Of a DNA stretch of 64,000 nt, positions 1 to 64,000 are shown piece after piece. The notes under the pieces are model-generated. The model searched no databases, had not been told where the DNA came from, and saw only the letters and a program-made list of their open reading frames with translations. The position numbers and the translations under genes are program-made. Each line of letters starts with the position of its first letter. Within the stretch, counting starts at the first letter, position 1. This DNA comes from Lineus longissimus (Eukaryota > Nemertea > Pilidiophora > Heteronemertea > Lineidae), in the NCBI RefSeq assembly GCF_910592395.1, contig NC_088316.1, positions 10,478,001 to 10,542,000 of the forward strand, given 5' to 3'.

Positions 1-803
1 ATTCTGAAGTCGTCCTGAAATACCTTCGTAACGATACCAAGAGATTTCGACCCTTCATAGCCAACAGGGTGTCAGAAATCAAAGACCTTACCGAGAGAGA
101 GTCATGGCATCACGTACCTACGGATCAAAATCCGGCTGATCTTTGTACAAGAGGGCTACAGGTGTCGTCATTTCAAGAAGACAACGCTCAACAAGACAGC
201 TTTGCAGAGGAGCTCGATTGTCTTAAACGGGAACAACCAGTTGGCCAGAAAAGCCGCCTTGCCCATGCAGGACCGTTCTATGATGGTAACAGCTGTTGTC
301 TGAGAGTCGGTGGACGCCTGCGTAAAGCATCTATTCCAGATGAAGCCAAGTTTCAGATGATTCTTCCCACGAGACATCCCGTCACTCACTCGCTAACTAA
401 GGATACTCATCGTCGTTTAACTCACTGCGGTCAAGAGCATGTTATAGCTGACCTGAGACAGAAATACTGGCCAGTACGGGCCAGGGAGGCGGCTAAGCGG
501 GCAATTAAAGATTGTCTGCTCTGTGAACGTAAGAAGGCAAAACCATGCATCCCCAGAATGGCTGATTTACCTGCGTCTCGTCTGCAAGTCACATCCGGTC
601 CGTTCGCCTACTGTGGAGTCGACTATTGGGGACCTATGCTTGTGAAAGAAAGGAGAAGCACCGTCAAAAGATGGGGATGCCTGTTTACGTGTCTGTCCAC
701 CCGTGCCTGTTTTCCGCCAGGAACCGCAATGTTATGTCTTGACTCAACTTACTGTAAAATCGTTCAGGAACGTTGGGTCTCATTCAAGACCCGCCTGTTA
801 TAA
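1..803 (+). pseudogene. BEL/Pao retrotransposon pol remnant (RNase H tail and integrase start)
   Basis: The reading frame is open from the left edge of the window. It begins in the end of the BEL-type RNase H region (VVLKYLRNDTKRF, then HVPTDQNPADLCTRG) and runs into the integrase zinc-binding HHCC module (HRRLTHCGQEH ... CLLCE) and the first strand of the integrase core (FAYCGVDYWGPM, the first catalytic Asp). The family makes enzymes that copy and insert the retrotransposon. Compared with the related copy at 51914-54291, about 300 codons are missing between SSFQED and the stretch before FAEELDCL. The rest of the integrase core is lost after LSTRA, where the frame runs into unrelated sequence and stops at 803. 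It is therefore an internally deleted, non-functional copy, followed by its own 3' LTR. Family assignment is firm; the exact deletion points are inferred from the paralogue. Confidence 0.9.
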
Positions 804-990
804 GTGTTTTTTGAGGACTGTTATAAGTTGTTTGAACTTTCGAAAATCAACTAAGGTTTATTTGTTGTGTTAGAACAGCCATTTTTTCAGCTGTTTCATC
901 ATGTTTAGTCATGTCCTTTGTTGAGAATTAGATTGTGCTATAGTTCTTGTGTCATTGCTCGTGACCGCAAGTTACGTTATTACACTCCGT

Positions 991-1004
991 CAGGGGGGTG
1001 GGTA
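991..1004 (+). promoter_or_regulatory. Polypurine tract of the left BEL copy
   Basis: The purine-rich run CAGGGGGGTGGGTA lies directly before the TG that opens the 3' LTR. The same run, preceded by the same TCTGTCA-like context, stands before the 3' LTR of BEL-A at 55464-55477. In this class the tract primes plus-strand DNA synthesis. The stretch 804-990 between pol and this tract shows no coding sequence. Confidence 0.65.
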
Positions 1005-2704
1005 TGTCAAGTATGCAGCTTGAGTATTTTGTTTCCGTCTTTTTGGGACATCCTGTCTACGGTCCTTTCTGAGTTTTTCCGGATGTGTCCGAGGACTTCC
1101 GAGAAAGCACGCTTTCACCAATTTTCATCGGACATGGAAAACTTGCGCTTTCCTGTCCTCTTGCGAATCGTTTTCCTACGGCTCCAGACCGTTAAGTTTA
1201 TTATTGTGGGAGTCATACAATCTCATTAGGAAACAAATGTTCTGTAAGTGCAATTTAATCAATGTATATGATCTAATAAGGTTCCTATCAGACTTTGTAA
1301 GTGACAGGCCCCAGCGATGCCAATTTCCCCTGGACGCCGCCCATTCCAAAATAGAGAGCCCGCTCCGAGGCATTGTTCCACATATATTCCTTAGAGTCAA
1401 GGAGGATACCGCGGTGACGTCACGGCTTTTCCAAGATGGCGCTGCATATTGTAAACAAACTCGATCCACGGCCAAGGGAAAATCAAGTCATCAAAAAAGT
1501 TAGATTTTTCGCATCAAATCAGAGTTATTAGTACTTTTCTGCTATGAAATTAGTCTTCAGACAATAAGCTATCATTTGAATAATGAAAAGTGCTGTTTTG
1601 ATGGGGAAAAATAGGTTTTTTTTAACCAAATAGCCGGGCACCGATCTTCCAAAATTAGCGATGGTTTCAAAACAGTGTCCCAGATATGGGCAATCTCTTC
1701 ATTATCATAATGGGATTTGAAGGCATGTTTACAGATTTTACAAGTTCGAGACCTGCAGGACCTAAAACTCGCATAGATCCCCATAGATCCCCTCTATTTG
1801 TCGAGTTAGCGCCCCTGTAAGATCATGCATTTTCGGACACTAGAACGAAATCTTCCTGCGGATATCGCGGTTTCGGTGATGATTTAAGGAGAAATTGACT
1901 GTTCTTAGAGTTGTATTGGACAGAAATTAGTTCATACTTCATGAATACATGAATATATTATGATATGGGCGGGCTTCTAAGTCAAAACAATAACAAACTC
2001 AACTGCATCTCTACTATATATTGCGTAGTGCATTGCCTAGTGTATTTCGTAGTGTATTTTAGCGGAGACATTATTTCCGCACTTTGGCCACGCCAAACGT
2101 CTTTTTTATTCGTGGAAGTTAATCTGCTCTGTAAATTTTATTTTACACAGGAAGAATCCATACTAGGTATTGCAATATTTCATGTCTATTGGTGTTTTTG
2201 TGTACAGGAGCGCACCAGACAGTGAGACGTGGAGATGTGTTCAGTGCTGGTGCTGTCAGTAGACTGAATCTGATTGGCCATAGCGATCACTAATATGGGT
2301 CGGGATCACGTGATGTGACGTCACCGCGGTATCCTCCTTGCCTTAGAGTCTAACATCAACTTATGTATTATTCAATCACTTAAATAGTAAAGACTGTCTG
2401 GCTCATTTATGAGCAGGGTTTTTAGTTTGGTTTAGTGTCTTTAGGACATGTGTCCTGTGGAAAATTCCCACTGTTGGGACTTAGTTTACCCGGCTTGGTG
2501 TAGGTGGCAGCACCTCCCGGACGTATTGTGAAAGACAACTAGGTTGGTTGTGCCTTTTATATTTTGTAAGCATTTCGACTTATGTGTGCATTGGTTTTAT
2601 ATCGTTTCAGTTTACCGAATCTTGTCCAAATAATCGAGCCTCCGAGCAGATTAAACGTACCTTTCGAGTTAAAGACTGAGTTTATTTCGAGTGACTACCC
2701 CACA
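1005..2704 (+). repeat. 3' LTR of the left BEL copy, split by an insertion
   Basis: The LTR runs from TGTC after the polypurine tract to ...GACTACCCCACA. Scattered matches to the LTR of BEL-A (38712-39438) support the call: AAGCACGCTTTC, GTTCTGTAAGTG, the block AGCGATGCC...CCTGGACGC, and the end GTTTACCGAATC ... GAGTGACT. After removing the 943-bp insertion and one copy of its 9-bp duplication, the LTR is about 748 bp, close to the 727 bp of BEL-A. The first base is uncertain because the first ~100 bp have diverged. No second LTR of this copy is inside the window. Confidence 0.7.
1398..2340. mobile_element. 943-bp non-autonomous inverted-repeat transposon, 9-bp target duplication
   Basis: Both ends carry a perfect 26-bp inverted repeat; the first 20 bases are CAAGGAGGATACCGCGGTGA. 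It is flanked by the 9-bp direct repeat CCTTAGAGT at 1389-1397 and 2341-2349, and it interrupts an LTR whose sequence continues on both sides. No convincing ORF lies inside; short frames such as 1572-1784 and 1965-2225 look random. A duplication of 9 bp fits Mutator-like elements (8-11 bp) and is less usual for hAT (8 bp). The superfamily is an inference; the mobile nature is directly visible. Confidence 0.85.
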
Positions 2705-3477
2705 GTCGCTCCAGCGCATTGGTAGGTCGCGCCCCATTGGCTGATTTTCAATTTTCAAGAATTAATTTCAATTTTAAGGGGGTTCGGGGGGCCTTTCCCC
2801 CCAACACATGCCTAAAAATGAAATGGCCAAGGGCCATTGTGCTCACCGTATAGATATTTGGTGGCTAGGAATTCATCCTGGTTAAGAAACATGCTACATG
2901 TATAGTATATAGGTCAAACCAAAGTCGGTATGACATGTGATGTATCGTTGCTTGGAGTACCTACCATAAAAATATCATCAAAAACAAGTCACTAATAAAC
3001 GAGATATTGCACTTTTTACCTATTTTAGTTTTGGCCTCCTGGTGGCCAAGTTGAGTACCAGATCAGATTGAAATTCGGTGTCCGAGGTTACGGGTCATTC
3101 TACTGAAAAGGTATAAAGTGATGTCACAGCACTGGACACATCATAAATATCCCAATTGTGTGCCATGCATTCAAATTGACCGTCTTTTTAATGATATTAC
3201 TATAATGTTCAGTAATTCCAATGCTTAGGTTTTGTCTGAATATCACAACTTTTAGAAGAACCCCTTTTAAAAATGCGAACTGGGTAAAATTATTGTGTCA
3301 CAATTCCAAATACCCATGTTTCCCCATCTCCCAATATCTATATGATAAGATAAGCTTTAACCTTTTGCTTTTAAAATGTGAAATAGTACCAACAGATCTC
3401 ACATACAGCTCCATGTTCGATTATCTACCACACTTTTATAAAATAATGCCATGATAGCACCTGTCACTGGGTTTCTT

Positions 3478-3875
3478 GTCAGTGGTGTTACTTGAACCAG
3501 ATTGACAGCTGGAAATAATGAATGATCCCTTAGTACCTATTTTCAACACCAGATGACAGCTCACAAGAAACAGCCTCTGTCAATCACCTCAAAAGTAAGT
3601 AAAACTTTCCGAATTGTTGATGATATTGACTTATTTTCATTAATTCTACGAGTATTTTAAATCATTGTCAGTGGTGTTATCCAAATATCTCCACCATTAT
3701 ATCAATCATAATCAAAATACTGATGGGTGGTGAAGGAGTAGGCATGTCCTTGTAGTACAATGCATTGAAGCTCAAAGTCATTGCCAGTAGTAGGGAGCAT
3801 TCATTATTTTTTACTGGAAATGTCAGTGGTGTTACTCGTCAGTAGTGTTACAAGTTTTTGAGTAACACCACTGAC
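3478..3875. promoter_or_regulatory. Left subterminal cluster of the 14-bp motif GTCAGTGGTGTTAC
   Basis: Five copies occur within 400 bp: 3478-3491 exact, 3667-3680 (last base T), 3822-3835 exact, 3838-3851 (GTCAGTAGTGTTAC) and 3862-3875 in reverse orientation. Subterminal motif clusters usually bind the transposase or its partner; here that role is inferred from position only. Confidence 0.75.
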
Positions 3876-4151
3876 CATATTGTCATTTTTCTATGTATTT
3901 ATTGTGGTTGTGGTCTGGGGCTTATTTTCTTCAGGATTTATGGGGGGGGGGGGGTAATATACCCAGTGGTCTAGGATGTTAAGTAGGCCTAGGCATAGGG
4001 GCCTATCGGAAATTGGGGTAAATTTGTCTTAGTACCGGTAGTTGGTTAGCATTAAAACTATTGGTCTCATGAGTCTGACTATAGGCCTAGTCAGAAAGTC
4101 GGCGGTTCGAATCGATTGAGGGCTTATAGGAACTTATTTTTTTCAGACAAG

Positions 4152-6882
4152 ATGCCACGGGGACAGAGCGCTGCAGAGAAGCAGCGGGAATACCGGCAAA
4201 GAAGGGATGCAGATCCTGATAAAAGAGCCAATTATCTCGCCAAAAAGAAAGAAACATACAAACGGGAGTTAGAAGCAGGAAAGAGAAAACATGTAGCAGA
4301 TATGACCGCACGGGAGCAACGAGCTAAAAGAAAAGAATGAAAGGAATACAAGGCTGAATCACGTTCGAAGCAAAGGGTTGAATTGATGACGCCTCCAGCA
4401 ACCCCAGATACATTGTCACCTGAACACGAAGAGAACAGATCCAGGTAAATATATATACCAGTAACACATTCAAATAGTCTTGGTAAATTTTAATTACCTT
4501 TAAATCGACAGTAGTCACTATTAGTCAGCAGCTTTTTTCAGAGTCAAATTACGCCTACATCTTCATGATTAACCCTGCTCTGAAATTCATCAGTTACAAT
4601 CTCGACCAAGCTTAAATTGTGACCCGATGCAAGTTAGAAAAATTGAGGTCTTGTCCCAAGTCTTATTAATCACGACGGAAATTGAACCTAATCCACAGCC
4701 ACTTGAGCCGGGATCCCAAGCAACGACCTTCCATGACTACTTTTCAAACCTTAAATCATAGCTTCACATGAATACGGGATACATGGAAACTGATGCTAAA
4801 TAATCTTTTCAGGCAAAAGGAAAGAGGGCGTAAGAAGGTTGCAGCATCACGGTCTAAAAGCAATCGAGAAAGAGCAATACTTCAAAGTAAACTTGACGAC
4901 CAAGTGAAGCTAACTAACAAATATAAGAAGAGGTTATCACGGCTGCACCAGACTATTCAACAACCAGGTACCGGTACACCAAGTCCGCGGTCAAAAACTC
5001 GAGCACTGTTAAAGTGTCTCAATCCTGTAACATCCTCAAAGATAAGAAAATCTTTGGACTTACACTTCTCTATTATTCATGAAATGAAGACAAAACTTGC
5101 AGCTTCTAACAGCGAGAAAGAACGACGGCTTATCACTCGCTATTTGACAGGGAATATGCTTAAGAAGTACAAACTGCGGAATCTGGTGAAGCAAGATGTA
5201 GGTATTTCACAGAAGCGTTTGTATAGAGACAATTTCCTACCAAGATGTCAGAGAAGGTATGCTGCTCTGCAATGTAGAAATGGTATACATAAGTTTTATC
5301 AAAGGGATGATGTAAGTAGAGTGGCCGCAGGTGTAAAGAACACAGTAACCTTAAAGCAGAATAAACAGCAGAGGCGGATCTTGCTAGATACACAGAAAAA
5401 TCTGAATCAGAAATATTTGTAAATCAAAAGTCTATCGCATCATGGGTCAACCAGGGGACACGCCTGTGTCCTTCCCGCAGTGGTTAACCAAAAAGGTAGG
5501 TTGAATATCAGAAGGGTGGAGCGATGTGCAGTTCGATAAATACTGTAAAAGAACCAGTTGAATCCACCGAACTTGGCTTAGTGAAATTGTTCCATGAAAA
5601 TATGCCAAAGATAACAAAGCATTTGTTCAATATATCGTGGCAATACAGAGTTTACAAGCAAATTCGCGAAAACCTGGCTGATGATGAATGCCTGATTCAT
5701 ATCGATTTTTCGGAAAATTATAATTGTAAATATGGCAAAGAAATTCAGTCTGTACATTTCGGGGGCTCCCATAAACAAGCATCACTCCACACTGGTGTTC
5801 TCTATGTCAAAAAAGGAAAAGTTCAGGTGATTTCATTCTGTACAATTTCCTCCAACCTTCAGCATGGTCCGTCTGGTATATGGGCCCATCTAGACCCAAT
5901 TCTGAAACTAATTCAGGATGAATATCCTGCTGTGAAAATCTTGCATTTTTATAGCGATGGTCCGGCAACTCAATATAAACAACGGGGCAATTTTTACATG
6001 CTTTCATCAGAGCCATTCAGGATGGGGTTCAGGTCGGTAGATTGGAACTTCTTTGAAGCTGGCCACGGGAAGGGCGCGCCGGATGGAGTTGGTGGTTCTA
6101 TTAAGCGTACTGCAGACCAGCTAGTTTCTTATGGAAAAGACCTGAATAACGCGGAGGCCTTATACAATGCCCTGTTGGCTACTGATTCAGAGGTAAAATT
6201 ATTCTTTGTCGGTGATGATGAAATTGAGAGGAAGACACAGGCTCTGTTAGCTGTATCCATACGCACAGTACCTGGCACTATGAAGTTTCACCAGGTAATT
6301 TCTCTGTCACCATTGAAAATCAGTTGTAGAGACATCAGTTGTGTATGCCAATTAAACACTGAAAGAAAGCTAGATTGCCCGTGTTATGATATAAAACACA
6401 TCTCCTTGGTCGTTGATGGTCACGTAAATGGTGAAGTTGTTGATGATTCACACTCGGAGTTGGCTACAGATAGCACTAATAAGCTAGCTAGAGATTCTCA
6501 AGAAGAATCTGGTGAATATAGTCATACTGAGGCACAAACTGATACTGTTCATGACCACGTTGATTTACCTGACATACTCGAAAGACCAACTCCATGTCTA
6601 AGCCAGCTTCATGTTGGCAGACTCTGTGTGGTCATTTATGACGAGATACCATATCCAGGTAAGATTCTTCAAGTAGTCGAGGATGAAGTCCAAGTTAGTT
6701 GCATGAAAAGTATGGGAAAAAATAAGTTTTACTGGCCGAGCCCTAAGAAAGATGTCAGCTGGTACTCAGATAGTGATCTCATCTGCCTCATATCGGATCT
6801 TCGGCAGGACAATAGGCGATCTCGATACTACCAAGTAGATCCAAAAGTATGGGCTGTCATAGAGAAGCAGTTTGTTGAATAA
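4152..6882 (+). pseudogene. T1 transposase-like gene, DDE-type with Tudor-like tail (degenerate)
   Basis: Exon 1 starts at ATG 4152 with a basic, Arg/Lys-rich opening (MPRGQSAAEKQREYRQRR). It would splice at 4448 (AG|GTAAAT) to a 3' site before 4813, and the phases agree. The later part, open from 5524, has an acidic triad suggestive of an RNase H-fold transposase: Asp in HIDFSEN, Asp in FYSDGPATQY, Glu in FFEAGHGKGAPDGVGG. Near the C-terminus, residues VGRLCVVIYDEIPYPGKI look like a Tudor/SH3-type barrel. The gene would cut and move T1. It is broken by an in-frame TGA at 4338-4340 and by a frame change with probable loss of sequence between 5410 and 5524. The family is one I have seen only as uncharacterised proteins. 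The catalytic assignment is inferred from motif spacing; Sola-like is the nearest guess. Confidence 0.65.
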
Positions 6883-7310
6883 TTTGGTTTTTAGCCTATC
6901 ATGTTGGGGTGGATGAATCACTCACTGCCAAGTTCTAGTATCAAAAGTTTAACTATTTTCAGTACTAGTGGCAGGCTCTGATTTTTCACACTGACTACAA
7001 CTGCAAATTTCATTGTTACAGTTTCCAATTTAAGTGTTACAGTATTACTATTCGATATCAGTTATTGACCGTGTTTGTTTTTGGGCTTTTTGAAATGCAA
7101 AAATTCCATTGAGGTCAGTGGTTACCATTTAGCCCCATTAACAACAGTAATTGTCATTACCGGGTATTAGTGTTAGTGTTATTTCATAATTAAGAGAGAG
7201 AGAGTAAAGATTATTTCTGAGACATGAACAAAATTTTGAAACTACAGTATAAGATTTCTAGAATATTTTATCTAAACCTTCTATGAACATGATGTGTGCA
7301 TATTCTGATA

Positions 7311-7865
7311 GTAACACCACTGACAATGATAATGCTGTACCGGGTAAAGTGTGTTCAATATGTTTATGTTTGCCTATTGGTGCATAGTCATGTACTCATC
7401 GTAAATACTGAATGGCGAGTATGACTAGACACCAGATCATGACTCTACTACTGTCATTAATTTAATAATCCTGTCAGTGGTGTTACTTAGTGTCAGTGGT
7501 GTTATTGCTGTATCAGTGGTGTTACTAATGATTAAAGTCTTTCCAGGCGTAATAATGTACACATTGTTAGCTTGAACACTTGACTTTAATATGTAGTAGG
7601 AATGGTCATTTATCCCTGTCATAACTACAGCCACAATGGTCATACTACATTTGATAGATATAGACATTTGTGACCTCAATTTACCATGTTTAGCTCCAGG
7701 GGTGAGTAAAATAGCACCAATGGCCAATTTTATCAGTAACAATGTACATAATATTGACAGGGGAGTTCAAAGTGACCATAACACTAGATAAATAACTATG
7801 CATGGTCATTCCTCGAGTGTACTGCGGTACACCATGACCCAAAAATGTCAGGTAACACCACTGAC
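7311..7865. promoter_or_regulatory. Right subterminal cluster of the T1 14-bp motif
   Basis: Five copies or near copies: 7311-7324 (reverse), 7473-7486 exact, 7492-7505 (last base T), 7512-7525 (first base A) and 7852-7865 (reverse). Together with the left cluster this gives ten copies confined to the two flanks of the gene. The mixed orientation differs from the strictly inverted arrays of some other transposons. Confidence 0.75.
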
Positions 7866-9117
7866 AAATTAATCCAGGGTTTGATACATTCCTTAGGGAT
7901 TCCAGAAATATTGTAATATGTGAGCTCCACTACTGTTGAAAAAAAACTATATTTTTGTAATGTTAACTTTTGATAATAAAAGTTTTTTATTTGGAAATAC
8001 CATGTTTCTCATTTTTTGGCTCTGCTGGTTTTATACCTTTTCAGTAGAATGACCCTTACATGATGTAGCGAGTCATTGACGTAGGGAGTCATGTGTACCA
8101 AATTTCAAGTTCATAGCTTTAGTGGTTAAGAAACGTGCCATAGTTTACACTCAAACGACCAATTTACGCCATTTGACCTCTGACCTTGAAAAGCAGGTCA
8201 AATCAAAAACTTATATGATATGTGATGTATCCTTGCTAGGAGAACCTACCATAAAAATGTTATTGAGAACGAATCACTAATAACCGAGAACACTTTCTAG
8301 GTTTTCACTTTTGGCCCCCTGATGGCCAAGTTGAGAATCAGACCGGACTGAAATTCAGGGTCAGAGGCCAGCTGACCTAGGGGGTCCTTTGTACAAAGTC
8401 TCAAGTTCATAGCCTTAGGGGTTAACAAACGTGCCACAGTTATGCTCAAATGGCCAATTTAGGCCATTTGACCTCTGTGACCTTGACAAGTACGTCAAAT
8501 CTAAAACCCGTACCATATGTGATGTATCCTTGTTAAGAGTATCCATCATAAAAATTTTACCAAAATCTAATCAGTAATAAGCGAGATATGGCACTATTCA
8601 ATTTTTTTGTTTTGGCCCCCTGGTGGCCAAGTTAAGTATCAGACCGGACCGAAAATCAGTGTCACAGGTCATCTGACCTAGGGGGTCATGTGTACCAAGT
8701 TTAAAGTTCATAGCTTTAGTGGTTAAGAAACGTGCAATAGTTACACTCAAACGGCCAATTCACACCATTTGACCTCTGTGACCTTGAAAATAAGGTTAAA
8801 ATCAAAAACCTGTAGGATATGTGATGTATCCTTGTTCTGAGTACCTACCATAAAAATAAAATTGAAAACACGTCACTATTAAAGGTCATATATCAAGGTT
8901 TGAAAACATGCTTGATACTCATGAAATATGTTGAGGGTTAAAAAAACAAGATCCCAGACATTAAAAAAATTCTAATAATAAAGTCATTATTTAGTTATTT
9001 CAATTTTCAATTTGAAACTATTTGAATTTCCCACCACACACAACTTTAGATTAGTTCCACATGTGGCCGCTAGGGATTTTTTGATGACGTAGGTCAGGTC
9101 AGTCAGAACAAAGCAAG

Positions 9118-10164
9118 ATGGCTTCCGCATACAGTTCAGAGAGTGAGAGCAGTGAATTTGAGGATGTTTTGGTCGATACAGAAGGATATTTAAACGTTGA
9201 GCCATACATGTTCGAGCCATTGATATCACTAGATCATAATGAGAGTGATCATTCGGACGAAAGTGATGAGGAAGTGGAGGATGAACGCCCTGAACGTGCA
9301 GGCAACAGAAAATGGCAAGTTTTGTTTACATTCTTACTCTGTTCTCTATGCACACAGCACTACATCATGACATGCATCCACTACTACTATACACAATTGG
9401 ACTTTATCTGATGCTCTGGCACTTCTTGGATGGCTTTGTATTGGTTCAATGGTTGTATGTATTTGAACAGTCTCTGAAGGACATTTGCCATCTGCCATGT
9501 CATGGACTCGGCCTCATCATCACTGAGACTGAGGGAAGCCAAGGAGGGCAACTGGCAACTGGTCTAGTGTTGATCATCATTTTTTGTAAATATGTAAACG
9601 TTTATCACTTCAGGTGTGACTGTGGAAACTGCACAGCTCAAATCACTGGAACAGAGTCGATGTGCTGCAGTGACTATTCCCCAGTTCTGGCCAAGAAGGA
9701 AAGTTATGAGCCAGATGGAGTTGCCTGCATAACTCTGCATCCCGGATTCGCAAGCAACTGCCTTGACCGATATGTCCTGGAAAGTGCCATGTATGAATTT
9801 ATCCAAGATCAAGGGCCAATAGGAAATGATCAGCCAATGCACAAGTAAGTTGAAATAAGTAAAATAACAGAAACTTGTACATGTACACTTCCTATTTATT
9901 TACAAAACAGAAACAACTGCCTTCAGCACAAAGGATTCATGACCATACTACATTGTATGCATTATGTTTCATCTGAACTCAAATTTTCTCTCAAACTGTC
10001 TTTTCAGGTTATGGAGATACCTTGCATACCGCAGATTTGTGCGCTGGTGCTGGCAACGTTTGGGCAAAAAGCAAAGACTTCCTCTTCCAGTCTGTGCTCG
10101 TGACAAGATTCGCTCTACCTGGCCCTCAGAGGAGTACACTGGCTTTCGTTATCCAAAGAGTTGA
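9118..10164 (+). CDS. P2X7 receptor C-terminal ('ballast') zinc-domain protein, 3 exons
   Basis: Three exons, 9118-9314, 9614-9844 and 10008-10164, encode 194 residues with consistent phases. Exon 1 is a Ser/Glu/Asp-rich acidic leader (ESESSEFED ... DHSDESDEE). Exons 2-3 carry the cysteine signature of the cytosolic ballast domain of vertebrate P2X7: WCDCGNC, the CC pair, CITLHPGF, CLDRYVLE, YRRFVRWCW, a Cys after GKKQRLPLPV, and EYTGFR. In P2X7 this domain is cytosolic and binds zinc and guanine nucleotide. Here no P2X channel part or membrane segment is present, so this is a free-standing domain protein. Intron 1 uses a GC donor (GCAAGT) and ends in TTCAG; intron 2 is GT-AG. The ATG has a good context (AAGATGG). 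The gene lies wholly inside the TTAA element, 235 bp from its left end. Its function in the element is unknown. Confidence 0.88.
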
Positions 10165-10500
10165 GCGTCCGATTAAATCGAGTCTTCCGGCTATCCACGA
10201 CCTCAAGTTTGGTTTGACGTTTCGTGTATTTCGTACAGACTGGCTTGGGTGTAGACTTGATGCGATCTTCTCTATTGGTCAATGCAGTGCTGTACGAGGG
10301 CATTTTCTCTCGAAGTCTCAATACCTCATTCAGTAGAAGTTGGATGTATTCTGAAAAGGAACGAATATTTTGATTTTTTTTGAACAATAAATATTTTGTA
10401 TTTATAGGATGTCCTGTTTGTTTTTGGTGACACAAGATCATCTCCATGAAATACCTCTGGAAATGGAAATGGTGTTCACAGTCAAGTGGAACCTCTCTAA

Positions 10501-10639
10501 AGGGACCATCTCAAAATTGACTGATGCCAAAATAGAAGAACAGTGTTAGTCTCTCTGTGAACACTGAGCACCTAGAAAACTCCCCCCAGACAAACACTGT
10601 TCCTCTTTTTTTGCATCAGTAAATTTTGAGATGGTCCCT
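10501..10639. repeat. Hairpin-forming inverted repeat, ~46-bp arms
   Basis: AGGGACCATCTCAAAATTGA... at 10501-10546 pairs with ...AAATTTTGAGATGGTCCCT at 10593-10639, with a loop of about 46 bp and few mismatches. Short flanking TAA-like words suggest a tiny foldback MITE inserted downstream of the P2X7-domain gene. A transcribed hairpin is a second possibility. No coding content. Confidence 0.7.
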
Positions 10640-11685
10640 AAGGACACCCATGGGACTGACAAGTGCTCTCCTTAATAGAGTACACTCCCACCGCAGTGGT
10701 ATGTCCCGCCCCTGGTTTCATATACCGTGCCAACCACTGCTAGGCGAGAGTCTTTATCAGCGGCTAGGAAGACGACTGCAACAACACTACTTTGGCACTC
10801 TGCCAAGCAATCGGATGTTGTCACCCTTTCTATATATGGCCATTTTCAAGGAGCATCCTTAACCTACATGTATGATATAGAAGTACTTTTTTGAAAAGGT
10901 TCCTACCATAAGTCACTGGTACTTTCACTTCCCTTGCCACAGGTTCACCCGTTTGCACTTTCGAATCCACAGCTTCCTCCTCTCTTGTTCAACTGGCTTT
11001 GGAAATTCATGAAAATGGGTCCCATCCGTCATTCGATTGTTCTTTGTGCTAGCCTTGACACAATTCGGAGCCACACAATACACCATAGTGAATGAAACAC
11101 ATTACTTCCAGGTGTGCATAATTAATTAAGGCCCTCCTGCTTTTATGATTGCATGACATGTACAGATGACCTTATCTACATCACAACTTTTGCTGAACCC
11201 GCCGCCTGGCTCTAACAAGCCAGTTGCTAGCCTGATCAGGTAATCAAGTTGTCAAACACATAATTGGCTATATCTTCAAAATGGATGGAGCTAATTGCAT
11301 TTGGTTTTCTGTATTGTATAAAGTGTTAGGTACACTTTTGAAATCGTCTTACAGCAGAAAATGGCAAAAAACCTTGATATATGACCTTTAAGCGAGATAT
11401 TGCACTTTTTACTTTTTTTAGTTTTGGCCCCCTGGTGGCCAAGTTGAGAATCAGATCAGACCGAAATTCGGTGTCAGAGGTTATATTATGTAGGAAGTCA
11501 TGTGTACCAAATTTCAAGTTCATAGCTTTATTGGTAAAGAAACGTGCCACAGTTACGCTCAAATGGCCAATTTACGCTATTTGACCTCTGTGACCTTGAC
11601 AAGTAGGTCAAATCAAAAACCCGTATCATATGTGATGTATCCTTGCTAAGAGTATCTACCATAAAATTTTTACCAAAAACTAATC

Positions 11686-14082
11686 GCCCCTGTGAAATGA
11701 ATTTTACCTTAGGTGGATTTTGTTGGAAATAGCTGGAATTTCCAGCTCTTGGCTGGAATAAGCTGACACTTTGAATTTAGAGAGTTTCATCGAAAAGTTA
11801 TAGCTGGCAAAAGCTGACAAAAACTGGAACTTTATCCATGGGGTGGAAATTCTTGGCATTTTCTGGAACTTTACTTTTCGTAAAAGTTCCAGCGCTGGAA
11901 ATCTTTGTCACTTTACTATGAGATTGTCAGAGCTGGAATTAGCTGGAAATTTAAAATTCGATGTTTCTGACAATTGTTGGAAAAAGCTGGCATTTGCTGG
12001 CATTATGCAAATTGCTATTATGTTATGCAATTCTATCATGTGGTCTTATCACCTGACCTATCCCATGATGCATTACACCTCAGACAGGAACTGGTAGGTT
12101 TGAATTTTCAAGTCAAACAAAGAAATCATGTGGGAGCTCTTCTTATTTCTTGATTTTTACCCCGAATTCGATATCAAGATATCCAAAGTTTACACAAATT
12201 GAATTGGAACACATAAGGATTCAAATGAATGCAAAAAGGGTAATCTGGACAGGCCTTGAGGTTGTTTTTTTAGCATATGATGAAGCCTGAATCAGTGTAT
12301 GTGCTGTAAGCCTGTATTATTGTATGCATGATCGTAGACCCGGACGGTATCATAACTGTAAGATTTTGCATGGGAGATGTCCACAGCTCATGACTCATGT
12401 AAGTGATGGCGTCAATCAACAGTCGGCTTGCTCCATCATTCTTTTCAAGGTCGTGCAGTGATGTTATTTGGACATCCATTTTGGACGTCAGTCCCCGTCT
12501 GTAACCCTGCCCTCCAGACATCAAAGTGACAGAGTGTGCTATGTGTGGTTAACATCATGTTGATGTCACGGTATCCAGTTAAAACGGCACCTCTTTTTTA
12601 TTTGGCTCACCTTGTGAGCCTATGCGATGATGTGGCGTCCATCGTCGGTGGCGGCCGTATTGTTAGCGCGGCACGTTTCGTAAAGTCTGGACTTAAAATT
12701 GGTATAGGCCTACATATGTTCCATGGGCCCTGGGGCAATTCACACCAATCTGGTCAATCCATGATCCTCAAACTTACGAGCCTAATATTACAATGTGAAT
12801 ACTTTGCACTATCTATATTATTAAACGAGAGGCAAAATTTTCCTGTCAGTGATTGTCAATGACGTCATCGTATCAACTGATCACAATTAGCTATGATGTA
12901 AATGACGTGCTGTCTCCAGGATGGGCATTGAGCCCTGACGACGCCAGTCGGCATTGACGAGCACTCCAACCCAGGTCATGTGGTAACTTAAACCATCTGC
13001 AATGGGGAAGTGTCCGCGTGTCTGCAAGGAGCCTCAGTGAAGCAATAATCTTACGTTTTATATGATAGGGCCTCTTATGCTCGTGTAAGTCCATGGTCAA
13101 CACACACCAAGAATGATATTTACATTATAACAGTGTGACAAGATTGTGTCAGAAAACTAAGGGATTAGGTCAGTGGCATATGCTCAAAACTTGATAATGC
13201 CACAGCAATCATGTTTGCAAGTGACATAAATCACTTGTTTGCATAGATAATTTCAGGTGCCCGCAACAAGAACTGGTCATCCTAGCAACCTCTGTTGGAA
13301 GCAAAATCAACCTGCAACCTTTAATCATATTTCTGTGTGACAGAAATTGCTTGTTTGCAGTTATAATTGCAGATGCCATCAAAATTGAATTAGAATTGGA
13401 AATCGCACGGCCTGGGATCAAGCAAAATCAACATGCAATCATGTTTGCATGTGAAAAATTCTGTGGTGATAATCGCAGGTGCGTGTGACAAGATTGCAAT
13501 CAGCAAAGTCAAAACTAAGCGATTATTGGTTTTACTCCACGATAAGAGATCTTCTTGTTGCATATCACAACGATTCTAATCATAGTCACTGTTGAGTGAC
13601 AAAAAACGCCTGTTTATTAGTGTGCAGTGCTCTGATTGATTCAAACGTAGAGCAGGTCACATACTCAATATTAAATTTCCAGCTAATGTCAACTAATGCC
13701 AGCTATTTCCAATAAATGACAGCCCTGACATTCCTCGTTGCATGCTGAATTTGTAATTTCCAGCTAATGTCAACTAATGCCAGCTATTTCCAATAAATGA
13801 CAGCCCTGACATTGGTAATCAGCTGGAAGGCCTGGGTCAAGATTTTTCCACCTAATTCCAGCTCTGGAAATTTAAAGGTTCCAGCTAATGCCAGGTTATG
13901 CCAGCTTTTTCCAGAGCTGGCATTTTCTGGCACTGCCATTTACCAAAATACCGCCAAACTCCAGCCCTGACATTTTCTGGAATTTCCAGCTAATTCCAGC
14001 CTCCTGGCAAGGAAAAATAGTTTGGAATTAGGTGGAAATTGCCGGCTTTTGCCGACAATTTCCAGTCGAATTTCGCAGGGGC
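11686..14082. mobile_element. 2.4-kb element with opposed GCTGGAA-word arrays at its ends
   Basis: The ends are GCCCCTGTGAAATGAA at 11686 and, inverted, GCCCCTGCGAAATTC at 14082. The flanks join into continuous repeat Y (CTAATC + AGTAATAAG), the same as the intact unit at 8567-8580. No target duplication is visible. From about 11715 to 12005 the sequence is full of variants of AGCTGGAA/TTAGCTGGAAAT; from about 13675 to 14060 the same words appear in reverse (TTCCAGCTAATGCCAGC). The core 12100-13660 holds no convincing gene; frames such as 12536-12862 and 12891-13103 lack family motifs. It looks like a non-autonomous DNA transposon with dense subterminal repeats. Helitron-type insertion without duplication is an alternative. 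Confidence 0.72.
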
Positions 14083-14165
14083 AGTAATAAGTGAGATATC
14101 ACACTATTTATGTTACGACGGACACTGCTGTGTTGTATAGACTCAACTACGGTGAGCCAAAAATC

Positions 14166-15115
14166 AGGAAACATTTATTTGTATTCTAATTAGAAAAACT
14201 GCCGCCTAAATCACGCATTACTCACAAAAATGCCGACGTTTTGTTTCAATTTTGCCGAGGTCCCATGACCTATAGTATAGTCCACACACGCGCGCGCTCG
14301 CCTGGTAACTGTTGCCAAGACATGTTTCTTCAGTGTTTTCTCGAAATCACACTAAATCAACAATACAATATGATCCAAATAATGCAAATACGCTTTTCGT
14401 ACCATCTAACATGCACTTTACTGCCCACTGCGCGTGCAAATTAGGGAGAAAAAATTATTGTTATTGACTTTTTCTTTGCCAATATACACCAGCGGAACCA
14501 TTTCCACATCGGCCGTGGCCTAATAATCCCAACAATTTTAGGGGGTTTGGGGGGGATTTATCCCCCTGACACATAATTCAGGACAGATCAAAGAATTTCA
14601 TTTGCATGTCCGCCTTAACAGCTTAAATCCTGTACAAAAGTGCTGTTTATTTGCGGAATTCAATCAAAACTCGCGTAGATTCGTGAAACACGCCTCAGTT
14701 GGCAAATTGGCCGAACTCTCAATATACACCATCTAGATTCTGCACCCTAGCGAGAGGAGAACAAACTACTTTCGGCCGTCTGCTTCAGTGGCGTCCGCAC
14801 ACGAATGAAGACACGATTTCGATTCTTCCTTTCAAATTTCCCAAATTTCTTGCAATATTTAGTAATTTTAACAGCAGTAAACCAATTCAATTGATCATTA
14901 TAACCATTCAGAACATACATAGAGATTTTTCCATAACACGACCTTTCGCAATAATTATTTTTGGCATTTTGTGGCACTGGCACTTAACTTGGCAGTCACA
15001 ACCAAGTCCAAAGACAATTTAAACCAATTTATTTTGATGTCATAATCGCAGGCCTATAGGCTCAAAATCACCTAGTGAGTGGTACACGGAAGGGTTAATT
15101 GACTGTCCAATGGCA
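14166..15115. other. Anonymous stretch without recognisable genes
   Basis: AT-rich sequence with short random frames only. A G-tract hairpin motif occurs near 14540-14575. I see no exon, RNA gene or transposon end that I can defend. Confidence 0.5.
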
Positions 15116-15430
15116 ATGGGGGGTTTGGGGGGCTTCCCCCAATGCACTGGATAATATCAAATTCAAATTCAAATTCTTTATTTGCACAACTATCACAAGT
15201 ACAGATGACATCCATCGCCCCCCCCCCCCCCCAGCGGTAAATGACACAGAAGGGCTAGTTGACTGTCCACCGGGGGGTTTGGGGGGGGGGCTTCCCCCCA
15301 ACGCACTGGTTAAAACCTATGTCGACGGAGGGAGGTTTGGGGGTGTCCCCCCCCCATTGTAACAGCTGTAGTTGTTAGAGCTTGCACTTAACATATGCTC
15401 GTAGGGGGGTTCGGGGGAGCTCCCCCGACA
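14540..15430. repeat. Cluster of G-tract hairpin motifs (GGGGGTTTGGGGGGCTTCCCCC type)
   Basis: A motif of a G run, GTTTGGGGG, a short linker, a C run and then AA(C/T)GCACTGG or similar occurs near 14540, 15118, 15272, 15335 and 15402. A sixth copy lies far left at 2777-2805. Each can fold as a G/C hairpin. Homopolymers of 14 Cs (15217 onward) and long G runs accompany them. The origin is unknown; the motif may be the core of a small dispersed repeat. Confidence 0.6.
15151..15215 (-). repeat. 3'-end fragment of a LINE (reverse orientation)
   Basis: On the minus strand the sequence reads ...GTGCAAATAAAGAATTTGAATTTGAATTTG, that is, a short AATAAA-containing tail ending in a (GAATTT)n microsatellite. 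Such tails are typical 3' ends of CR1/L2/RTE-like LINEs, whose 5'-truncated copies are common. No coding part remains. Confidence 0.5.
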
Positions 15431-16033
15431 TAAAGGGGGTGCACTAAGTCTGTGACTTTACATATTATGATATACATGTACCTGTAAAGCTTAAACTACT
15501 ATGCTTGTAGATGTATATTACATGAAGACATGAATTTGAAACGATCATGAAAAACTAATGTAGATCCTGGTAAAAAATTTGACCAACAACAGTAACTTAT
15601 CTACTTCAACTTCTTACTGACCTTCCAAGAGAAAAATCCAAGGCATAACGTTGCATCAAACAAGAAAAAGAAGAACGACAGTAGTGCGGCAAAGAAAATC
15701 GATGCTCAAGAGAAGTATCTTGGTGAGAAATACTAAAATAAACAACCACTCACTGACATCTTGAATATCTAGATACATATATAAAGCAGTAAGGCGTATA
15801 CCGTTGTCCGGGGTAAATGTAATATATATGAGCTATAAATAAACACATATTATGTGTTTATTTGTCAGTTAAACTAGTAATTAAGTCTTTAACTGATTGG
15901 ATTCTGTTAGAAAATGCAGGTTTTGATGATGTTTACCTTGGTTGTCTGCTAAAGAGCAACCATCTTGGATAATGCATTGTGGTATTTGCCTTGCGACCTT
16001 AGCAACCAATCAGAAGCCAGTTTACAGTATTAT
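15431..16033. other. Anonymous AT-rich stretch
   Basis: No ORF or transposon end is supported. A possible tiny exon at 15604-15721 ends before GTGAGA, but nothing links it to a gene. 15835-15865 contains a short direct repeat of ATAAACACAT/TGTGTTTATTTG forming a small hairpin. Confidence 0.4.
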
Positions 16034-16750
16034 GGTCTCACTAGCCAGTGCAATGGCCGGGCCTACCTGGCTCCACAAATGGCGCGACGTCATTTCATGC
16101 ATACCCCTGTTCAAGTGGCTGTCGACATTGCAGTATATCACTCTCACACATAAATCTATACATTTCTGAATAGCTTGTCGCTTCTAGAATACATCTGGCC
16201 AGCTTTCATTGTTATCAAGTAATTCAGTCATGAGAACATGGGGGCAGCACAATACATGAGACACCCTGTACATCGATGAACATTTTGAAAATTTCACCTT
16301 GCCGCCTTATAACTTGACAATTAACATGGATGGTGAAATAATATTTATATAAACTTCTACTTATCACCTTGAGAAAGCCAAATAATAACAATTTTAAATT
16401 TTGATACCAAAATAGGGTGCCGTTGCGGCTTTTCTTTGAGCATTTTGACCGCGAAGTCTCACCTTGAGAACATGTGCACTCTGACAGGAACCAGTTCATG
16501 TCAACATCCGATTGAGCTATAAATAGCATGCGAGGCCTGGTCACTGCGGACGTGCACAGAAGAAGCTGATATTTTCCTCAAATAATCGTCAGAGCTACCT
16601 CTTCACAAAATACCCAGGACACCGACATTTGAACATGCAGCAATAGCGATATGATAGGCTTATCTGTATCCATGGTAATCGCCTGAGATTGAAGAACTTT
16701 TTTTTTAGGGGCGACCAATGTTGACCTGATCACCACTGGCTAGTGAGACC
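16034..16750. mobile_element. Inverted-repeat element (MITE-A), 717 bp, uninterrupted copy
   Basis: The 17-bp ends GGTCTCACTAGCCAGTG and CACTGGCTAGTGAGACC are perfect inverses. A second copy at 19694-27703 is over 95% alike by eye and is split by a Gypsy insertion. ORFs seen on the minus strand in both copies lack family motifs and are not conserved in frame. The target duplication is not clear; TA is compatible with copy A. A non-autonomous DNA transposon is the likely identity. Confidence 0.82.
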
Positions 16751-17223
16751 TTAATGGTAACATGCAGTCTCATATTTCCCTTTTTCACTACAAAATATGA
16801 AAATCTGGATTGATACAAACATTTTGGTGTCCTACATGACAGGTCCAACAAGAATAGCTTCCAGTGGTGATCCATTCAAAATCATAGGCAAACTCAGCAC
16901 TTCACCCATTTTCAAATTTGTTCAGAAAGCGGATTTTGTGACATAGGCCTACAGGCCTATCAGCCCATCCAGTAGTGATCAGTACAGAAAAGTAACTTCC
17001 AAACACTAATCAGAAGTTATAAAGTCTATTTGGGTTATGGGCTCCAAATACATCCAATGAAAGAACTACACATGTAGTTTGACCTACATTTTTTGGAAAA
17101 AAAGATGTATTAATTGTTCTTTGAGGGGTTTGGTTCAAACTGGTGAAGCGCTTGTCTGATCACTTCTGTCCCTGACACTATACCATTATCATTTAGCAGT
17201 ACCTTTACACAGTACATGATACA
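16751..17223. other. Spacer between MITE-A and repeat X copy 1
   Basis: The sequence contains ATAGGCCTACAGGCCTAT (16943-16960), an imperfect palindrome of a word that recurs across the window. No gene or element end was recognised. Confidence 0.4.
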
Positions 17224-18804
17224 AACAAGAGGCCCAAGGGCCTGGCGCTCAGCTGAGTTAATATCATTAATATCTTCCCGGTGTTTAGTTCATTATGCAT
17301 GAAAATGGCATGCTCCATGGTATTTGATATCCTTTTGCGTTCACTACGGTACCAATGTTTTTGGTTGACATAATTATGCCACTGTTCGTTCCTCAATCCT
17401 GACCATAATTCGGGTGAAATCATCGTATGAAAATATTTACCGAAACATGAAGTTTATGCCATGAATGAGGATACTCATTGTCATAGCCTCGTTTACAAGT
17501 ACGAAGTATTTTCCCGCGAATATTCAAAACTGCTTGGCTCCTTGCCTGTTTGCCAGTTAAATAACATGTGACTATACACAAAATAGAAAACTTTGATGGA
17601 AATTGTAAATCATTTTTTTATCTATCAGGGGAAACAAGCTGATGATGATCAAATAAATCATTCATGAGAAATCGTTTTGTTGCTGAAGCTTGCATGACGA
17701 AGTTAATGCTAAACCTTTTCTTGTGCTCTACTGCGCCACCGTAGTTTTCTATTTAGACCAGCGATGACGTCATTTCTGGTGATTCCCTACGTTGTCCAAT
17801 GAGCGCTTTTTAAAATGTGCCAATGTATTTTTTCAGCGCTGCCAGTTGCCGAACAGAATGCCGTAGCTCCCTCAATTTCCAATCAATTTTTATGGGAGTG
17901 ACATTATTGTATTGCTTAGAATGTCTACTTTTTACTCATGAAAGAATCGTAGAACTAAAACTTAATAGGCGAACAGAATCATGCCGATTCACTGCACATA
18001 CTGTGGGAATTCTCCACTTCAAAATACATCGGCGATGTCATCGCGAACAGAGCATGCACTTCCGATATCGTTTTCACAGAAATGTGGCCAAATTTTCAAG
18101 AACTAATTTCTGAAAGTAGTCCCTAAAGACCTTATGACTACCACTGAAACGAACTGGTGATAATATCGCCTACCAGACTACTTTTTAAGCAGAAAATTGG
18201 GTACTTGATCGAGTGTCATTGAGCTCCAAGCGTAAACAACATGCCGCCATTTTGTCTCCGCTTCGGTATTTCGTACGCCGCTTATAATGCACCTTCTCAA
18301 TTAAAACCAACATAATAAGGCCTTACATCGTTGATTGAATAGGAACACCACACAAAACACAATAAAGTGGGGGTACAATCGATTACGAAGCTGAAGTGAA
18401 CAGTGATTTATTCCTGCTGGAGCTACTGCTTTTGTTGTGTAGCTGCCATGTTTTGAGAACTGGCAAATAGGAGACTTCATTGATGGCTGACGTCATCGGG
18501 CGGGAATTTGAATCGGCAGAAATAATTAAAAGGCAGGTAGCGCCCTCTCCTGTTAAAATTTTGAACTTTTTCTCAATAAAATAGATTTTCAAGAATTTTA
18601 TCTTAATATTAGAGCATATTTCGACTAATTCTGCTGCTCCTAGGCTGATATAGGCCAGTTTCCTTCATGCACTCTCGCTCGCAGGAAGTAGGTCGAATGG
18701 CGACAAATTTTGTTTTGAAAGTAGAGTTTGACCAGAAGTATCCAGAAATGCAAAATTGAAGTCTCTAGGTCTTACGGTTACAAAATGTGCACCATGGGTT
18801 TAAC

Positions 18805-18838
<34 letters not shown>

Positions 18839-18904
18839 ATGGACAGACGGACGCCACTGAACAACTTATTTGACAAGCTCGGCTGACTTAGTCAGCTGAG
18901 CTAA
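17224..18904 (+). repeat. Repeat X, copy 1 (1.68 kb)
   Basis: It begins AACAAGAGGCCCAAGGGCC followed by TGGCGCTCAGCTGAG and ends GACTTAGTCAGCTGAGCTAA. Copy 2 is at 22873-24594, nearly identical apart from small indels. A (GGAT)n microsatellite sits 60 bp before the right end (18812-18842). The inner ORF at 17817-18113 is shared by both copies only because the DNA is nearly identical; it has no recognised domain. Ends and layout parallel repeat Y (GGCCAAGGGCC...GCTCACC at left, GGTGAGCCAA at right), suggesting one broad family of non-autonomous elements. Confidence 0.8.
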
Positions 18905-18952
18905 TAAAAATGGAAGCGTTCCAGACGCCCTGGGGGCGTCATTGGCGTCAAG

Positions 18953-19598
18953 ATGGTACACGAGCACGCCAAGAGATGCAGTAGTAAGGCTCCACCCGAG
19001 TTAACCATTGAACGTAGAAGGGGCCTACTCGTTTTCTTTGCCCTAAACTGCAGAGTTTGCCACGGAAAGCTGCCCGAGTCATTTGCGATGACGGATGAGA
19101 TTGAAAGCAGTTCCGGACCAGCTGGTTCTCAACTTAATGAGCAACTCACCTTGGCCTGTATGAAGAGCAGTGCTGGCATACAGGATCTCCGGCTAGCAGT
19201 TTTCGGCTCTGAGTGTAACACCCCCTAGTGCATCTACTCTGTACAGGAAGCTGAACAAAACTTCGGAAAAGGTTATTAAAATCAACGAGGAATCCATGAA
19301 GGAGAACCAAAGACTGTGTCGGCAAGATGCCCTTGACTTCGGCCAACTGCCAGTGGTCGAAGGACAAACCGATGCGGCCTTTAACAACCGTTGCCAATCT
19401 GGCTACGAGGCCGCAACCCAATCTTTTTGCAGACTGATAGAAGAAAAGCATGGACTTGTATTAGCTGTAAGCACGGCGAACAAACTATGCAGGCGACAGA
19501 ATTGCAAACACGATGACTGTTGTAAAACTTACGATTCAAGCAAGACAATATCATCTTCGGAACGGTCACTAGCGGAGGAAAACCTGAAAAAAGTTTAA
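18953..19598 (+). pseudogene. Transposase-like N-terminal remnant, possibly Mutator-like family
   Basis: Two adjacent frames make up one degraded coding stretch: 18953-19228 (NCRVCHGKLPESF, a Cys pair) and 19296-19598 (QLPVVEGQTDAAFNNRC, then HGLVLAVSTANKLCRRQNC and HDDCC). The layout of a Cys-rich start, an acidic/Gly segment, an A-T-Q word and a Cys/His cluster resembles uncharacterised transposon proteins with a Mutator-like transposase domain that I have seen in invertebrates. A frameshift and stop lie near 19226. The fragment at 35032-35908 could be the C-terminal part of the same family. Assignment is tentative. Confidence 0.4.
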
Positions 19599-20399
19599 GG
19601 TAATGGAGTAGTTTTACTCAGCTCCCTCACCATGTTCAAAATGACATTTATTATCATATTTTATGAATTCACTTTTATTGGTATTTTGATTAAGGTCTCA
19701 CTAGCCAGTGCAATGGCCGGGCCTACCTGGCTCCACAAATGGCGCGACGTCATTTCATGCATACCCCTGTTCAAGTGGCTGTCGACCTTGCAGTATATCA
19801 CTCTCACACATAAACCTATACATTTCTGAATAGCTTGTCGCTTCTAGAATACATCTGGCCAGCTTTCATTGTTATTTAGTAATTCAGTCATGAGAACATG
19901 GGGGCAGCACAATACATGAGACACCCTGTACATCAATGAAAATTTTGAAAATTTCACCTTGCCGCCTTATAACTTGACAATTAACATGGATGGTGAAATA
20001 ATATTTATATAAACTTCTACTTATCACCTTAGGCTTGAAAATAATAACAATTTTAAATTTTGATACCAAAATAGGGTGCCGTTGCGGCTTTTCTTTGAGC
20101 ATTTTGACCGCGAAGTCTCACCTTGAGAACATGTGCACTCTGACAGGAACCAGTTCATGTCAACATCCGATTGAGCTATAAATAGCATGCGAGGCCTGGT
20201 CACTGCAGACGTGCACAGAAGAAGCTGATATTTTCCTCAAATAATCGTCAGAGCTACCTCTTCACAAAATACCCAGGACACCGCCATTTGAACATGCAGC
20301 AATAGCAATATGATAGGCTTATCTGTATCCATGGTTATCGCCTGAGATTGAAGAACTTTTTTTTTAGGGGCGACCAATGTTGACCTGATCACCACTGGC

Positions 20400-20633
20400 T
20401 GTAACAGTATCGGCTGTTATGTGTTTATAAGATTAGTTCTAATATCTTAGTGTAGATGTCTCTGCCTACTTATTACTAATTAGCAACTCCTTATTTGTAA
20501 TAGAGATGAAAGTGGAACTTCAAGATGGCTTCATCACTTGTGTATCTTCTCTTATATGATTAACAATTAAACTCCTTTATAGACTATATTCGATTCGTTT
20601 CATCTGGAATACGAACTAGGAGAAACTTCTTCA
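20400..20633 (+). repeat. Gypsy-1 5' LTR and adjacent primer-binding site
   Basis: It starts TGTAACAGTATCGGC and ends ...AACTTCTTCA. It directs transcription and contains GAGATGAAAG and TCTTATATGATTAA, possibly TATA-like. TGGTGTCAGAAC at 20634 continues as the tRNA primer site, with no spacer. Confidence 0.93.
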
Positions 20634-20844
20634 TGGTGTCAGAACTTTTACGAACCTTAACCTACAAGACTGTGTCTGCAATTTACTGATGAAGCTAAGT
20701 CACTATCCGCATTCCTTTGTCTTTGCCCAATGACTCTGCATATACTGTACATAGTATGTACAAAATGCATTAGGGGGCGGATCTCTGTACATTTCACAAA
20801 GTACTTGTGTATTAATCTGTACTATCAGCATCATTGCCGCTGCT

Positions 20845-22420
20845 TTGGCAAACCTCAACCAAGGCCCCAGTATCGATTGGGACGGTGGTCCAGAACTCTT
20901 CACCAGATATCGGAAATGGCGACAGAAATGTGAAATGATATTCGATGGACCTCTTCATGATGTTGGCGAGGCTGTGAAATGTAAATATCTTCTCATTTGG
21001 GCTGGGGATCGAGGACTAGATCTCTACAACAGTTGGGCCCTTGACGAAGATGGACGCAAGCTTTTGACAAGCTACTGGACGAACTTCGAAAGGTACGTCA
21101 ATCCACAGTCGAACTTCCTTATTGCCAGACACAAATTACGTCAAGTCACCCAAGGGGACAAACCGTTCGAACACTTTCTAACAGATGTTAGACTCCTGAT
21201 TGCTGACTCAGGATATCACGCTAATTTCAAAGATGAAATGGCGCGGGACACTCTCGTCTTTGGACTGAGGGATGACAAAGTTCGAATGAAATGCATTGAG
21301 AAAGGCAACACGCTAACTCTCGCTAACGCAATCGAATAGGCCCGGCTAGCAGAAGCCACTCGTGAGAAAGCCAAAGAAATTGGAAATTCGGATTGCATAA
21401 AGGATGTACACGCAGTGAAACCAAAACGAAAACAACATCGACCGACTCAACAGTACATTCCGAAACACGGGGATAGAACTTATCATGACAAGAAACCAAA
21501 CTCGGATAAACCTTGTTACTTTTGCGCCAAACCGTGGCACCCTCGTGACTCTTGCCCTGCAAAGAATGCCACCTGCCGAAAATGTGGTAAAATCGGACAC
21601 TATGACCGTGTATGTCAGTCCAAACAACATCAGTCGCGTGAAAAAGGACACAAGCTACATGAAGTAACTGAGAACTTTGACTCTCTGTTTGTCGACTCCA
21701 TTGATTCGGTGAACAAGTCGAAGTCTAGCTCTACCGAAAACGAAATCATTCGTTCCTTTCCGGTAACAGTTGAGCGTTTCCATAAACGCCACACCTTCAT
21801 TGACCTAAAGTTAGACACTGGTGCCGCCACCAATGTTTTACCGCTATGCAAGTACAAGAAAATTTTCCCACCAGATCATCAGTTGCGCAAACCAACTGCG
21901 AAACTAGTCGCATACGGGGGAACTGAAATTCCCAATCATGGATCGTGTACCCTGTACATAAGGCATCGTGGAAAACGCTACCATGTCGAGTTCGACGTTA
22001 CGGAATCTGGAGGAATCATGTTAGGACTGAAATCTTGCAAAGAATTAGACCTAGTACGTCTAAACTGTGAGATTAAACCGCAGAAACCCAACCCGCATGC
22101 TACACCACGTGCTAGCAACAACGCTCCGCTAACAAAGGAGGACATTCTCAAGGATTATCAAGATGTGTTTACGGGAGTTGGAAAGTTTCCAGGCAATCCT
22201 TATCGCATCCAGCTCAAGGAGGGCGCTACACCTACTGTGCACCCGCCGCGTTCCGTTAGCATACATCTAGAAGACGCATTCCAAGAGGAGCCTGGTCGAA
22301 TGCAATCTCTTGGGATACTTGATAAAGTGGAACAACCCACTGAATGGGTAAATTTGTTTGTGGTGGTTGATAAAGGAAATGGTAAAGGACTACGTATATG
22401 CCTTGATCTGAATACTGCAA
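20845..22420 (+). pseudogene. Gypsy-1 gag, protease and RT start (one in-frame stop)
   Basis: One frame runs from ATG 20845 to the insertion at 22421. Residues 1-164 are a gag/capsid-like segment (FTRYRKWRQKC, YLLIWAGDRG, FLTDVRLLIADSGY). Around 21510-21620 are two zinc knuckles (CYFCAKPWHPRDSC, CRKCGKIGHYDRVC). At 21805-21830 is the aspartic protease motif LKLDTGAATNVLP. The RT opening (RIQLKEGATPTVHPPRSV ... RICLDLNTAI) follows, with the usual PKD before LNTAI missing. A TAG at 21337-21339 divides the frame; CAG to TAG is the simplest cause, and programmed readthrough is less likely. Confidence 0.9.
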
Positions 22421-22424
22421 TTAA

Positions 22425-24676
22425 CACTTTCAGCGCCCAGCCATATTTAGCGTACTTCCCCCAGGGGCCAAGGTTACGCCCCTTTTTACCCTTTTTCAAA
22501 ATTATGAAAACAATAGAAGGAATAAAGATAATTACATGAAATTTTCTGTGTTGGTTCTTCTTTATTAGATCTCTTTACAATGCTAATTTGGAATGATAGT
22601 CAGCAAAGCACTTGATTTTGCACAATGGTACCCCACACATAGAACAGTAATATCTGTTGTCTTTCTGAATACCCGCTTTTTGGCATACTCTCGGCTACAT
22701 CTGCCCCCGTCATCAATCTTCGACCCGCCATTGCGCCTATTCGAATGCAGACGATCTTGGCTATAAATAGCACATTGGCTGAACATCATACTATCACCTC
22801 AAGCGCTGTATAGCTAAATTATTTTCCCCTAAACTGCGCTGCTAGTCGCCTCGAAGACAAAGCGGGAAATTTAACAAGAGGCCCAAGGGCCTGGCGCTCA
22901 GCTGAGTTAATATCATTAATATCTTCCCGGTGTTTAGTTCATTATGCATGAAAATGGCATGCTCCATGGTATTTGATATCCTTTTGCGTTCACTACGGTA
23001 CCAATGTTTTTGGTTGACATAATTATGCCACTGTTCATTCCTCAATCCTGACCATAATTCGGGTGAAATCATCGTATGAAAATATTTACCGAAACATGAA
23101 GTTTATGCCATGAATGAGGATACTCATTGTCATAGCCTCGTTTACAAGTACGAAGTATTTTCCCGCGAATATTCAAAACTGCTTGGCTCCTTGCCAGTTA
23201 AATAACATGTGACTATACACAAAATAGAAAACTTTGATGGAAATTGTAAATCATTTTTTTATCTATCAGGGGAAACAAGCTGATGATGATCAAATAAATC
23301 ATTCATGAGAAATCGTTTTGTTGCTGAAGCTTGCATGACGAAGTTAATGCTAAACCTTTTCTTGTGATCTGCGCCACCGTAGTTTTCTATTTAGACCAGC
23401 GATGACGTCATTTCTGGTGATTCCCTACATTGTCCAATGAGCGCTTTTTAAAATGTGCCATTTGGTATTGTACAGTATGCAATGTATTTTTTCAGCGCTG
23501 CCAGTTGCCGAAGAGAATGCCGTAGCTCCCTCAATTTCCAATCAATTTTTATGGGAGTGACATTATTGTATTGCTTAGAATGTCTCCTTTTTACTCATGA
23601 AAGAATCGTAGAACTAAAACATAATAGGCGAACAGAATCATGCCGATTCACTGCACATACTGTGGGAATTCTCCACTTCAAAATACATCGGCGATGTCAT
23701 CGCGAACAGAGCATGCACTTCCGATATCGTTTTCACAGAAATGTCGCCAAATATTCAAGAACTAATTTCTGAATTTAGTCCCTAAAGACCTTATGACTAC
23801 CACTGAAACGAACTAGTGATAATATCGCCTACCAGACTACTTTTTAAGCAGAAAATTGGGTACTTGAGTGTCATTGAGCTCCAAGATTATTGCACATAGC
23901 GTAAACAACATGCCGCCATTTTGTCTCCGCTTCGGTATTTCGTACGCCGCTTATAATGCACCTTCTCAATTAAAACCAACATAATAAGGCCTTACATCGT
24001 TGATTGAATAGGAACACCACACAAAACACAATAAAGTGGGGGTACAACCGATTACGAAGCTGAAGTTAACAGTGATTTATTCCTGGAGCTACTGCTTTTG
24101 TTGTGTAGCTGCCATGTTTTGAGAACTGGCAAATAGGAGACTTCATTGATGGCTGACGTCATCGGGCGGGAATTTGAATCGGCAGAAATAATTAAAAGGC
24201 AGGTAGCGCCCTCTCCTGTTAAAATTTTGAACTTTTTCTCAATAAAATAGATTTCCAAGAATTTTATCTTAATATCAGAGCATATTTCGACTAATTCTGC
24301 TGCTCCTAGGCCGATATAGGCCAGTTTCCTTCATGCACTCTCGCTCGCAGGAAGTAGGTCGAATGGCGACAAATTTTGTTTTGAAAGTAGAGTTTGACCA
24401 GAAGTATCCAGAAATGCAAAATTGAAGTCTCTAGGTCTTACGGTTACAAAATGTGCACCATGGGTTTAACGGACGGACGGATGGATGGATGGATGGATGG
24501 ATGGATGGATGGATGGATGGATGGATGGATGGACAGACGGACGCCACTGAACAACTTATTTGACAAGCTCGGCTGACTTAGTCAGCTGAGCTAAAAATGC
24601 GACGTAATATTACGTCGGATGGCTCAACCGTGTGAACTTGCAAGACGTAAAATTACGTCGGATGGCGCTGAAAGTG
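22425..24676. mobile_element. TTAA-specific element inside Gypsy-1 RT, itself hosting repeat X
   Basis: The ends CACTTTCAGCGCC and GGCGCTGAAAGTG are perfect 13-bp inverted repeats, and TTAA flanks both sides (22421-22424, 24677-24680). Removing the element restores the RT frame (ACTGCAATTAAAAGGGAA). Without the nested repeat X (22873-24594) it is only ~530 bp, so it is a non-autonomous piggyBac- or Kolobok-like element. Near the right end the word GACGTAAxATTACGTCGGATGGC occurs twice (24600, 24643), the first as a perfect 18-bp palindrome. Short frames near 22583-22789 have no known domain. Confidence 0.88.
22873..24594 (+). repeat. Repeat X, copy 2 (1.72 kb)
   Basis: Same ends as copy 1 and nearly the same sequence throughout, with indels near 23195, 23370, 23455 and 23890. 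The (GGAT)n tract is longer here (24478-24532, about 13 units versus about 7). It lies inside the TTAA element and is therefore the innermost layer of a four-deep nest. Confidence 0.85.
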
Positions 24677-24680
24677 TTAA

Positions 24681-27065
24681 AAGGGAACACTACTATACAC
24701 GAACTATTGATGACATTACACCGAAACTGGCTGGTGCAACACACTTTTCCATCTTAGACGCTCGCTCGGGCTACTGGATGGTCCCTCTAGACGAGGAGTC
24801 TTCGCTGTTGACTACATTTAGCACGCCATTTGGAAGGTACAAATTCAATAGACTTCCGTTTGGACTCATAGTCAGTCAGGATATTTTCCAAAGGAAAATG
24901 GACGAAACATTTGGTGAATTGACCGGTGTTACAGGCATCGCTGATGACATATTCCTGTACGGAATCGTTGAACCGAATCATGATGACAATCTCATCAACC
25001 TTCTCGAGTGCGCTCGCGAAAACCATGTCTGTTTTAACTTAGACAAACTGCAATTCAAAATTCAAAATGCACGCTTCTTTGGTCACCTGTGGACCACAGA
25101 AGGAATGAAACCAGATCCGGCGAAAGTTCGAGCCATCACTGAAATGGCCCCTCCGAAAACCATTCAGGATCTCCAATCATACCTTGGATTAGTGAACTAC
25201 TTGAATCGGTTCAATGCTGCAATTGCCACGATTGCAGCACCACTTAGAGACTTGACGACAAAGGATGTCTCATGGCAGTGGAACCCGGAACATCAACGCG
25301 CTTTCGACAAACTGAAGGATATCATTACTTCAGCAGACGCCTTGGCTTACTTCGATTCAAAGAAACCAACGGTTATCCAAACAGACGCATCACTACGTGG
25401 TTTAGGAGCTGCATTACTACAGGACGACAAACCAGTTTGCTATGCTTCACGTACCTTGTCTCCTACTGAACAGAACTATGGTAATATAGAACGCAAACTT
25501 TTGGGCGTGGTTTGGTCGTTAGAACGTTTCAACCATTACGTTTATGGCAAACATGTTACAGTGCAAACCGATCATAAACCGATCGCAGCCGCCAGTAAGA
25601 AACCCATCTCAAAATGCAGTCCACGCTTGCAGAGATTACTCTTACCGATGTCAAAATACGACGTAGATGTGGTTTACCTACCTGGTAAAGACAATGTTCT
25701 CGCCGATGCCCTATCGAGTGTAGATCCGAATAAAATAGACGCTTCCGCTCCGGATATGAAAGAAATTCTGGAAATACCGGTGCAGTGCATCACAAGCACA
25801 TTGAATACTTCGAGCAGTCAAAATGAATCGATCAAGAAAGCAACCGCTGAGGATCACACTCTTCAGATTCTTAAAGGGTTAATCACCCAAGGCTGGCCTG
25901 AAGCCAGGTCTGATTGCCCACCGGAGGCAATCGACTACTGGAACTATCGAGAGGATCTGAACATTGAAAATGGTATTATCTTCAAATGCCATCGCATTGT
26001 GATACCGAACACTCTCAGAAAGACTATGCTTGGTTTAATCCACCAAGGACACCAGGGCATAGAAAAATGCCAACTACGCGCCAAACTTGTTGTATTCTGG
26101 CCACGGATTACATCTGAAATCAAAGCAATGGTCGAGCAGTGTGGTCTTTGTCAAGAGCACCAACAGAAACATTGTCAGGAGCCACTCCTACCTCACGACA
26201 TCGCGCAATTTCCATGGCAGAAAATTGGTTCAGATTTATTTGAGCATAAGAACATTCACTTCTTACTCATTGTGGACTACTACTCTAAGTTTCCCGTCAT
26301 CCACAGACTGGGACCGAACCACCCTAGTGGTAAGACTATCGTTAGCTATTTCAAGTCTATCACGAGCGAGTATGGACTCCCAGAAAAGCTCATATCGGAC
26401 AACGGTCCGCAATATGACAATGGCCAACTCAAACAATTCTGTGCCGAACACGGAATTCAGCACACCACAAGTAGTCCGACTTATCCGCAGAGCAACGGAC
26501 AATCTGAACGATATGTACAAACCGTCAAAAGACTAATTCTCAAAGCGTTGGAAAGTGGAGAAGACCCGAGTCTTGCTCTCCTGAATTATCGGGCAACACC
26601 GCTCTCTGCTCACTTGCCAAGCCCAGCACAGCTACTGATGAACAGAAACATTAAGACATTGTTACCAGTGTGCAAACGGCTTCTAAAAAGCCAACCGATT
26701 GACAATGACAGTGTCAAAGACAACTTGCAGCTAAGGCAAGATAAGCAGAAATACTATTTTGATAGACGCGCCCTTGCACAACCGCTACCAAAGTCAATGA
26801 TGGACAGGAAACTGGACAACCAAGGTCATACATTGTCCAGACCAACAAAGGGACGTATCGGAGAAACCGCAAACATATCAGGAAAACTGCTGAGCAATTT
26901 GACTCTCAGAGTCAGAACCAAAATGACTCGCCTGATATTGAACTTGACAGTGATGTGGCAAACTTGCCTACTCAAGACAATATAAGCGACAAACCTCAGG
27001 ACAACTCAGCGTATGTCACTAAATCAGGTCGCACTGTCAACAAACCAAACAGACTTGATCTGTAA
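24681..27065 (+). pseudogene. Gypsy-1 pol: reverse transcriptase, RNase H, integrase
   Basis: Continues the frame interrupted at 22421. RT motifs: LDARSGYW (catalytic Asp), PFGRYKFNRLPFGL, and IADDIFLYG at about 24940-24965 in place of the common FADD/YVDD. RNase H starts with IQTDASLRGLGAALLQ and includes YGNIERKLLGVVW. Integrase has the HHCC module (HQGHQGIEKC ... CGLCQEH) and the D,D,E core: SDLFEHKN, LISDNGPQYDN, SNGQSERYVQ. All catalytic residues are present. A frame change near 26815 moves the tail (SYIVQTNKGTYRRNRKHI) to another frame, ending at TAA 27063-27065. Stretch 27066-27454 is 3' untranslated. Confidence 0.92.
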
Positions 27066-27454
27066 ACCTTTTTAGTATATTATTACTCAGATGAGTAAGT
27101 GCTACAGCGTAAAATGACATTTATGTACTCATAGACTTTACGAGAGACTGACATTACATACTATATTAATGCTATCATTATCATTTATCAACTTATGTTT
27201 ATGTGCACAACTGTTTTGATAATTGTTTGCTATTCCAGGACATAGGTCTGATCAACCGTAAACCTGTAGAACTGCAATATATATATTTTGTACTTTATAT
27301 CCATAGAACAGATTTTGAAGTATCGTAACTAATGACTCACTTATACTGGTTATAGTGATGATGTGTAATCTACCATTATGATGCTTTACCTATACTGTGT
27401 TATTTGTATACATGTGTAACTCATTCATACCTTGTGTTGATTCAAGGAGGGAGA

Positions 27455-27688
27455 TGTAACAGTATCGGCTGTTATGTGTTTATAAGATTAGTTCTAATAT
27501 CTTAGTGTAGATGTCTCTGCCTACTTATTACTAATTAGCAACTCCTTATTTGTAATAGAGATGAAAGTGGAACTTCAAGATGGCTTCATCACTTGTGTAT
27601 CTTCTCTTATATGATTAACAATTAAACTCCTTTATAGACTATATTCGATTTGTTTCATCTGAAATACGAACTAGGAGAAACTTCTTCA
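27455..27688 (+). repeat. Gypsy-1 3' LTR (polypurine tract at 27444-27454)
   Basis: Matches the 5' LTR except at about two positions near its end (CGATTTG versus CGATTCG; CTGAAAT versus CTGGAAT). It is followed by the duplicated target CTGGC. Confidence 0.95.
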
Positions 27689-27720
27689 CTGGCTAGTGAG
27701 ACCTATAATCAGATTGGTGA

Positions 27721-28038
27721 TGTAATTACCCAAATATGGTATTTGTCAACAATCAAACATATGCCATGTGGGTTTGTTATGATTTGTGACTTGCGTCATT
27801 TCAATGACTAGTCCACTGTACCCGTGGCCGCCATCATCAGAGTTTCAGTGTACTATAAGTGATGTACTGATAAACGATAAATGCTACATGCAAAATCTGG
27901 GGTCGCTCAGCCATTCGGTCTGGGCGATATGAGCGCACAAACACACAAACTTTTCTCGAATTTAGTAAGGATTCAAGAGAACAAGTTGTGTTTTTATATA
28001 AGAGCTATGTTCTTTCAGTTATTTTCATAAGGATTACA
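27721..28038 (+). repeat. Probable 5' LTR of Gypsy-2
   Basis: The right border is set by ACA followed after two bases by a strong primer-binding site. The left border TGTAATTACCC is the most likely TG start and is uncertain by a few bases, since no second LTR is in the window. A TATA-like TTTTTATATAAGAG lies at about 27990, 50 bp before the end. Confidence 0.6.
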
Positions 28039-28040
28039 TT

Positions 28041-28058
28041 TGGAGGTTCTACCGAGAT
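28041..28058 (+). promoter_or_regulatory. tRNA-Gln primer-binding site of Gypsy-2
   Basis: TGGAGGTTCTACCGAGAT is complementary to the 3' end of animal tRNA-Gln including CCA, with a single mismatch by my recollection of that tRNA. It marks the start of minus-strand synthesis. Confidence 0.75.
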
Positions 28059-28067
28059 TTATTCAGA

Positions 28068-28980
28068 ATGAATGACCATGAAGTGAGAAATATGGATCTT
28101 GAAGGAGAAAATTCAGGAGAAAATTCGGTGAATTTGATAGGAAATTTGAAACAGGAAATCGAGATTCTGCAGTTGAAACTGAATTTGGCAGAGGCCAAGG
28201 CAAGTCAGACTTCATTAGGACTTGGCAGTTCTGTAAGTACAGTATCGGTAGATATAAAAGAAGCTCTTAAAAAGGAATTTAAGATCTTGGGGCAGGTGGG
28301 TGATCCTGGCCAAAAGGATAAACTGACATATGTCTCACTGATCAGGCAGGTCGAGTGTGGACTCAAAAAGGGTTATCCCGAGGAAGACATTGTAGCAGCT
28401 GTGATTAGATCGATCAGCCCAGGGTTAAAGCTAAGGAGTTACCTAGAGGAATTGGAGGAAATTAGTTGGAATTCTGCAAAGAGAGTGATTAGGTCACACT
28501 TTAGGGAAGGGAATGCAACTGATTTTTTGAGAATTGTCAGAGCTGACACAGAGGAAGGACGAAAATGCGCAGAACTTTGCCATGAGATCTATGGACATTA
28601 GTCAGAAGATATTGTTCGCTTCGAAGGAAGACAACGACATTACGTATAGTTCTGACCAAGTACAGAAAATGTTTCTGAGAAGCTTGTCAACAGGACTCAC
28701 GTCGGAGGTGATCAGAAACGAGTTAAAGCAGTCATTGAGTGGAGAAAACATCGAGGATGAGATTCTCCTGGAGAGGATAAACGTGGCTACTCGTCTGGAG
28801 GAGGAGAGAGCAGCAAAGCTGTCGGGTAGTGGCAGCAAGGCGAAAGGACAAACACATGCATCTGTAAAATGCATTCAGGAGAAGCCGGAAAAGGAGGACA
28901 AATTCGATTGTGAACTGAGGGAGATCAAAGCTCAGATTGCCGCATTACAGACAGGGAGGAATGACGATCAGAAGGAGTAG
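28068..28980 (+). pseudogene. Gypsy-2 gag (frameshifted)
   Basis: ATG 28068 opens 177 codons with a Leu-rich helix (LKQEIEILQLKLNLAEAKA) and a capsid-like region (YVSLIRQVECGLKKGYPEEDIVAAVIRS). The frame changes near 28560, and the second frame (28534-28980) continues with the capsid end (MFLRSLSTGLTSEVIRNELK). A degraded zinc-knuckle remnant follows near 29010 (VCKRCQEHFSRGC). A one-base indel is the simplest explanation. It would form the particle core. Confidence 0.75.
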
Positions 28981-29135
28981 AAATCGGGATATTCCAGTTC
29001 AAAACGTAGGATTTCTGTATGCAAACGTTGCCAGGAGCATTTCAGCAGAGGATGTAAGCAGAGGAATAAGGGAAATGGGAACGGGCCCCACTCACAGGAC
29101 AGAGAGTAGGACCCCATAGTCACAAACAGGCGAAA

Positions 29136-29520
29136 GTGTTGTCCCACCGATATGACGCTGGAGAATCGAATACTACTGTGAGTCCTAGATTACAAGCAAA
29201 GTTAGTTAACTTAGTAGGAAAACAATGTGTGATAAAGTGTTGTTTAGACCAAGTTGAGACCGTTGCTTTATGGGATACAGGAGCTCAAGTTTCTGTTTGT
29301 TCGGAATCGTGGTTGTCTAAGAATTTGCCAGAAGCAAAAGTGAGACCAATCGATGAACTGTTAGTACATAGCTTGTGATTGACGGCAGCAAACGGGAAGG
29401 ACATTCCTTTCAGAGGTAGGGCTGAATTACAATTCAAAGTGAAAGAACAATGCCTTTTCTAATCACGGAAGATGAAGGAGTACAACATCCTATAATCGGT
29501 TATAATGTGATTTCTGAGTG
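29136..29520 (+). pseudogene. Gypsy-2 aspartic protease remnant
   Basis: The frame contains VALWDTGAQVSV, the retropepsin active site, followed by degraded sequence (TAANGKDIPFRGRAEL) and ITEDEGVQHPIIGYNVISE in shifted frames. Stops lie at 29376 and beyond. Confidence 0.75.
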
Positions 29521-29552
29521 TGTGAAGTTAAAGGAAAATTCGAATTCGGTGA

Positions 29553-29800
29553 TTGGCCATAGCCTCGCCGCCGACGCCAAGTCAGGCGGCCATCCGTAGC
29601 ACACCTGGCTTCTTCTTGCCTTCAAACGCGGCGACACGCGTCAAAAATCGAACATGTTAGATATTTGGTGTTTAGTTGCAGCAAGTCGCATTTGCCGACG
29701 CCGTTCGTAGCAGACTAGGGATTTTTCAGGCGTTCAGGACTCTTGCGGCAAAAAACGCCAGTGAACGCCGAAGTTGGCGGCTAGCGTGCTGCGGGCTTTA
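29553..29800. other. GC-rich 250-bp insert between protease and RT of Gypsy-2
   Basis: Coding similarity stops near VIGHSLAAD and resumes near ALDHLTPEQQ. The stretch between is rich in GCCGACGCC, GTAGCA and GGCGG words unlike the flanks. Terminal repeats are not clear, so its mobile nature is only suspected. Confidence 0.35.
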
Positions 29801-30665
29801 GACCACCTTACGCCTGAACAACAAAAGGAGGTGTAGGACATGTTACGTGAACACTGTGAGGCATTTCAACGCAATGACAATGACTTGGGATGTACAAAAG
29901 ATCTCCAAATGCATATACACTTGAAAGATGCCAACCAGTAAATGAACCATATCGTCATGTTCCACCCGCTCTATACACAGAATTAAAGGAGTACATCGAA
30001 AATCTACTAGAACAGGGAATAATACGGAAATCACACTCGCATTATTCGTCGCCATTGGTGTGTGTTCGCAAAAAGTGTGGTGCGCTAAGGGTGTGCGGAG
30101 ATTTTAGGTCCTTGAACTCAAAGTGTTACAGGAGGAACAAGGACAAACATCCTATCATGAAAATTCAGGACATTTATGATCAGTTGTCAGGATACTCGTG
30201 GTTTTCGACCCTAGACATGGGAAAAACTTATCACCAGGGATTCCTAGACGAGGAGAGTCAACCGCTTACTGGGATATCAACGCCGTTCGGATTGTACGAA
30301 TATATTCAGATTCCATTTGGTCTCTCGGGGGCGCCACCAGAGTTCCAACGATATATGCTAAAGTTGTTCAATGGCTTGGTGTAGGTGATATGCATTCCAT
30401 ATCTTGATGATGTCCTAATATTTTCCAAGACAAACAGCGATCATGTCATGGCTGTTAGCTTGGTGCTGCAACGCTGCAAGGAGAGAAGGGTGCCAAGCTC
30501 AAGGCGAGAAAGTGTGATCTGTTCAAAAGACAGGTCCAGTACATAGGAAAAATCGTATCGGAAGAAGGGATCTGCGTGGACGAAGCAGACGTGGAAGCTG
30601 TGCAGAAACTGAGAGTGGATTCCAAGCAATGTTGGTGAAGTGAGACGCTTGCTGGGATTGATCGG
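29801..30665 (+). pseudogene. Gypsy-2 reverse transcriptase remnant
   Basis: The main open part (29890-30384) has RT motifs ENLLEQGIIRKSHSHYSSP, VCGDFRSLNSK, FSTLDMGKTYHQ (catalytic Asp) and STPFGLYEYIQIPFGLSGAP. After a TAG at about 30382, PYLDDVLIFSK (the YLDD box) follows in another frame, then VRRLLGLIGYY at 30640-30665 where it is cut by unrelated sequence. RNase H and integrase are absent from the window. Confidence 0.85.
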
Positions 30666-30667
30666 TT

Positions 30668-31233
30668 ACTACACTCTAAAAATAAGGGGCTAAAAGTAGT
30701 TATTTCACTTACTATTTTGAGTAGTTAACGTCAAATTACTAATTAAATAATTGTCAAAATTACTAATTAAATAATTGTCAGAGGTTCTGATTACTACTTT
30801 TGCAGTTGTTTAGTATGTACAATTTACTGTTTGGGTGTAGTTAACTGAATTGACCAATCAAAAGTGTCAATTTCTACAATTTACTACTTTAGTAGTCAAA
30901 GCGTCGACCAATCAGAGAGCCTCTCGCGCGCATACGATTTTTAGAAGCGCCGCCATCTTTCTTCCCGCTTCAAAGACGCGTACTTCAACAGTAGGGCCAC
31001 TTAAAAAAAATAAGTTGGTTATCGTCCCCGCCCCGATTTTATTTTTATTTTTTATTTCGTAAAAAACGGTTGGAAAGCGATCCTGAATGATGAAATTTGA
31101 AATTCCCGCCCTTTACTTCGTTGATCCGCCTTCGGAATCACTCGGAACCATTCGGCGCAGACGCCATCTCGTAAACGAACAAGCTGAGAGGAGTGAGATT
31201 GATGCGGTTTTTTAGGCCAACTTCTCCCCTGCC
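30668..31233. other. Upstream region of the Tudor-tailed gene; possible transposon end
   Basis: The RT remnant breaks at CACTCTAAAAATAAGGGGC, which starts an AT-rich stretch with repeated TTACTA/AATTACTAATTAAATAATTGTCA (a tandem pair at 30736-30785). This looks like a transposon left end, but I found no inverted partner up to 36 kb. 31130-31210 is more GC-rich and probably holds the promoter of the downstream gene. Confidence 0.45.
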
Positions 31234-34200
31234 ATGGTGTTCGTGGTGGTCAGTATCGCCCAGGAAGGGAGGGGCGGACTTGTAAAAGGGGTCAAAATCG
31301 ACCATCATGACCTAACTCTCGCCGATTTGTACGCCGAGTTTTCCGACGGTGTGTATGACAACAAACGCCTTTCTGACAGGGCCAGGCATGGTTATGTCAA
31401 AGTAATTGTCGGTGAGTTTGCGCTGTTTTTATAAAGTCATTACTCAAACAGATTATTGATGAAGTCTCAGATGTATCATTCGACATGTTGACGGAGGATG
31501 GCATGCTTTTATGATGCAGATGAATGACGACTTTATTAGGACCATCCCTGCTTTATTTCTGGAAGAACTCGGTCACGTGATATTTTCGAACGATCTAATT
31601 GGCTGGTGATTCATGTTTACAAAACACTGCCATGTGCTTTTCTTTATTTGGTACAAATTCTGACACGTGACCGTTTTCTCTTGATTTTATTGGTTCCTGT
31701 GTTGTAAACATTGCCATGTGCTCATACTCATGATTCCAGTTTGACTTGTGGGATTCATGACTGAAACTTTGGAACGGCCAAAAACTTACAAATCTCTTCA
31801 TTTGCAGGAAAAAAAAAGGTTGATCTCACTCAAGTTTCACCAGATGTCACTGTGTCAGATGCCACTGTTCTGCTTGGGCAGTTCATCCAGTTTCTGCAGG
31901 CCAGGGAACAAAGGGAGGAAGACAGACCAGTTCAGTCAGTTTTCACTGTCCTCATGGAAGGGGCAAGAGACTTCACTAGTGCACTGCCAGATCCATTGCC
32001 TCTTGCCCAGCACCCTCAGAAAAACAAACTCAAAAATGACATTCTAGAGTGGTTGGAAAAGAATTCAGTGGGTTGGTCAAAGGACAGTGTTTCAGCTCAT
32101 GGTATGACATTCGTGAACACCCTTGGCGATGCACTTTGGTATATTGACCGCAACCACGAGAGCTTGAAGGCGAGAGGATGTGCAGTTCCTATTGCCTTGC
32201 AGCAGTTCCATGGCTACCGCAGACCTGAACAACAGAAGAAGCGCAAAATAGATGAGACATTTCTGCTGCCAATATAACATCCACGGCTAAATCGGAGCTT
32301 ATGCAGGTAGCAGAATGCAGCCACACTGTTGTTACTGAAATTGTCAAGAAATTGACTTATTTGATGACAGACCGTGCAGCAAACGAGAAGCTTTCAAATC
32401 AACAAATCGGTGCATGGAAAGACGAGCTGATGGCAGACTTTGACAACCCCGAGGAGCACACCACTGTCCAGGCCTTTTACTGCATAATCCATGTTCTTCT
32501 TGGATTCCACTCCTATGGTGTCAAGAAGCTTGATGCTTTACAGAAGGAATGTGAGACTGCCAGTTCAAAGTTAGGGAGGGATAGCAAGATCCCATACAGT
32601 CGTGAAGTTGCAGGAAAAAGAACAGTTCAATGGATAGCTAGTCTTCTTGGTCCTGTCCCAGATGAAAAGAGTGGTCAACGTGCCAGATGGTTGGCTTACT
32701 GTAGGACAAAACAAATAAAGTCAGTCATTGGCAGCTACAAGGATAACCGTTTTAACTGTTTATTTGAAACATCTGGCCAGGTCCTGGTACATCTTCAAGA
32801 TCTGCTTGACTTCCTTACTCAACTCGAATCGAGCAACAGGAAAGTCAAATCTGCCTATTTGGATCTGCAAGACAACAGGATTATTGCAATCATCACAGCA
32901 CTAGCAGCCATTTACCACAAGGTGACAGGCCCATACTGGGATGCCATGACCAGTGGACATTGCAATTACCTCGATCTTCATCAGTACGTGCAGCCAATGT
33001 ACCGACGCATCAGTGCCTGGGTTGAAGCACCAGATTCAATCCTCATGCCAGATGATGACCCCATTTTCGCAGACTTTCCTGGAAAACGAGATTCCCAGAT
33101 GTTCAAGATTGCAATGGCACCACCAGAAGACAAGGACTACTTTTCAAAATGTGCCAAGGCGATCCTAGAGGGTATGAAAGATTGCTGTGAAAAGCAGTTG
33201 TCTGATTTCATCACTGGACCACTCAGCAAGCCAGCAGATGATCATGCCAAAAGCCTGGTGGCAGCAGCACCATGTCACAACATTTCTAGCCAAAGGGACT
33301 TTGGGACACTTGATGCTAGCCAACAGAGAAGGCGTAATGCCACGCTTCATTACCACACCAGCCTGCTTCTCCTGAAGTCAAATCGTAGTCGTTTCAAGGA
33401 GTGGATTGATGGAAAGTCGCCTGCTGAACGGCAAAATCTCTTCAGAAGGGCACGCAAAGGAGGGATTGACATTCGGAAGTCAGCTCGTCAGTATGAAGCC
33501 AATACCTGCAAAGAGATTGAAAATAACACACAGGATGAATTTGCCAAGAAACGTAAACGTGATGAAAAGAAGGGGTCAAAAAAGAAGCAGAAGATCAATA
33601 GAGCCAAAGGTGTGACGGAAATCCCAGAGGTTGATGCTGACATAACTGATAATGAGAGCGAGGAGGAAGATGATGGTCCTCCACTCCCCGATGGTCTTGT
33701 AGACAAAGATAATTGGGTTGCTGTTGCATTTGATAATGACTGGTACCCAGGTAAGACATTCCTACTTTATTATAAGCCTCTAAAACTTACAATGCTAAGA
33801 TGAAGTTTTAAAACAAACTTGGACTAGTCAACCAGTGTCCCTTTCTCTTGTTTGCAGAGAAGCCCTATGAAATCGATATGTAATGTATTTGTATCTTCAT
33901 ATCTTCCAGGTCTGGTGACACAAGTTATCAGTGAGGACCTAGTCAAGGTAGATTTCCTGCACCCAACCAGTCTTCCAGGCCAATACCGTCATCCTGCTGG
34001 TTCCAAAGACGAGGAAGAAGTCCAGAAGATCTATGTTTTTGGCGGACCCCTGCTTCCTCCGGTTCCAACTAGTGGCGGGCGTCTCTATTCTCTGCCACAG
34101 GCAATGCAGTGTGAGAGTGCGTACAAGACCTTCAAGGAGCGGTTAGTAAAGTTATTCAGTTATTACTACTTGTAGGCCTTAGAGATAGTACATAGTAATA

Positions 34201-34254
34201 AATGTATTTAACACTGTGACATTTATTTCATCATCTATTTTCAGGTACTGGTAA
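31234..34254 (+). CDS. Unassigned transposase-like protein with C-terminal Tudor-like segment, 4 exons, one frameshift
   Basis: Exons: 31234-31411, 31808 to about 33750 with one frame change near 32265, 33910-34141 and 34245-34254. All three introns are GT-AG and the phases agree. The product is about 770 residues. Visible blocks: LMTDRAANEK near 32360, FYCIIHVLLGF near 32475 (a Cys/His pair), SYKDNRFNCLFETSG near 32740, a basic stretch KKRKRDEKKGSKKKQK near 33550 (a likely nuclear signal), an acidic patch ESEEEDD, and NWVAVAFDNDWYPG continuing as LVTQVISEDLVKVDFLHP, which reads as a Tudor/SH3 barrel split by intron 3. I have seen the TDRAANEK...NRFNxLF pattern only in uncharacterised multi-copy invertebrate proteins; transposase origin is inferred. 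It ends with KERYW and stop; AATAAA lies at 34382. Confidence 0.6.
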
Positions 34255-35031
34255 TGCGAAGGGTGTCAAAAAACATGAAAAAGAAGAAGACAAATAGTGC
34301 CAAAGGTGCCGTCCAACTGTTCATGTCGGTCATATCCTTATTCTAAAATGATATTTTTGACAAAACTGTTTTCCTGTTAAGAATAAACCTTTATTGATGA
34401 TCATGAAAGCATTGTTCTCTTCCATACCTTTATTTTGATACCTTACAACCTATACTTCTGAATACCATGGCGTGGAAGTCGCAAATTCCTTTGTCGGCCA
34501 TCTTTGATTAAAAATGGCCACCAATGACCTTGTTTTGTCCTAGAACTACCTTGCTGAATTCATAATTAGGACATAACTAATGATGATACTCCTTATTTGC
34601 TCATCAAGATGTTACTTACCATAGTTGGCGTGTAGTTGTTCTCATGGTCTGAAAATCCAAGATGGCCGCCAAGATGGCCGCTTCAAAAGCGCTCGAATGA
34701 CATCGACGATGAAAAATTTGGATTTGGCCAAAAATTTTAGAATAGATAGGTAAACAGCAACATTTTTGGTGAGTCAAGGCCAAAGTTGTCTGACAGTGAA
34801 ATAAATAGCTGTTTTGCCTTAAGTAGGCCAATTTGAATGACGTGTTGCACCTTCACTATTTCCCTCTAGGATAATAAGAAAAGAGGGGCCGGCGGCCAAC
34901 GTTGTTTCCCCTAGTATTACTCGACAAGTTGTGGACCGATTTTCAAAATTCAAAAACTTTTTTCTCTTTTGCACCTCCCTCTTTCATGAAAAAGTTGAAC
35001 AAACAACATTTAGGGTATTCTAAATTTTGAT
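34255..35031. other. Intergenic stretch, no gene seen
   Basis: It contains the polyadenylation signal of the preceding gene at about 34382 and repeated AAGATGGCCGC words at 34661-34683. No transposon end or ORF is supported. Confidence 0.45.
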
Positions 35032-35938
35032 GTGGTAATGCTAATATTACAAATTGTATCTGTCACGAGTGATGCGTGCGCGCAAACAGAGAAAACCGTT
35101 AGGACATTCGCACAAAAAAACAAGAGAGAAGTTAAACACTTCCACTGTCTTGTTCACCGACTTAGGTCATTTCAGAAAGGGCTAAAAAAAGTCAAACTTA
35201 CTACAAAGTTGAACCATGGAATGGACAAATCCCTTTTTGTGAAAAAACTGAGCACAGCTATCCGAAAGCGAATCTACAAAGAAATAAAACGTGCAAAGAA
35301 AGGTGACAAGTCAAAGTTGCTGAAACTGTTAAAAATGTCATCGGGTGCTTTCATGGAAACCACTCACACTGTCACAAACGGTCTCGTGTATGCACACGTC
35401 CAGAGACACCGAAATTTCTACCCTACTGTCAATATTTAGAATTGAACGTAACAGACAAGGGCAAGTACGAGGATGTCATACAAAAGTTTTTCTCGGCCGA
35501 TCAACTCCAAAAACTCAAAAACAAGTTCACAACAAACGAGTGTGAAAGCCTAAATCATCGAGTGGTTACCTATGCACCAAGTGCACAACACACAGCAAGA
35601 ACTACGACAGTCTGTGTCACTCAGACATTCATTCAATGTCTTTTGGTACGGGGAAATCACCAATACTGATCATCAGGGCCCTCATGCCAGGGGCAGCAAG
35701 GAGGACCCCTTTCCATGAGCATATGAAAAGACTCGACATGCGGTCCTTACATGATGCAAGGCGCCAAAGAGGGGACAAGTACAAGACACAACGATTCTAC
35801 CATCACAAACGAAAAGACAACAGGCCACTCATGCAACTTGGCAATGTCCATGCCAATCAAGAAACGGCTGGCATCCACAGCTATGCAGCAAACCCGATTT
35901 CGCATTGATTTTAAACCCGATTTTACATTGATTTGAAA
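35032..35938 (+). pseudogene. Transposase-like C-terminal remnant (three frames)
   Basis: One degraded coding stretch runs through three frames: 35032-35439 (KHFHCLVHRLRSFQKGLKKVKLT, basic helices, KLLKMSSGAFMETTHT), 35442-35669 (FFSADQLQKLKNKFTTNECESLNHRV) and 35636-35908 (SFGTGKSPILIIRALM, then HHKRKDNRPL). The Cys/His pair before a basic helix and the NECESLNHRV word recall the tail of the Mutator-like domain proteins considered for 18953-19598. There is no membrane segment or signal peptide. Frame changes near 35440 and 35640 make it non-functional. The family is tentative. Confidence 0.4.
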
Positions 35939-35996
35939 GAATCAATGATTCAATGGTGAGGTCTGAAAACTGGATAATTTGGAACTTATGCTAAAT

Positions 35997-36103
35997 GTTG
36001 ACTGGTTCCAGATGTACAAAATTAGGAAAAACACATAATTGTATACATAGCGAACTTGACCTTCTGAGGGCGATATGCCACAAACAAGAAAATGTGATAG
36101 TGC
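35997..36103 (+). repeat. Direct repeat, copy 1 (partner at 37208-37314)
   Basis: About 107 bp starting TTGACTGGTTCCAG and ending CCACAAACAAGAAAATGTGAT(A)GTGC match the second copy with scattered differences. The two copies lie 1.2 kb apart in the same orientation, and the second directly precedes the BEL gag remnant. They may be duplicated leader or LTR-end sequence. Confidence 0.7.
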
Positions 36104-37207
36104 AATAATTCCGGGCCTCGACCATGAACCAGCTAGCATAACAAGGTATCTAGGGTATCTAAGAACATTTTCTGATAACTTTAACGTGCAGATATTGACC
36201 AATCTTACTATGGAATTTAATATCAAGTATGAAGTCAACAGCATGGCAAGGCAAAACTACCTTAGATAAGATTCCTTTTATTCTTTTTGTCATCATATGA
36301 GTTAAGATTAAAGATATAACAGACTCATTTAGCACAGTATAGGTCTTACTTAAACTTTTTACTCCATTTGATTATTTGATATAAACGAGTCTTGGCGAGC
36401 GTTGTTGAAGTGCGACAGTCGTGTACATCTTCTTTGCAGACCCTGCGACCTGACAGTTATGTCCAAGACTTCAATTAATTCATTTATTTTTATAATTCCT
36501 CATCCAACTTCTGGTATTCCAGTGATATAATTTGTTTGTATAATAAATCGGCCAATTCTCACATCAGGTAATTTCTTAGAGCATTTTCTTCTGGAGTATT
36601 TCATGTTCATCCACCGACTGTAAATTTTATTGGAATAATTTCAAAGGATATAGAAGCATGCTTGCATGGGAGGTGATGAACTTCGTGTCATTTGAGAAAC
36701 AACTGCAGATGCAAAGACTAGCAATTGGGATATTTTCAATAGATACAGAAGCAGTGGCATCCATCCTGCCAACATCGATGTAAGCAGTTATATACGACTT
36801 TAAAGGACGACTCCACAAATTCCAATGCTTTGTGCCTTGTTGAGCAGGTCATCACCTACAAGCAGAGGAGGACCTTTCTCAAAAAGGAATAGCCATGTGC
36901 AACCAACCAAACTTTGAGTGGGAAAGCTTTTCAGACTATGTAACACACCACTTGTGGAACTGTCACATGTTGGGGGGGGGGGGGGGGGTGGAGAGGTACA
37001 AGGTCGTGCCACTCTATGAATATTTGGTTGGCAACACTGCAGAAAATATGCAAGCTGAGATACAACGACTGAGATACGAGAATCATGTCGGCAATGGACA
37101 AAGGTAACTTTTAAGTTAAGGACGTTTGATTGATATTTACGATGTTGAGGGTCTAGAAAGATCTCTACATTGGAGATTGACCGGATACTTTGGAAGTGAC
37201 GCTAAGA
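36104..37207. other. Spacer between the direct repeats; 17-G run
   Basis: Mostly anonymous. A frame at 36895-37107 (FEWESFSDYVTHHLWNCHML, then ENMQAEIQRLRYENHV) is interrupted by a 17-base G homopolymer (36972-36988) that codes for Gly. It has no recognised domain and may be an exon fragment. Confidence 0.4.
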
Positions 37208-37314
37208 ATTGACTGGTTCCAGCCGAAAATAGGAAAAATTCTATTGGAACTGTGTACATAGCAGACTTGACCCTCTGAAGGAGGTACGCCACAAACAAGA
37301 AAATGTGATTGTGC
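37208..37314 (+). repeat. Direct repeat, copy 2
   Basis: Matches 35997-36103. CATAGCAGACTTGACCCTCTGAAGGAGGTACGCC here corresponds, split over two blocks, to CATAGCGAACTTGACCTTCTGAGGGCGATATGCC in copy 1. Confidence 0.7.
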
Positions 37315-38711
37315 CAGGGGTATTTAGAACATGTCAAAAAGGATAGGATTACTGCCTTGAAAAAGATCGCCAGATTTGCTCGTGCTCACTTCGAAATTGC
37401 CCGTGGATCAGCTGCTGATAATCGGAAGTACATTTCAAAGGATGGTGAACCCTTCATTGACGAGGGTGCCTTCGATTTTCGGGAGAATATCATCTCAAAA
37501 ATACTCTCAAGGAAACGTGAAGGGAGTGATGATGTTGAAATTGCATGTTCAGAGGATGTCAGGAAATTTTTTGTAAAGCTTCACATGTTCGATGGAAATT
37601 ACATGAAATTCACGAGTTTCTGGGACACGATCGAATGTGATATTTTGGCGGGACACTATTCAGATATAACTAAGTTTAATTATATCATTGGCCAGCTGAA
37701 CGAACAGGCGCAAGAAGCGGTGCGGGGAATACACGCATCTGGGACGAACCTGCCGAACCTGATCACGATTCTTAAGGAACGATTTGGCCAGAAAAGGAAG
37801 ATTGTAAGGGCACATGTCAACGACATAACGGACATGGCAGCCCCGGGTTACAATCACGCTGCACTGATGAGATTCTTCCACGGTGTGAACGGGAATCTGC
37901 GGTCATTGGAGCATCTCGGAATTAATATCAACGAGTGTTCAGCATTCATTGTGCCAGCCTTGGAAAGGAAACTCCCAAGGCAAATGATTGAAAAAATGGG
38001 AACTTGTGCCCAAGGAGATGACTTTAACTTAGATTTATTTTGAAAGGCGTTCCAAGAACAATTAGAAAATCTCGGGGAACGTCACGAAGTACAGGATGCC
38101 AGATCTTGGGACAACACCTCGCATCGTCCCACTACTTCAACCACGGCGTCGTTGATTTCAAACTCTTCAAGTCAGCGAATCAAGAAATGCATTCTTTGTG
38201 AAGGGGAACATTGGCCACACCAGTGCACCCTGGATGCAGGACAGCGTCTGGCCCAGGCACGATCAAAGAAACTTTGTTACGTTTGTCTCAGGAAGCACAA
38301 CAGAGGGGAATGTAAACAAAACCCAAAATGGCCGTCCTGCCGCACCTGCAACAACTCGAGGCAACAGCTCTTCATGATGGACTGGTGCCTACAGCTGTGA
38401 CTTCAACAACGACCACGATTGCAGCGGACCAACAATGACTAGGAGAGGTACCGTCGCAAAAGGGTTTATCGTCGCAAAATGGATTATCGTCAAAAAATGG
38501 ATCATCGTCAGCAAATTCTCAAACGGAAACCGTAACCCCCGACCAAGCAACTGCTATGAGTGTTGGTCAGGGATCGTCACACAACCTAGTCTCCGCGAAA
38601 CCTGATAAACCTATTCTTTTGGAAACCGGGAAAATATTCTTGATAAACGTGGATTCTAAGTGAAGAGCATCAGTGCTCATTGATCGTGGAAGCATGCTGT
38701 CCAGTACGGAC
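37309..38711 (+). pseudogene. BEL-B gag and protease start, truncated by BEL-A
   Basis: The main frame 37309-38043 is a BEL-type gag region (KLHMFDGNYMKFTSFWDTIEC, YIIGQLNEQAQEAVRG, LKERFGQKRKIVRAHVNDI, VPALERKLPRQMIEKMG). A TGA at 38041 and frame changes follow. 38152-38400 carries a zinc-binding segment (CILCEGEHWPHQC, CYVCLRKHNRGEC), and near 38670 VLIDRGSMLSS is a mutated form of the protease DSGS motif. The sequence then ends abruptly at the BEL-A 5' LTR. It differs in sequence from BEL-A, so it is a second family. Confidence 0.85.
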
Positions 38712-39438
38712 TGTAATTTCTTGTTGGCCTTTATTTGGTTCATCTTGTATGTATTAGGTTCATCCCGCAGTTGCGCAGTGGCCCGGATGTCCTTATCAGC
38801 TGATTCCAGGAAAAGCACGCTTTCGCCATATTCTAAAACAAAGACGACATCACGTCTATTTTCATCATGCTAAATTCCAAGTTTACGGCTGTAGTATGCC
38901 TTTTTCTCCACTATCTGTGGTAGTCACTTTTCACTCAGGAAACTAACGTTCTGTAAGTGTTTATATGATTATGTGTCTTTCTGTATTTTGGTCGCTACAA
39001 GACTTTGTAGTTGCAGGGCTAGCGATGCCGAGTTCCTCCTGGACGCAGCCATTGTTTGTTTACATGTAAAATTAGCTGTCTCACTTTGAGTCTCTAATTC
39101 TCGTATGTTGGGCCACGTTGTGCATAATCTTCAGCACTGTTCGATGCTATGTCGTCTAAGGCCATGTCTCATCTGTGTGTTGTATATAAAAGGTGTCTTT
39201 AGCGGAGTTTAATTAGGCTACGGGTCATGTCAAATTTTCTATTATTGTAGGTAGTTCGCCTAGCTTAGGACCGGCGGCAGCACCGCCTAGGCACATTCAT
39301 TGTCTTTGTCTCTAGACTTATGAGTGTTGTCTCTTGTATCTTTTCAGTTTACCGAATCGTTTACGAATTATGAACCTGTATTTTCAATAAACTATATTCG
39401 AAGTCAAAGAAGAGTTTTCGTCGAGTGACTGATCCACA
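38712..39438 (+). repeat. BEL-A 5' LTR
   Basis: It runs from TGTAATTTCTTGTTGG to ...GACTGATCCACA. The start is fixed by where similarity with the 3' LTR begins. AATAAACTATATTCG near the end could serve as polyadenylation signal. TTGTATATAAAAGG at 39179-39192 is a likely TATA box. Confidence 0.85.
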
Positions 39439-39462
39439 TCGTACTCATCAAGAACAGTAACG

Positions 39463-41136
39463 ATGGAAGGGGACCAGCTTCTACTCCTGGCTGAGGCCAT
39501 GACGTTGCAGTTGGAGAAGAGACTAGACGAGGTCACACGGGAAATCACGCTACTGGAGGCCAACCTAACAAGACCTACATCAAGTTCGACAACTCCTGCT
39601 GTTTGACCTACCCCGACTCCGAGACGCCGTCAGTCGACCGAGCCGTTACCTACGCCTAGGCTGGAGCTGCCGCCGCGGCCTACCCCGAGGCCTAGAACAC
39701 CGCCAGCGATGAGGCCTGTGTCGCCTCCATCCACGTTTAACACTTGGCCCCAGTTTATCTCGACCCCCAGTCAGCCGCTAGCAAGTTTGCCAGAGCCATG
39801 TCAGCGTACGTCGGCTCTCGGGGCTAGCCAGATGATTGTCGCCGCAACTAGTGCGATTCAATCACCGATGCACTTGGTGCATGAACTCAAAAAACCTAGT
39901 GTGGACATTGAAAAGTTTAGCGGGGACCCAACCCGCTATACTCAGTTTTGCCGACAATTTAACGGGAGAATTGTCAAAAATTCGGATTCGCATGACGAGT
40001 GCATGAGCTTTCTGCTGCAGTTTACATCCGGGGAAGCCCGAGATGTAGCCCAGGGTTACGCTCACCTAGACTCTTTGATCAGGTTTGATGCAGCCATCAA
40101 GGAGTTCCAGAGGAGGTACGGCAACCCTCGGCATGTCGCGCACATCTACGTCAAGAAAGCTCTTGAGTGGCCTGTCATCAGGGCCGATGATCCGCTTGAA
40201 TTGGACCGATTCAGCATCTTCCTTCGTGAGTGCCAGTATGCCGTACAGGAAGTCAATGCGCTAGGAGTACTCGAGTACTCTGAGAACCTAAAACGTCTAG
40301 TGGGAAAACTCCCGGTCAGGATGCATGATCGTTGGAGGATGCTAGCAGACATTGTTCAAGAAAAGGGACAAGTCGCCACCTTTAGCTTGCTGGTTGATTT
40401 CGTCATAAAGGAAGCCAGGAAGATGACAGAGCCTGTCTTCAGTAAGGCAGCCATGCAGCCGCAAGCCGCACCGAAACCTACGCCAGCCGCGCCAAGGCCT
40501 ACTCCGCGGCCAAGAGAGAAGAACACGGGGACGAATCGAAACTCTGACAATGCTCAACCAGGTACCGACGCCAATCAGCGCAAATGTCCGTTGTGTCCGG
40601 ACCAGCCTCCCCATCGATTGGGGCGTTGTAAGAAGTTCTTAGATAAGACGGTCAAGGATAGAAGACAGTGCGTTAGAGACTTGAAACTATGTTTCAACTG
40701 CATGAGGCCATCTCATCAAGTTTGTGAGTGTCAAACATTGGCACGTTGTCGTGAGAATGGTTGTGGGGCAGCCCATCACACTCTGCTGCACGAGAACCAC
40801 GGAGACAGAGCCGTCGGAGGATCGACAGTAGCTAATACTGGCCGCAGTCCTAACCCCGTAGGACCTAGGTCATACTTCCAACTCCTGCCTGTGTATGTGT
40901 ATGCCAATCGTCGCTCACTCCCCACCGTCGCTCTACTAGACTCTGCGAGCCAGATCACCATCATACGGTCTTCTTTAGCCAGGGAGTTGGGCCTAAAGGG
41001 TAAAGCTAGAGACTTGACTATAAACACTGTGGAGGGTTCCGCGGTTAGACGAAGCCGGTCGGTTTCCTTCCAGCTAAAATCTCAAGATTTGGCCGTCAAC
41101 TCGCCGCTGTATGTCAGTGAAGCCCAGTCCATGGAC
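39463..41136 (+). pseudogene. BEL-A gag and 5' protease (in-frame stop)
   Basis: ATG 39463 (MEGDQLLLLAEAMTLQLEKR) starts a frame stopped by TGA at 39604-39606 and then open to the LINE insertion. It has a Pro-rich linker, then the capsid-like region (VDIEKFSGDPTRYTQFCRQF, ARDVAQGYAHLD, FQRRYGNPRHVAHIYV, RLVGKLPVRMHDRW), then zinc-binding CPLCPDQPPHRLGRC and CFNCMRPSHQVCEC at about 40585-40735. The A17-type protease motif VALLDSASQITIIRSSLA is at about 40930-40980. The frame is cut at 41136 in the codons for SMD and resumes in frame at 46966. ORF sequence after 41137 belongs to the LINE. Confidence 0.9.
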
Positions 41137-41474
41137 AGTAAGGAGACAGAGACAGAGAAAGGCACAAATTATTCCCTTGGCATTCAGATCGCTTTCTTTG
41201 CATCTTCTAGTTGTTTGTTAGGAGTCAGAGACGATGTTTGGTTGAGTGAAGGTATGTGGAATAGTGGGGAGGCAATGGAGTGAAGTTTGGGTCTGTCGAA
41301 ATGCCCCAGACTTGAAGATTTTGTGCTCGGCTTTCGCGATTTCTGGAAGAGCGGACATTTTATTTTTCGTTGCTGTGTATACTATAATACGTACACGGAA
41401 CAAGACGTGATTGTTTCACCGTAAGTGGTTTAGTGACTGTTGTATTGTGAAAAGCACGGGCTGTTGGTTCCATT

Positions 41475-42365
41475 ATGGGCGGCCACAAGAACCAAGGCGG
41501 TAAGCCAGGGGATAAACATTCGCACCCGAGTTCAGGTTCCAGTACATGCGAAACCCCGTCAACAGTCATGAAACGGACCAAGCTGGTGTTCGAGGAACCA
41601 CTTTCGATTGATAACCTCGAGAAAACTGTTCTTCTTGCGGGAAGTAAGATAAAGCAAGTAATCATGGACCTCATAAATGTAGCAATAGTCGATGTGTCAA
41701 AACGTTTCACGGACCAGATTGCCTGTCTAGAATCGAAAATTTTTGAACTGAAAGGTGCGGACGACCGATAGAAAGCGGATACCACCCGCCTCGCGTCGGA
41801 GACCGAGTGGGATACGGAGGAGCTAATTGCCGCGTCCAAAAGGCTTGATAAACGTGTCAACGAAACTCAGAACTGGTCAGAGAGTACATGTGAGCAGCTT
41901 GAAATGTACGGGCGAAGGGACTCCATCCGTATTTACGGGATCCAAGAAGCTCCTGATGAAAATTGCGTCCACATTGCAAGAGAGCTTTTCAACACCAAAC
42001 TGAATGTAAACGTTGGCACGCAGGACATCAGTAGGGCGCATCGCGTTGGAAAACCGAATCGGGATCCTCGCGCCAACAACCCCCCCCCCCCCCCCCGCCC
42101 GATCATACTGAAGTTCGTAAGACATGATGCGAAGTTCACTGTCATCCGAGCTAGACGTCTGTTAAAGGGAAGCCGGGTGGTTATTCGGGAGGACTTGACC
42201 ATTTATAGAAAGGGTCTTCTCGACTTCGCTCGCTCGATCCAAGGCGTGACAGGAGTATGGTCAACTGACGGCCGCATCACGGCCCTGTTTAACAACAACA
42301 AGTTCAATGTGGCAAACCGTTTTGACATTGAAAAACTTCGCGCTATCGCAACCTCGGGCTCATAA
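41475..42365 (+). pseudogene. LINE ORF1 (RNA-binding protein), one in-frame stop
   Basis: A single frame of 297 codons from ATG 41475 is broken by TAG at 41769-41771. The first half has heptad-like Leu/Ile spacing (LEKTVLLAGSKIKQVIMDLI). The second half begins RRDSIRIYGIQEAPDENC and continues ISRAHRVGKPN ... RPIILKFVRHDAK and ARRLLKGSRVVIREDLT, the pattern of an L1-type RRM followed by its C-terminal domain. A run of 16 Cs at about 42080 encodes a Pro stretch. ORF1 proteins coat the LINE RNA and act as chaperones. Confidence 0.8.
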
Positions 42366-43151
42366 ACTGTTCCAGACGAGTATCAGTGAGGCATTCCGTC
42401 CAAGCCTGAGTTTATTTAAAACTATGAACTGATCTTCTAGTAAATGTGACTTTTATTTTAAAACTATGAACTGATTTTCTAGTAAATGGGACGTTCTTTT
42501 TTAGTGACCTGTGTAGATGCTTCAGCAATAATTGTCACGCTCACCACAAGTTCAGTCTATATCATTGTAATCATGACTACTTATATATATATTCTACCAA
42601 ATTGTGAATAATGGGTATTTAATTTATAGCATTGTTATATAACTTATATTTAAGGGCGAAATTGCAATTATACTGTACTCCCCCATCCATGCACTTTTTC
42701 ACCCCGAATCACTCAATGGCAATTGCAGGACAGTTGCTCTTTCCAACACTTCTTTTTTTATTTTCATTGTACCGTACTTATTTGTCCAAATATTTTTTTC
42801 TTATTCTTTCTGGCCCATTGGCTGGGTTTGATTTGATGTCACCATTGTTCTCTCCTTGTGACAAACCCGTCACCGTTTTTTCTTTACACCAGAAAGGTTC
42901 GAATACTTCAATTTTTTTCTGTTATACATTTTTTTCCTTGTCGCTGGTATTCTATAGCCAACACGAACATTTCACAAACACCCTAACATGTAACAGGCAC
43001 GAACTACATTTCATTACTTGATACGCTAGATGTCCACAACGATGCCACTCTGGACGGGCAAGAACCATTAACTTTTCTACATGATTCCCCATACACTGAT
43101 GATAAAACGCTTATAGAGATCGGTAAAAAATACTCAGAAAACTTTTTTATC

Positions 43152-46100
43152 TTGAGCATGAACTGTCAGAGCATCAATGCAAAATACAATGACATTATAT
43201 TATATCTCGACCTCCTACACAAAGAGGGTTTCCACTTCAGTGCTCTGTGTTTTCAAGAAACTTGGGTTTCCGATAATCATCAAGGTAGCCTTTTCCAAAT
43301 TCCTGGTTATAACCTCATCCAACAAAGCCGAACGTGCTCAGCATACGGTGGACTAGCAATATATGTAAAAGAAGGCCTCACGTTTAATTTAATTCAGACT
43401 CCTCGATTTAAAACTTGGGAAAACCAGTTTATAGAAATAATCTGCGCTAACAAACGGCTAACTCTCGGCAATCTCTATCGACCACCACGTGATCGTAACG
43501 AAGACTATTACTCCTTCATCGATGAATTTTCCCAAACACTTACACAATTTCAAAATACGCATGGCGAGCTTGTAATTGCTGGTGACACTAATATTGATCT
43601 ACTTAAACATAAGAACAAACCTGCATTCTCCGACTTTATCGAAACTATTTTTACGCATTCAGTTTATCCAACTATTACATACCCAACTAGAATAACCACA
43701 CACAGTAAAACCCTAATTGATAACTTCTTCCATAGGTTCTCCCCCCTCATCTCTAAAACTGTCACTGGCATCCTCACCAACCAAATATCAGATCACCAAG
43801 CCTATTTCATTGGAATAAGTAAAATTCACTCAAATCAACAAAAACATAAACAAATAGTCAAATACCGGAAGTATACCGAAGCGGCAACTGAGAACTTCAA
43901 ATTACAAATAACAAGGGAATTAGCAACTCAGGAGACCACTCACAATGACGTTAATACAAATTTCAATAAATTTCATGACTTACTCTGTCAGGCAAGGGAC
44001 GATAACTTTCTCCTGATCACAGCTAAATTCAACAAATATAAGCATAAAAATTCCCCATGGATCACAAATGCACTTATAAACTCGATTAAAACACGAGACA
44101 ATCTTTACAAGAAACTAAAAGCCACTCCGCCTAACTCACCCCACCTTGAAATACGCACGTTGCAACTACGAAACTATAACAAAGTCCTGAGACGGCTTAT
44201 CAATAGCACAAAAAAAAAGTTATTATACTAATGTTCTAGAAATGAATAAAAATGATACCCGTAAAACTTGGTCAACCATCAATACCCTTATAAATAAATC
44301 ATCGAGGTCTAGTACCAAAGTTCCAGAATCGTTTCAAATTAACGAAGTTCAAACCTCTGACAAAACCGTAATAGCAAATGAATTCAATATTTTCATGTCA
44401 AATATGGGCCCAAACTTATCTGCCGCCATCGGGGTTTCAACTTCTCACTTTACAGACTATTTGGGGCAACCACAACCTTACACCTTTAGTTTCGGAAACA
44501 TTACCGAGAACACAGTTGCCAAACAATAGATCATATACAAACAAAAACAAGTTGTGGGTGGGATGGGATCTCAACCAAATTATCAAAAGCATGTAAAAAT
44601 GAAATAGTGAAACCACTGACAGTTATGATAAATCATTCAATGTCCATTGGTGTTTTCCCTGATCGTCTTAAATTAGCATGTGTTCTCCCATTATACAAAA
44701 AAGGCGACAATGCCCTCCTAGACAATTACCCCCCCCCCATTTCCCTGTTGCACTCAATATCTAAGATTTACGAAAGAATTATCCACGATCAATTAAGACA
44801 CTACTTTGCCGAAAACAACCTTTTATACTCCAGTCAATACGGTTTCAGACCAAAACACTCTACCGACTTGGGCGCAGCTGAACTTATTGATAGAATTGTA
44901 AAAACACTTGATGCTGGCAATAAATCTCTTTCTATTTTTATGGACCTTAGCAAGGCTTTAGACACTCTAGATCACAACATACTACTGCGTAAATTGAAAC
45001 ATTATGGTCTAAATTCAAAAGCTCTTTCACTTATGAGTAACTATCTTTTCAATCGGGAACAATTTGTTGACTACTGCGGTACAGAATCCACTCGTGCAAA
45101 AATCAAAACAGGGGTCCCCCAGGGGTCTATTTTGGGTCCTCTATTATTTATTAGGGAGGTTAAGATCGGCCCCCGACTCCGAGAACGAGAACGAGGTGAT
45201 TCCCTTTTTGTGTGTGACGTCATCATTTTCAGTGGGGTTTCTCCATGTCTGTTTGCGATCGCGGACGTGAAAACGACTTGAGGCCGTCGAAGTCGTAAGT
45301 GCTTTCCGAGTTTGAATTATCAGTATTTCCCATCGATAAAGATAAATTTTGTTACTGTGATGTGTTTACCTAGTATGTACCGAACACACGTGCGAAGTCT
45401 GAAGGACATGAGGCGTAGTTGAACGAAAATATCGTGTGTTTTTGCTGGCATACCAAAATATCATGGAGAGTTCCTCCTTGCACGCCCGAAGTACCGAATG
45501 GAATCTACCAATCTGTTGGGATAATTTCATGACAGTCTACTTAAATAAAGCGGTTTTGTGTGCGAGAGCGTAAACCCGGAAGTAATTTTGCGTCGTCTGC
45601 TATGTTTACAAATCGGCGCGCCATCTACCAACAAAGCATCAGACTAGCAACTCGGACGTAATTTTTCTTAACCGCATTTCAGCGTCGTGACCAACAACAA
45701 CGAGGACGACGTCACCTCGTTCTCGTTCTCGGATCAAATCTTAACCTCTCTATTATCTCAACAAAGCCAGTGATAGTTTTAACAGCGTCATGTTCGCTGA
45801 TGACACTACTCTAGAGAGCGAATTAAACAACCTTGGGTCTGAACTAAATCTGAACGAAATGAATGTAAATATTAACACAGAATTATCAAAATTGGCAGAT
45901 TGGCTAAAAGTAGTAAAAGCTAATAAACTGTCACTAAACCTCCCCAAAACTAAATATATCATCTTCGAACGGTCTAACTCAAAAGCCATCAACATCACTC
46001 CAAAAATCCACGATATCCCGATTGATCGAGTGGAACAATTTGATTTTCTTGGCCTCACACTCCATAAATACCTCAGTTGGGTCCCTCATACACATAAGAT

Positions 46101-46752
46101 AGCCTTAAAGGTATCACGAGCAATTGGAATTTTGAAACACCTCAAATCCTATGTTAATCAAAAAACCTTAGTTACTGTGTACCATGCCCTCATTACTACA
46201 CATCTAAATTATCAGCTACTGTCATGGGGCTACGAACATGGCTCTATCCTTAAACTTCAAAAAAAGGCTATTCGAGTGATCACAAACAGAAAGCTTATTG
46301 CCCATACTGAACCTCTCTTCAAGACTTTAAAATTATTGAAATTAACAGACTTACACTCAATTCTACAAATGAAATTCCTATACAAATTTTTCAATAATGA
46401 CCTTCCGGGCTACTTCATGCATAACACTATCAAAACAAGTGACCAAGTACATCCTCACAATACTAGAAACGGGCAGAAATTGATAACTCCACGATGCAGA
46501 CTTAATTTTAGCCAAAAAAGACCACTTTATGGTATTGTCGCTATCTTCAATTCCCTCCCTTCCTTGGTCTCGGACAAAATTCACACTCACAGTCTTCATG
46601 GCTTCAGTACCTATTTAAAAAATTATTTATTGGGATTATACAGTTCTCGCTGTGTAATTCCACACTGTTATGTATGTGCTCATTCCTGTTTTTTTTATAT
46701 CAAAAACATTACAATTCGAGTAAATTTTATACTAACCATTTTGTGTATCTAG
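43152..46752 (+). pseudogene. LINE ORF2: endonuclease and reverse transcriptase, frameshifted and split
   Basis: Endonuclease (43152 to about 43830) keeps its key residues: SMNCQSIN, ALCFQETW, VIAGDTNIDL and QISDHQAYF. A run of nine As near 44211 shifts frame; the linker resumes at 44242 and shifts again near 44525. RT (44607-45155) has PLYKKGDNALLDNY, QYGFRPKHSTD, FMDLSKALDTLDHN and GVPQGSILGPLLF. A MITE interrupts at 45153-45751, then MFADDTTL supplies the catalytic FADD at 45790, followed by the thumb (WLKVVKANKLSLNLPKTK) and a C-terminal tail to TAG 46752. The product would nick target DNA and prime reverse transcription there. Confidence 0.9.
45153..45751. mobile_element. 599-bp inverted-repeat element (MITE) inside LINE RT
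   Basis: The ends AGGGAGGTTAAGAT and, inverted, AGAGAGGTTAAGAT are followed by the shared CCGAGAACGAGAACGAGGTG after a small gap, giving ~37-bp imperfect terminal repeats. It splits the RT between GPLLF and the FADD box. Flanking ATT on both sides could be a 3-bp duplication, but restoring the RT frame does not settle this. No coding content. Confidence 0.82.
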
Positions 46753-46965
46753 CTATTCCATGCAGGTTCTTACCCAGAGGTACTTTTTGTGTTTGTTTGT
46801 CCTTTCATTTAAATCTATTTTATTTCAGCAGGGGCACAGCCGTAAGCGATCTAATTGTTGATCTTGGCTGTGTCCCTGGCCGTTATTTCCACTGTTAAAA
46901 ATCTCATACATGTACTTTAATTATTATGTTGGCCAAATAAATTACCAATTACCAATTACCAATTA

Positions 46966-47573
46966 CCATGGACTTGCCGTCTTTCCAGTGCGCCACCCAA
47001 GACTTTGACCAGAGTTGGGGACTATGTCACAACCTCCCCCTCCCGCGGCATATCGATCCATCGCAGGTTGAAATCCTAATCGGTATGGACCAGCCCGAGG
47101 CACACATACAGCTAGAGATCCGAAGAGGCCGAGAATCAACCCATAGCCGTCTGTACCTGCCTTGGTTGGACCCTGATGGGGGTGGGCGCCTGCCACGAAG
47201 ATGCCGACAATGCTTGTGTCAACAACCTGACTGTCAATGACGCAACGCTGCATCAAATGATGGAAAGGTTCTGGTCCACCGAGTCATTTGGTGTGAGCCA
47301 CAGCTTTCTTCGTCCTACCTCGTCGGAAGACAAGAGATTCGAGAAAATCTTGAAAGATACCATCTCGATGATAGACGGGCGGTACCAAGTGGGAATGCTG
47401 TGGAGAGAAGCCGACTCTGCCCTGCCGAACAATCTGCCGCTGGCACAACGCCGTTACGACCATCTTCTGAAACGCTTTCAGAAAGACCCGGAGTTTGCCG
47501 AGCTGTACCAAGGGACAGTAAACGACTACGTCGATAAGGGATACGCGCGCAAGCTACCACCTGATGAAGCTAA
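46966..47573 (+). pseudogene. BEL-A protease end and RT start
   Basis: The frame continues directly from 41136 (WGLCHNLPLPRHIDPSQVEI, LIGMDQPEAHIQLE), then shifts by one near 47140. The second frame has AVCTCLGWTLMG, the usual junction of protease and RT in BEL elements, and MMERFWSTESFGV ... RRYDHLLKRFQKDPEFAELY. It ends at the MITE inserted at TAA 47571-47573. Confidence 0.88.
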
Positions 47574-47973
47574 AGCTAAGCGCACACGGGCGACAAAATG
47601 ACAAAAAAACCTGAAAACATTTGTTTTTAAATATTTTTTCACAATTTGTTGCCCGTCCGCGGGCGACAAAAACAAGGTGACCTCGCCGCTCTACAGCGAT
47701 AAGAACAGGTGGTATGCCGCAATTACTGAAATAGCAAAGACCCTAGAGATCGGCCGCCATCTTGGAATACGCGGGTGTGACCGGGAGTGTGACGCATGGC
47801 GCAACCATGGTTACCCCTTGTTTTTGACGTGACCTGTGACGTGACCGTGTCATTTTGTCTCCCATGTGCGAGTGATTGAAACAAACACGACAAAGACGCA
47901 AAACATTTCGAAAACAACTGAAAACAAATGTTTTCAGTTTTGCTGTCGTTTTGTCGCCCGTGTGCGCTTAGCT
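47574..47973. mobile_element. 400-bp MITE with TAA duplication (Tourist/Harbinger-like)
   Basis: The terminal repeat begins AGCTAAGCGCACACGGGCGA and extends imperfectly to about 55 bp. TAA flanks both sides (47571-47573, 47974-47976), and excision restores the RT frame (GAAGCTAAGACAACA). GCGGGCGACAAA recurs internally. A 3-bp TWA duplication is typical of PIF/Harbinger MITEs. Confidence 0.88.
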
Positions 47974-48370
47974 TAAGACAACATCCAAGAGAACTTGGTA
48001 TATTCCTCATCACGGGGTTGTTAACCCCCACAAGCCCGGCCGTGTTCGTGTCGTGTTTGATGCAGCACCCTCCTTTCCAAATGCCTCACTGAATGGAGCC
48101 CTGATGACCGGCCCAGACCTACTGAACAGTCTCCTCGGTGTCCTGCAGAGATTCCGACTGTACAACACAGCCCTAGCTGCAGATGTTGAGGCAATGTTCA
48201 TGAGGGTGAGGGTTACCTCGGACGACGCTGACTCACTTCGGTTCCTCTACAAGCGCAACCACGGAGACGAAGGACCACCTGATGTCTATCGCATGGAGTC
48301 ACATATCTTCGGAGCCAGCTGCTCGCCTGCTTGTGCAAACTTCGCTTTGAAGCAAACTGCCAAAGACAAT
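47974..48370 (+). pseudogene. BEL-A reverse transcriptase, central part
   Basis: Collinear with the previous segment: TWYIPHHGVVNPHKPGRVRV, FDAAPSFPNASLNGALMTGPD, then ALAADVEAMFMRVRV (the usual D-I-E-x-M-F catalytic Asp block, here DVEAMF) and RMESHIFGASCSPACANFAL. It is cut in the codons for KDN by the AAT-flanked element. Confidence 0.9.
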
Positions 48371-51354
48371 GGGTCAGGTCAAGTCTTGGGGTTGAGAAAG
48401 TGTTAGGTGTTGGTGTAACACCATCCCCAAGGCAACACCGTCACTACACCAACGCTTGACCACCCTGCTTGGTGTTGGGTTACACCGGTGTAACACCAGT
48501 GTTGGAGAAGGTATTCCCCATGATTCCAACACCAGGGTTGGGAAAGTGTTACACTTGGGTAACACAAGTGTTACCCCAACTCCAGCTCACCACAAAAAAC
48601 AAGGTAAATGCATGGGAGAAATGTACAGGTGTAACACCTACCCCTAGAGGTAGGTGTTTGGAGGTGGTCAAGTTTCTTGGTTGTTTAAAAGGTGTTCAGT
48701 TCAGCCATGTTTTTCGTCCCAGTCCAGCAGGCGATGGCCCACCGGGGCCATAATCTTCAGAGAAGACCCTCGGAAAGTGAGGAACCGGTCGAAAAACATG
48801 TAAGACTCAACCAACACCAGTTGGAGCAGGTATCTGATGCCTTTCATCAATGGCGGGAAGAGCGAAACAACTTTAAACTGTGTCTGACTATTTTCAGAGT
48901 GCTCAACAAGGTCAGTTCAGGATTTCAAACCACTTTTGCTCAGTGTCTAGCTCTCATGCTTGTCAGCTTATTCGGGCAGATCGGATGTACAAAATATATA
49001 TAAATAATTCATCATATTTTAGTCTGTGTTGGTCCTTTCTTTATAGCTTCAATCAAGAGTCCATTGGACTGGAGACCCAGATTTGTTAATTTTTCTCATA
49101 ATCTAATTCAAATTAAAACGATTGATTGAAATAAAAACATATAGTTTTTATTAAGATAATTCAAACAAAATTAATGAATAGTTCTGCAAATAAATTATTC
49201 ACATGGACATTAAAATTTCTGAAGAAATCAATACATGCCAAATATTAACTCAAATTCACACATGTATGTACATGTAGTATTAAAAACTTTGTCGAACAAC
49301 TGCTCTCAATTTCAGTTCAATTAACTTTTAAGATTAGCTGTACAATTTAGAACAATATATTACACTATTTATAATATAATCAACTTTCACTCAACTTAAT
49401 AAGTGGGCGAGTTCTGAAAGTTTATATTATTATCTTCAATACTGACAATTCCATTTACAGCCTGGTATGACAAATGGAATGCCGCCATCTCACGGAAGAT
49501 ATTAGACAAAATTCCATTTTGTTCTTTGATGGCCTCAACATACTGCTGCTGGTAGTCAACAGAACTCTCTAAGAAGCTGTTCTTAGCTGCCTTTCCACCA
49601 CTTGACTTGTCCCCCTCTTCTTGACAAGACCTCTTCTTTGAAAAAAGTTCCCGCACAACCTGCTGGTCCTGGGTTCAGCTAGGCCTTGGCCTTTTTCTGC
49701 CATCCAGGAAAACATGAAGTGGGCGCTGCAACAACTGGTGAATCACGCATGGCTGCTGTGACCGATGAATTAATCGTGTGAGGCTGCGCAGGAAAGGTCT
49801 GAACCCTTCCCGGAGTGACCAAAAGCTGCGGCCTTATGGCACTCCCCTTTGGGTAGTAAACTGACTGAAACTCCTCATACAGCTTGAAAATAGTCTCGTT
49901 GCAACGGAGTTTCAGGTTGGAATCATCTGTGGCAACACCAGATTTAGACATGGCCACAACCAACTGCCGATACTCTTTCCCAATGTTCTTAAGGAAATCA
50001 TCCACCTTCTTCCCAGACAAATTAAAACCAATTGCATCTGCTGCCCTCTGATGGAATTCAGGAATCTTTTGGCAACGTTTTGCCTTAAGAAAATCACTGT
50101 GGTTATTCAGCAGGAATGTTAGCAAATTTTCAATTAGTATTTCAGTCCATTTTGCTTTCTCAGACATTTTTTGGCTTGAATGAATCTTCTGGTGTAAATT
50201 TTCTATAGTGTGTATGAGCAGACGAAATGTTATGGTTTAACATGCAGCCTGAATTCACCACAAGACCACAAATGCAGGGGAAATTAGGAAGGTTAGGCTG
50301 CAGACCAAATTTAGTCTTATTTCTAATTATTTCATTAAAAAATTGCACTCTGTTATTTGCTGATTTTGCACATAAAATCCAACATTTTGAAAAGAAAATT
50401 TTACATTTCATCCGAAACTTCAAAGTCAAAACTATCTAAAAATATTTACTAAGCCAGAATCGGACGAAGTATGACCAAGAACGAGCGATGTGAAGTGAAA
50501 TATTAATCGCTAATGAAAATTTTTCGAACCAACACATTTTATACTTTTTTTCGTGCAGAGTAGAGTGACATTTTTTTGTGAAATAACGAGTCCAGGTCAA
50601 CTAGCTTATCATCAGCACGACAGAGGCATACATACGCCAAACAAAGCCACACAAACTATTGTTTTTTTAAAAATTATTCTAGATACTTCACTAATTTGTA
50701 AGTACAGAAGAAACAACAAAATTCGAAAATATCGAAGTGACAGATCGTGTTGACGTTTCCGGCCGCCATTTTTTAGAAAATTTGTGAAATTTTGAGTTCA
50801 TCAAAAGACTCAAATGTCCGACAAAGGTGATGACATTCCAAACAGTCACACTCATTACAATCCTTGAGCAATGTTTTATCCAAATAAAGATATGAGAAAC
50901 AAGGAATTTTGGTATAAATAGTACTTTTGACACAGTTTTCCGCCACACACATGTGGCTTCACATATCGATTTTTTCTTGCCGTTCCGCAGTCAACTCCGC
51001 TGATGTGGTAATCATCAATTCCGCTTCGGCCGCGCCGAGACGAAATCGGCAGTCTTCACAAAAATCCTGGTCTCACATCTCACTTAGGGCTCGAAAATAA
51101 TCGCCAATAAGGGTAAAATTGTATTTTTTTGGTTGAAGCGAGAAAACAAGATGGCGTGAACTCAAACACCTAGTCAACTCACCAGTGTTACACCTACCGG
51201 GACCTTACACCTGGTGTCACCCTGGTGTTGCTCAAAGTGTTACACCGATGTCCAACCCAAGCTCGGTGTTGGGGGTTGGGGTAGGCCTCCTACATGAACA
51301 CTACACCAACACCAACACCTAACACTTTCTCAACCCCAAGACTTGACCTGACCC
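48371..51354. mobile_element. 3-kb element with 47-bp perfect terminal repeats and only a Myb/MADF-like ORF
   Basis: Perfect 47-bp inverted ends start GGGTCAGGTCAAGTCTTGGG. AAT is duplicated at 48368-48370 and 51355-51357. Excision restores the BEL-A RT frame. Just inside each end (48410-48660, 51180-51320) lie many GGTGTTACACC/GGTGTAACACC palindromes and half-sites. The only gene-like part is on the minus strand (49396-50167). No transposase was found, so the element probably depends on a related PIF/Harbinger enzyme. 48690-49390 and 50430-51170 hold no gene I can defend. Confidence 0.88.
49396..50167 (-). pseudogene. Myb/MADF-like DNA-binding protein of the 48371 element, frame change near 49670
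   Basis: Starts at ATG 50167 (MSEKAKWTEILIENLLTFLL), with the spaced aromatic/Leu pattern of a trihelix or MADF-like domain: W-T-E ... CQKIPEFHQRAADAIGFNLSGKKVDDFLKNIGKEY. The middle is Pro/Ser-rich and ends GWQKKAKA at TAG 49679-49681. In another frame 49656-49396 continues with a basic patch and a helix (YQQQYVEAIKEQNGILSNIF), a layout shared with the Myb-like partners of Harbinger transposases. Either a one-base indel or an unrecognised short intron joins the two. The role would be binding the element's ends and aiding transposase. Confidence 0.65.
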
Positions 51355-51357
51355 AAT

Positions 51358-52704
51358 GTCGCTTTCTTTAGTCAAGAAGCGATTCAAGCCATCGAGAATG
51401 ACTTCTACATGGATGACTTCATCAAGTCCGATAGAGGGCGTCCCTCCTGCCGTGCTGCTAACCCAAGAGCTGGTAGAGTTAGCCGCCAAGGGAGGATTTA
51501 GACTCCATAAATGGTTGTCTAATGAGAGAGAAGTCCTAGCCGCGTTAAACGTTACCGAGACAGCCGTACAGGAGCTTGACTTCGACCAGGCCGACATCCC
51601 AAGCCAGAGAACTCTAGGAATGCAATGGAACATCCAAGAAGACACGTTCACCTTCAGCTGTCAACCGAAGGACACGCCATTGACTAAGCGAGGACTCGTC
51701 AGCACCATGTGTTCAGTCTTTGACCCATGTGGCTTCATCTCGGCATTCATCGCTCGAGCCAAGTTTATGGTACAAGACCTCTGGCGTGAACACCTAGACT
51801 GGGACCAGCCCTTGCCCGACCACCTGCATTAGAAATGGTTAGCCTGGCTGTCTGAATTAGAGCATCTGAAGGTCGTCCAGATTCCAAGACATCATCTCGA
51901 CTTCACCTCCCAAGTGAAACACATCGAGATTCACGTATTCGGTGATGCGTCCGAAGCCGGCTTTGGTGCAGTTGCCTATCTCCGTTACGAGACGCCTCAG
52001 GGTGATACCCGCTGCTCCTTCCTTGCCTCAAAGACCTGTGTAGCGCCGTTGAAGGTTTTGAAGATTCCAAGACTGGAATTGCAAGGAGCCGTCTTAGCTG
52101 CACGCCTGGGAGTCAAGTTGGAGGCAGAACTGAAGGTCAAGGTCGTTAGAAGAATCCACTGGTCCGACCCTGAGGTTGTCCTCAAGTACCTGCAAAACGA
52201 CACCAAAAGATTTCGTCCTTTCATCGCGAACCGGGTAGTTGAAATCGTGGATCTCACCGACCGAGATTTATGGCGTCACGTACCCACGGACCAGAATCCA
52301 GCCGATCTTTGCACTAGAGGGCTACAGATATCGTCCTTCAAAGAAGATGCCGGCTGCTTATGGTTTCACGGACCCCAGTTCCTGAAGCTCACCAAGGACT
52401 GTTGGCCTGCCACCAATCTTGGCTCAACATGTCTTGATTTGTCCGATCCTGAGCTGAGAACCATGGTGCACAACCTTACGGCAGCGACCGGGCCTAGTGA
52501 CGACAATGCAAATGACGACGCAGTAGATGTTGGTCAGCCAGGACCAAATCAGATACCTGAGGTCAAACCTCTAGCAACCTTTAACCTGGAGTCTATCCTC
52601 AACCCCGGGGATGTCTCATCTTGGTCTCGATTCGTCAAGAAGTCAGCATGGATACAGCGAGCAGTCCAGAACTTCACATCAGCCGTGCCCAGGCTGGGTC
52701 ATAA
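51358..52704 (+). pseudogene. BEL-A RT palm end and RNase H
   Basis: FYMDDF at 51402-51419 is the RT YMDD box. A frame change follows at about 51425-51440, then LTQELVELAAKGGFRLHKW and the connection domain (LGMQWNIQEDTFTF, RGLVSTMCSVFDPCGF). A TAG at 51830-51832 interrupts the frame, which continues with RNase H (HVFGDASEAGFGAVAYLRY, the first Asp; PRLELQGAVLAARLG; WSDPEVVLKYL). The HVPTDQNPADLCTRG block matches the left BEL copy at 107-160. Coding ends where the palindromic insertion begins, near 52700. Confidence 0.9.
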
Positions 52705-53336
52705 ATTCTAAAATACCTTGGTACCGTAAAGTCAACTTTTAAATGGAAAATGCATAAGCCTCGTTCTGAGAGTGGAGTGTTTTGGACACGCAACCAAGAT
52801 GCTCTACCAAAGTTCCCTCGGGTTGCACTAAAATGTGGAACCATGCACACAGCTCACTTCAGAAGTTTGAGGCTCTCAAAACACTGCTTCAAACACAAAT
52901 CAGCCAAGGAAGCATCAACCACCCTAAGTTTTTTAATGAGCACTACACATATTTGCTGAGAAAAACGCTCCAAATAGCCCATTTGCGCGGATTTTAGCGT
53001 CACTTGAGCGAGCCGATCCGGACTTCCTATACGGGCTGCCGTAACATAATGTAAACAACGGCGCTACCGGCGCTCCGGGCAGGCGATGGATGGAATTTGC
53101 CAAATTCGCACATATTCAAGTTATTTTCGTGGCCTATCTTTTTAAGTTTGAGGTATTTTAGAATAGAAATTGAACCCTCGGCTTCGGACCTTGGTTGAGT
53201 TACCAAGACACTCGGGTGGAGCTAAAATTTCGTCCAAACCCTCGCCTATCGGCTCGGGTTTGGACTGTATTTTAGCTCCACCCTCGAGTGTCTTGGTAAC
53301 TCAACCAAGGTCCTCCGCCTTGGGTTCAATTCCTTA
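52705..53336. mobile_element. Insertion with 14-bp inverted ends plus a large palindrome
   Basis: ATTCTAAAATACCT at 52705-52718 is inverted at 53151-53164. Immediately after lies a near-perfect palindrome: arms about 53167-53246 and 53252-53333 pair over ~80 bp (ACCTTGGTTGAGTTACCAAG... against CTTGGTAACTCAACCAAGG...). The whole interrupts BEL-A pol between RNase H and integrase. It may be one foldback element or two adjacent insertions. No ORF inside has a domain. Confidence 0.7.
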
Positions 53337-53339
53337 AGC

Positions 53340-54694
53340 CAAGCGGGATCCCAACTTGACTGCAGAGGAGATTGAGGCAGCCACGCTGTTCTGGGTACGC
53401 ATCGCCCAACGAGAAGTGTTCACTGAAGAGTTGGAGTGTCTTCAAAGAGAGCAGCCAGTCGGTCAGAAAAGTCGTCTCGTCAACCTAGGACCATTCTACA
53501 ATGAAGCCAGCCGTTGTCTAAGAGTTGGTGGTCGACTGCGTAAGGCCTCGATTCCAGAAGATGCCAAGTTCCAGCTGATACTCCCAACGAGACATCCCGT
53601 CACTCACCTGATCGCCAAACAGACTCATCGCCATCTTGCCCACTGTGGTCAAGAACACCTGGTTGCAGAGTTGAGACAGAAATACTGGCCAGTATGGGCC
53701 AGGGAAGCAGCTAAGCGAGCAATCCGAGATTGTCTGCTCTGTGAGCTCCAGAAAGCTAAGCCGTGCATCCCGAGAATGGCTGATCTACCAGCACCTCGCT
53801 TGCAGGCCACCGCCGGTCCGTTTGCTTACTGCAGTGTCGACTATTGGGGGCCCATGCTGGTGAAAGAGAGAAGAAGCACCATCAAAAGATGGGGGTGTCT
53901 GTTTACCTATTTGTCTACTCGCGCCCTGCATCTGGAACTTGCCGACAGCCTAGAAACTGACGACTTTCTGCTGTGCCTGCGCAACTTCATCGGTCGGCGC
54001 GGCCATCCCAAAGAGATGTTTAGTGACAACGAGACTAACTTTAAGGGTGCAGACGCTGAATTGGTCTGCTGTCTCCAAGACCTCGACCAGAATAAGATTC
54101 TGGGCCGCCTCTCGCCGCAAGGTATAACGTGGCACTTCAACCCGCCCTCAGCTCCACACTTCGGAGGAGCCTGGGAAAGACTAGTCCAGTCAGTTAAGAC
54201 CGTGCTGAAAGCCACAATGAAGAATACGCTAGTCTCCGACTCCGTGTTACGAACAGCACTGATCGAAGTGGAAGGAGTCCTCAATAGCTGATCCCTTACC
54301 CACTGCAGTCCCGACCCAGACGATTACACTGCTTTGACGCCCAATCATTATCTGATTGGCCGTGCTGACAACAAGTTTCTCCCGCCGTCTGCCAGGACAA
54401 AGAAATCCACAGTCAAGTAATCGTGTGTGTCGTCGCTGGAAATCAGAATATCTACCGAAGCTTACGCAGAGACATCGTTGGCTAACCGATCCTGTCAAGA
54501 CCGTCTCCGAGGGAGATCTCGTGATGCTAATGGAGGACAACCTGCCACGCAGAAAATGGGAACTAGGACGCATCACTGCCTTGTACCCAGGAGACGATGC
54601 CGATGGGAAAGTTCATGCGGTTGACGTCAAGACTCCGAGGAACGTCTTTCGACGACCAGTCGCCAAGATCTGTATCCTGGAGGAGAACGTTTAA
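53340..54694 (+). pseudogene. BEL-A integrase and C-terminal DUF5641-like region
   Basis: Opens with the linker RDPNLTAEEIEAATLFWV and has the HHCC module (HRHLAHCGQEH ... CLLCE). The integrase core keeps its catalytic D,D,E: CSVDYWGP, MFSDNETNF, FGGAWERLVQ. A TGA at 54289-54291 (probably a CGA to TGA change) and a frame shift near 54400 follow. 54430-54694 then encodes the BEL tail: RRWKSEYLPKLTQRHRW, GDLVMLMEDNLPRRKWELGRI, YPGDDADGKVHAVDVKT. It would insert the element DNA. About 75% alike to the left BEL copy by eye. Confidence 0.92.
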
Positions 54695-55482
54695 TCTCGT
54701 GTGTGGGTGTGCTTCAGATGTGATGTGCTGGTAACCTCTCCATCCAGGTATAGGTTACCTTGCGTGTCGCGGATCGCCTGCATTGCGATATATTGTCCGC
54801 TCCTTCTCACCATCGGATGAATTATTCACATCTCTGTCCTCACCTGAGTTCACTGCAATTCACTCTGCTACTAAACTTCATTATTTTACTCTCAAAGTAA
54901 TTTGGGTTTCTTTCCTTCTCTGGGAAAACCCAAAGCTTCGTTTAGGGTGTTTATGCTTACAGCTTAGTACAGAGTAATTTCACTGGGTCAGTCTGGACTA
55001 AGTTGTGCCATCGTGTAGTGTGATGGATTTTATTGTGTTTAGCTCGGGTTTAGAGCTTATCGGTATATCTTTATAATCGAGATTTCTAAGCAGGAATGAA
55101 CATTCGCTTTCTAGGATGTTAAGACGCTTGTTTTCGTAGTGACAGTGTGTGTATTAATTATATTGACTCTATAGACTTGCCTGCTGAAACAATTACTGTG
55201 AACTCTTCAGGTGCTGTTGTGTCTTGCCTGTCTTCAGACTGATTTATGTGTTTCTCAAGACTTTGAGAATTTTTAGACTTAGGTATTATTTTGCAAGTTT
55301 TCCTGTAACACAACCCAGTGTCTTTTGGGGTCACGCCTGCACATATGAAGGTTCAGATTTCTTGGTAATGCTGATCTTTTCATTGTATCGTGTTTGGCTA
55401 TGTCTTCGGTTGGTTGTGTACTTGGATTTTATTGGGGAGCATCTCGTGGTTACCAGACTCTGTCAGGGGGGTGGGTATGTCC
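54695..55482 (+). other. BEL-A 3' untranslated region and polypurine tract
   Basis: No coding sequence is recognised between the pol stop and the LTR. The purine run CAGGGGGGTGGGTATG at 55464-55479 is the likely plus-strand primer, as in the left BEL copy. Confidence 0.7.
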
Positions 55483-55577
55483 TGTAATTTCTTGTTGGCC
55501 TTTATTTGGTACATCTTGTATATATTCAGTTCATCCCGCAGTTGCGCAGTGGCCCGGATGTCCTTATCAGCTGATTC
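55483..55577 (+). repeat. BEL-A 3' LTR, first 95 bp only
   Basis: TGTAATTTCTTGTTGG...CTGATTCC matches the 5' LTR up to GCTGATTCC, where Harbinger-1 begins. The rest of the LTR (starting AGGAAAAGCACG in the 5' copy) is not found before 64000. Confidence 0.88.
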
Positions 55578-55752
55578 CTGGGCCCGGTTTCTCAAAGAAT
55601 CTTAAGTCTGTTTTGGTGACTTAAGTATGAGAATTTCTTAAGTTTTGTCTTAAGTTGATTCACAAAGAATCTTAACTCGCCTAGCCGACTTAAGTACCCC
55701 AAAAACTTAAGCACGGTAGCTACCGTACTTAAGTCGGAATTAAGGACACAAA

Positions 55753-58700
55753 ATGGCGGAAATTCGCCGGCACAACCGGCCTGTCCTTCGATATTTGATG
55801 GCCCGAGGCCCAGAAAGACGCCTCGTAGACCATCAAAACCCCTTGGAGAAGTACTCCGCCAAGGGGGTGAAAGACAGATATCGTTTCCTGCCCAACACAA
55901 TAATGGTCTTCGTTGAGGTATTCGGCCCAAAGTTGACGCGTCCGACCGACCGTGGCCATGCACTGCCTGTCATACTACAAATTTGCGTGTGTCTCCGTTT
56001 CCTTGCTTGCGGGTCCTTCCAAATAATGGTCGGGGATGGAGATGGACTGTCAAAAAGTTCCATGTGCCGTATCGTGAAGGCCACCATGAATGAAATAATC
56101 AAATATATGAGCGAAATCATAAAATTTCCGAGGGGCGACGAAGCAACAGAAACAAAGAAGCGCTTCTTCGCAGTTGCAGGTATGTATCAGTTCCCATCTC
56201 ATGTGCTCCTCGCCCACTACTATTTATAGTGCTCCAATCAGCAAAATGAATGACAAAATCGATAGGTGAACATGCATATTAAGCAGGTCAAACTTCTCCA
56301 ATCAGCAAACGGTGAATGAAGAAATCGCTGTTGGTAACCGTGAATATTTTAACAGGTCAAGGACAGGTCAAACTTCATCAGCTGTTTTTTTTCATCACAC
56401 ACATGCATGACATGTGTCGTGTGTCATCATGGAAGCGAAACTGCGTGGTTCAATGCTGTTGTTTGTTTATTGAAAACCGGCTGTTAGATTGCTGGAAACT
56501 TTATAATCATGTGAAGGTATCTATGCAGCCATCTATTCTAATGAATACTCGCATCCGCGCCACTGTGACTGTGCAGTTGAGTTGATCGAGTGCAGACTGT
56601 TGTCGACTGTGACTGTACGTAGTGTTGCATGTTGTTGTTGTGTGCTTGTGTGTCCACCAATGACCATCATCCATGGCATGTACAGCCTACACTACTGCTG
56701 TATGGATTGTTGGTCAGTCAGGTCTGGCCTATACTCGATCATGAGTATGCAGTATGTTCTATACTTTTCTTGTACCAATATCATCCCTCCATGCATTGCA
56801 TCTTGCATCCATAAAAATGCCCTCAACTCACTGAGTGAGGTGGATGTCGACCAGGGCGGGGCGCAGTCGGGGAATGATATAGTTAGTTAGGCCTAATACA
56901 GGTCAGTTTGTGTGTTGCCTAATGGTTCTTCCACTTTGATTTTAGGTTTCCCTAAGGTAATCGGTGCTTTGGACTGCACACAGATAAAGATTCAAGCCCC
57001 ATCTCAATTTGAGGATGTTTATGTCTGTCGCAAATCCATTCACAGCATCAATGTTCAGGTAAGCATGTGTGAATAGAACACTTTCAAAAGTCAGTTGGTA
57101 GCCCTGCCTAGTAACGAAATGTGCACATAATGTCTGTAGGCCTACACCAAAGTACAATAAACATGCATTGCATTTATTACCAGATGACCGGCTGGCTGGC
57201 TTTTTTATTTAGTCATCTTGGAACGAGATCAGGTTCACTTTCAAAGCCTGGCTCATTGGAGGCCTGGGGCCGGTTGCACAAAAGTTATGGTGATAAAAGT
57301 ATGTTAGTTTATCTTTTTATGTTAAAGTCCCTAACTTAGCGTTAGCTAACATAACGCTAAAATTGAGTTTCACAAATCAATGTTAGGCCCAATGTTAACT
57401 AACGCTACTTTTAAGTAAATCAATGTTAGTTGCTAGGGACATTTCCCATAATGCATTTGGTCCTCATATTGAAAGCAAGACATGCAAGATGGCTGCCTCC
57501 ATAGAGAATCATTCATCTCAAAAGACAAAAAGGGAGAGAAAACCAAATTTTTCACACTCAGAAGCCGAAGTTTTAGCCGATGTTGTCATAAATGAACTTG
57601 GGATCTTGCGATCCAAGTTTTCGTCAGATGTGACAAACAAAATGAAAAAAAACAAATGGGATGAAATTGCCCTAATGGTTAGTTCCTTGGGAGTGGCCAC
57701 AAGGACCGGGGATAACTGCAGGGAAAAATGGAACCAGCAGCTTTCAAAGGCGAAAGAGATCCATTCCCTGCAGCAAAAACACCAGAGAGGGACTGGCGGA
57801 GGGGGAAAGATGCCACAGGCCGACCCTACACTGCAGAGAATAATAGAAACATTCGAAAAAGACGCAGCATTCAGAGGCATCACTGGTGGATTTGAGTCTG
57901 CAGGTAGGTACACCAGGCTCCGATTTAGCCTAATTAGGCCATAAAACGCTATCTACTTCTACCAGCATATATTTCTGAACATAGGCCTAAGCCTTACATA
58001 GGTCTAGATTTCATAGCCTGATGTCAATCTTCAAAAACATTGGTGGAATTAAGCTCAACTCGGCCCTACCCTGGCTAAGTTCAAAGTATGTCGTCTGGTG
58101 CCTGCATCGATATTGGCACTCTGCCAGCCATTTCTGTTGGACTTCCTGTGTGTATAGCGACCATGTGTACATGCTGACATGACAGTGCATGCATGCATTT
58201 TTCAAGCGGCCGAAAGTACAGCTTTTCATGACCGTCACTTAGAAATAGTACCATAGTAGTTGACTTCATAGCTCTATAAATCAAATTCATCAGCAGATAA
58301 GGTAGTTCAACTGCACAAAAGTACAGAAAATGTGGTTATTCGCTGCTCCAAATACGCGCTTGCAAATTTCCCGACTCCATATTTCTAAACGCACTGAGCA
58401 TGCCCAGTAAGTGTATGGAACGCAAAGTTTGCAAATAGTACTATACAGGGTGAAACAGAAATAAGTTCCAATATAAATATTTTGTTAATACTTTTAATTT
58501 ATTCAATAAGTCATGTGAATTACCTCAAAGAATTAACAAAATGATCGCAATTGTACACATTAGGCCTATTGTTAAGCTGACATCACCCTGTTTTAATGGA
58601 ATATCCATAGAAATTTGGATTTTCAATGGATTTAATTAGAATTTATTGATTTTTCCCGCCAATTTATGTGATTCATTCCCTTTAAACTTTAAAACTTTCA

Positions 58701-61700
58701 TTTGTTAATATTTTCAGTAACCACACCTATAAAGGCTACAGCAGCAGTCTCCCTCCCTGTTACATTACCTGATCTGGCTGGTTGGACTCCTGGTAAGTTT
58801 AATTTAAAGGTGCTGGAAGCTCGATGATAAATATGCCCATGTCAATTAAGAGCCGAGTATTTCTTAGACTATGATACATTACATTGGTACCGGTATACAA
58901 TGGAAGAAATACAAGTAGGCCTACTGAGAAACAGAAAGCGACTATAGTGACCCGGTTAGACATCATGCGTCTTTAATTTAGAAATAGTAAAATTATTTTT
59001 TATGATAATTTCATTTAATTTTTCAGTAAATCAAGCTGCAGATGTTGATGTCGACTGCTCAGATGCAGTGGTTGTGGCAACCTTTGATCGTCAACCACAC
59101 GAAACACACATAGAGGGAGCCACAATAATTCTTGGTATGCTATTAGATACAGGTTCGGTCTTTCAGTAGGCTATTAGGCCCGGGGTCTAATACTGCATCG
59201 ATGCTGATAGCCTGGCCCACACCTCATATATCAAGGCATTTGCATTTTGGATATTTGAATCTATATTTGCCAGAGTTTTGGTTGCAAAACATTTTGTGAC
59301 CTTTCGTGATTTGATATTTATCATCATATAGGCCGAACTGTCATTTTTTATTCTAGATTCTCAACAGACGATGACAGCCACTGCAATGACTGCCCCAAAA
59401 TCTCCAGCCAAAAAGAAGGCCAAACTGTGCAAAGTCACTGGTGAGTAGTTGGGACTCTAGAATGGCGAAAGCCTTTCTTGATTTTAAGCAGTCCCTACAT
59501 GAATCAATCAAATGTGCTAAAATGAGCTCTGGCCGTTCACAAAGTGACAAAATTGAAGTGCTGTGTGATCCATTTAACCCGTCATAATTTGTTTCATTCT
59601 CTCCTAGGTGCCAGGAAAGCACATGCGAAGGGTCTGCTGACAGACGCCATGTGCCGACAGAAGACTCAGCAGGATGTATTTAACATGCAGCTTGAGGTCC
59701 TTGAGGCAACTCTTGTTACGCAGAAGGCCACAACACGTACTCAGGAAGTTCTTCAGAAAGAGGCTGGCCTTCGAATAGAAAAGCTACAGCTGGAGATTGC
59801 TCTGCTGAAGGAAAAGGAGTTCTTGGGTCTGTCGGGCATTGAACTGTAAATTTATGTGTAAATAGTATCTATGTTTATAGGATTTGAATTTTTTAAATAT
59901 TAAATATATTAAATAGTAAATATATAGTAAATATCAAGTTATTTAAAACACAAAGGGAATGTATCAAAATTAGAAGCTACAGTGTCAGTGACATGATGAA
60001 AATGTTATGGTATATTTCTTACGCGAGTGTTGATTATGCAATACATATAGTTATAGTTTTTAAGTTTGAAATTGGAAAATTCACTGGCTGTAGCTTCCAC
60101 TGTTTTGATATATCCCCTCACTCAGGTTGCAGTGGATCACAGTCAATTAAGCAAAGTAGCGATTGGCGAGGTAGTCCCTGTAAACACTGCCAGAGTTTGG
60201 GCCAGCATACTCCTCATCATCATCTTCATCATCTTCTTCGTCATCACTGTCGTCGTCTTCTGGCCGGGGGTCACGTTCTCCTCTCATCTTTGCAATATTA
60301 TGCAGGACAAAACAGGCAGAGATGATCTTAACTACACGGTCTGGCTGCATACGAATCTCCCCATGGAGAACATGGAACCTCCTCTTTAACACTCCAAAGG
60401 CATGTTCTATCCTCACTCTTGTGGCACATAAGGAAGTGTTCAATCTCTGCTGGGCTTCTGTTGTGGGTGCTCCGTACGGGACGATGAGATACGGCATACA
60501 AGGGTATCCACTATCTCCTAGCAACAGTCCATCTTCACCTCTGGGGTTTGTCAGTTCCAGGTGCTCTTTAAGGTCACTGTTCCTCCAAATAAAGGCATCA
60601 TGGGTTGCCCCTGGCCAACGTGCAACTACATTGGTGAATTTTCCTGAAAAGGAAATGTATCATTTTAGTTAGGAGGGCTATTGATCATTATTACACGACC
60701 ACTCCGTATTTTATTATATTCAACATATTTCAGCATCAACAAGTTTCTATGCAATTAACGATGAAAAAATACAAAAACTATGCGTATTCTATCTTTATGA
60801 GCAACAGTGTACAAGAGATAATTTTTGCATAAATGGCATTCCATATGTTTTGTTGGTCAGGCAATCATGGAATTGGTCAACGTTCGTTTACCAAAAAAGG
60901 CATGTCAGTCATGGTGCATGTCATGATGTCGAGGATGTGGCGCTTGTTGTGATATCATGGATATTGGCCCTAGTATTTAGCATGTTTTCAGGTATAATTA
61001 TAAAAGTAATTACCCTTATCGTCAACCACTGCTTGCACGTTGATGGAGTGATATCCCTTCCTGTTTACAAAAGATGCTTCGTAGGCTGGAGCTGGAGGAA
61101 CTTGCGCGGGTTGTTCTGCTTCTTCCATGGCTTCGCCTTCGCGATCTGCAGGCATGGGCAGTGCAGGTGCATGTGCAGGATCAGGAGCATGTAGGCCTAT
61201 CTGGTCATCTCGCATCTCCTGGTCATTCTCAGCAGCATTGGCTGGTTCTGGGATGTGATCAGCATCAGGACGTGGCTCACTGGGGCATATTATTCTGATG
61301 TGCGTGCCGTCGATGCATCCCAATACTTTGGGAAAATGTGCGATCGCATAGAATCCAGCTTGAATTCGACGCCTCTCCTCCACCGACTGGGGCCACACAA
61401 TAAAATCGTCCCGTGCAGCATCTAACAGGCCAGCCACCCTGTGCACCACACGACTTACACTCGCTTTGTCTACACCGAAAGTGTCCCCAATAACTTCAAA
61501 GAAAGCTCCAGATGCAAAATAACGGAGAGCAATCAAGACTTGCACCTCAGGCGAAATTGCATGGCTTCTGTTGGTGGCACTTTCAATGTCCTCCCTGAGC
61601 ATATCAACTATCAAAACAATGGTTTCTCTGCAAAAACGGTATCTTTTAAAAAGTTTTTTGTCATTGAAGAACTCCAAGTGGTTGATTCTTTCTCTAAAAT

Positions 61701-63011
61701 GCCGTGGAGCTTGAAATAATGGCTGGAAAGCCACAAACAGGGCCTGGTTGTCCACCATTTTGTTTCAACTAACTCCAAAATAGGGATTTATCTTGGGGTT
61801 AGGAGGTCAGTTAAAGTTAGCGTTAACTTAACGCTACTTTTAAATAATTTTCTTTCTTGCAACCCAAATTAACTTTTTGGAGTTAAGTTAACGCCAAGAT
61901 AAACTAACAGTGATTTTTAACTATTTTTTTCTTTTGTGCAACTGGCCCCTGATCTAGTTTAAGAGATTGCATGTCCATCTGAAATATGAATATCCTGATT
62001 CCTGGCATAGTATGAATTAAAATCATTGCTAAGTATGAAAAATTTTGAAAGTACAGTGTTTCTGCCAGAAAAAAATTCAAGAGGGGGAACCAAACCCAAA
62101 TTCCTGGTCGAAAGAGCAAATTTTGGCTGTTTTTCGGACAATCTTGGCAGTTCCCCCCCCCCCCCGGCAGAAACCCAGAAATAATATTTCAATTTCCACT
62201 TTTTGGTATTGCAGATGATATGTGATGCTGATCGCATTGCCACAAACCTTGTAGCCAAATGGCCGGGAAGTGTTCACGACAGTCGAATATTCAAGGTGTC
62301 GTCCATTGGCCGAGAACTTGCTAACCAAGGTAATTCAGACATGTGTGATACCCACTAAAAACAAGTAATTTAATAGATAGATAAAAAATTTAATTGGAAC
62401 TTTATCTACATTTATAACTAACATACATGTAGTAGAAAAGAAATTATCACATAGGCATACTACTGGATCAACAGTATCATGCTTATTTGAAAAATATATA
62501 ATATATAAACGAGAAACCCCATGTTATGTATAAAATGACAAAAAAACATTGATATTCTCATATTCAATAAATTAGTATAAAATTCATTCATTTTGAAAAA
62601 AATTATTACATTTACAATATTGTATTTACAATTTCAGCTCCACATGATGGATTCCTTTTGGGAGACAAAGGTTATGCACTTGAACCGTACCTGATGACAC
62701 CTTATCGGAATCCAACACCTGAAGAAGCCAGATACAATGCCGCCCAAGCACGAACCAGGACACGAGTTGAGCAGGCCTTTGGCATTTTAAAGAGGCGGTT
62801 CCATTGCTTGCACGATGAAATTCGGCTGGTCCCAGAACAGGCCTGTAAAGTGATAGTCTGCTGTGTAATCCTCAACAACATTGCACTGAAGCGGCATGAT
62901 GTGATGGAGCCACTTTTGGAGAATCAATATAACCTTGATCCCATTGATGACGATACTGTAACTGGAAGGGTTGTAAGAGATCATTTGCGTGATACCTTCT
63001 TTCATTTCTGA
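55753..63011 (+). CDS. Harbinger-1 transposase, HARBI1-like, 4 exons, intact
   Basis: Exons 55753-56179, 56946-57058, 62215-62329 and 62638-63011, all GT-AG with matching phases, give 342 residues, a usual HARBI1 length. The N-terminal helical part (NHRFLP-like VKDRYRFLPNTIM, VILQICVCLRFLACGSFQ, SKSSMCRIVKATMNEI) precedes the DDE_Tnp_4 core: Asp in GALDCTQIKI, Asp in LLGDKGYALEPY, Glu in TRVEQAFGILKRRF. No stop or frameshift was seen. Intron 3 is 5.2 kb because it contains the whole of Harbinger-2. ATG 55753 follows AAA and fits the family start. No Myb-like partner of this element is visible in the window. The enzyme cuts and pastes the element in the nucleus; domestication as a host gene is possible but less likely given its transposon end. 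Confidence 0.88.
57489..59849 (+). CDS. Harbinger-2 Myb/SANT-like partner protein, 5 exons
   Basis: Exons 57489-57903, 58718-58792, 59027-59134, 59357-59440 and 59608-59849; every intron is GT-AG in phase 1, giving 307 residues. Residues ~15-95 form the Myb/SANT-like DNA-binding domain (RKPNFSHSEAEVLADVVINE ... NKWDEIALMVSSLG ... NCREKWNQQLSKAKEI), with three spaced Trp/aromatic positions. The middle is Thr/Pro-rich with a basic patch (SPAKKKAKLCK). The C-terminus is a long Glu/Leu/Gln helix (QEVLQKEAGLRIEKLQLEIA) able to form a coiled coil. ATG 57489 is in good context (AAGATGGC); the in-frame upstream ATG at 57423 lies in the subterminal repeats. In this superfamily the partner binds the ends and helps transposase enter the nucleus. 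Confidence 0.88.
60147..61758 (-). CDS. Harbinger-2 transposase, HARBI1-like, 2 exons, intact
   Basis: Exon 1 61758-61014 and exon 2 60643-60147 (GT-AG, phase 1) encode 413 residues. The N-terminal helices (YRFCRETIVLIVDMLRE, EVQVLIALRYFASGAFFEVI, DKASVSRVVHRVAGLL) are followed by the DDE core: Asp in LGCIDGTHIRI, Asp in LLLGDSGYPCMPY, Glu in TRVRIEHAFGVLKRRF. An extra Ala/Pro/Glu-rich loop (~60 residues, near 61100-61280) lies between the first Asp and FVNRKGYHSINVQ, and the C-terminus is highly acidic (DDDSDDEEDDEDDDEE). No stops or frameshifts. The distance of its end to the right terminus of the Myb gene is short, suggesting shared 3' sequence. Confidence 0.92.
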
Positions 63012-63262
63012 TTGTGCAAGCATGCAAGTGTTTTTTATGATATTTTAAGAGGAAACCTAAGTGAGTTGGCCATAAAATTGCATTTAAAAGAATACATGTG
63101 TTAGGGGCAAAATCCGTGTGCTATGTGAATCTATGCCTTTTATAGGTACGAAAAATAGTATTCAAAACTTTGGTTCATAGATCTTGTACTGTTTGGCATG
63201 TTTGATATTTGTACTTTTTGTGGCAAATTTGGATGTTTTTGATAGAATGTCTGACAGATCAG
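63012..63262. other. Downstream of the Harbinger-1 gene, no feature seen
   Basis: AT-rich with no ORF of note. No clear AATAAA is close to the stop. The CAG at 63260-63262 precedes the next Harbinger-like end. Confidence 0.4.
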
Positions 63263-63303
63263 GGCCCGGTTGCACAGTCAGCATTAGGTTAACAACAACT
63301 TAA
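63263..63303 (+). mobile_element. Harbinger-3 left end (cut by a TTAA element)
   Basis: GGCCCGGTTGCACAGTCAGC after CAG resembles the ends of Harbinger-1 and -2 and keeps the CWG rule. About 40 bp in, at TTAA 63300-63303, another element end begins. The rest lies outside the window or is lost. Confidence 0.65.
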
Positions 63304-63477
63304 AGGCCATATATCAAGGTTTTTTGCCATTTTCTGCTGTAAGACGATTTCAAAAGTGTACCTAACACTTTATACAATACAGAAAACCAAATGCAATTAG
63401 CTCCATCCATTTTGAAGATATAGCCAATTATGTGTTTGACAACTTGATTACCTAATCAGGCTAGCAACTGGCGGTTT
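63304..63477 (-). mobile_element. Second copy of the P2X7-element end (reverse)
   Basis: AGGCCATATATCAAGG and the following 174 bp match the reverse complement of 11214-11387 almost base for base, beside TTAA. Similarity stops at AACTGGC, so this copy differs inside from the P2X7-carrying one or is rearranged. Confidence 0.85.
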
Positions 63478-64000
63478 TCACATTCTGCACTTGTGCGCAC
63501 CACTACTCCTGCAGCGCTGTACGTAAAATGATATTTCGAAACAGTTCAAGTTCAAATTTGAACTAAGATGTAAGAATGATGCTAAAAGTAACATCACACA
63601 ACAAAAAAGTGCATTGCCATTGACATTTTAAAAATATCAATATTGCAGTACTAAATTGCAATACCTGGGCCATGATGCCTTATTTGATGATTATAACCGT
63701 AGTAGGCCTACTTAGCAAAACTTCAGTTCCTATATCACTTTGAAATTATCTTGTATCAGCCACTGGACTGTTCTTCTTGTGTTCATATTTTCATTTTAAA
63801 GGGACTCTGTAGACAGCAAGGTGGGCAAGATGAAGTTTAAATTAGTCGGGTCTCTCACATCTCGAAGTACATCGAAATCTTCGATCATGCTTGTACGCCG
63901 AATATATTCATATATATTAAACATGACCCAGTTTGAACTACAGTGGACACCTCCCTTAGTGGACACCTCTCTATTGAGGATAACCTCTCCATCAAGGACA
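63478..64000. other. Right edge, no recognised feature
   Basis: Probably the interior of the TTAA element starting at 63304. No P2X7-type exon is seen on either strand up to the edge. The last 60 bp hold repeated TGGACACCTC words (CAGTGGACACCTCCCTTAGTG). Confidence 0.4.

Follow-up and report, generated by a model that had tools for sequence, protein, structure and literature searches.

The element at positions 8883..11387 of the window (the whole stretch of 64,000 nucleotides of Lineus longissimus DNA analysed here) is best explained as a derivative of a Kolobok transposon of Kol0 type in which the transposase has been deleted; it retains a gene that is most likely KolX and would move only with a transposase made by others. 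We give this reading a probability of about 90%. The ballast domain encoded by the gene is most likely a working part of the transposon family and not its cargo.

Results

The element is 2505 bp long and ends in a perfect 19-bp terminal inverted repeat, AGGTCATATATCAAGGTTT, the left copy of which (8883..8901, plus strand) starts with AG (5'-RR) and the right copy of which (11369..11387, minus strand) ends with CT (YY-3'). It is bordered by TTAA target-site duplications at 8879..8882 and 11388..11391. Tandem units of approximately 301 bp surround it (8077-8857 and 11392-11680), with 2.6 copies and 80% matches on the left side, and the array resumes on the right. When the flanks were joined across one TTAA, three alignments running through the join were obtained within the window at 82-87% identity, two of them overlapping in neighbouring tandem units and the third located at 2928-3090. 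This indicates a clean insertion. The initial annotation had described perfect 19-bp inverted ends between two TTAA and an exact restoration of the interrupted repeat, and both observations hold, with 8883 and 11387 as the exact limits. An imperfect palindrome of 139 bp (10501..10639), whose arms end in AGGGACCATCTCAAAATT, is also found in longer copies of the family and is possibly an older nested MITE.

The plus strand carries a gene of three exons: exon 1 (9118..9314) encodes an acidic N-terminus with a PYMFEP motif and is followed by a first intron with a GC donor, exon 2 (9614..9844) contains the CxCxxC, CC and CIT zinc/ballast residues, and exon 3 (10008..10164), encoding RYLAYRRFVRW..., closes with a stop at 10162-10164. 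Together they form 585 nucleotides devoid of internal stops, with a product of 194 amino acids (MASAYSS...YPKS). The sole Pfam match of this product is P2RX7_C (PF20478, E 4.4e-13), P2X7 chains of the PDB match it by sequence (best 3.8e-5), and it is predicted to adopt the P2X7 ballast fold. The P2X channel domain that is fused to the ballast in the P2X7 receptor is absent. An annotated Lineus longissimus database protein of equal length is 99% identical to the product, and a near-identical copy is publicly annotated as gene LOC135499789. An intact three-exon P2X7-ballast gene inside a TTAA transposon, as first proposed, is therefore confirmed.

The right end of the element contains, in addition, a minus-strand exon that the initial annotation had overlooked. 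This exon (10950..11086) is the start of a transposase gene and encodes the N-terminal part of a THAP domain (PF05485, E 5.4e-7). It is fused at a deletion junction, 10949..10950, to the 3' end of the transposase gene (10890..10949, minus strand), the last ~20 codons of which, GEPVAREVKVPVTYGRNLFK, are identical to those of a longer copy, L029. Several longer copies of the family have 0.1-1.4 kb of extra sequence at the site of the junction, and the C-terminus of the transposase remnant of L029 aligns to the C-termini of the transposases of two other elements, L063 and L065 (see below). As the THAP start and the last ~20 residues flank a sharp junction, we conclude that the ends of the transposase were kept and its middle deleted. 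The window element is a non-autonomous Kolobok derivative whose presumed transposase gene is nearly all deleted. A complete transposase was recognised in none of the longer window-family copies examined, and a full parent with the family's own ends was not found among them. L029, the longest gene-bearing member seen, was ruled out as an autonomous parent, since no more than end pieces of a transposase could be recognised in it.

A DNA search of the genome, in which 40 of 1122 candidates were scored so that the counts are lower bounds, returned at least five end-to-end copies including that of the window (96-100% identity) and many partial ones. The terminus pattern, allowing one mismatch at most, occurs 544 times (271+273), as compared to 0 for the reversed control pattern. 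All three KolX exons were present in each of the 16 copies examined (the window's included), 14 of which have both ends and two a single end (16-bp end pattern, at most 2-3 mismatches); in one copy, L003, TTGA replaces TTAA on one side. The initial reading, which depended on other copies bearing the gene and on its linkage to these ends, survives this comparison. Among 100 listed exact termini, 28 pairs lie within 12 kb; 11 pairs enclose one of the 16 KolX-bearing matches and 17 do not, the KolX matches, which stem from the DNA search, being a lower bound. Fifteen of the 17 measure 1.0-1.6 kb. Two elements with exactly paired window-family ends, C10:6681362-6683843 and C14:1513091-1515962 (2.5 and 2.9 kb), had no match in the DNA search and may carry KolX or other contents.

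With 150 of 187 candidates scored, the genome holds at least 96 P2RX7_C places, excluding the split-exon copies of the window family. A large part of the 30 best-scoring places are members of multi-copy families dispersed in the genome. Two larger TTAA elements, L063 and L065, of 5.9 and 6.8 kb, could be read end to end. Their terminal inverted repeats (AGTCCACAATTCAAGC and AGACCTATGATTAT, respectively) are unlike those of the window family, and both carry KolX on one strand and THAP and DDE transposase pieces on the other, the genes facing each other. The THAP domain is matched at E 2e-14 in L063 and 1.1e-12 in L065. The C/DxxH motif of the DDE core, deleted in the window copy, was recognised by eye (TTDGH..DVWH in L063, TTDGH..DIWH in L065); no DDE family was detected by Pfam when the pieces of these two elements were taken one by one, and PF20700 was detected (E 5.6e-9) in a protein matching L046-L048/L052.

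The same arrangement recurs across the genome. With one L063 transposase exon as query (of its 160 matches, the 150 that were listed were used), 39 of the 96 KolX places have an opposite-strand transposase at most 5 kb downstream, one has it upstream and none has a same-strand match; a jittered control gave a mean of 0.21 and a maximum of 3 in 500 runs. The other 57 places, where this single query gave nothing downstream on the opposite strand within 5 kb, could be host genes, diverged copies or deletion derivatives. When 120 related transposases were used as queries on the best 30 loci, an opposite-strand transposase was found within the 1.5 kb flanks of 24 and a same-strand one in none, the best match lying downstream in 23 loci and upstream in L040. 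The matches were weak (E 1e-5 to 1e-9) at L033, L034, L039, L049, L056 and L059, and absent at L035, L036, L037, L038, L044 and L057. The upstream homology edge coincides with TTAA in half of the scorable pairs (11 of 22, from four families; background 4.4%) and lies elsewhere in the other 11; TTAA followed by AG marks the end upstream of KolX in five families with different ends. At the 30 best P2RX7_C loci, a scan reaching 1.5 kb to either side gave no TTAA/TIR pair better than control 4-mers, as expected if the elements are longer, though this is no proof. The initial annotation had taken the gene for cargo. Since the same gene, at the same place, faces a transposase in families with other ends, and since the two are paired on opposite strands genome-wide, the gene is most likely KolX, an accessory gene of the transposon.

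Some loci stand apart. The families with the highest P2RX7_C scores (L033-L039, 87-103 bits) differ in their N-terminus, which reads for example DLTNDEVWNFVQ..NDQPELL in L033; near these and L056 (C8, C14, C1, C10, C13, C19) transposase matches are weak or lacking, and such families could be host genes or depend on a transposase that has diverged. In C14:2459456-8046100, seven loci are 75-94% identical over most of the L063 transposase query and an eighth, C14:5885612, is 66% identical; none lies within 5 kb of a listed P2RX7_C place. They are either transposase copies devoid of KolX or copies in which KolX is too diverged to be seen.

In the N-terminal region, [YF]x[FY]EP, mostly as PYxFEP, precedes the zinc motif in 58 of the 72 homologues with at least 40 residues before that motif (among 120 listed of 291, redundancy kept), as compared to an average of 0.135 and at most 2 with shuffled N-termini. 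It occurs in nemerteans, molluscs, echinoderms, cnidarians, lancelets and fish. No description of the motif strings was found in the literature searched, where the family PTHR36981 leads to Rump et al. 2020. A docking role would be our guess.

KolX is constrained at the protein level between families, and no clear constraint is seen in the transposase-less copies. In four family pairs with transposase partners, pS is 0.79-0.86 (saturated) and pN 0.19-0.26. Among the 20 pairs compared overall, dN/dS is 0.08-0.09 for L037 against L036, L038 and L039, three countable pairs that are not independent, L036, L038 and L039 being mutually close, and that come from families with a weak or no transposase match; L036/L038 gives 0.65. 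In very close pairs the changes are too few for a verdict, some showing 0 silent and 3-4 non-silent changes and others a dN/dS of 0.13-0.39, and L058/L062 reaches 2.0 on 9 changes (1 silent, 8 non-silent). Within the window family, the 16 copies (the more divergent partial copies L018 and L019 left out) differ by 18 amino-acid changes, 3 stops and 8 silent changes in the 585 bases. The non-silent share, 21 of 29 (72%), is close to the 76% predicted by the noncoding spectrum (p 0.66), so that purifying selection was not clearly found in these 16 copies by a test of low power. The 29 coding variants compare with 39.6 expected from noncoding rates (29/585 versus 52/815, Fisher p 0.30), and the family may therefore be under weak constraint. 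Taken together, these substitution patterns suggest that KolX matters to element lineages while they are mobile and is probably a passenger in transposase-less copies.

It could be argued that the KolX-only elements are themselves selected to supply KolX, in trans or in cis, to Kolobok families, be it their own or others. Thirteen of the 16 copies do keep an open KolX frame despite the loss of the transposase, three carrying stops, and both the coding deficit and the constraint between families point the same way. We nevertheless consider such a split system improbable: within the window family protein changes are not depleted, albeit at low power, the deficit is not significant against noncoding counts, and young age alone would explain the open frames. 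Even less probable is a chance capture, by which a single transduplication would have placed a P2X7-like gene of the host in a TTAA element, with amplification following. It would agree with the observation of window-family copies lacking a whole transposase and of the 17 paired-end elements (among the listed termini) lacking a KolX match, itself a lower-bound count, but five families with different ends have TTAA and AG upstream of the same gene, L063 and L065 read from end to end have it facing the transposase, and the opposite-strand co-location extends genome-wide. That a domesticated host gene lies by chance in a transposon remnant, as the annotation of LOC135499789 might suggest, is the least credible explanation, given 16 near-identical copies that share these ends and are dispersed in the genome, protein changes that are not depleted and stops in three copies.

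Discussion

We thus favour a Kolobok derivative that lost its transposase and kept KolX. In relatives with the full layout, KolX and the THAP/DDE transposase converge, each gene reading inward from its own end of the element. We predict that the THAP part binds the inverted ends and that the DDE core carries out cutting and reinsertion at TTAA. Because the KolX protein changes slowly between families, its predicted role is that of an accessory subunit on which transposition depends over many rounds. The window family lost the transposase between the THAP start and the last ~20 codons through an internal deletion; the founder still had KolX, which its copies now carry as a probable passenger, and the window element would move with a transposase supplied in trans by other copies. 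More tentatively, and with more doubt than confidence, KolX might be an obligate second subunit of the Kolobok transposition machinery, with a zinc 'ballast' head and an acidic tail in which the PYxFEP motif docks a partner; the cytoplasmic anchor of P2X7, an inflammatory receptor, would then be a repurposed transposition subunit, and transposase-less elements such as that of the window would be stores of this subunit for new fusions.

Much of this has precedents. Kojima & Bao 2022 (PMC9587614) report that KolX, a protein of the Kol0 lineage of Kolobok, has the ballast fold and propose that the P2X7 tail stems from a fusion with KolX. The initial annotation was accordingly right about a TTAA transposon with a P2X7-ballast gene and, in substance, about mobile elements spreading the domain and offering a route to P2X7, an idea already in print in that paper, but its view of an undescribed system falls together with that of cargo. 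Rump et al. 2020 (PMC7016195) report that the ballast domain is found across animals, that each species has fewer than ten such genes and that large families are lacking, and they mention one tick protein that has a THAP domain (printed TAHP); no word beginning with 'transpos' occurs in the main text. Lineus appears once in the main text of PMC9587614, in the KolobokP table. What is new here is the nemertean scale and layout, the constraint on KolX between families, the lack of clear constraint in transposase-less copies and the conserved N-terminal PYxFEP motif. These data lend genome-scale support from a nemertean to the published idea that the tail of a drug-target receptor came from a jumping gene, and the constraint and the motif provide two handles on the function of KolX.

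With the Kol0 Koloboks as presented in PMC9587614, the window element shares TTAA duplications and AG...CT ends, in line with the 5'-RR / YY-3' terminus rule given there for Kolobok, and the pairing of a transposase with a second protein of ballast fold; it differs in having lost the middle of its transposase. The THAP domain is found in the window remnant, L063 and L065, and the C/DxxH of the DDE core in the relatives only; PMC6004289 names an H2CH zinc finger for the Kolobok superfamily. The probable assignment to Kol0 is based on the second protein. As compared to the ballast of the P2X7 receptor (PDB 6u9v, 8trb, 9e3o), the product of the window gene is a free protein of 194 aa that has an acidic N-terminus and lacks a channel. 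The free-standing ZCD or NANOR-like proteins covered in PMC7016195 are likewise short with the same domain at the C-terminus, but the domain is present here in large numbers, in at least 96 places, against the fewer than ten genes per species of that report. piggyBac shares the TTAA target sites, whereas the ends here are AG...CT and the transposase combines THAP with a PF20700-type core.
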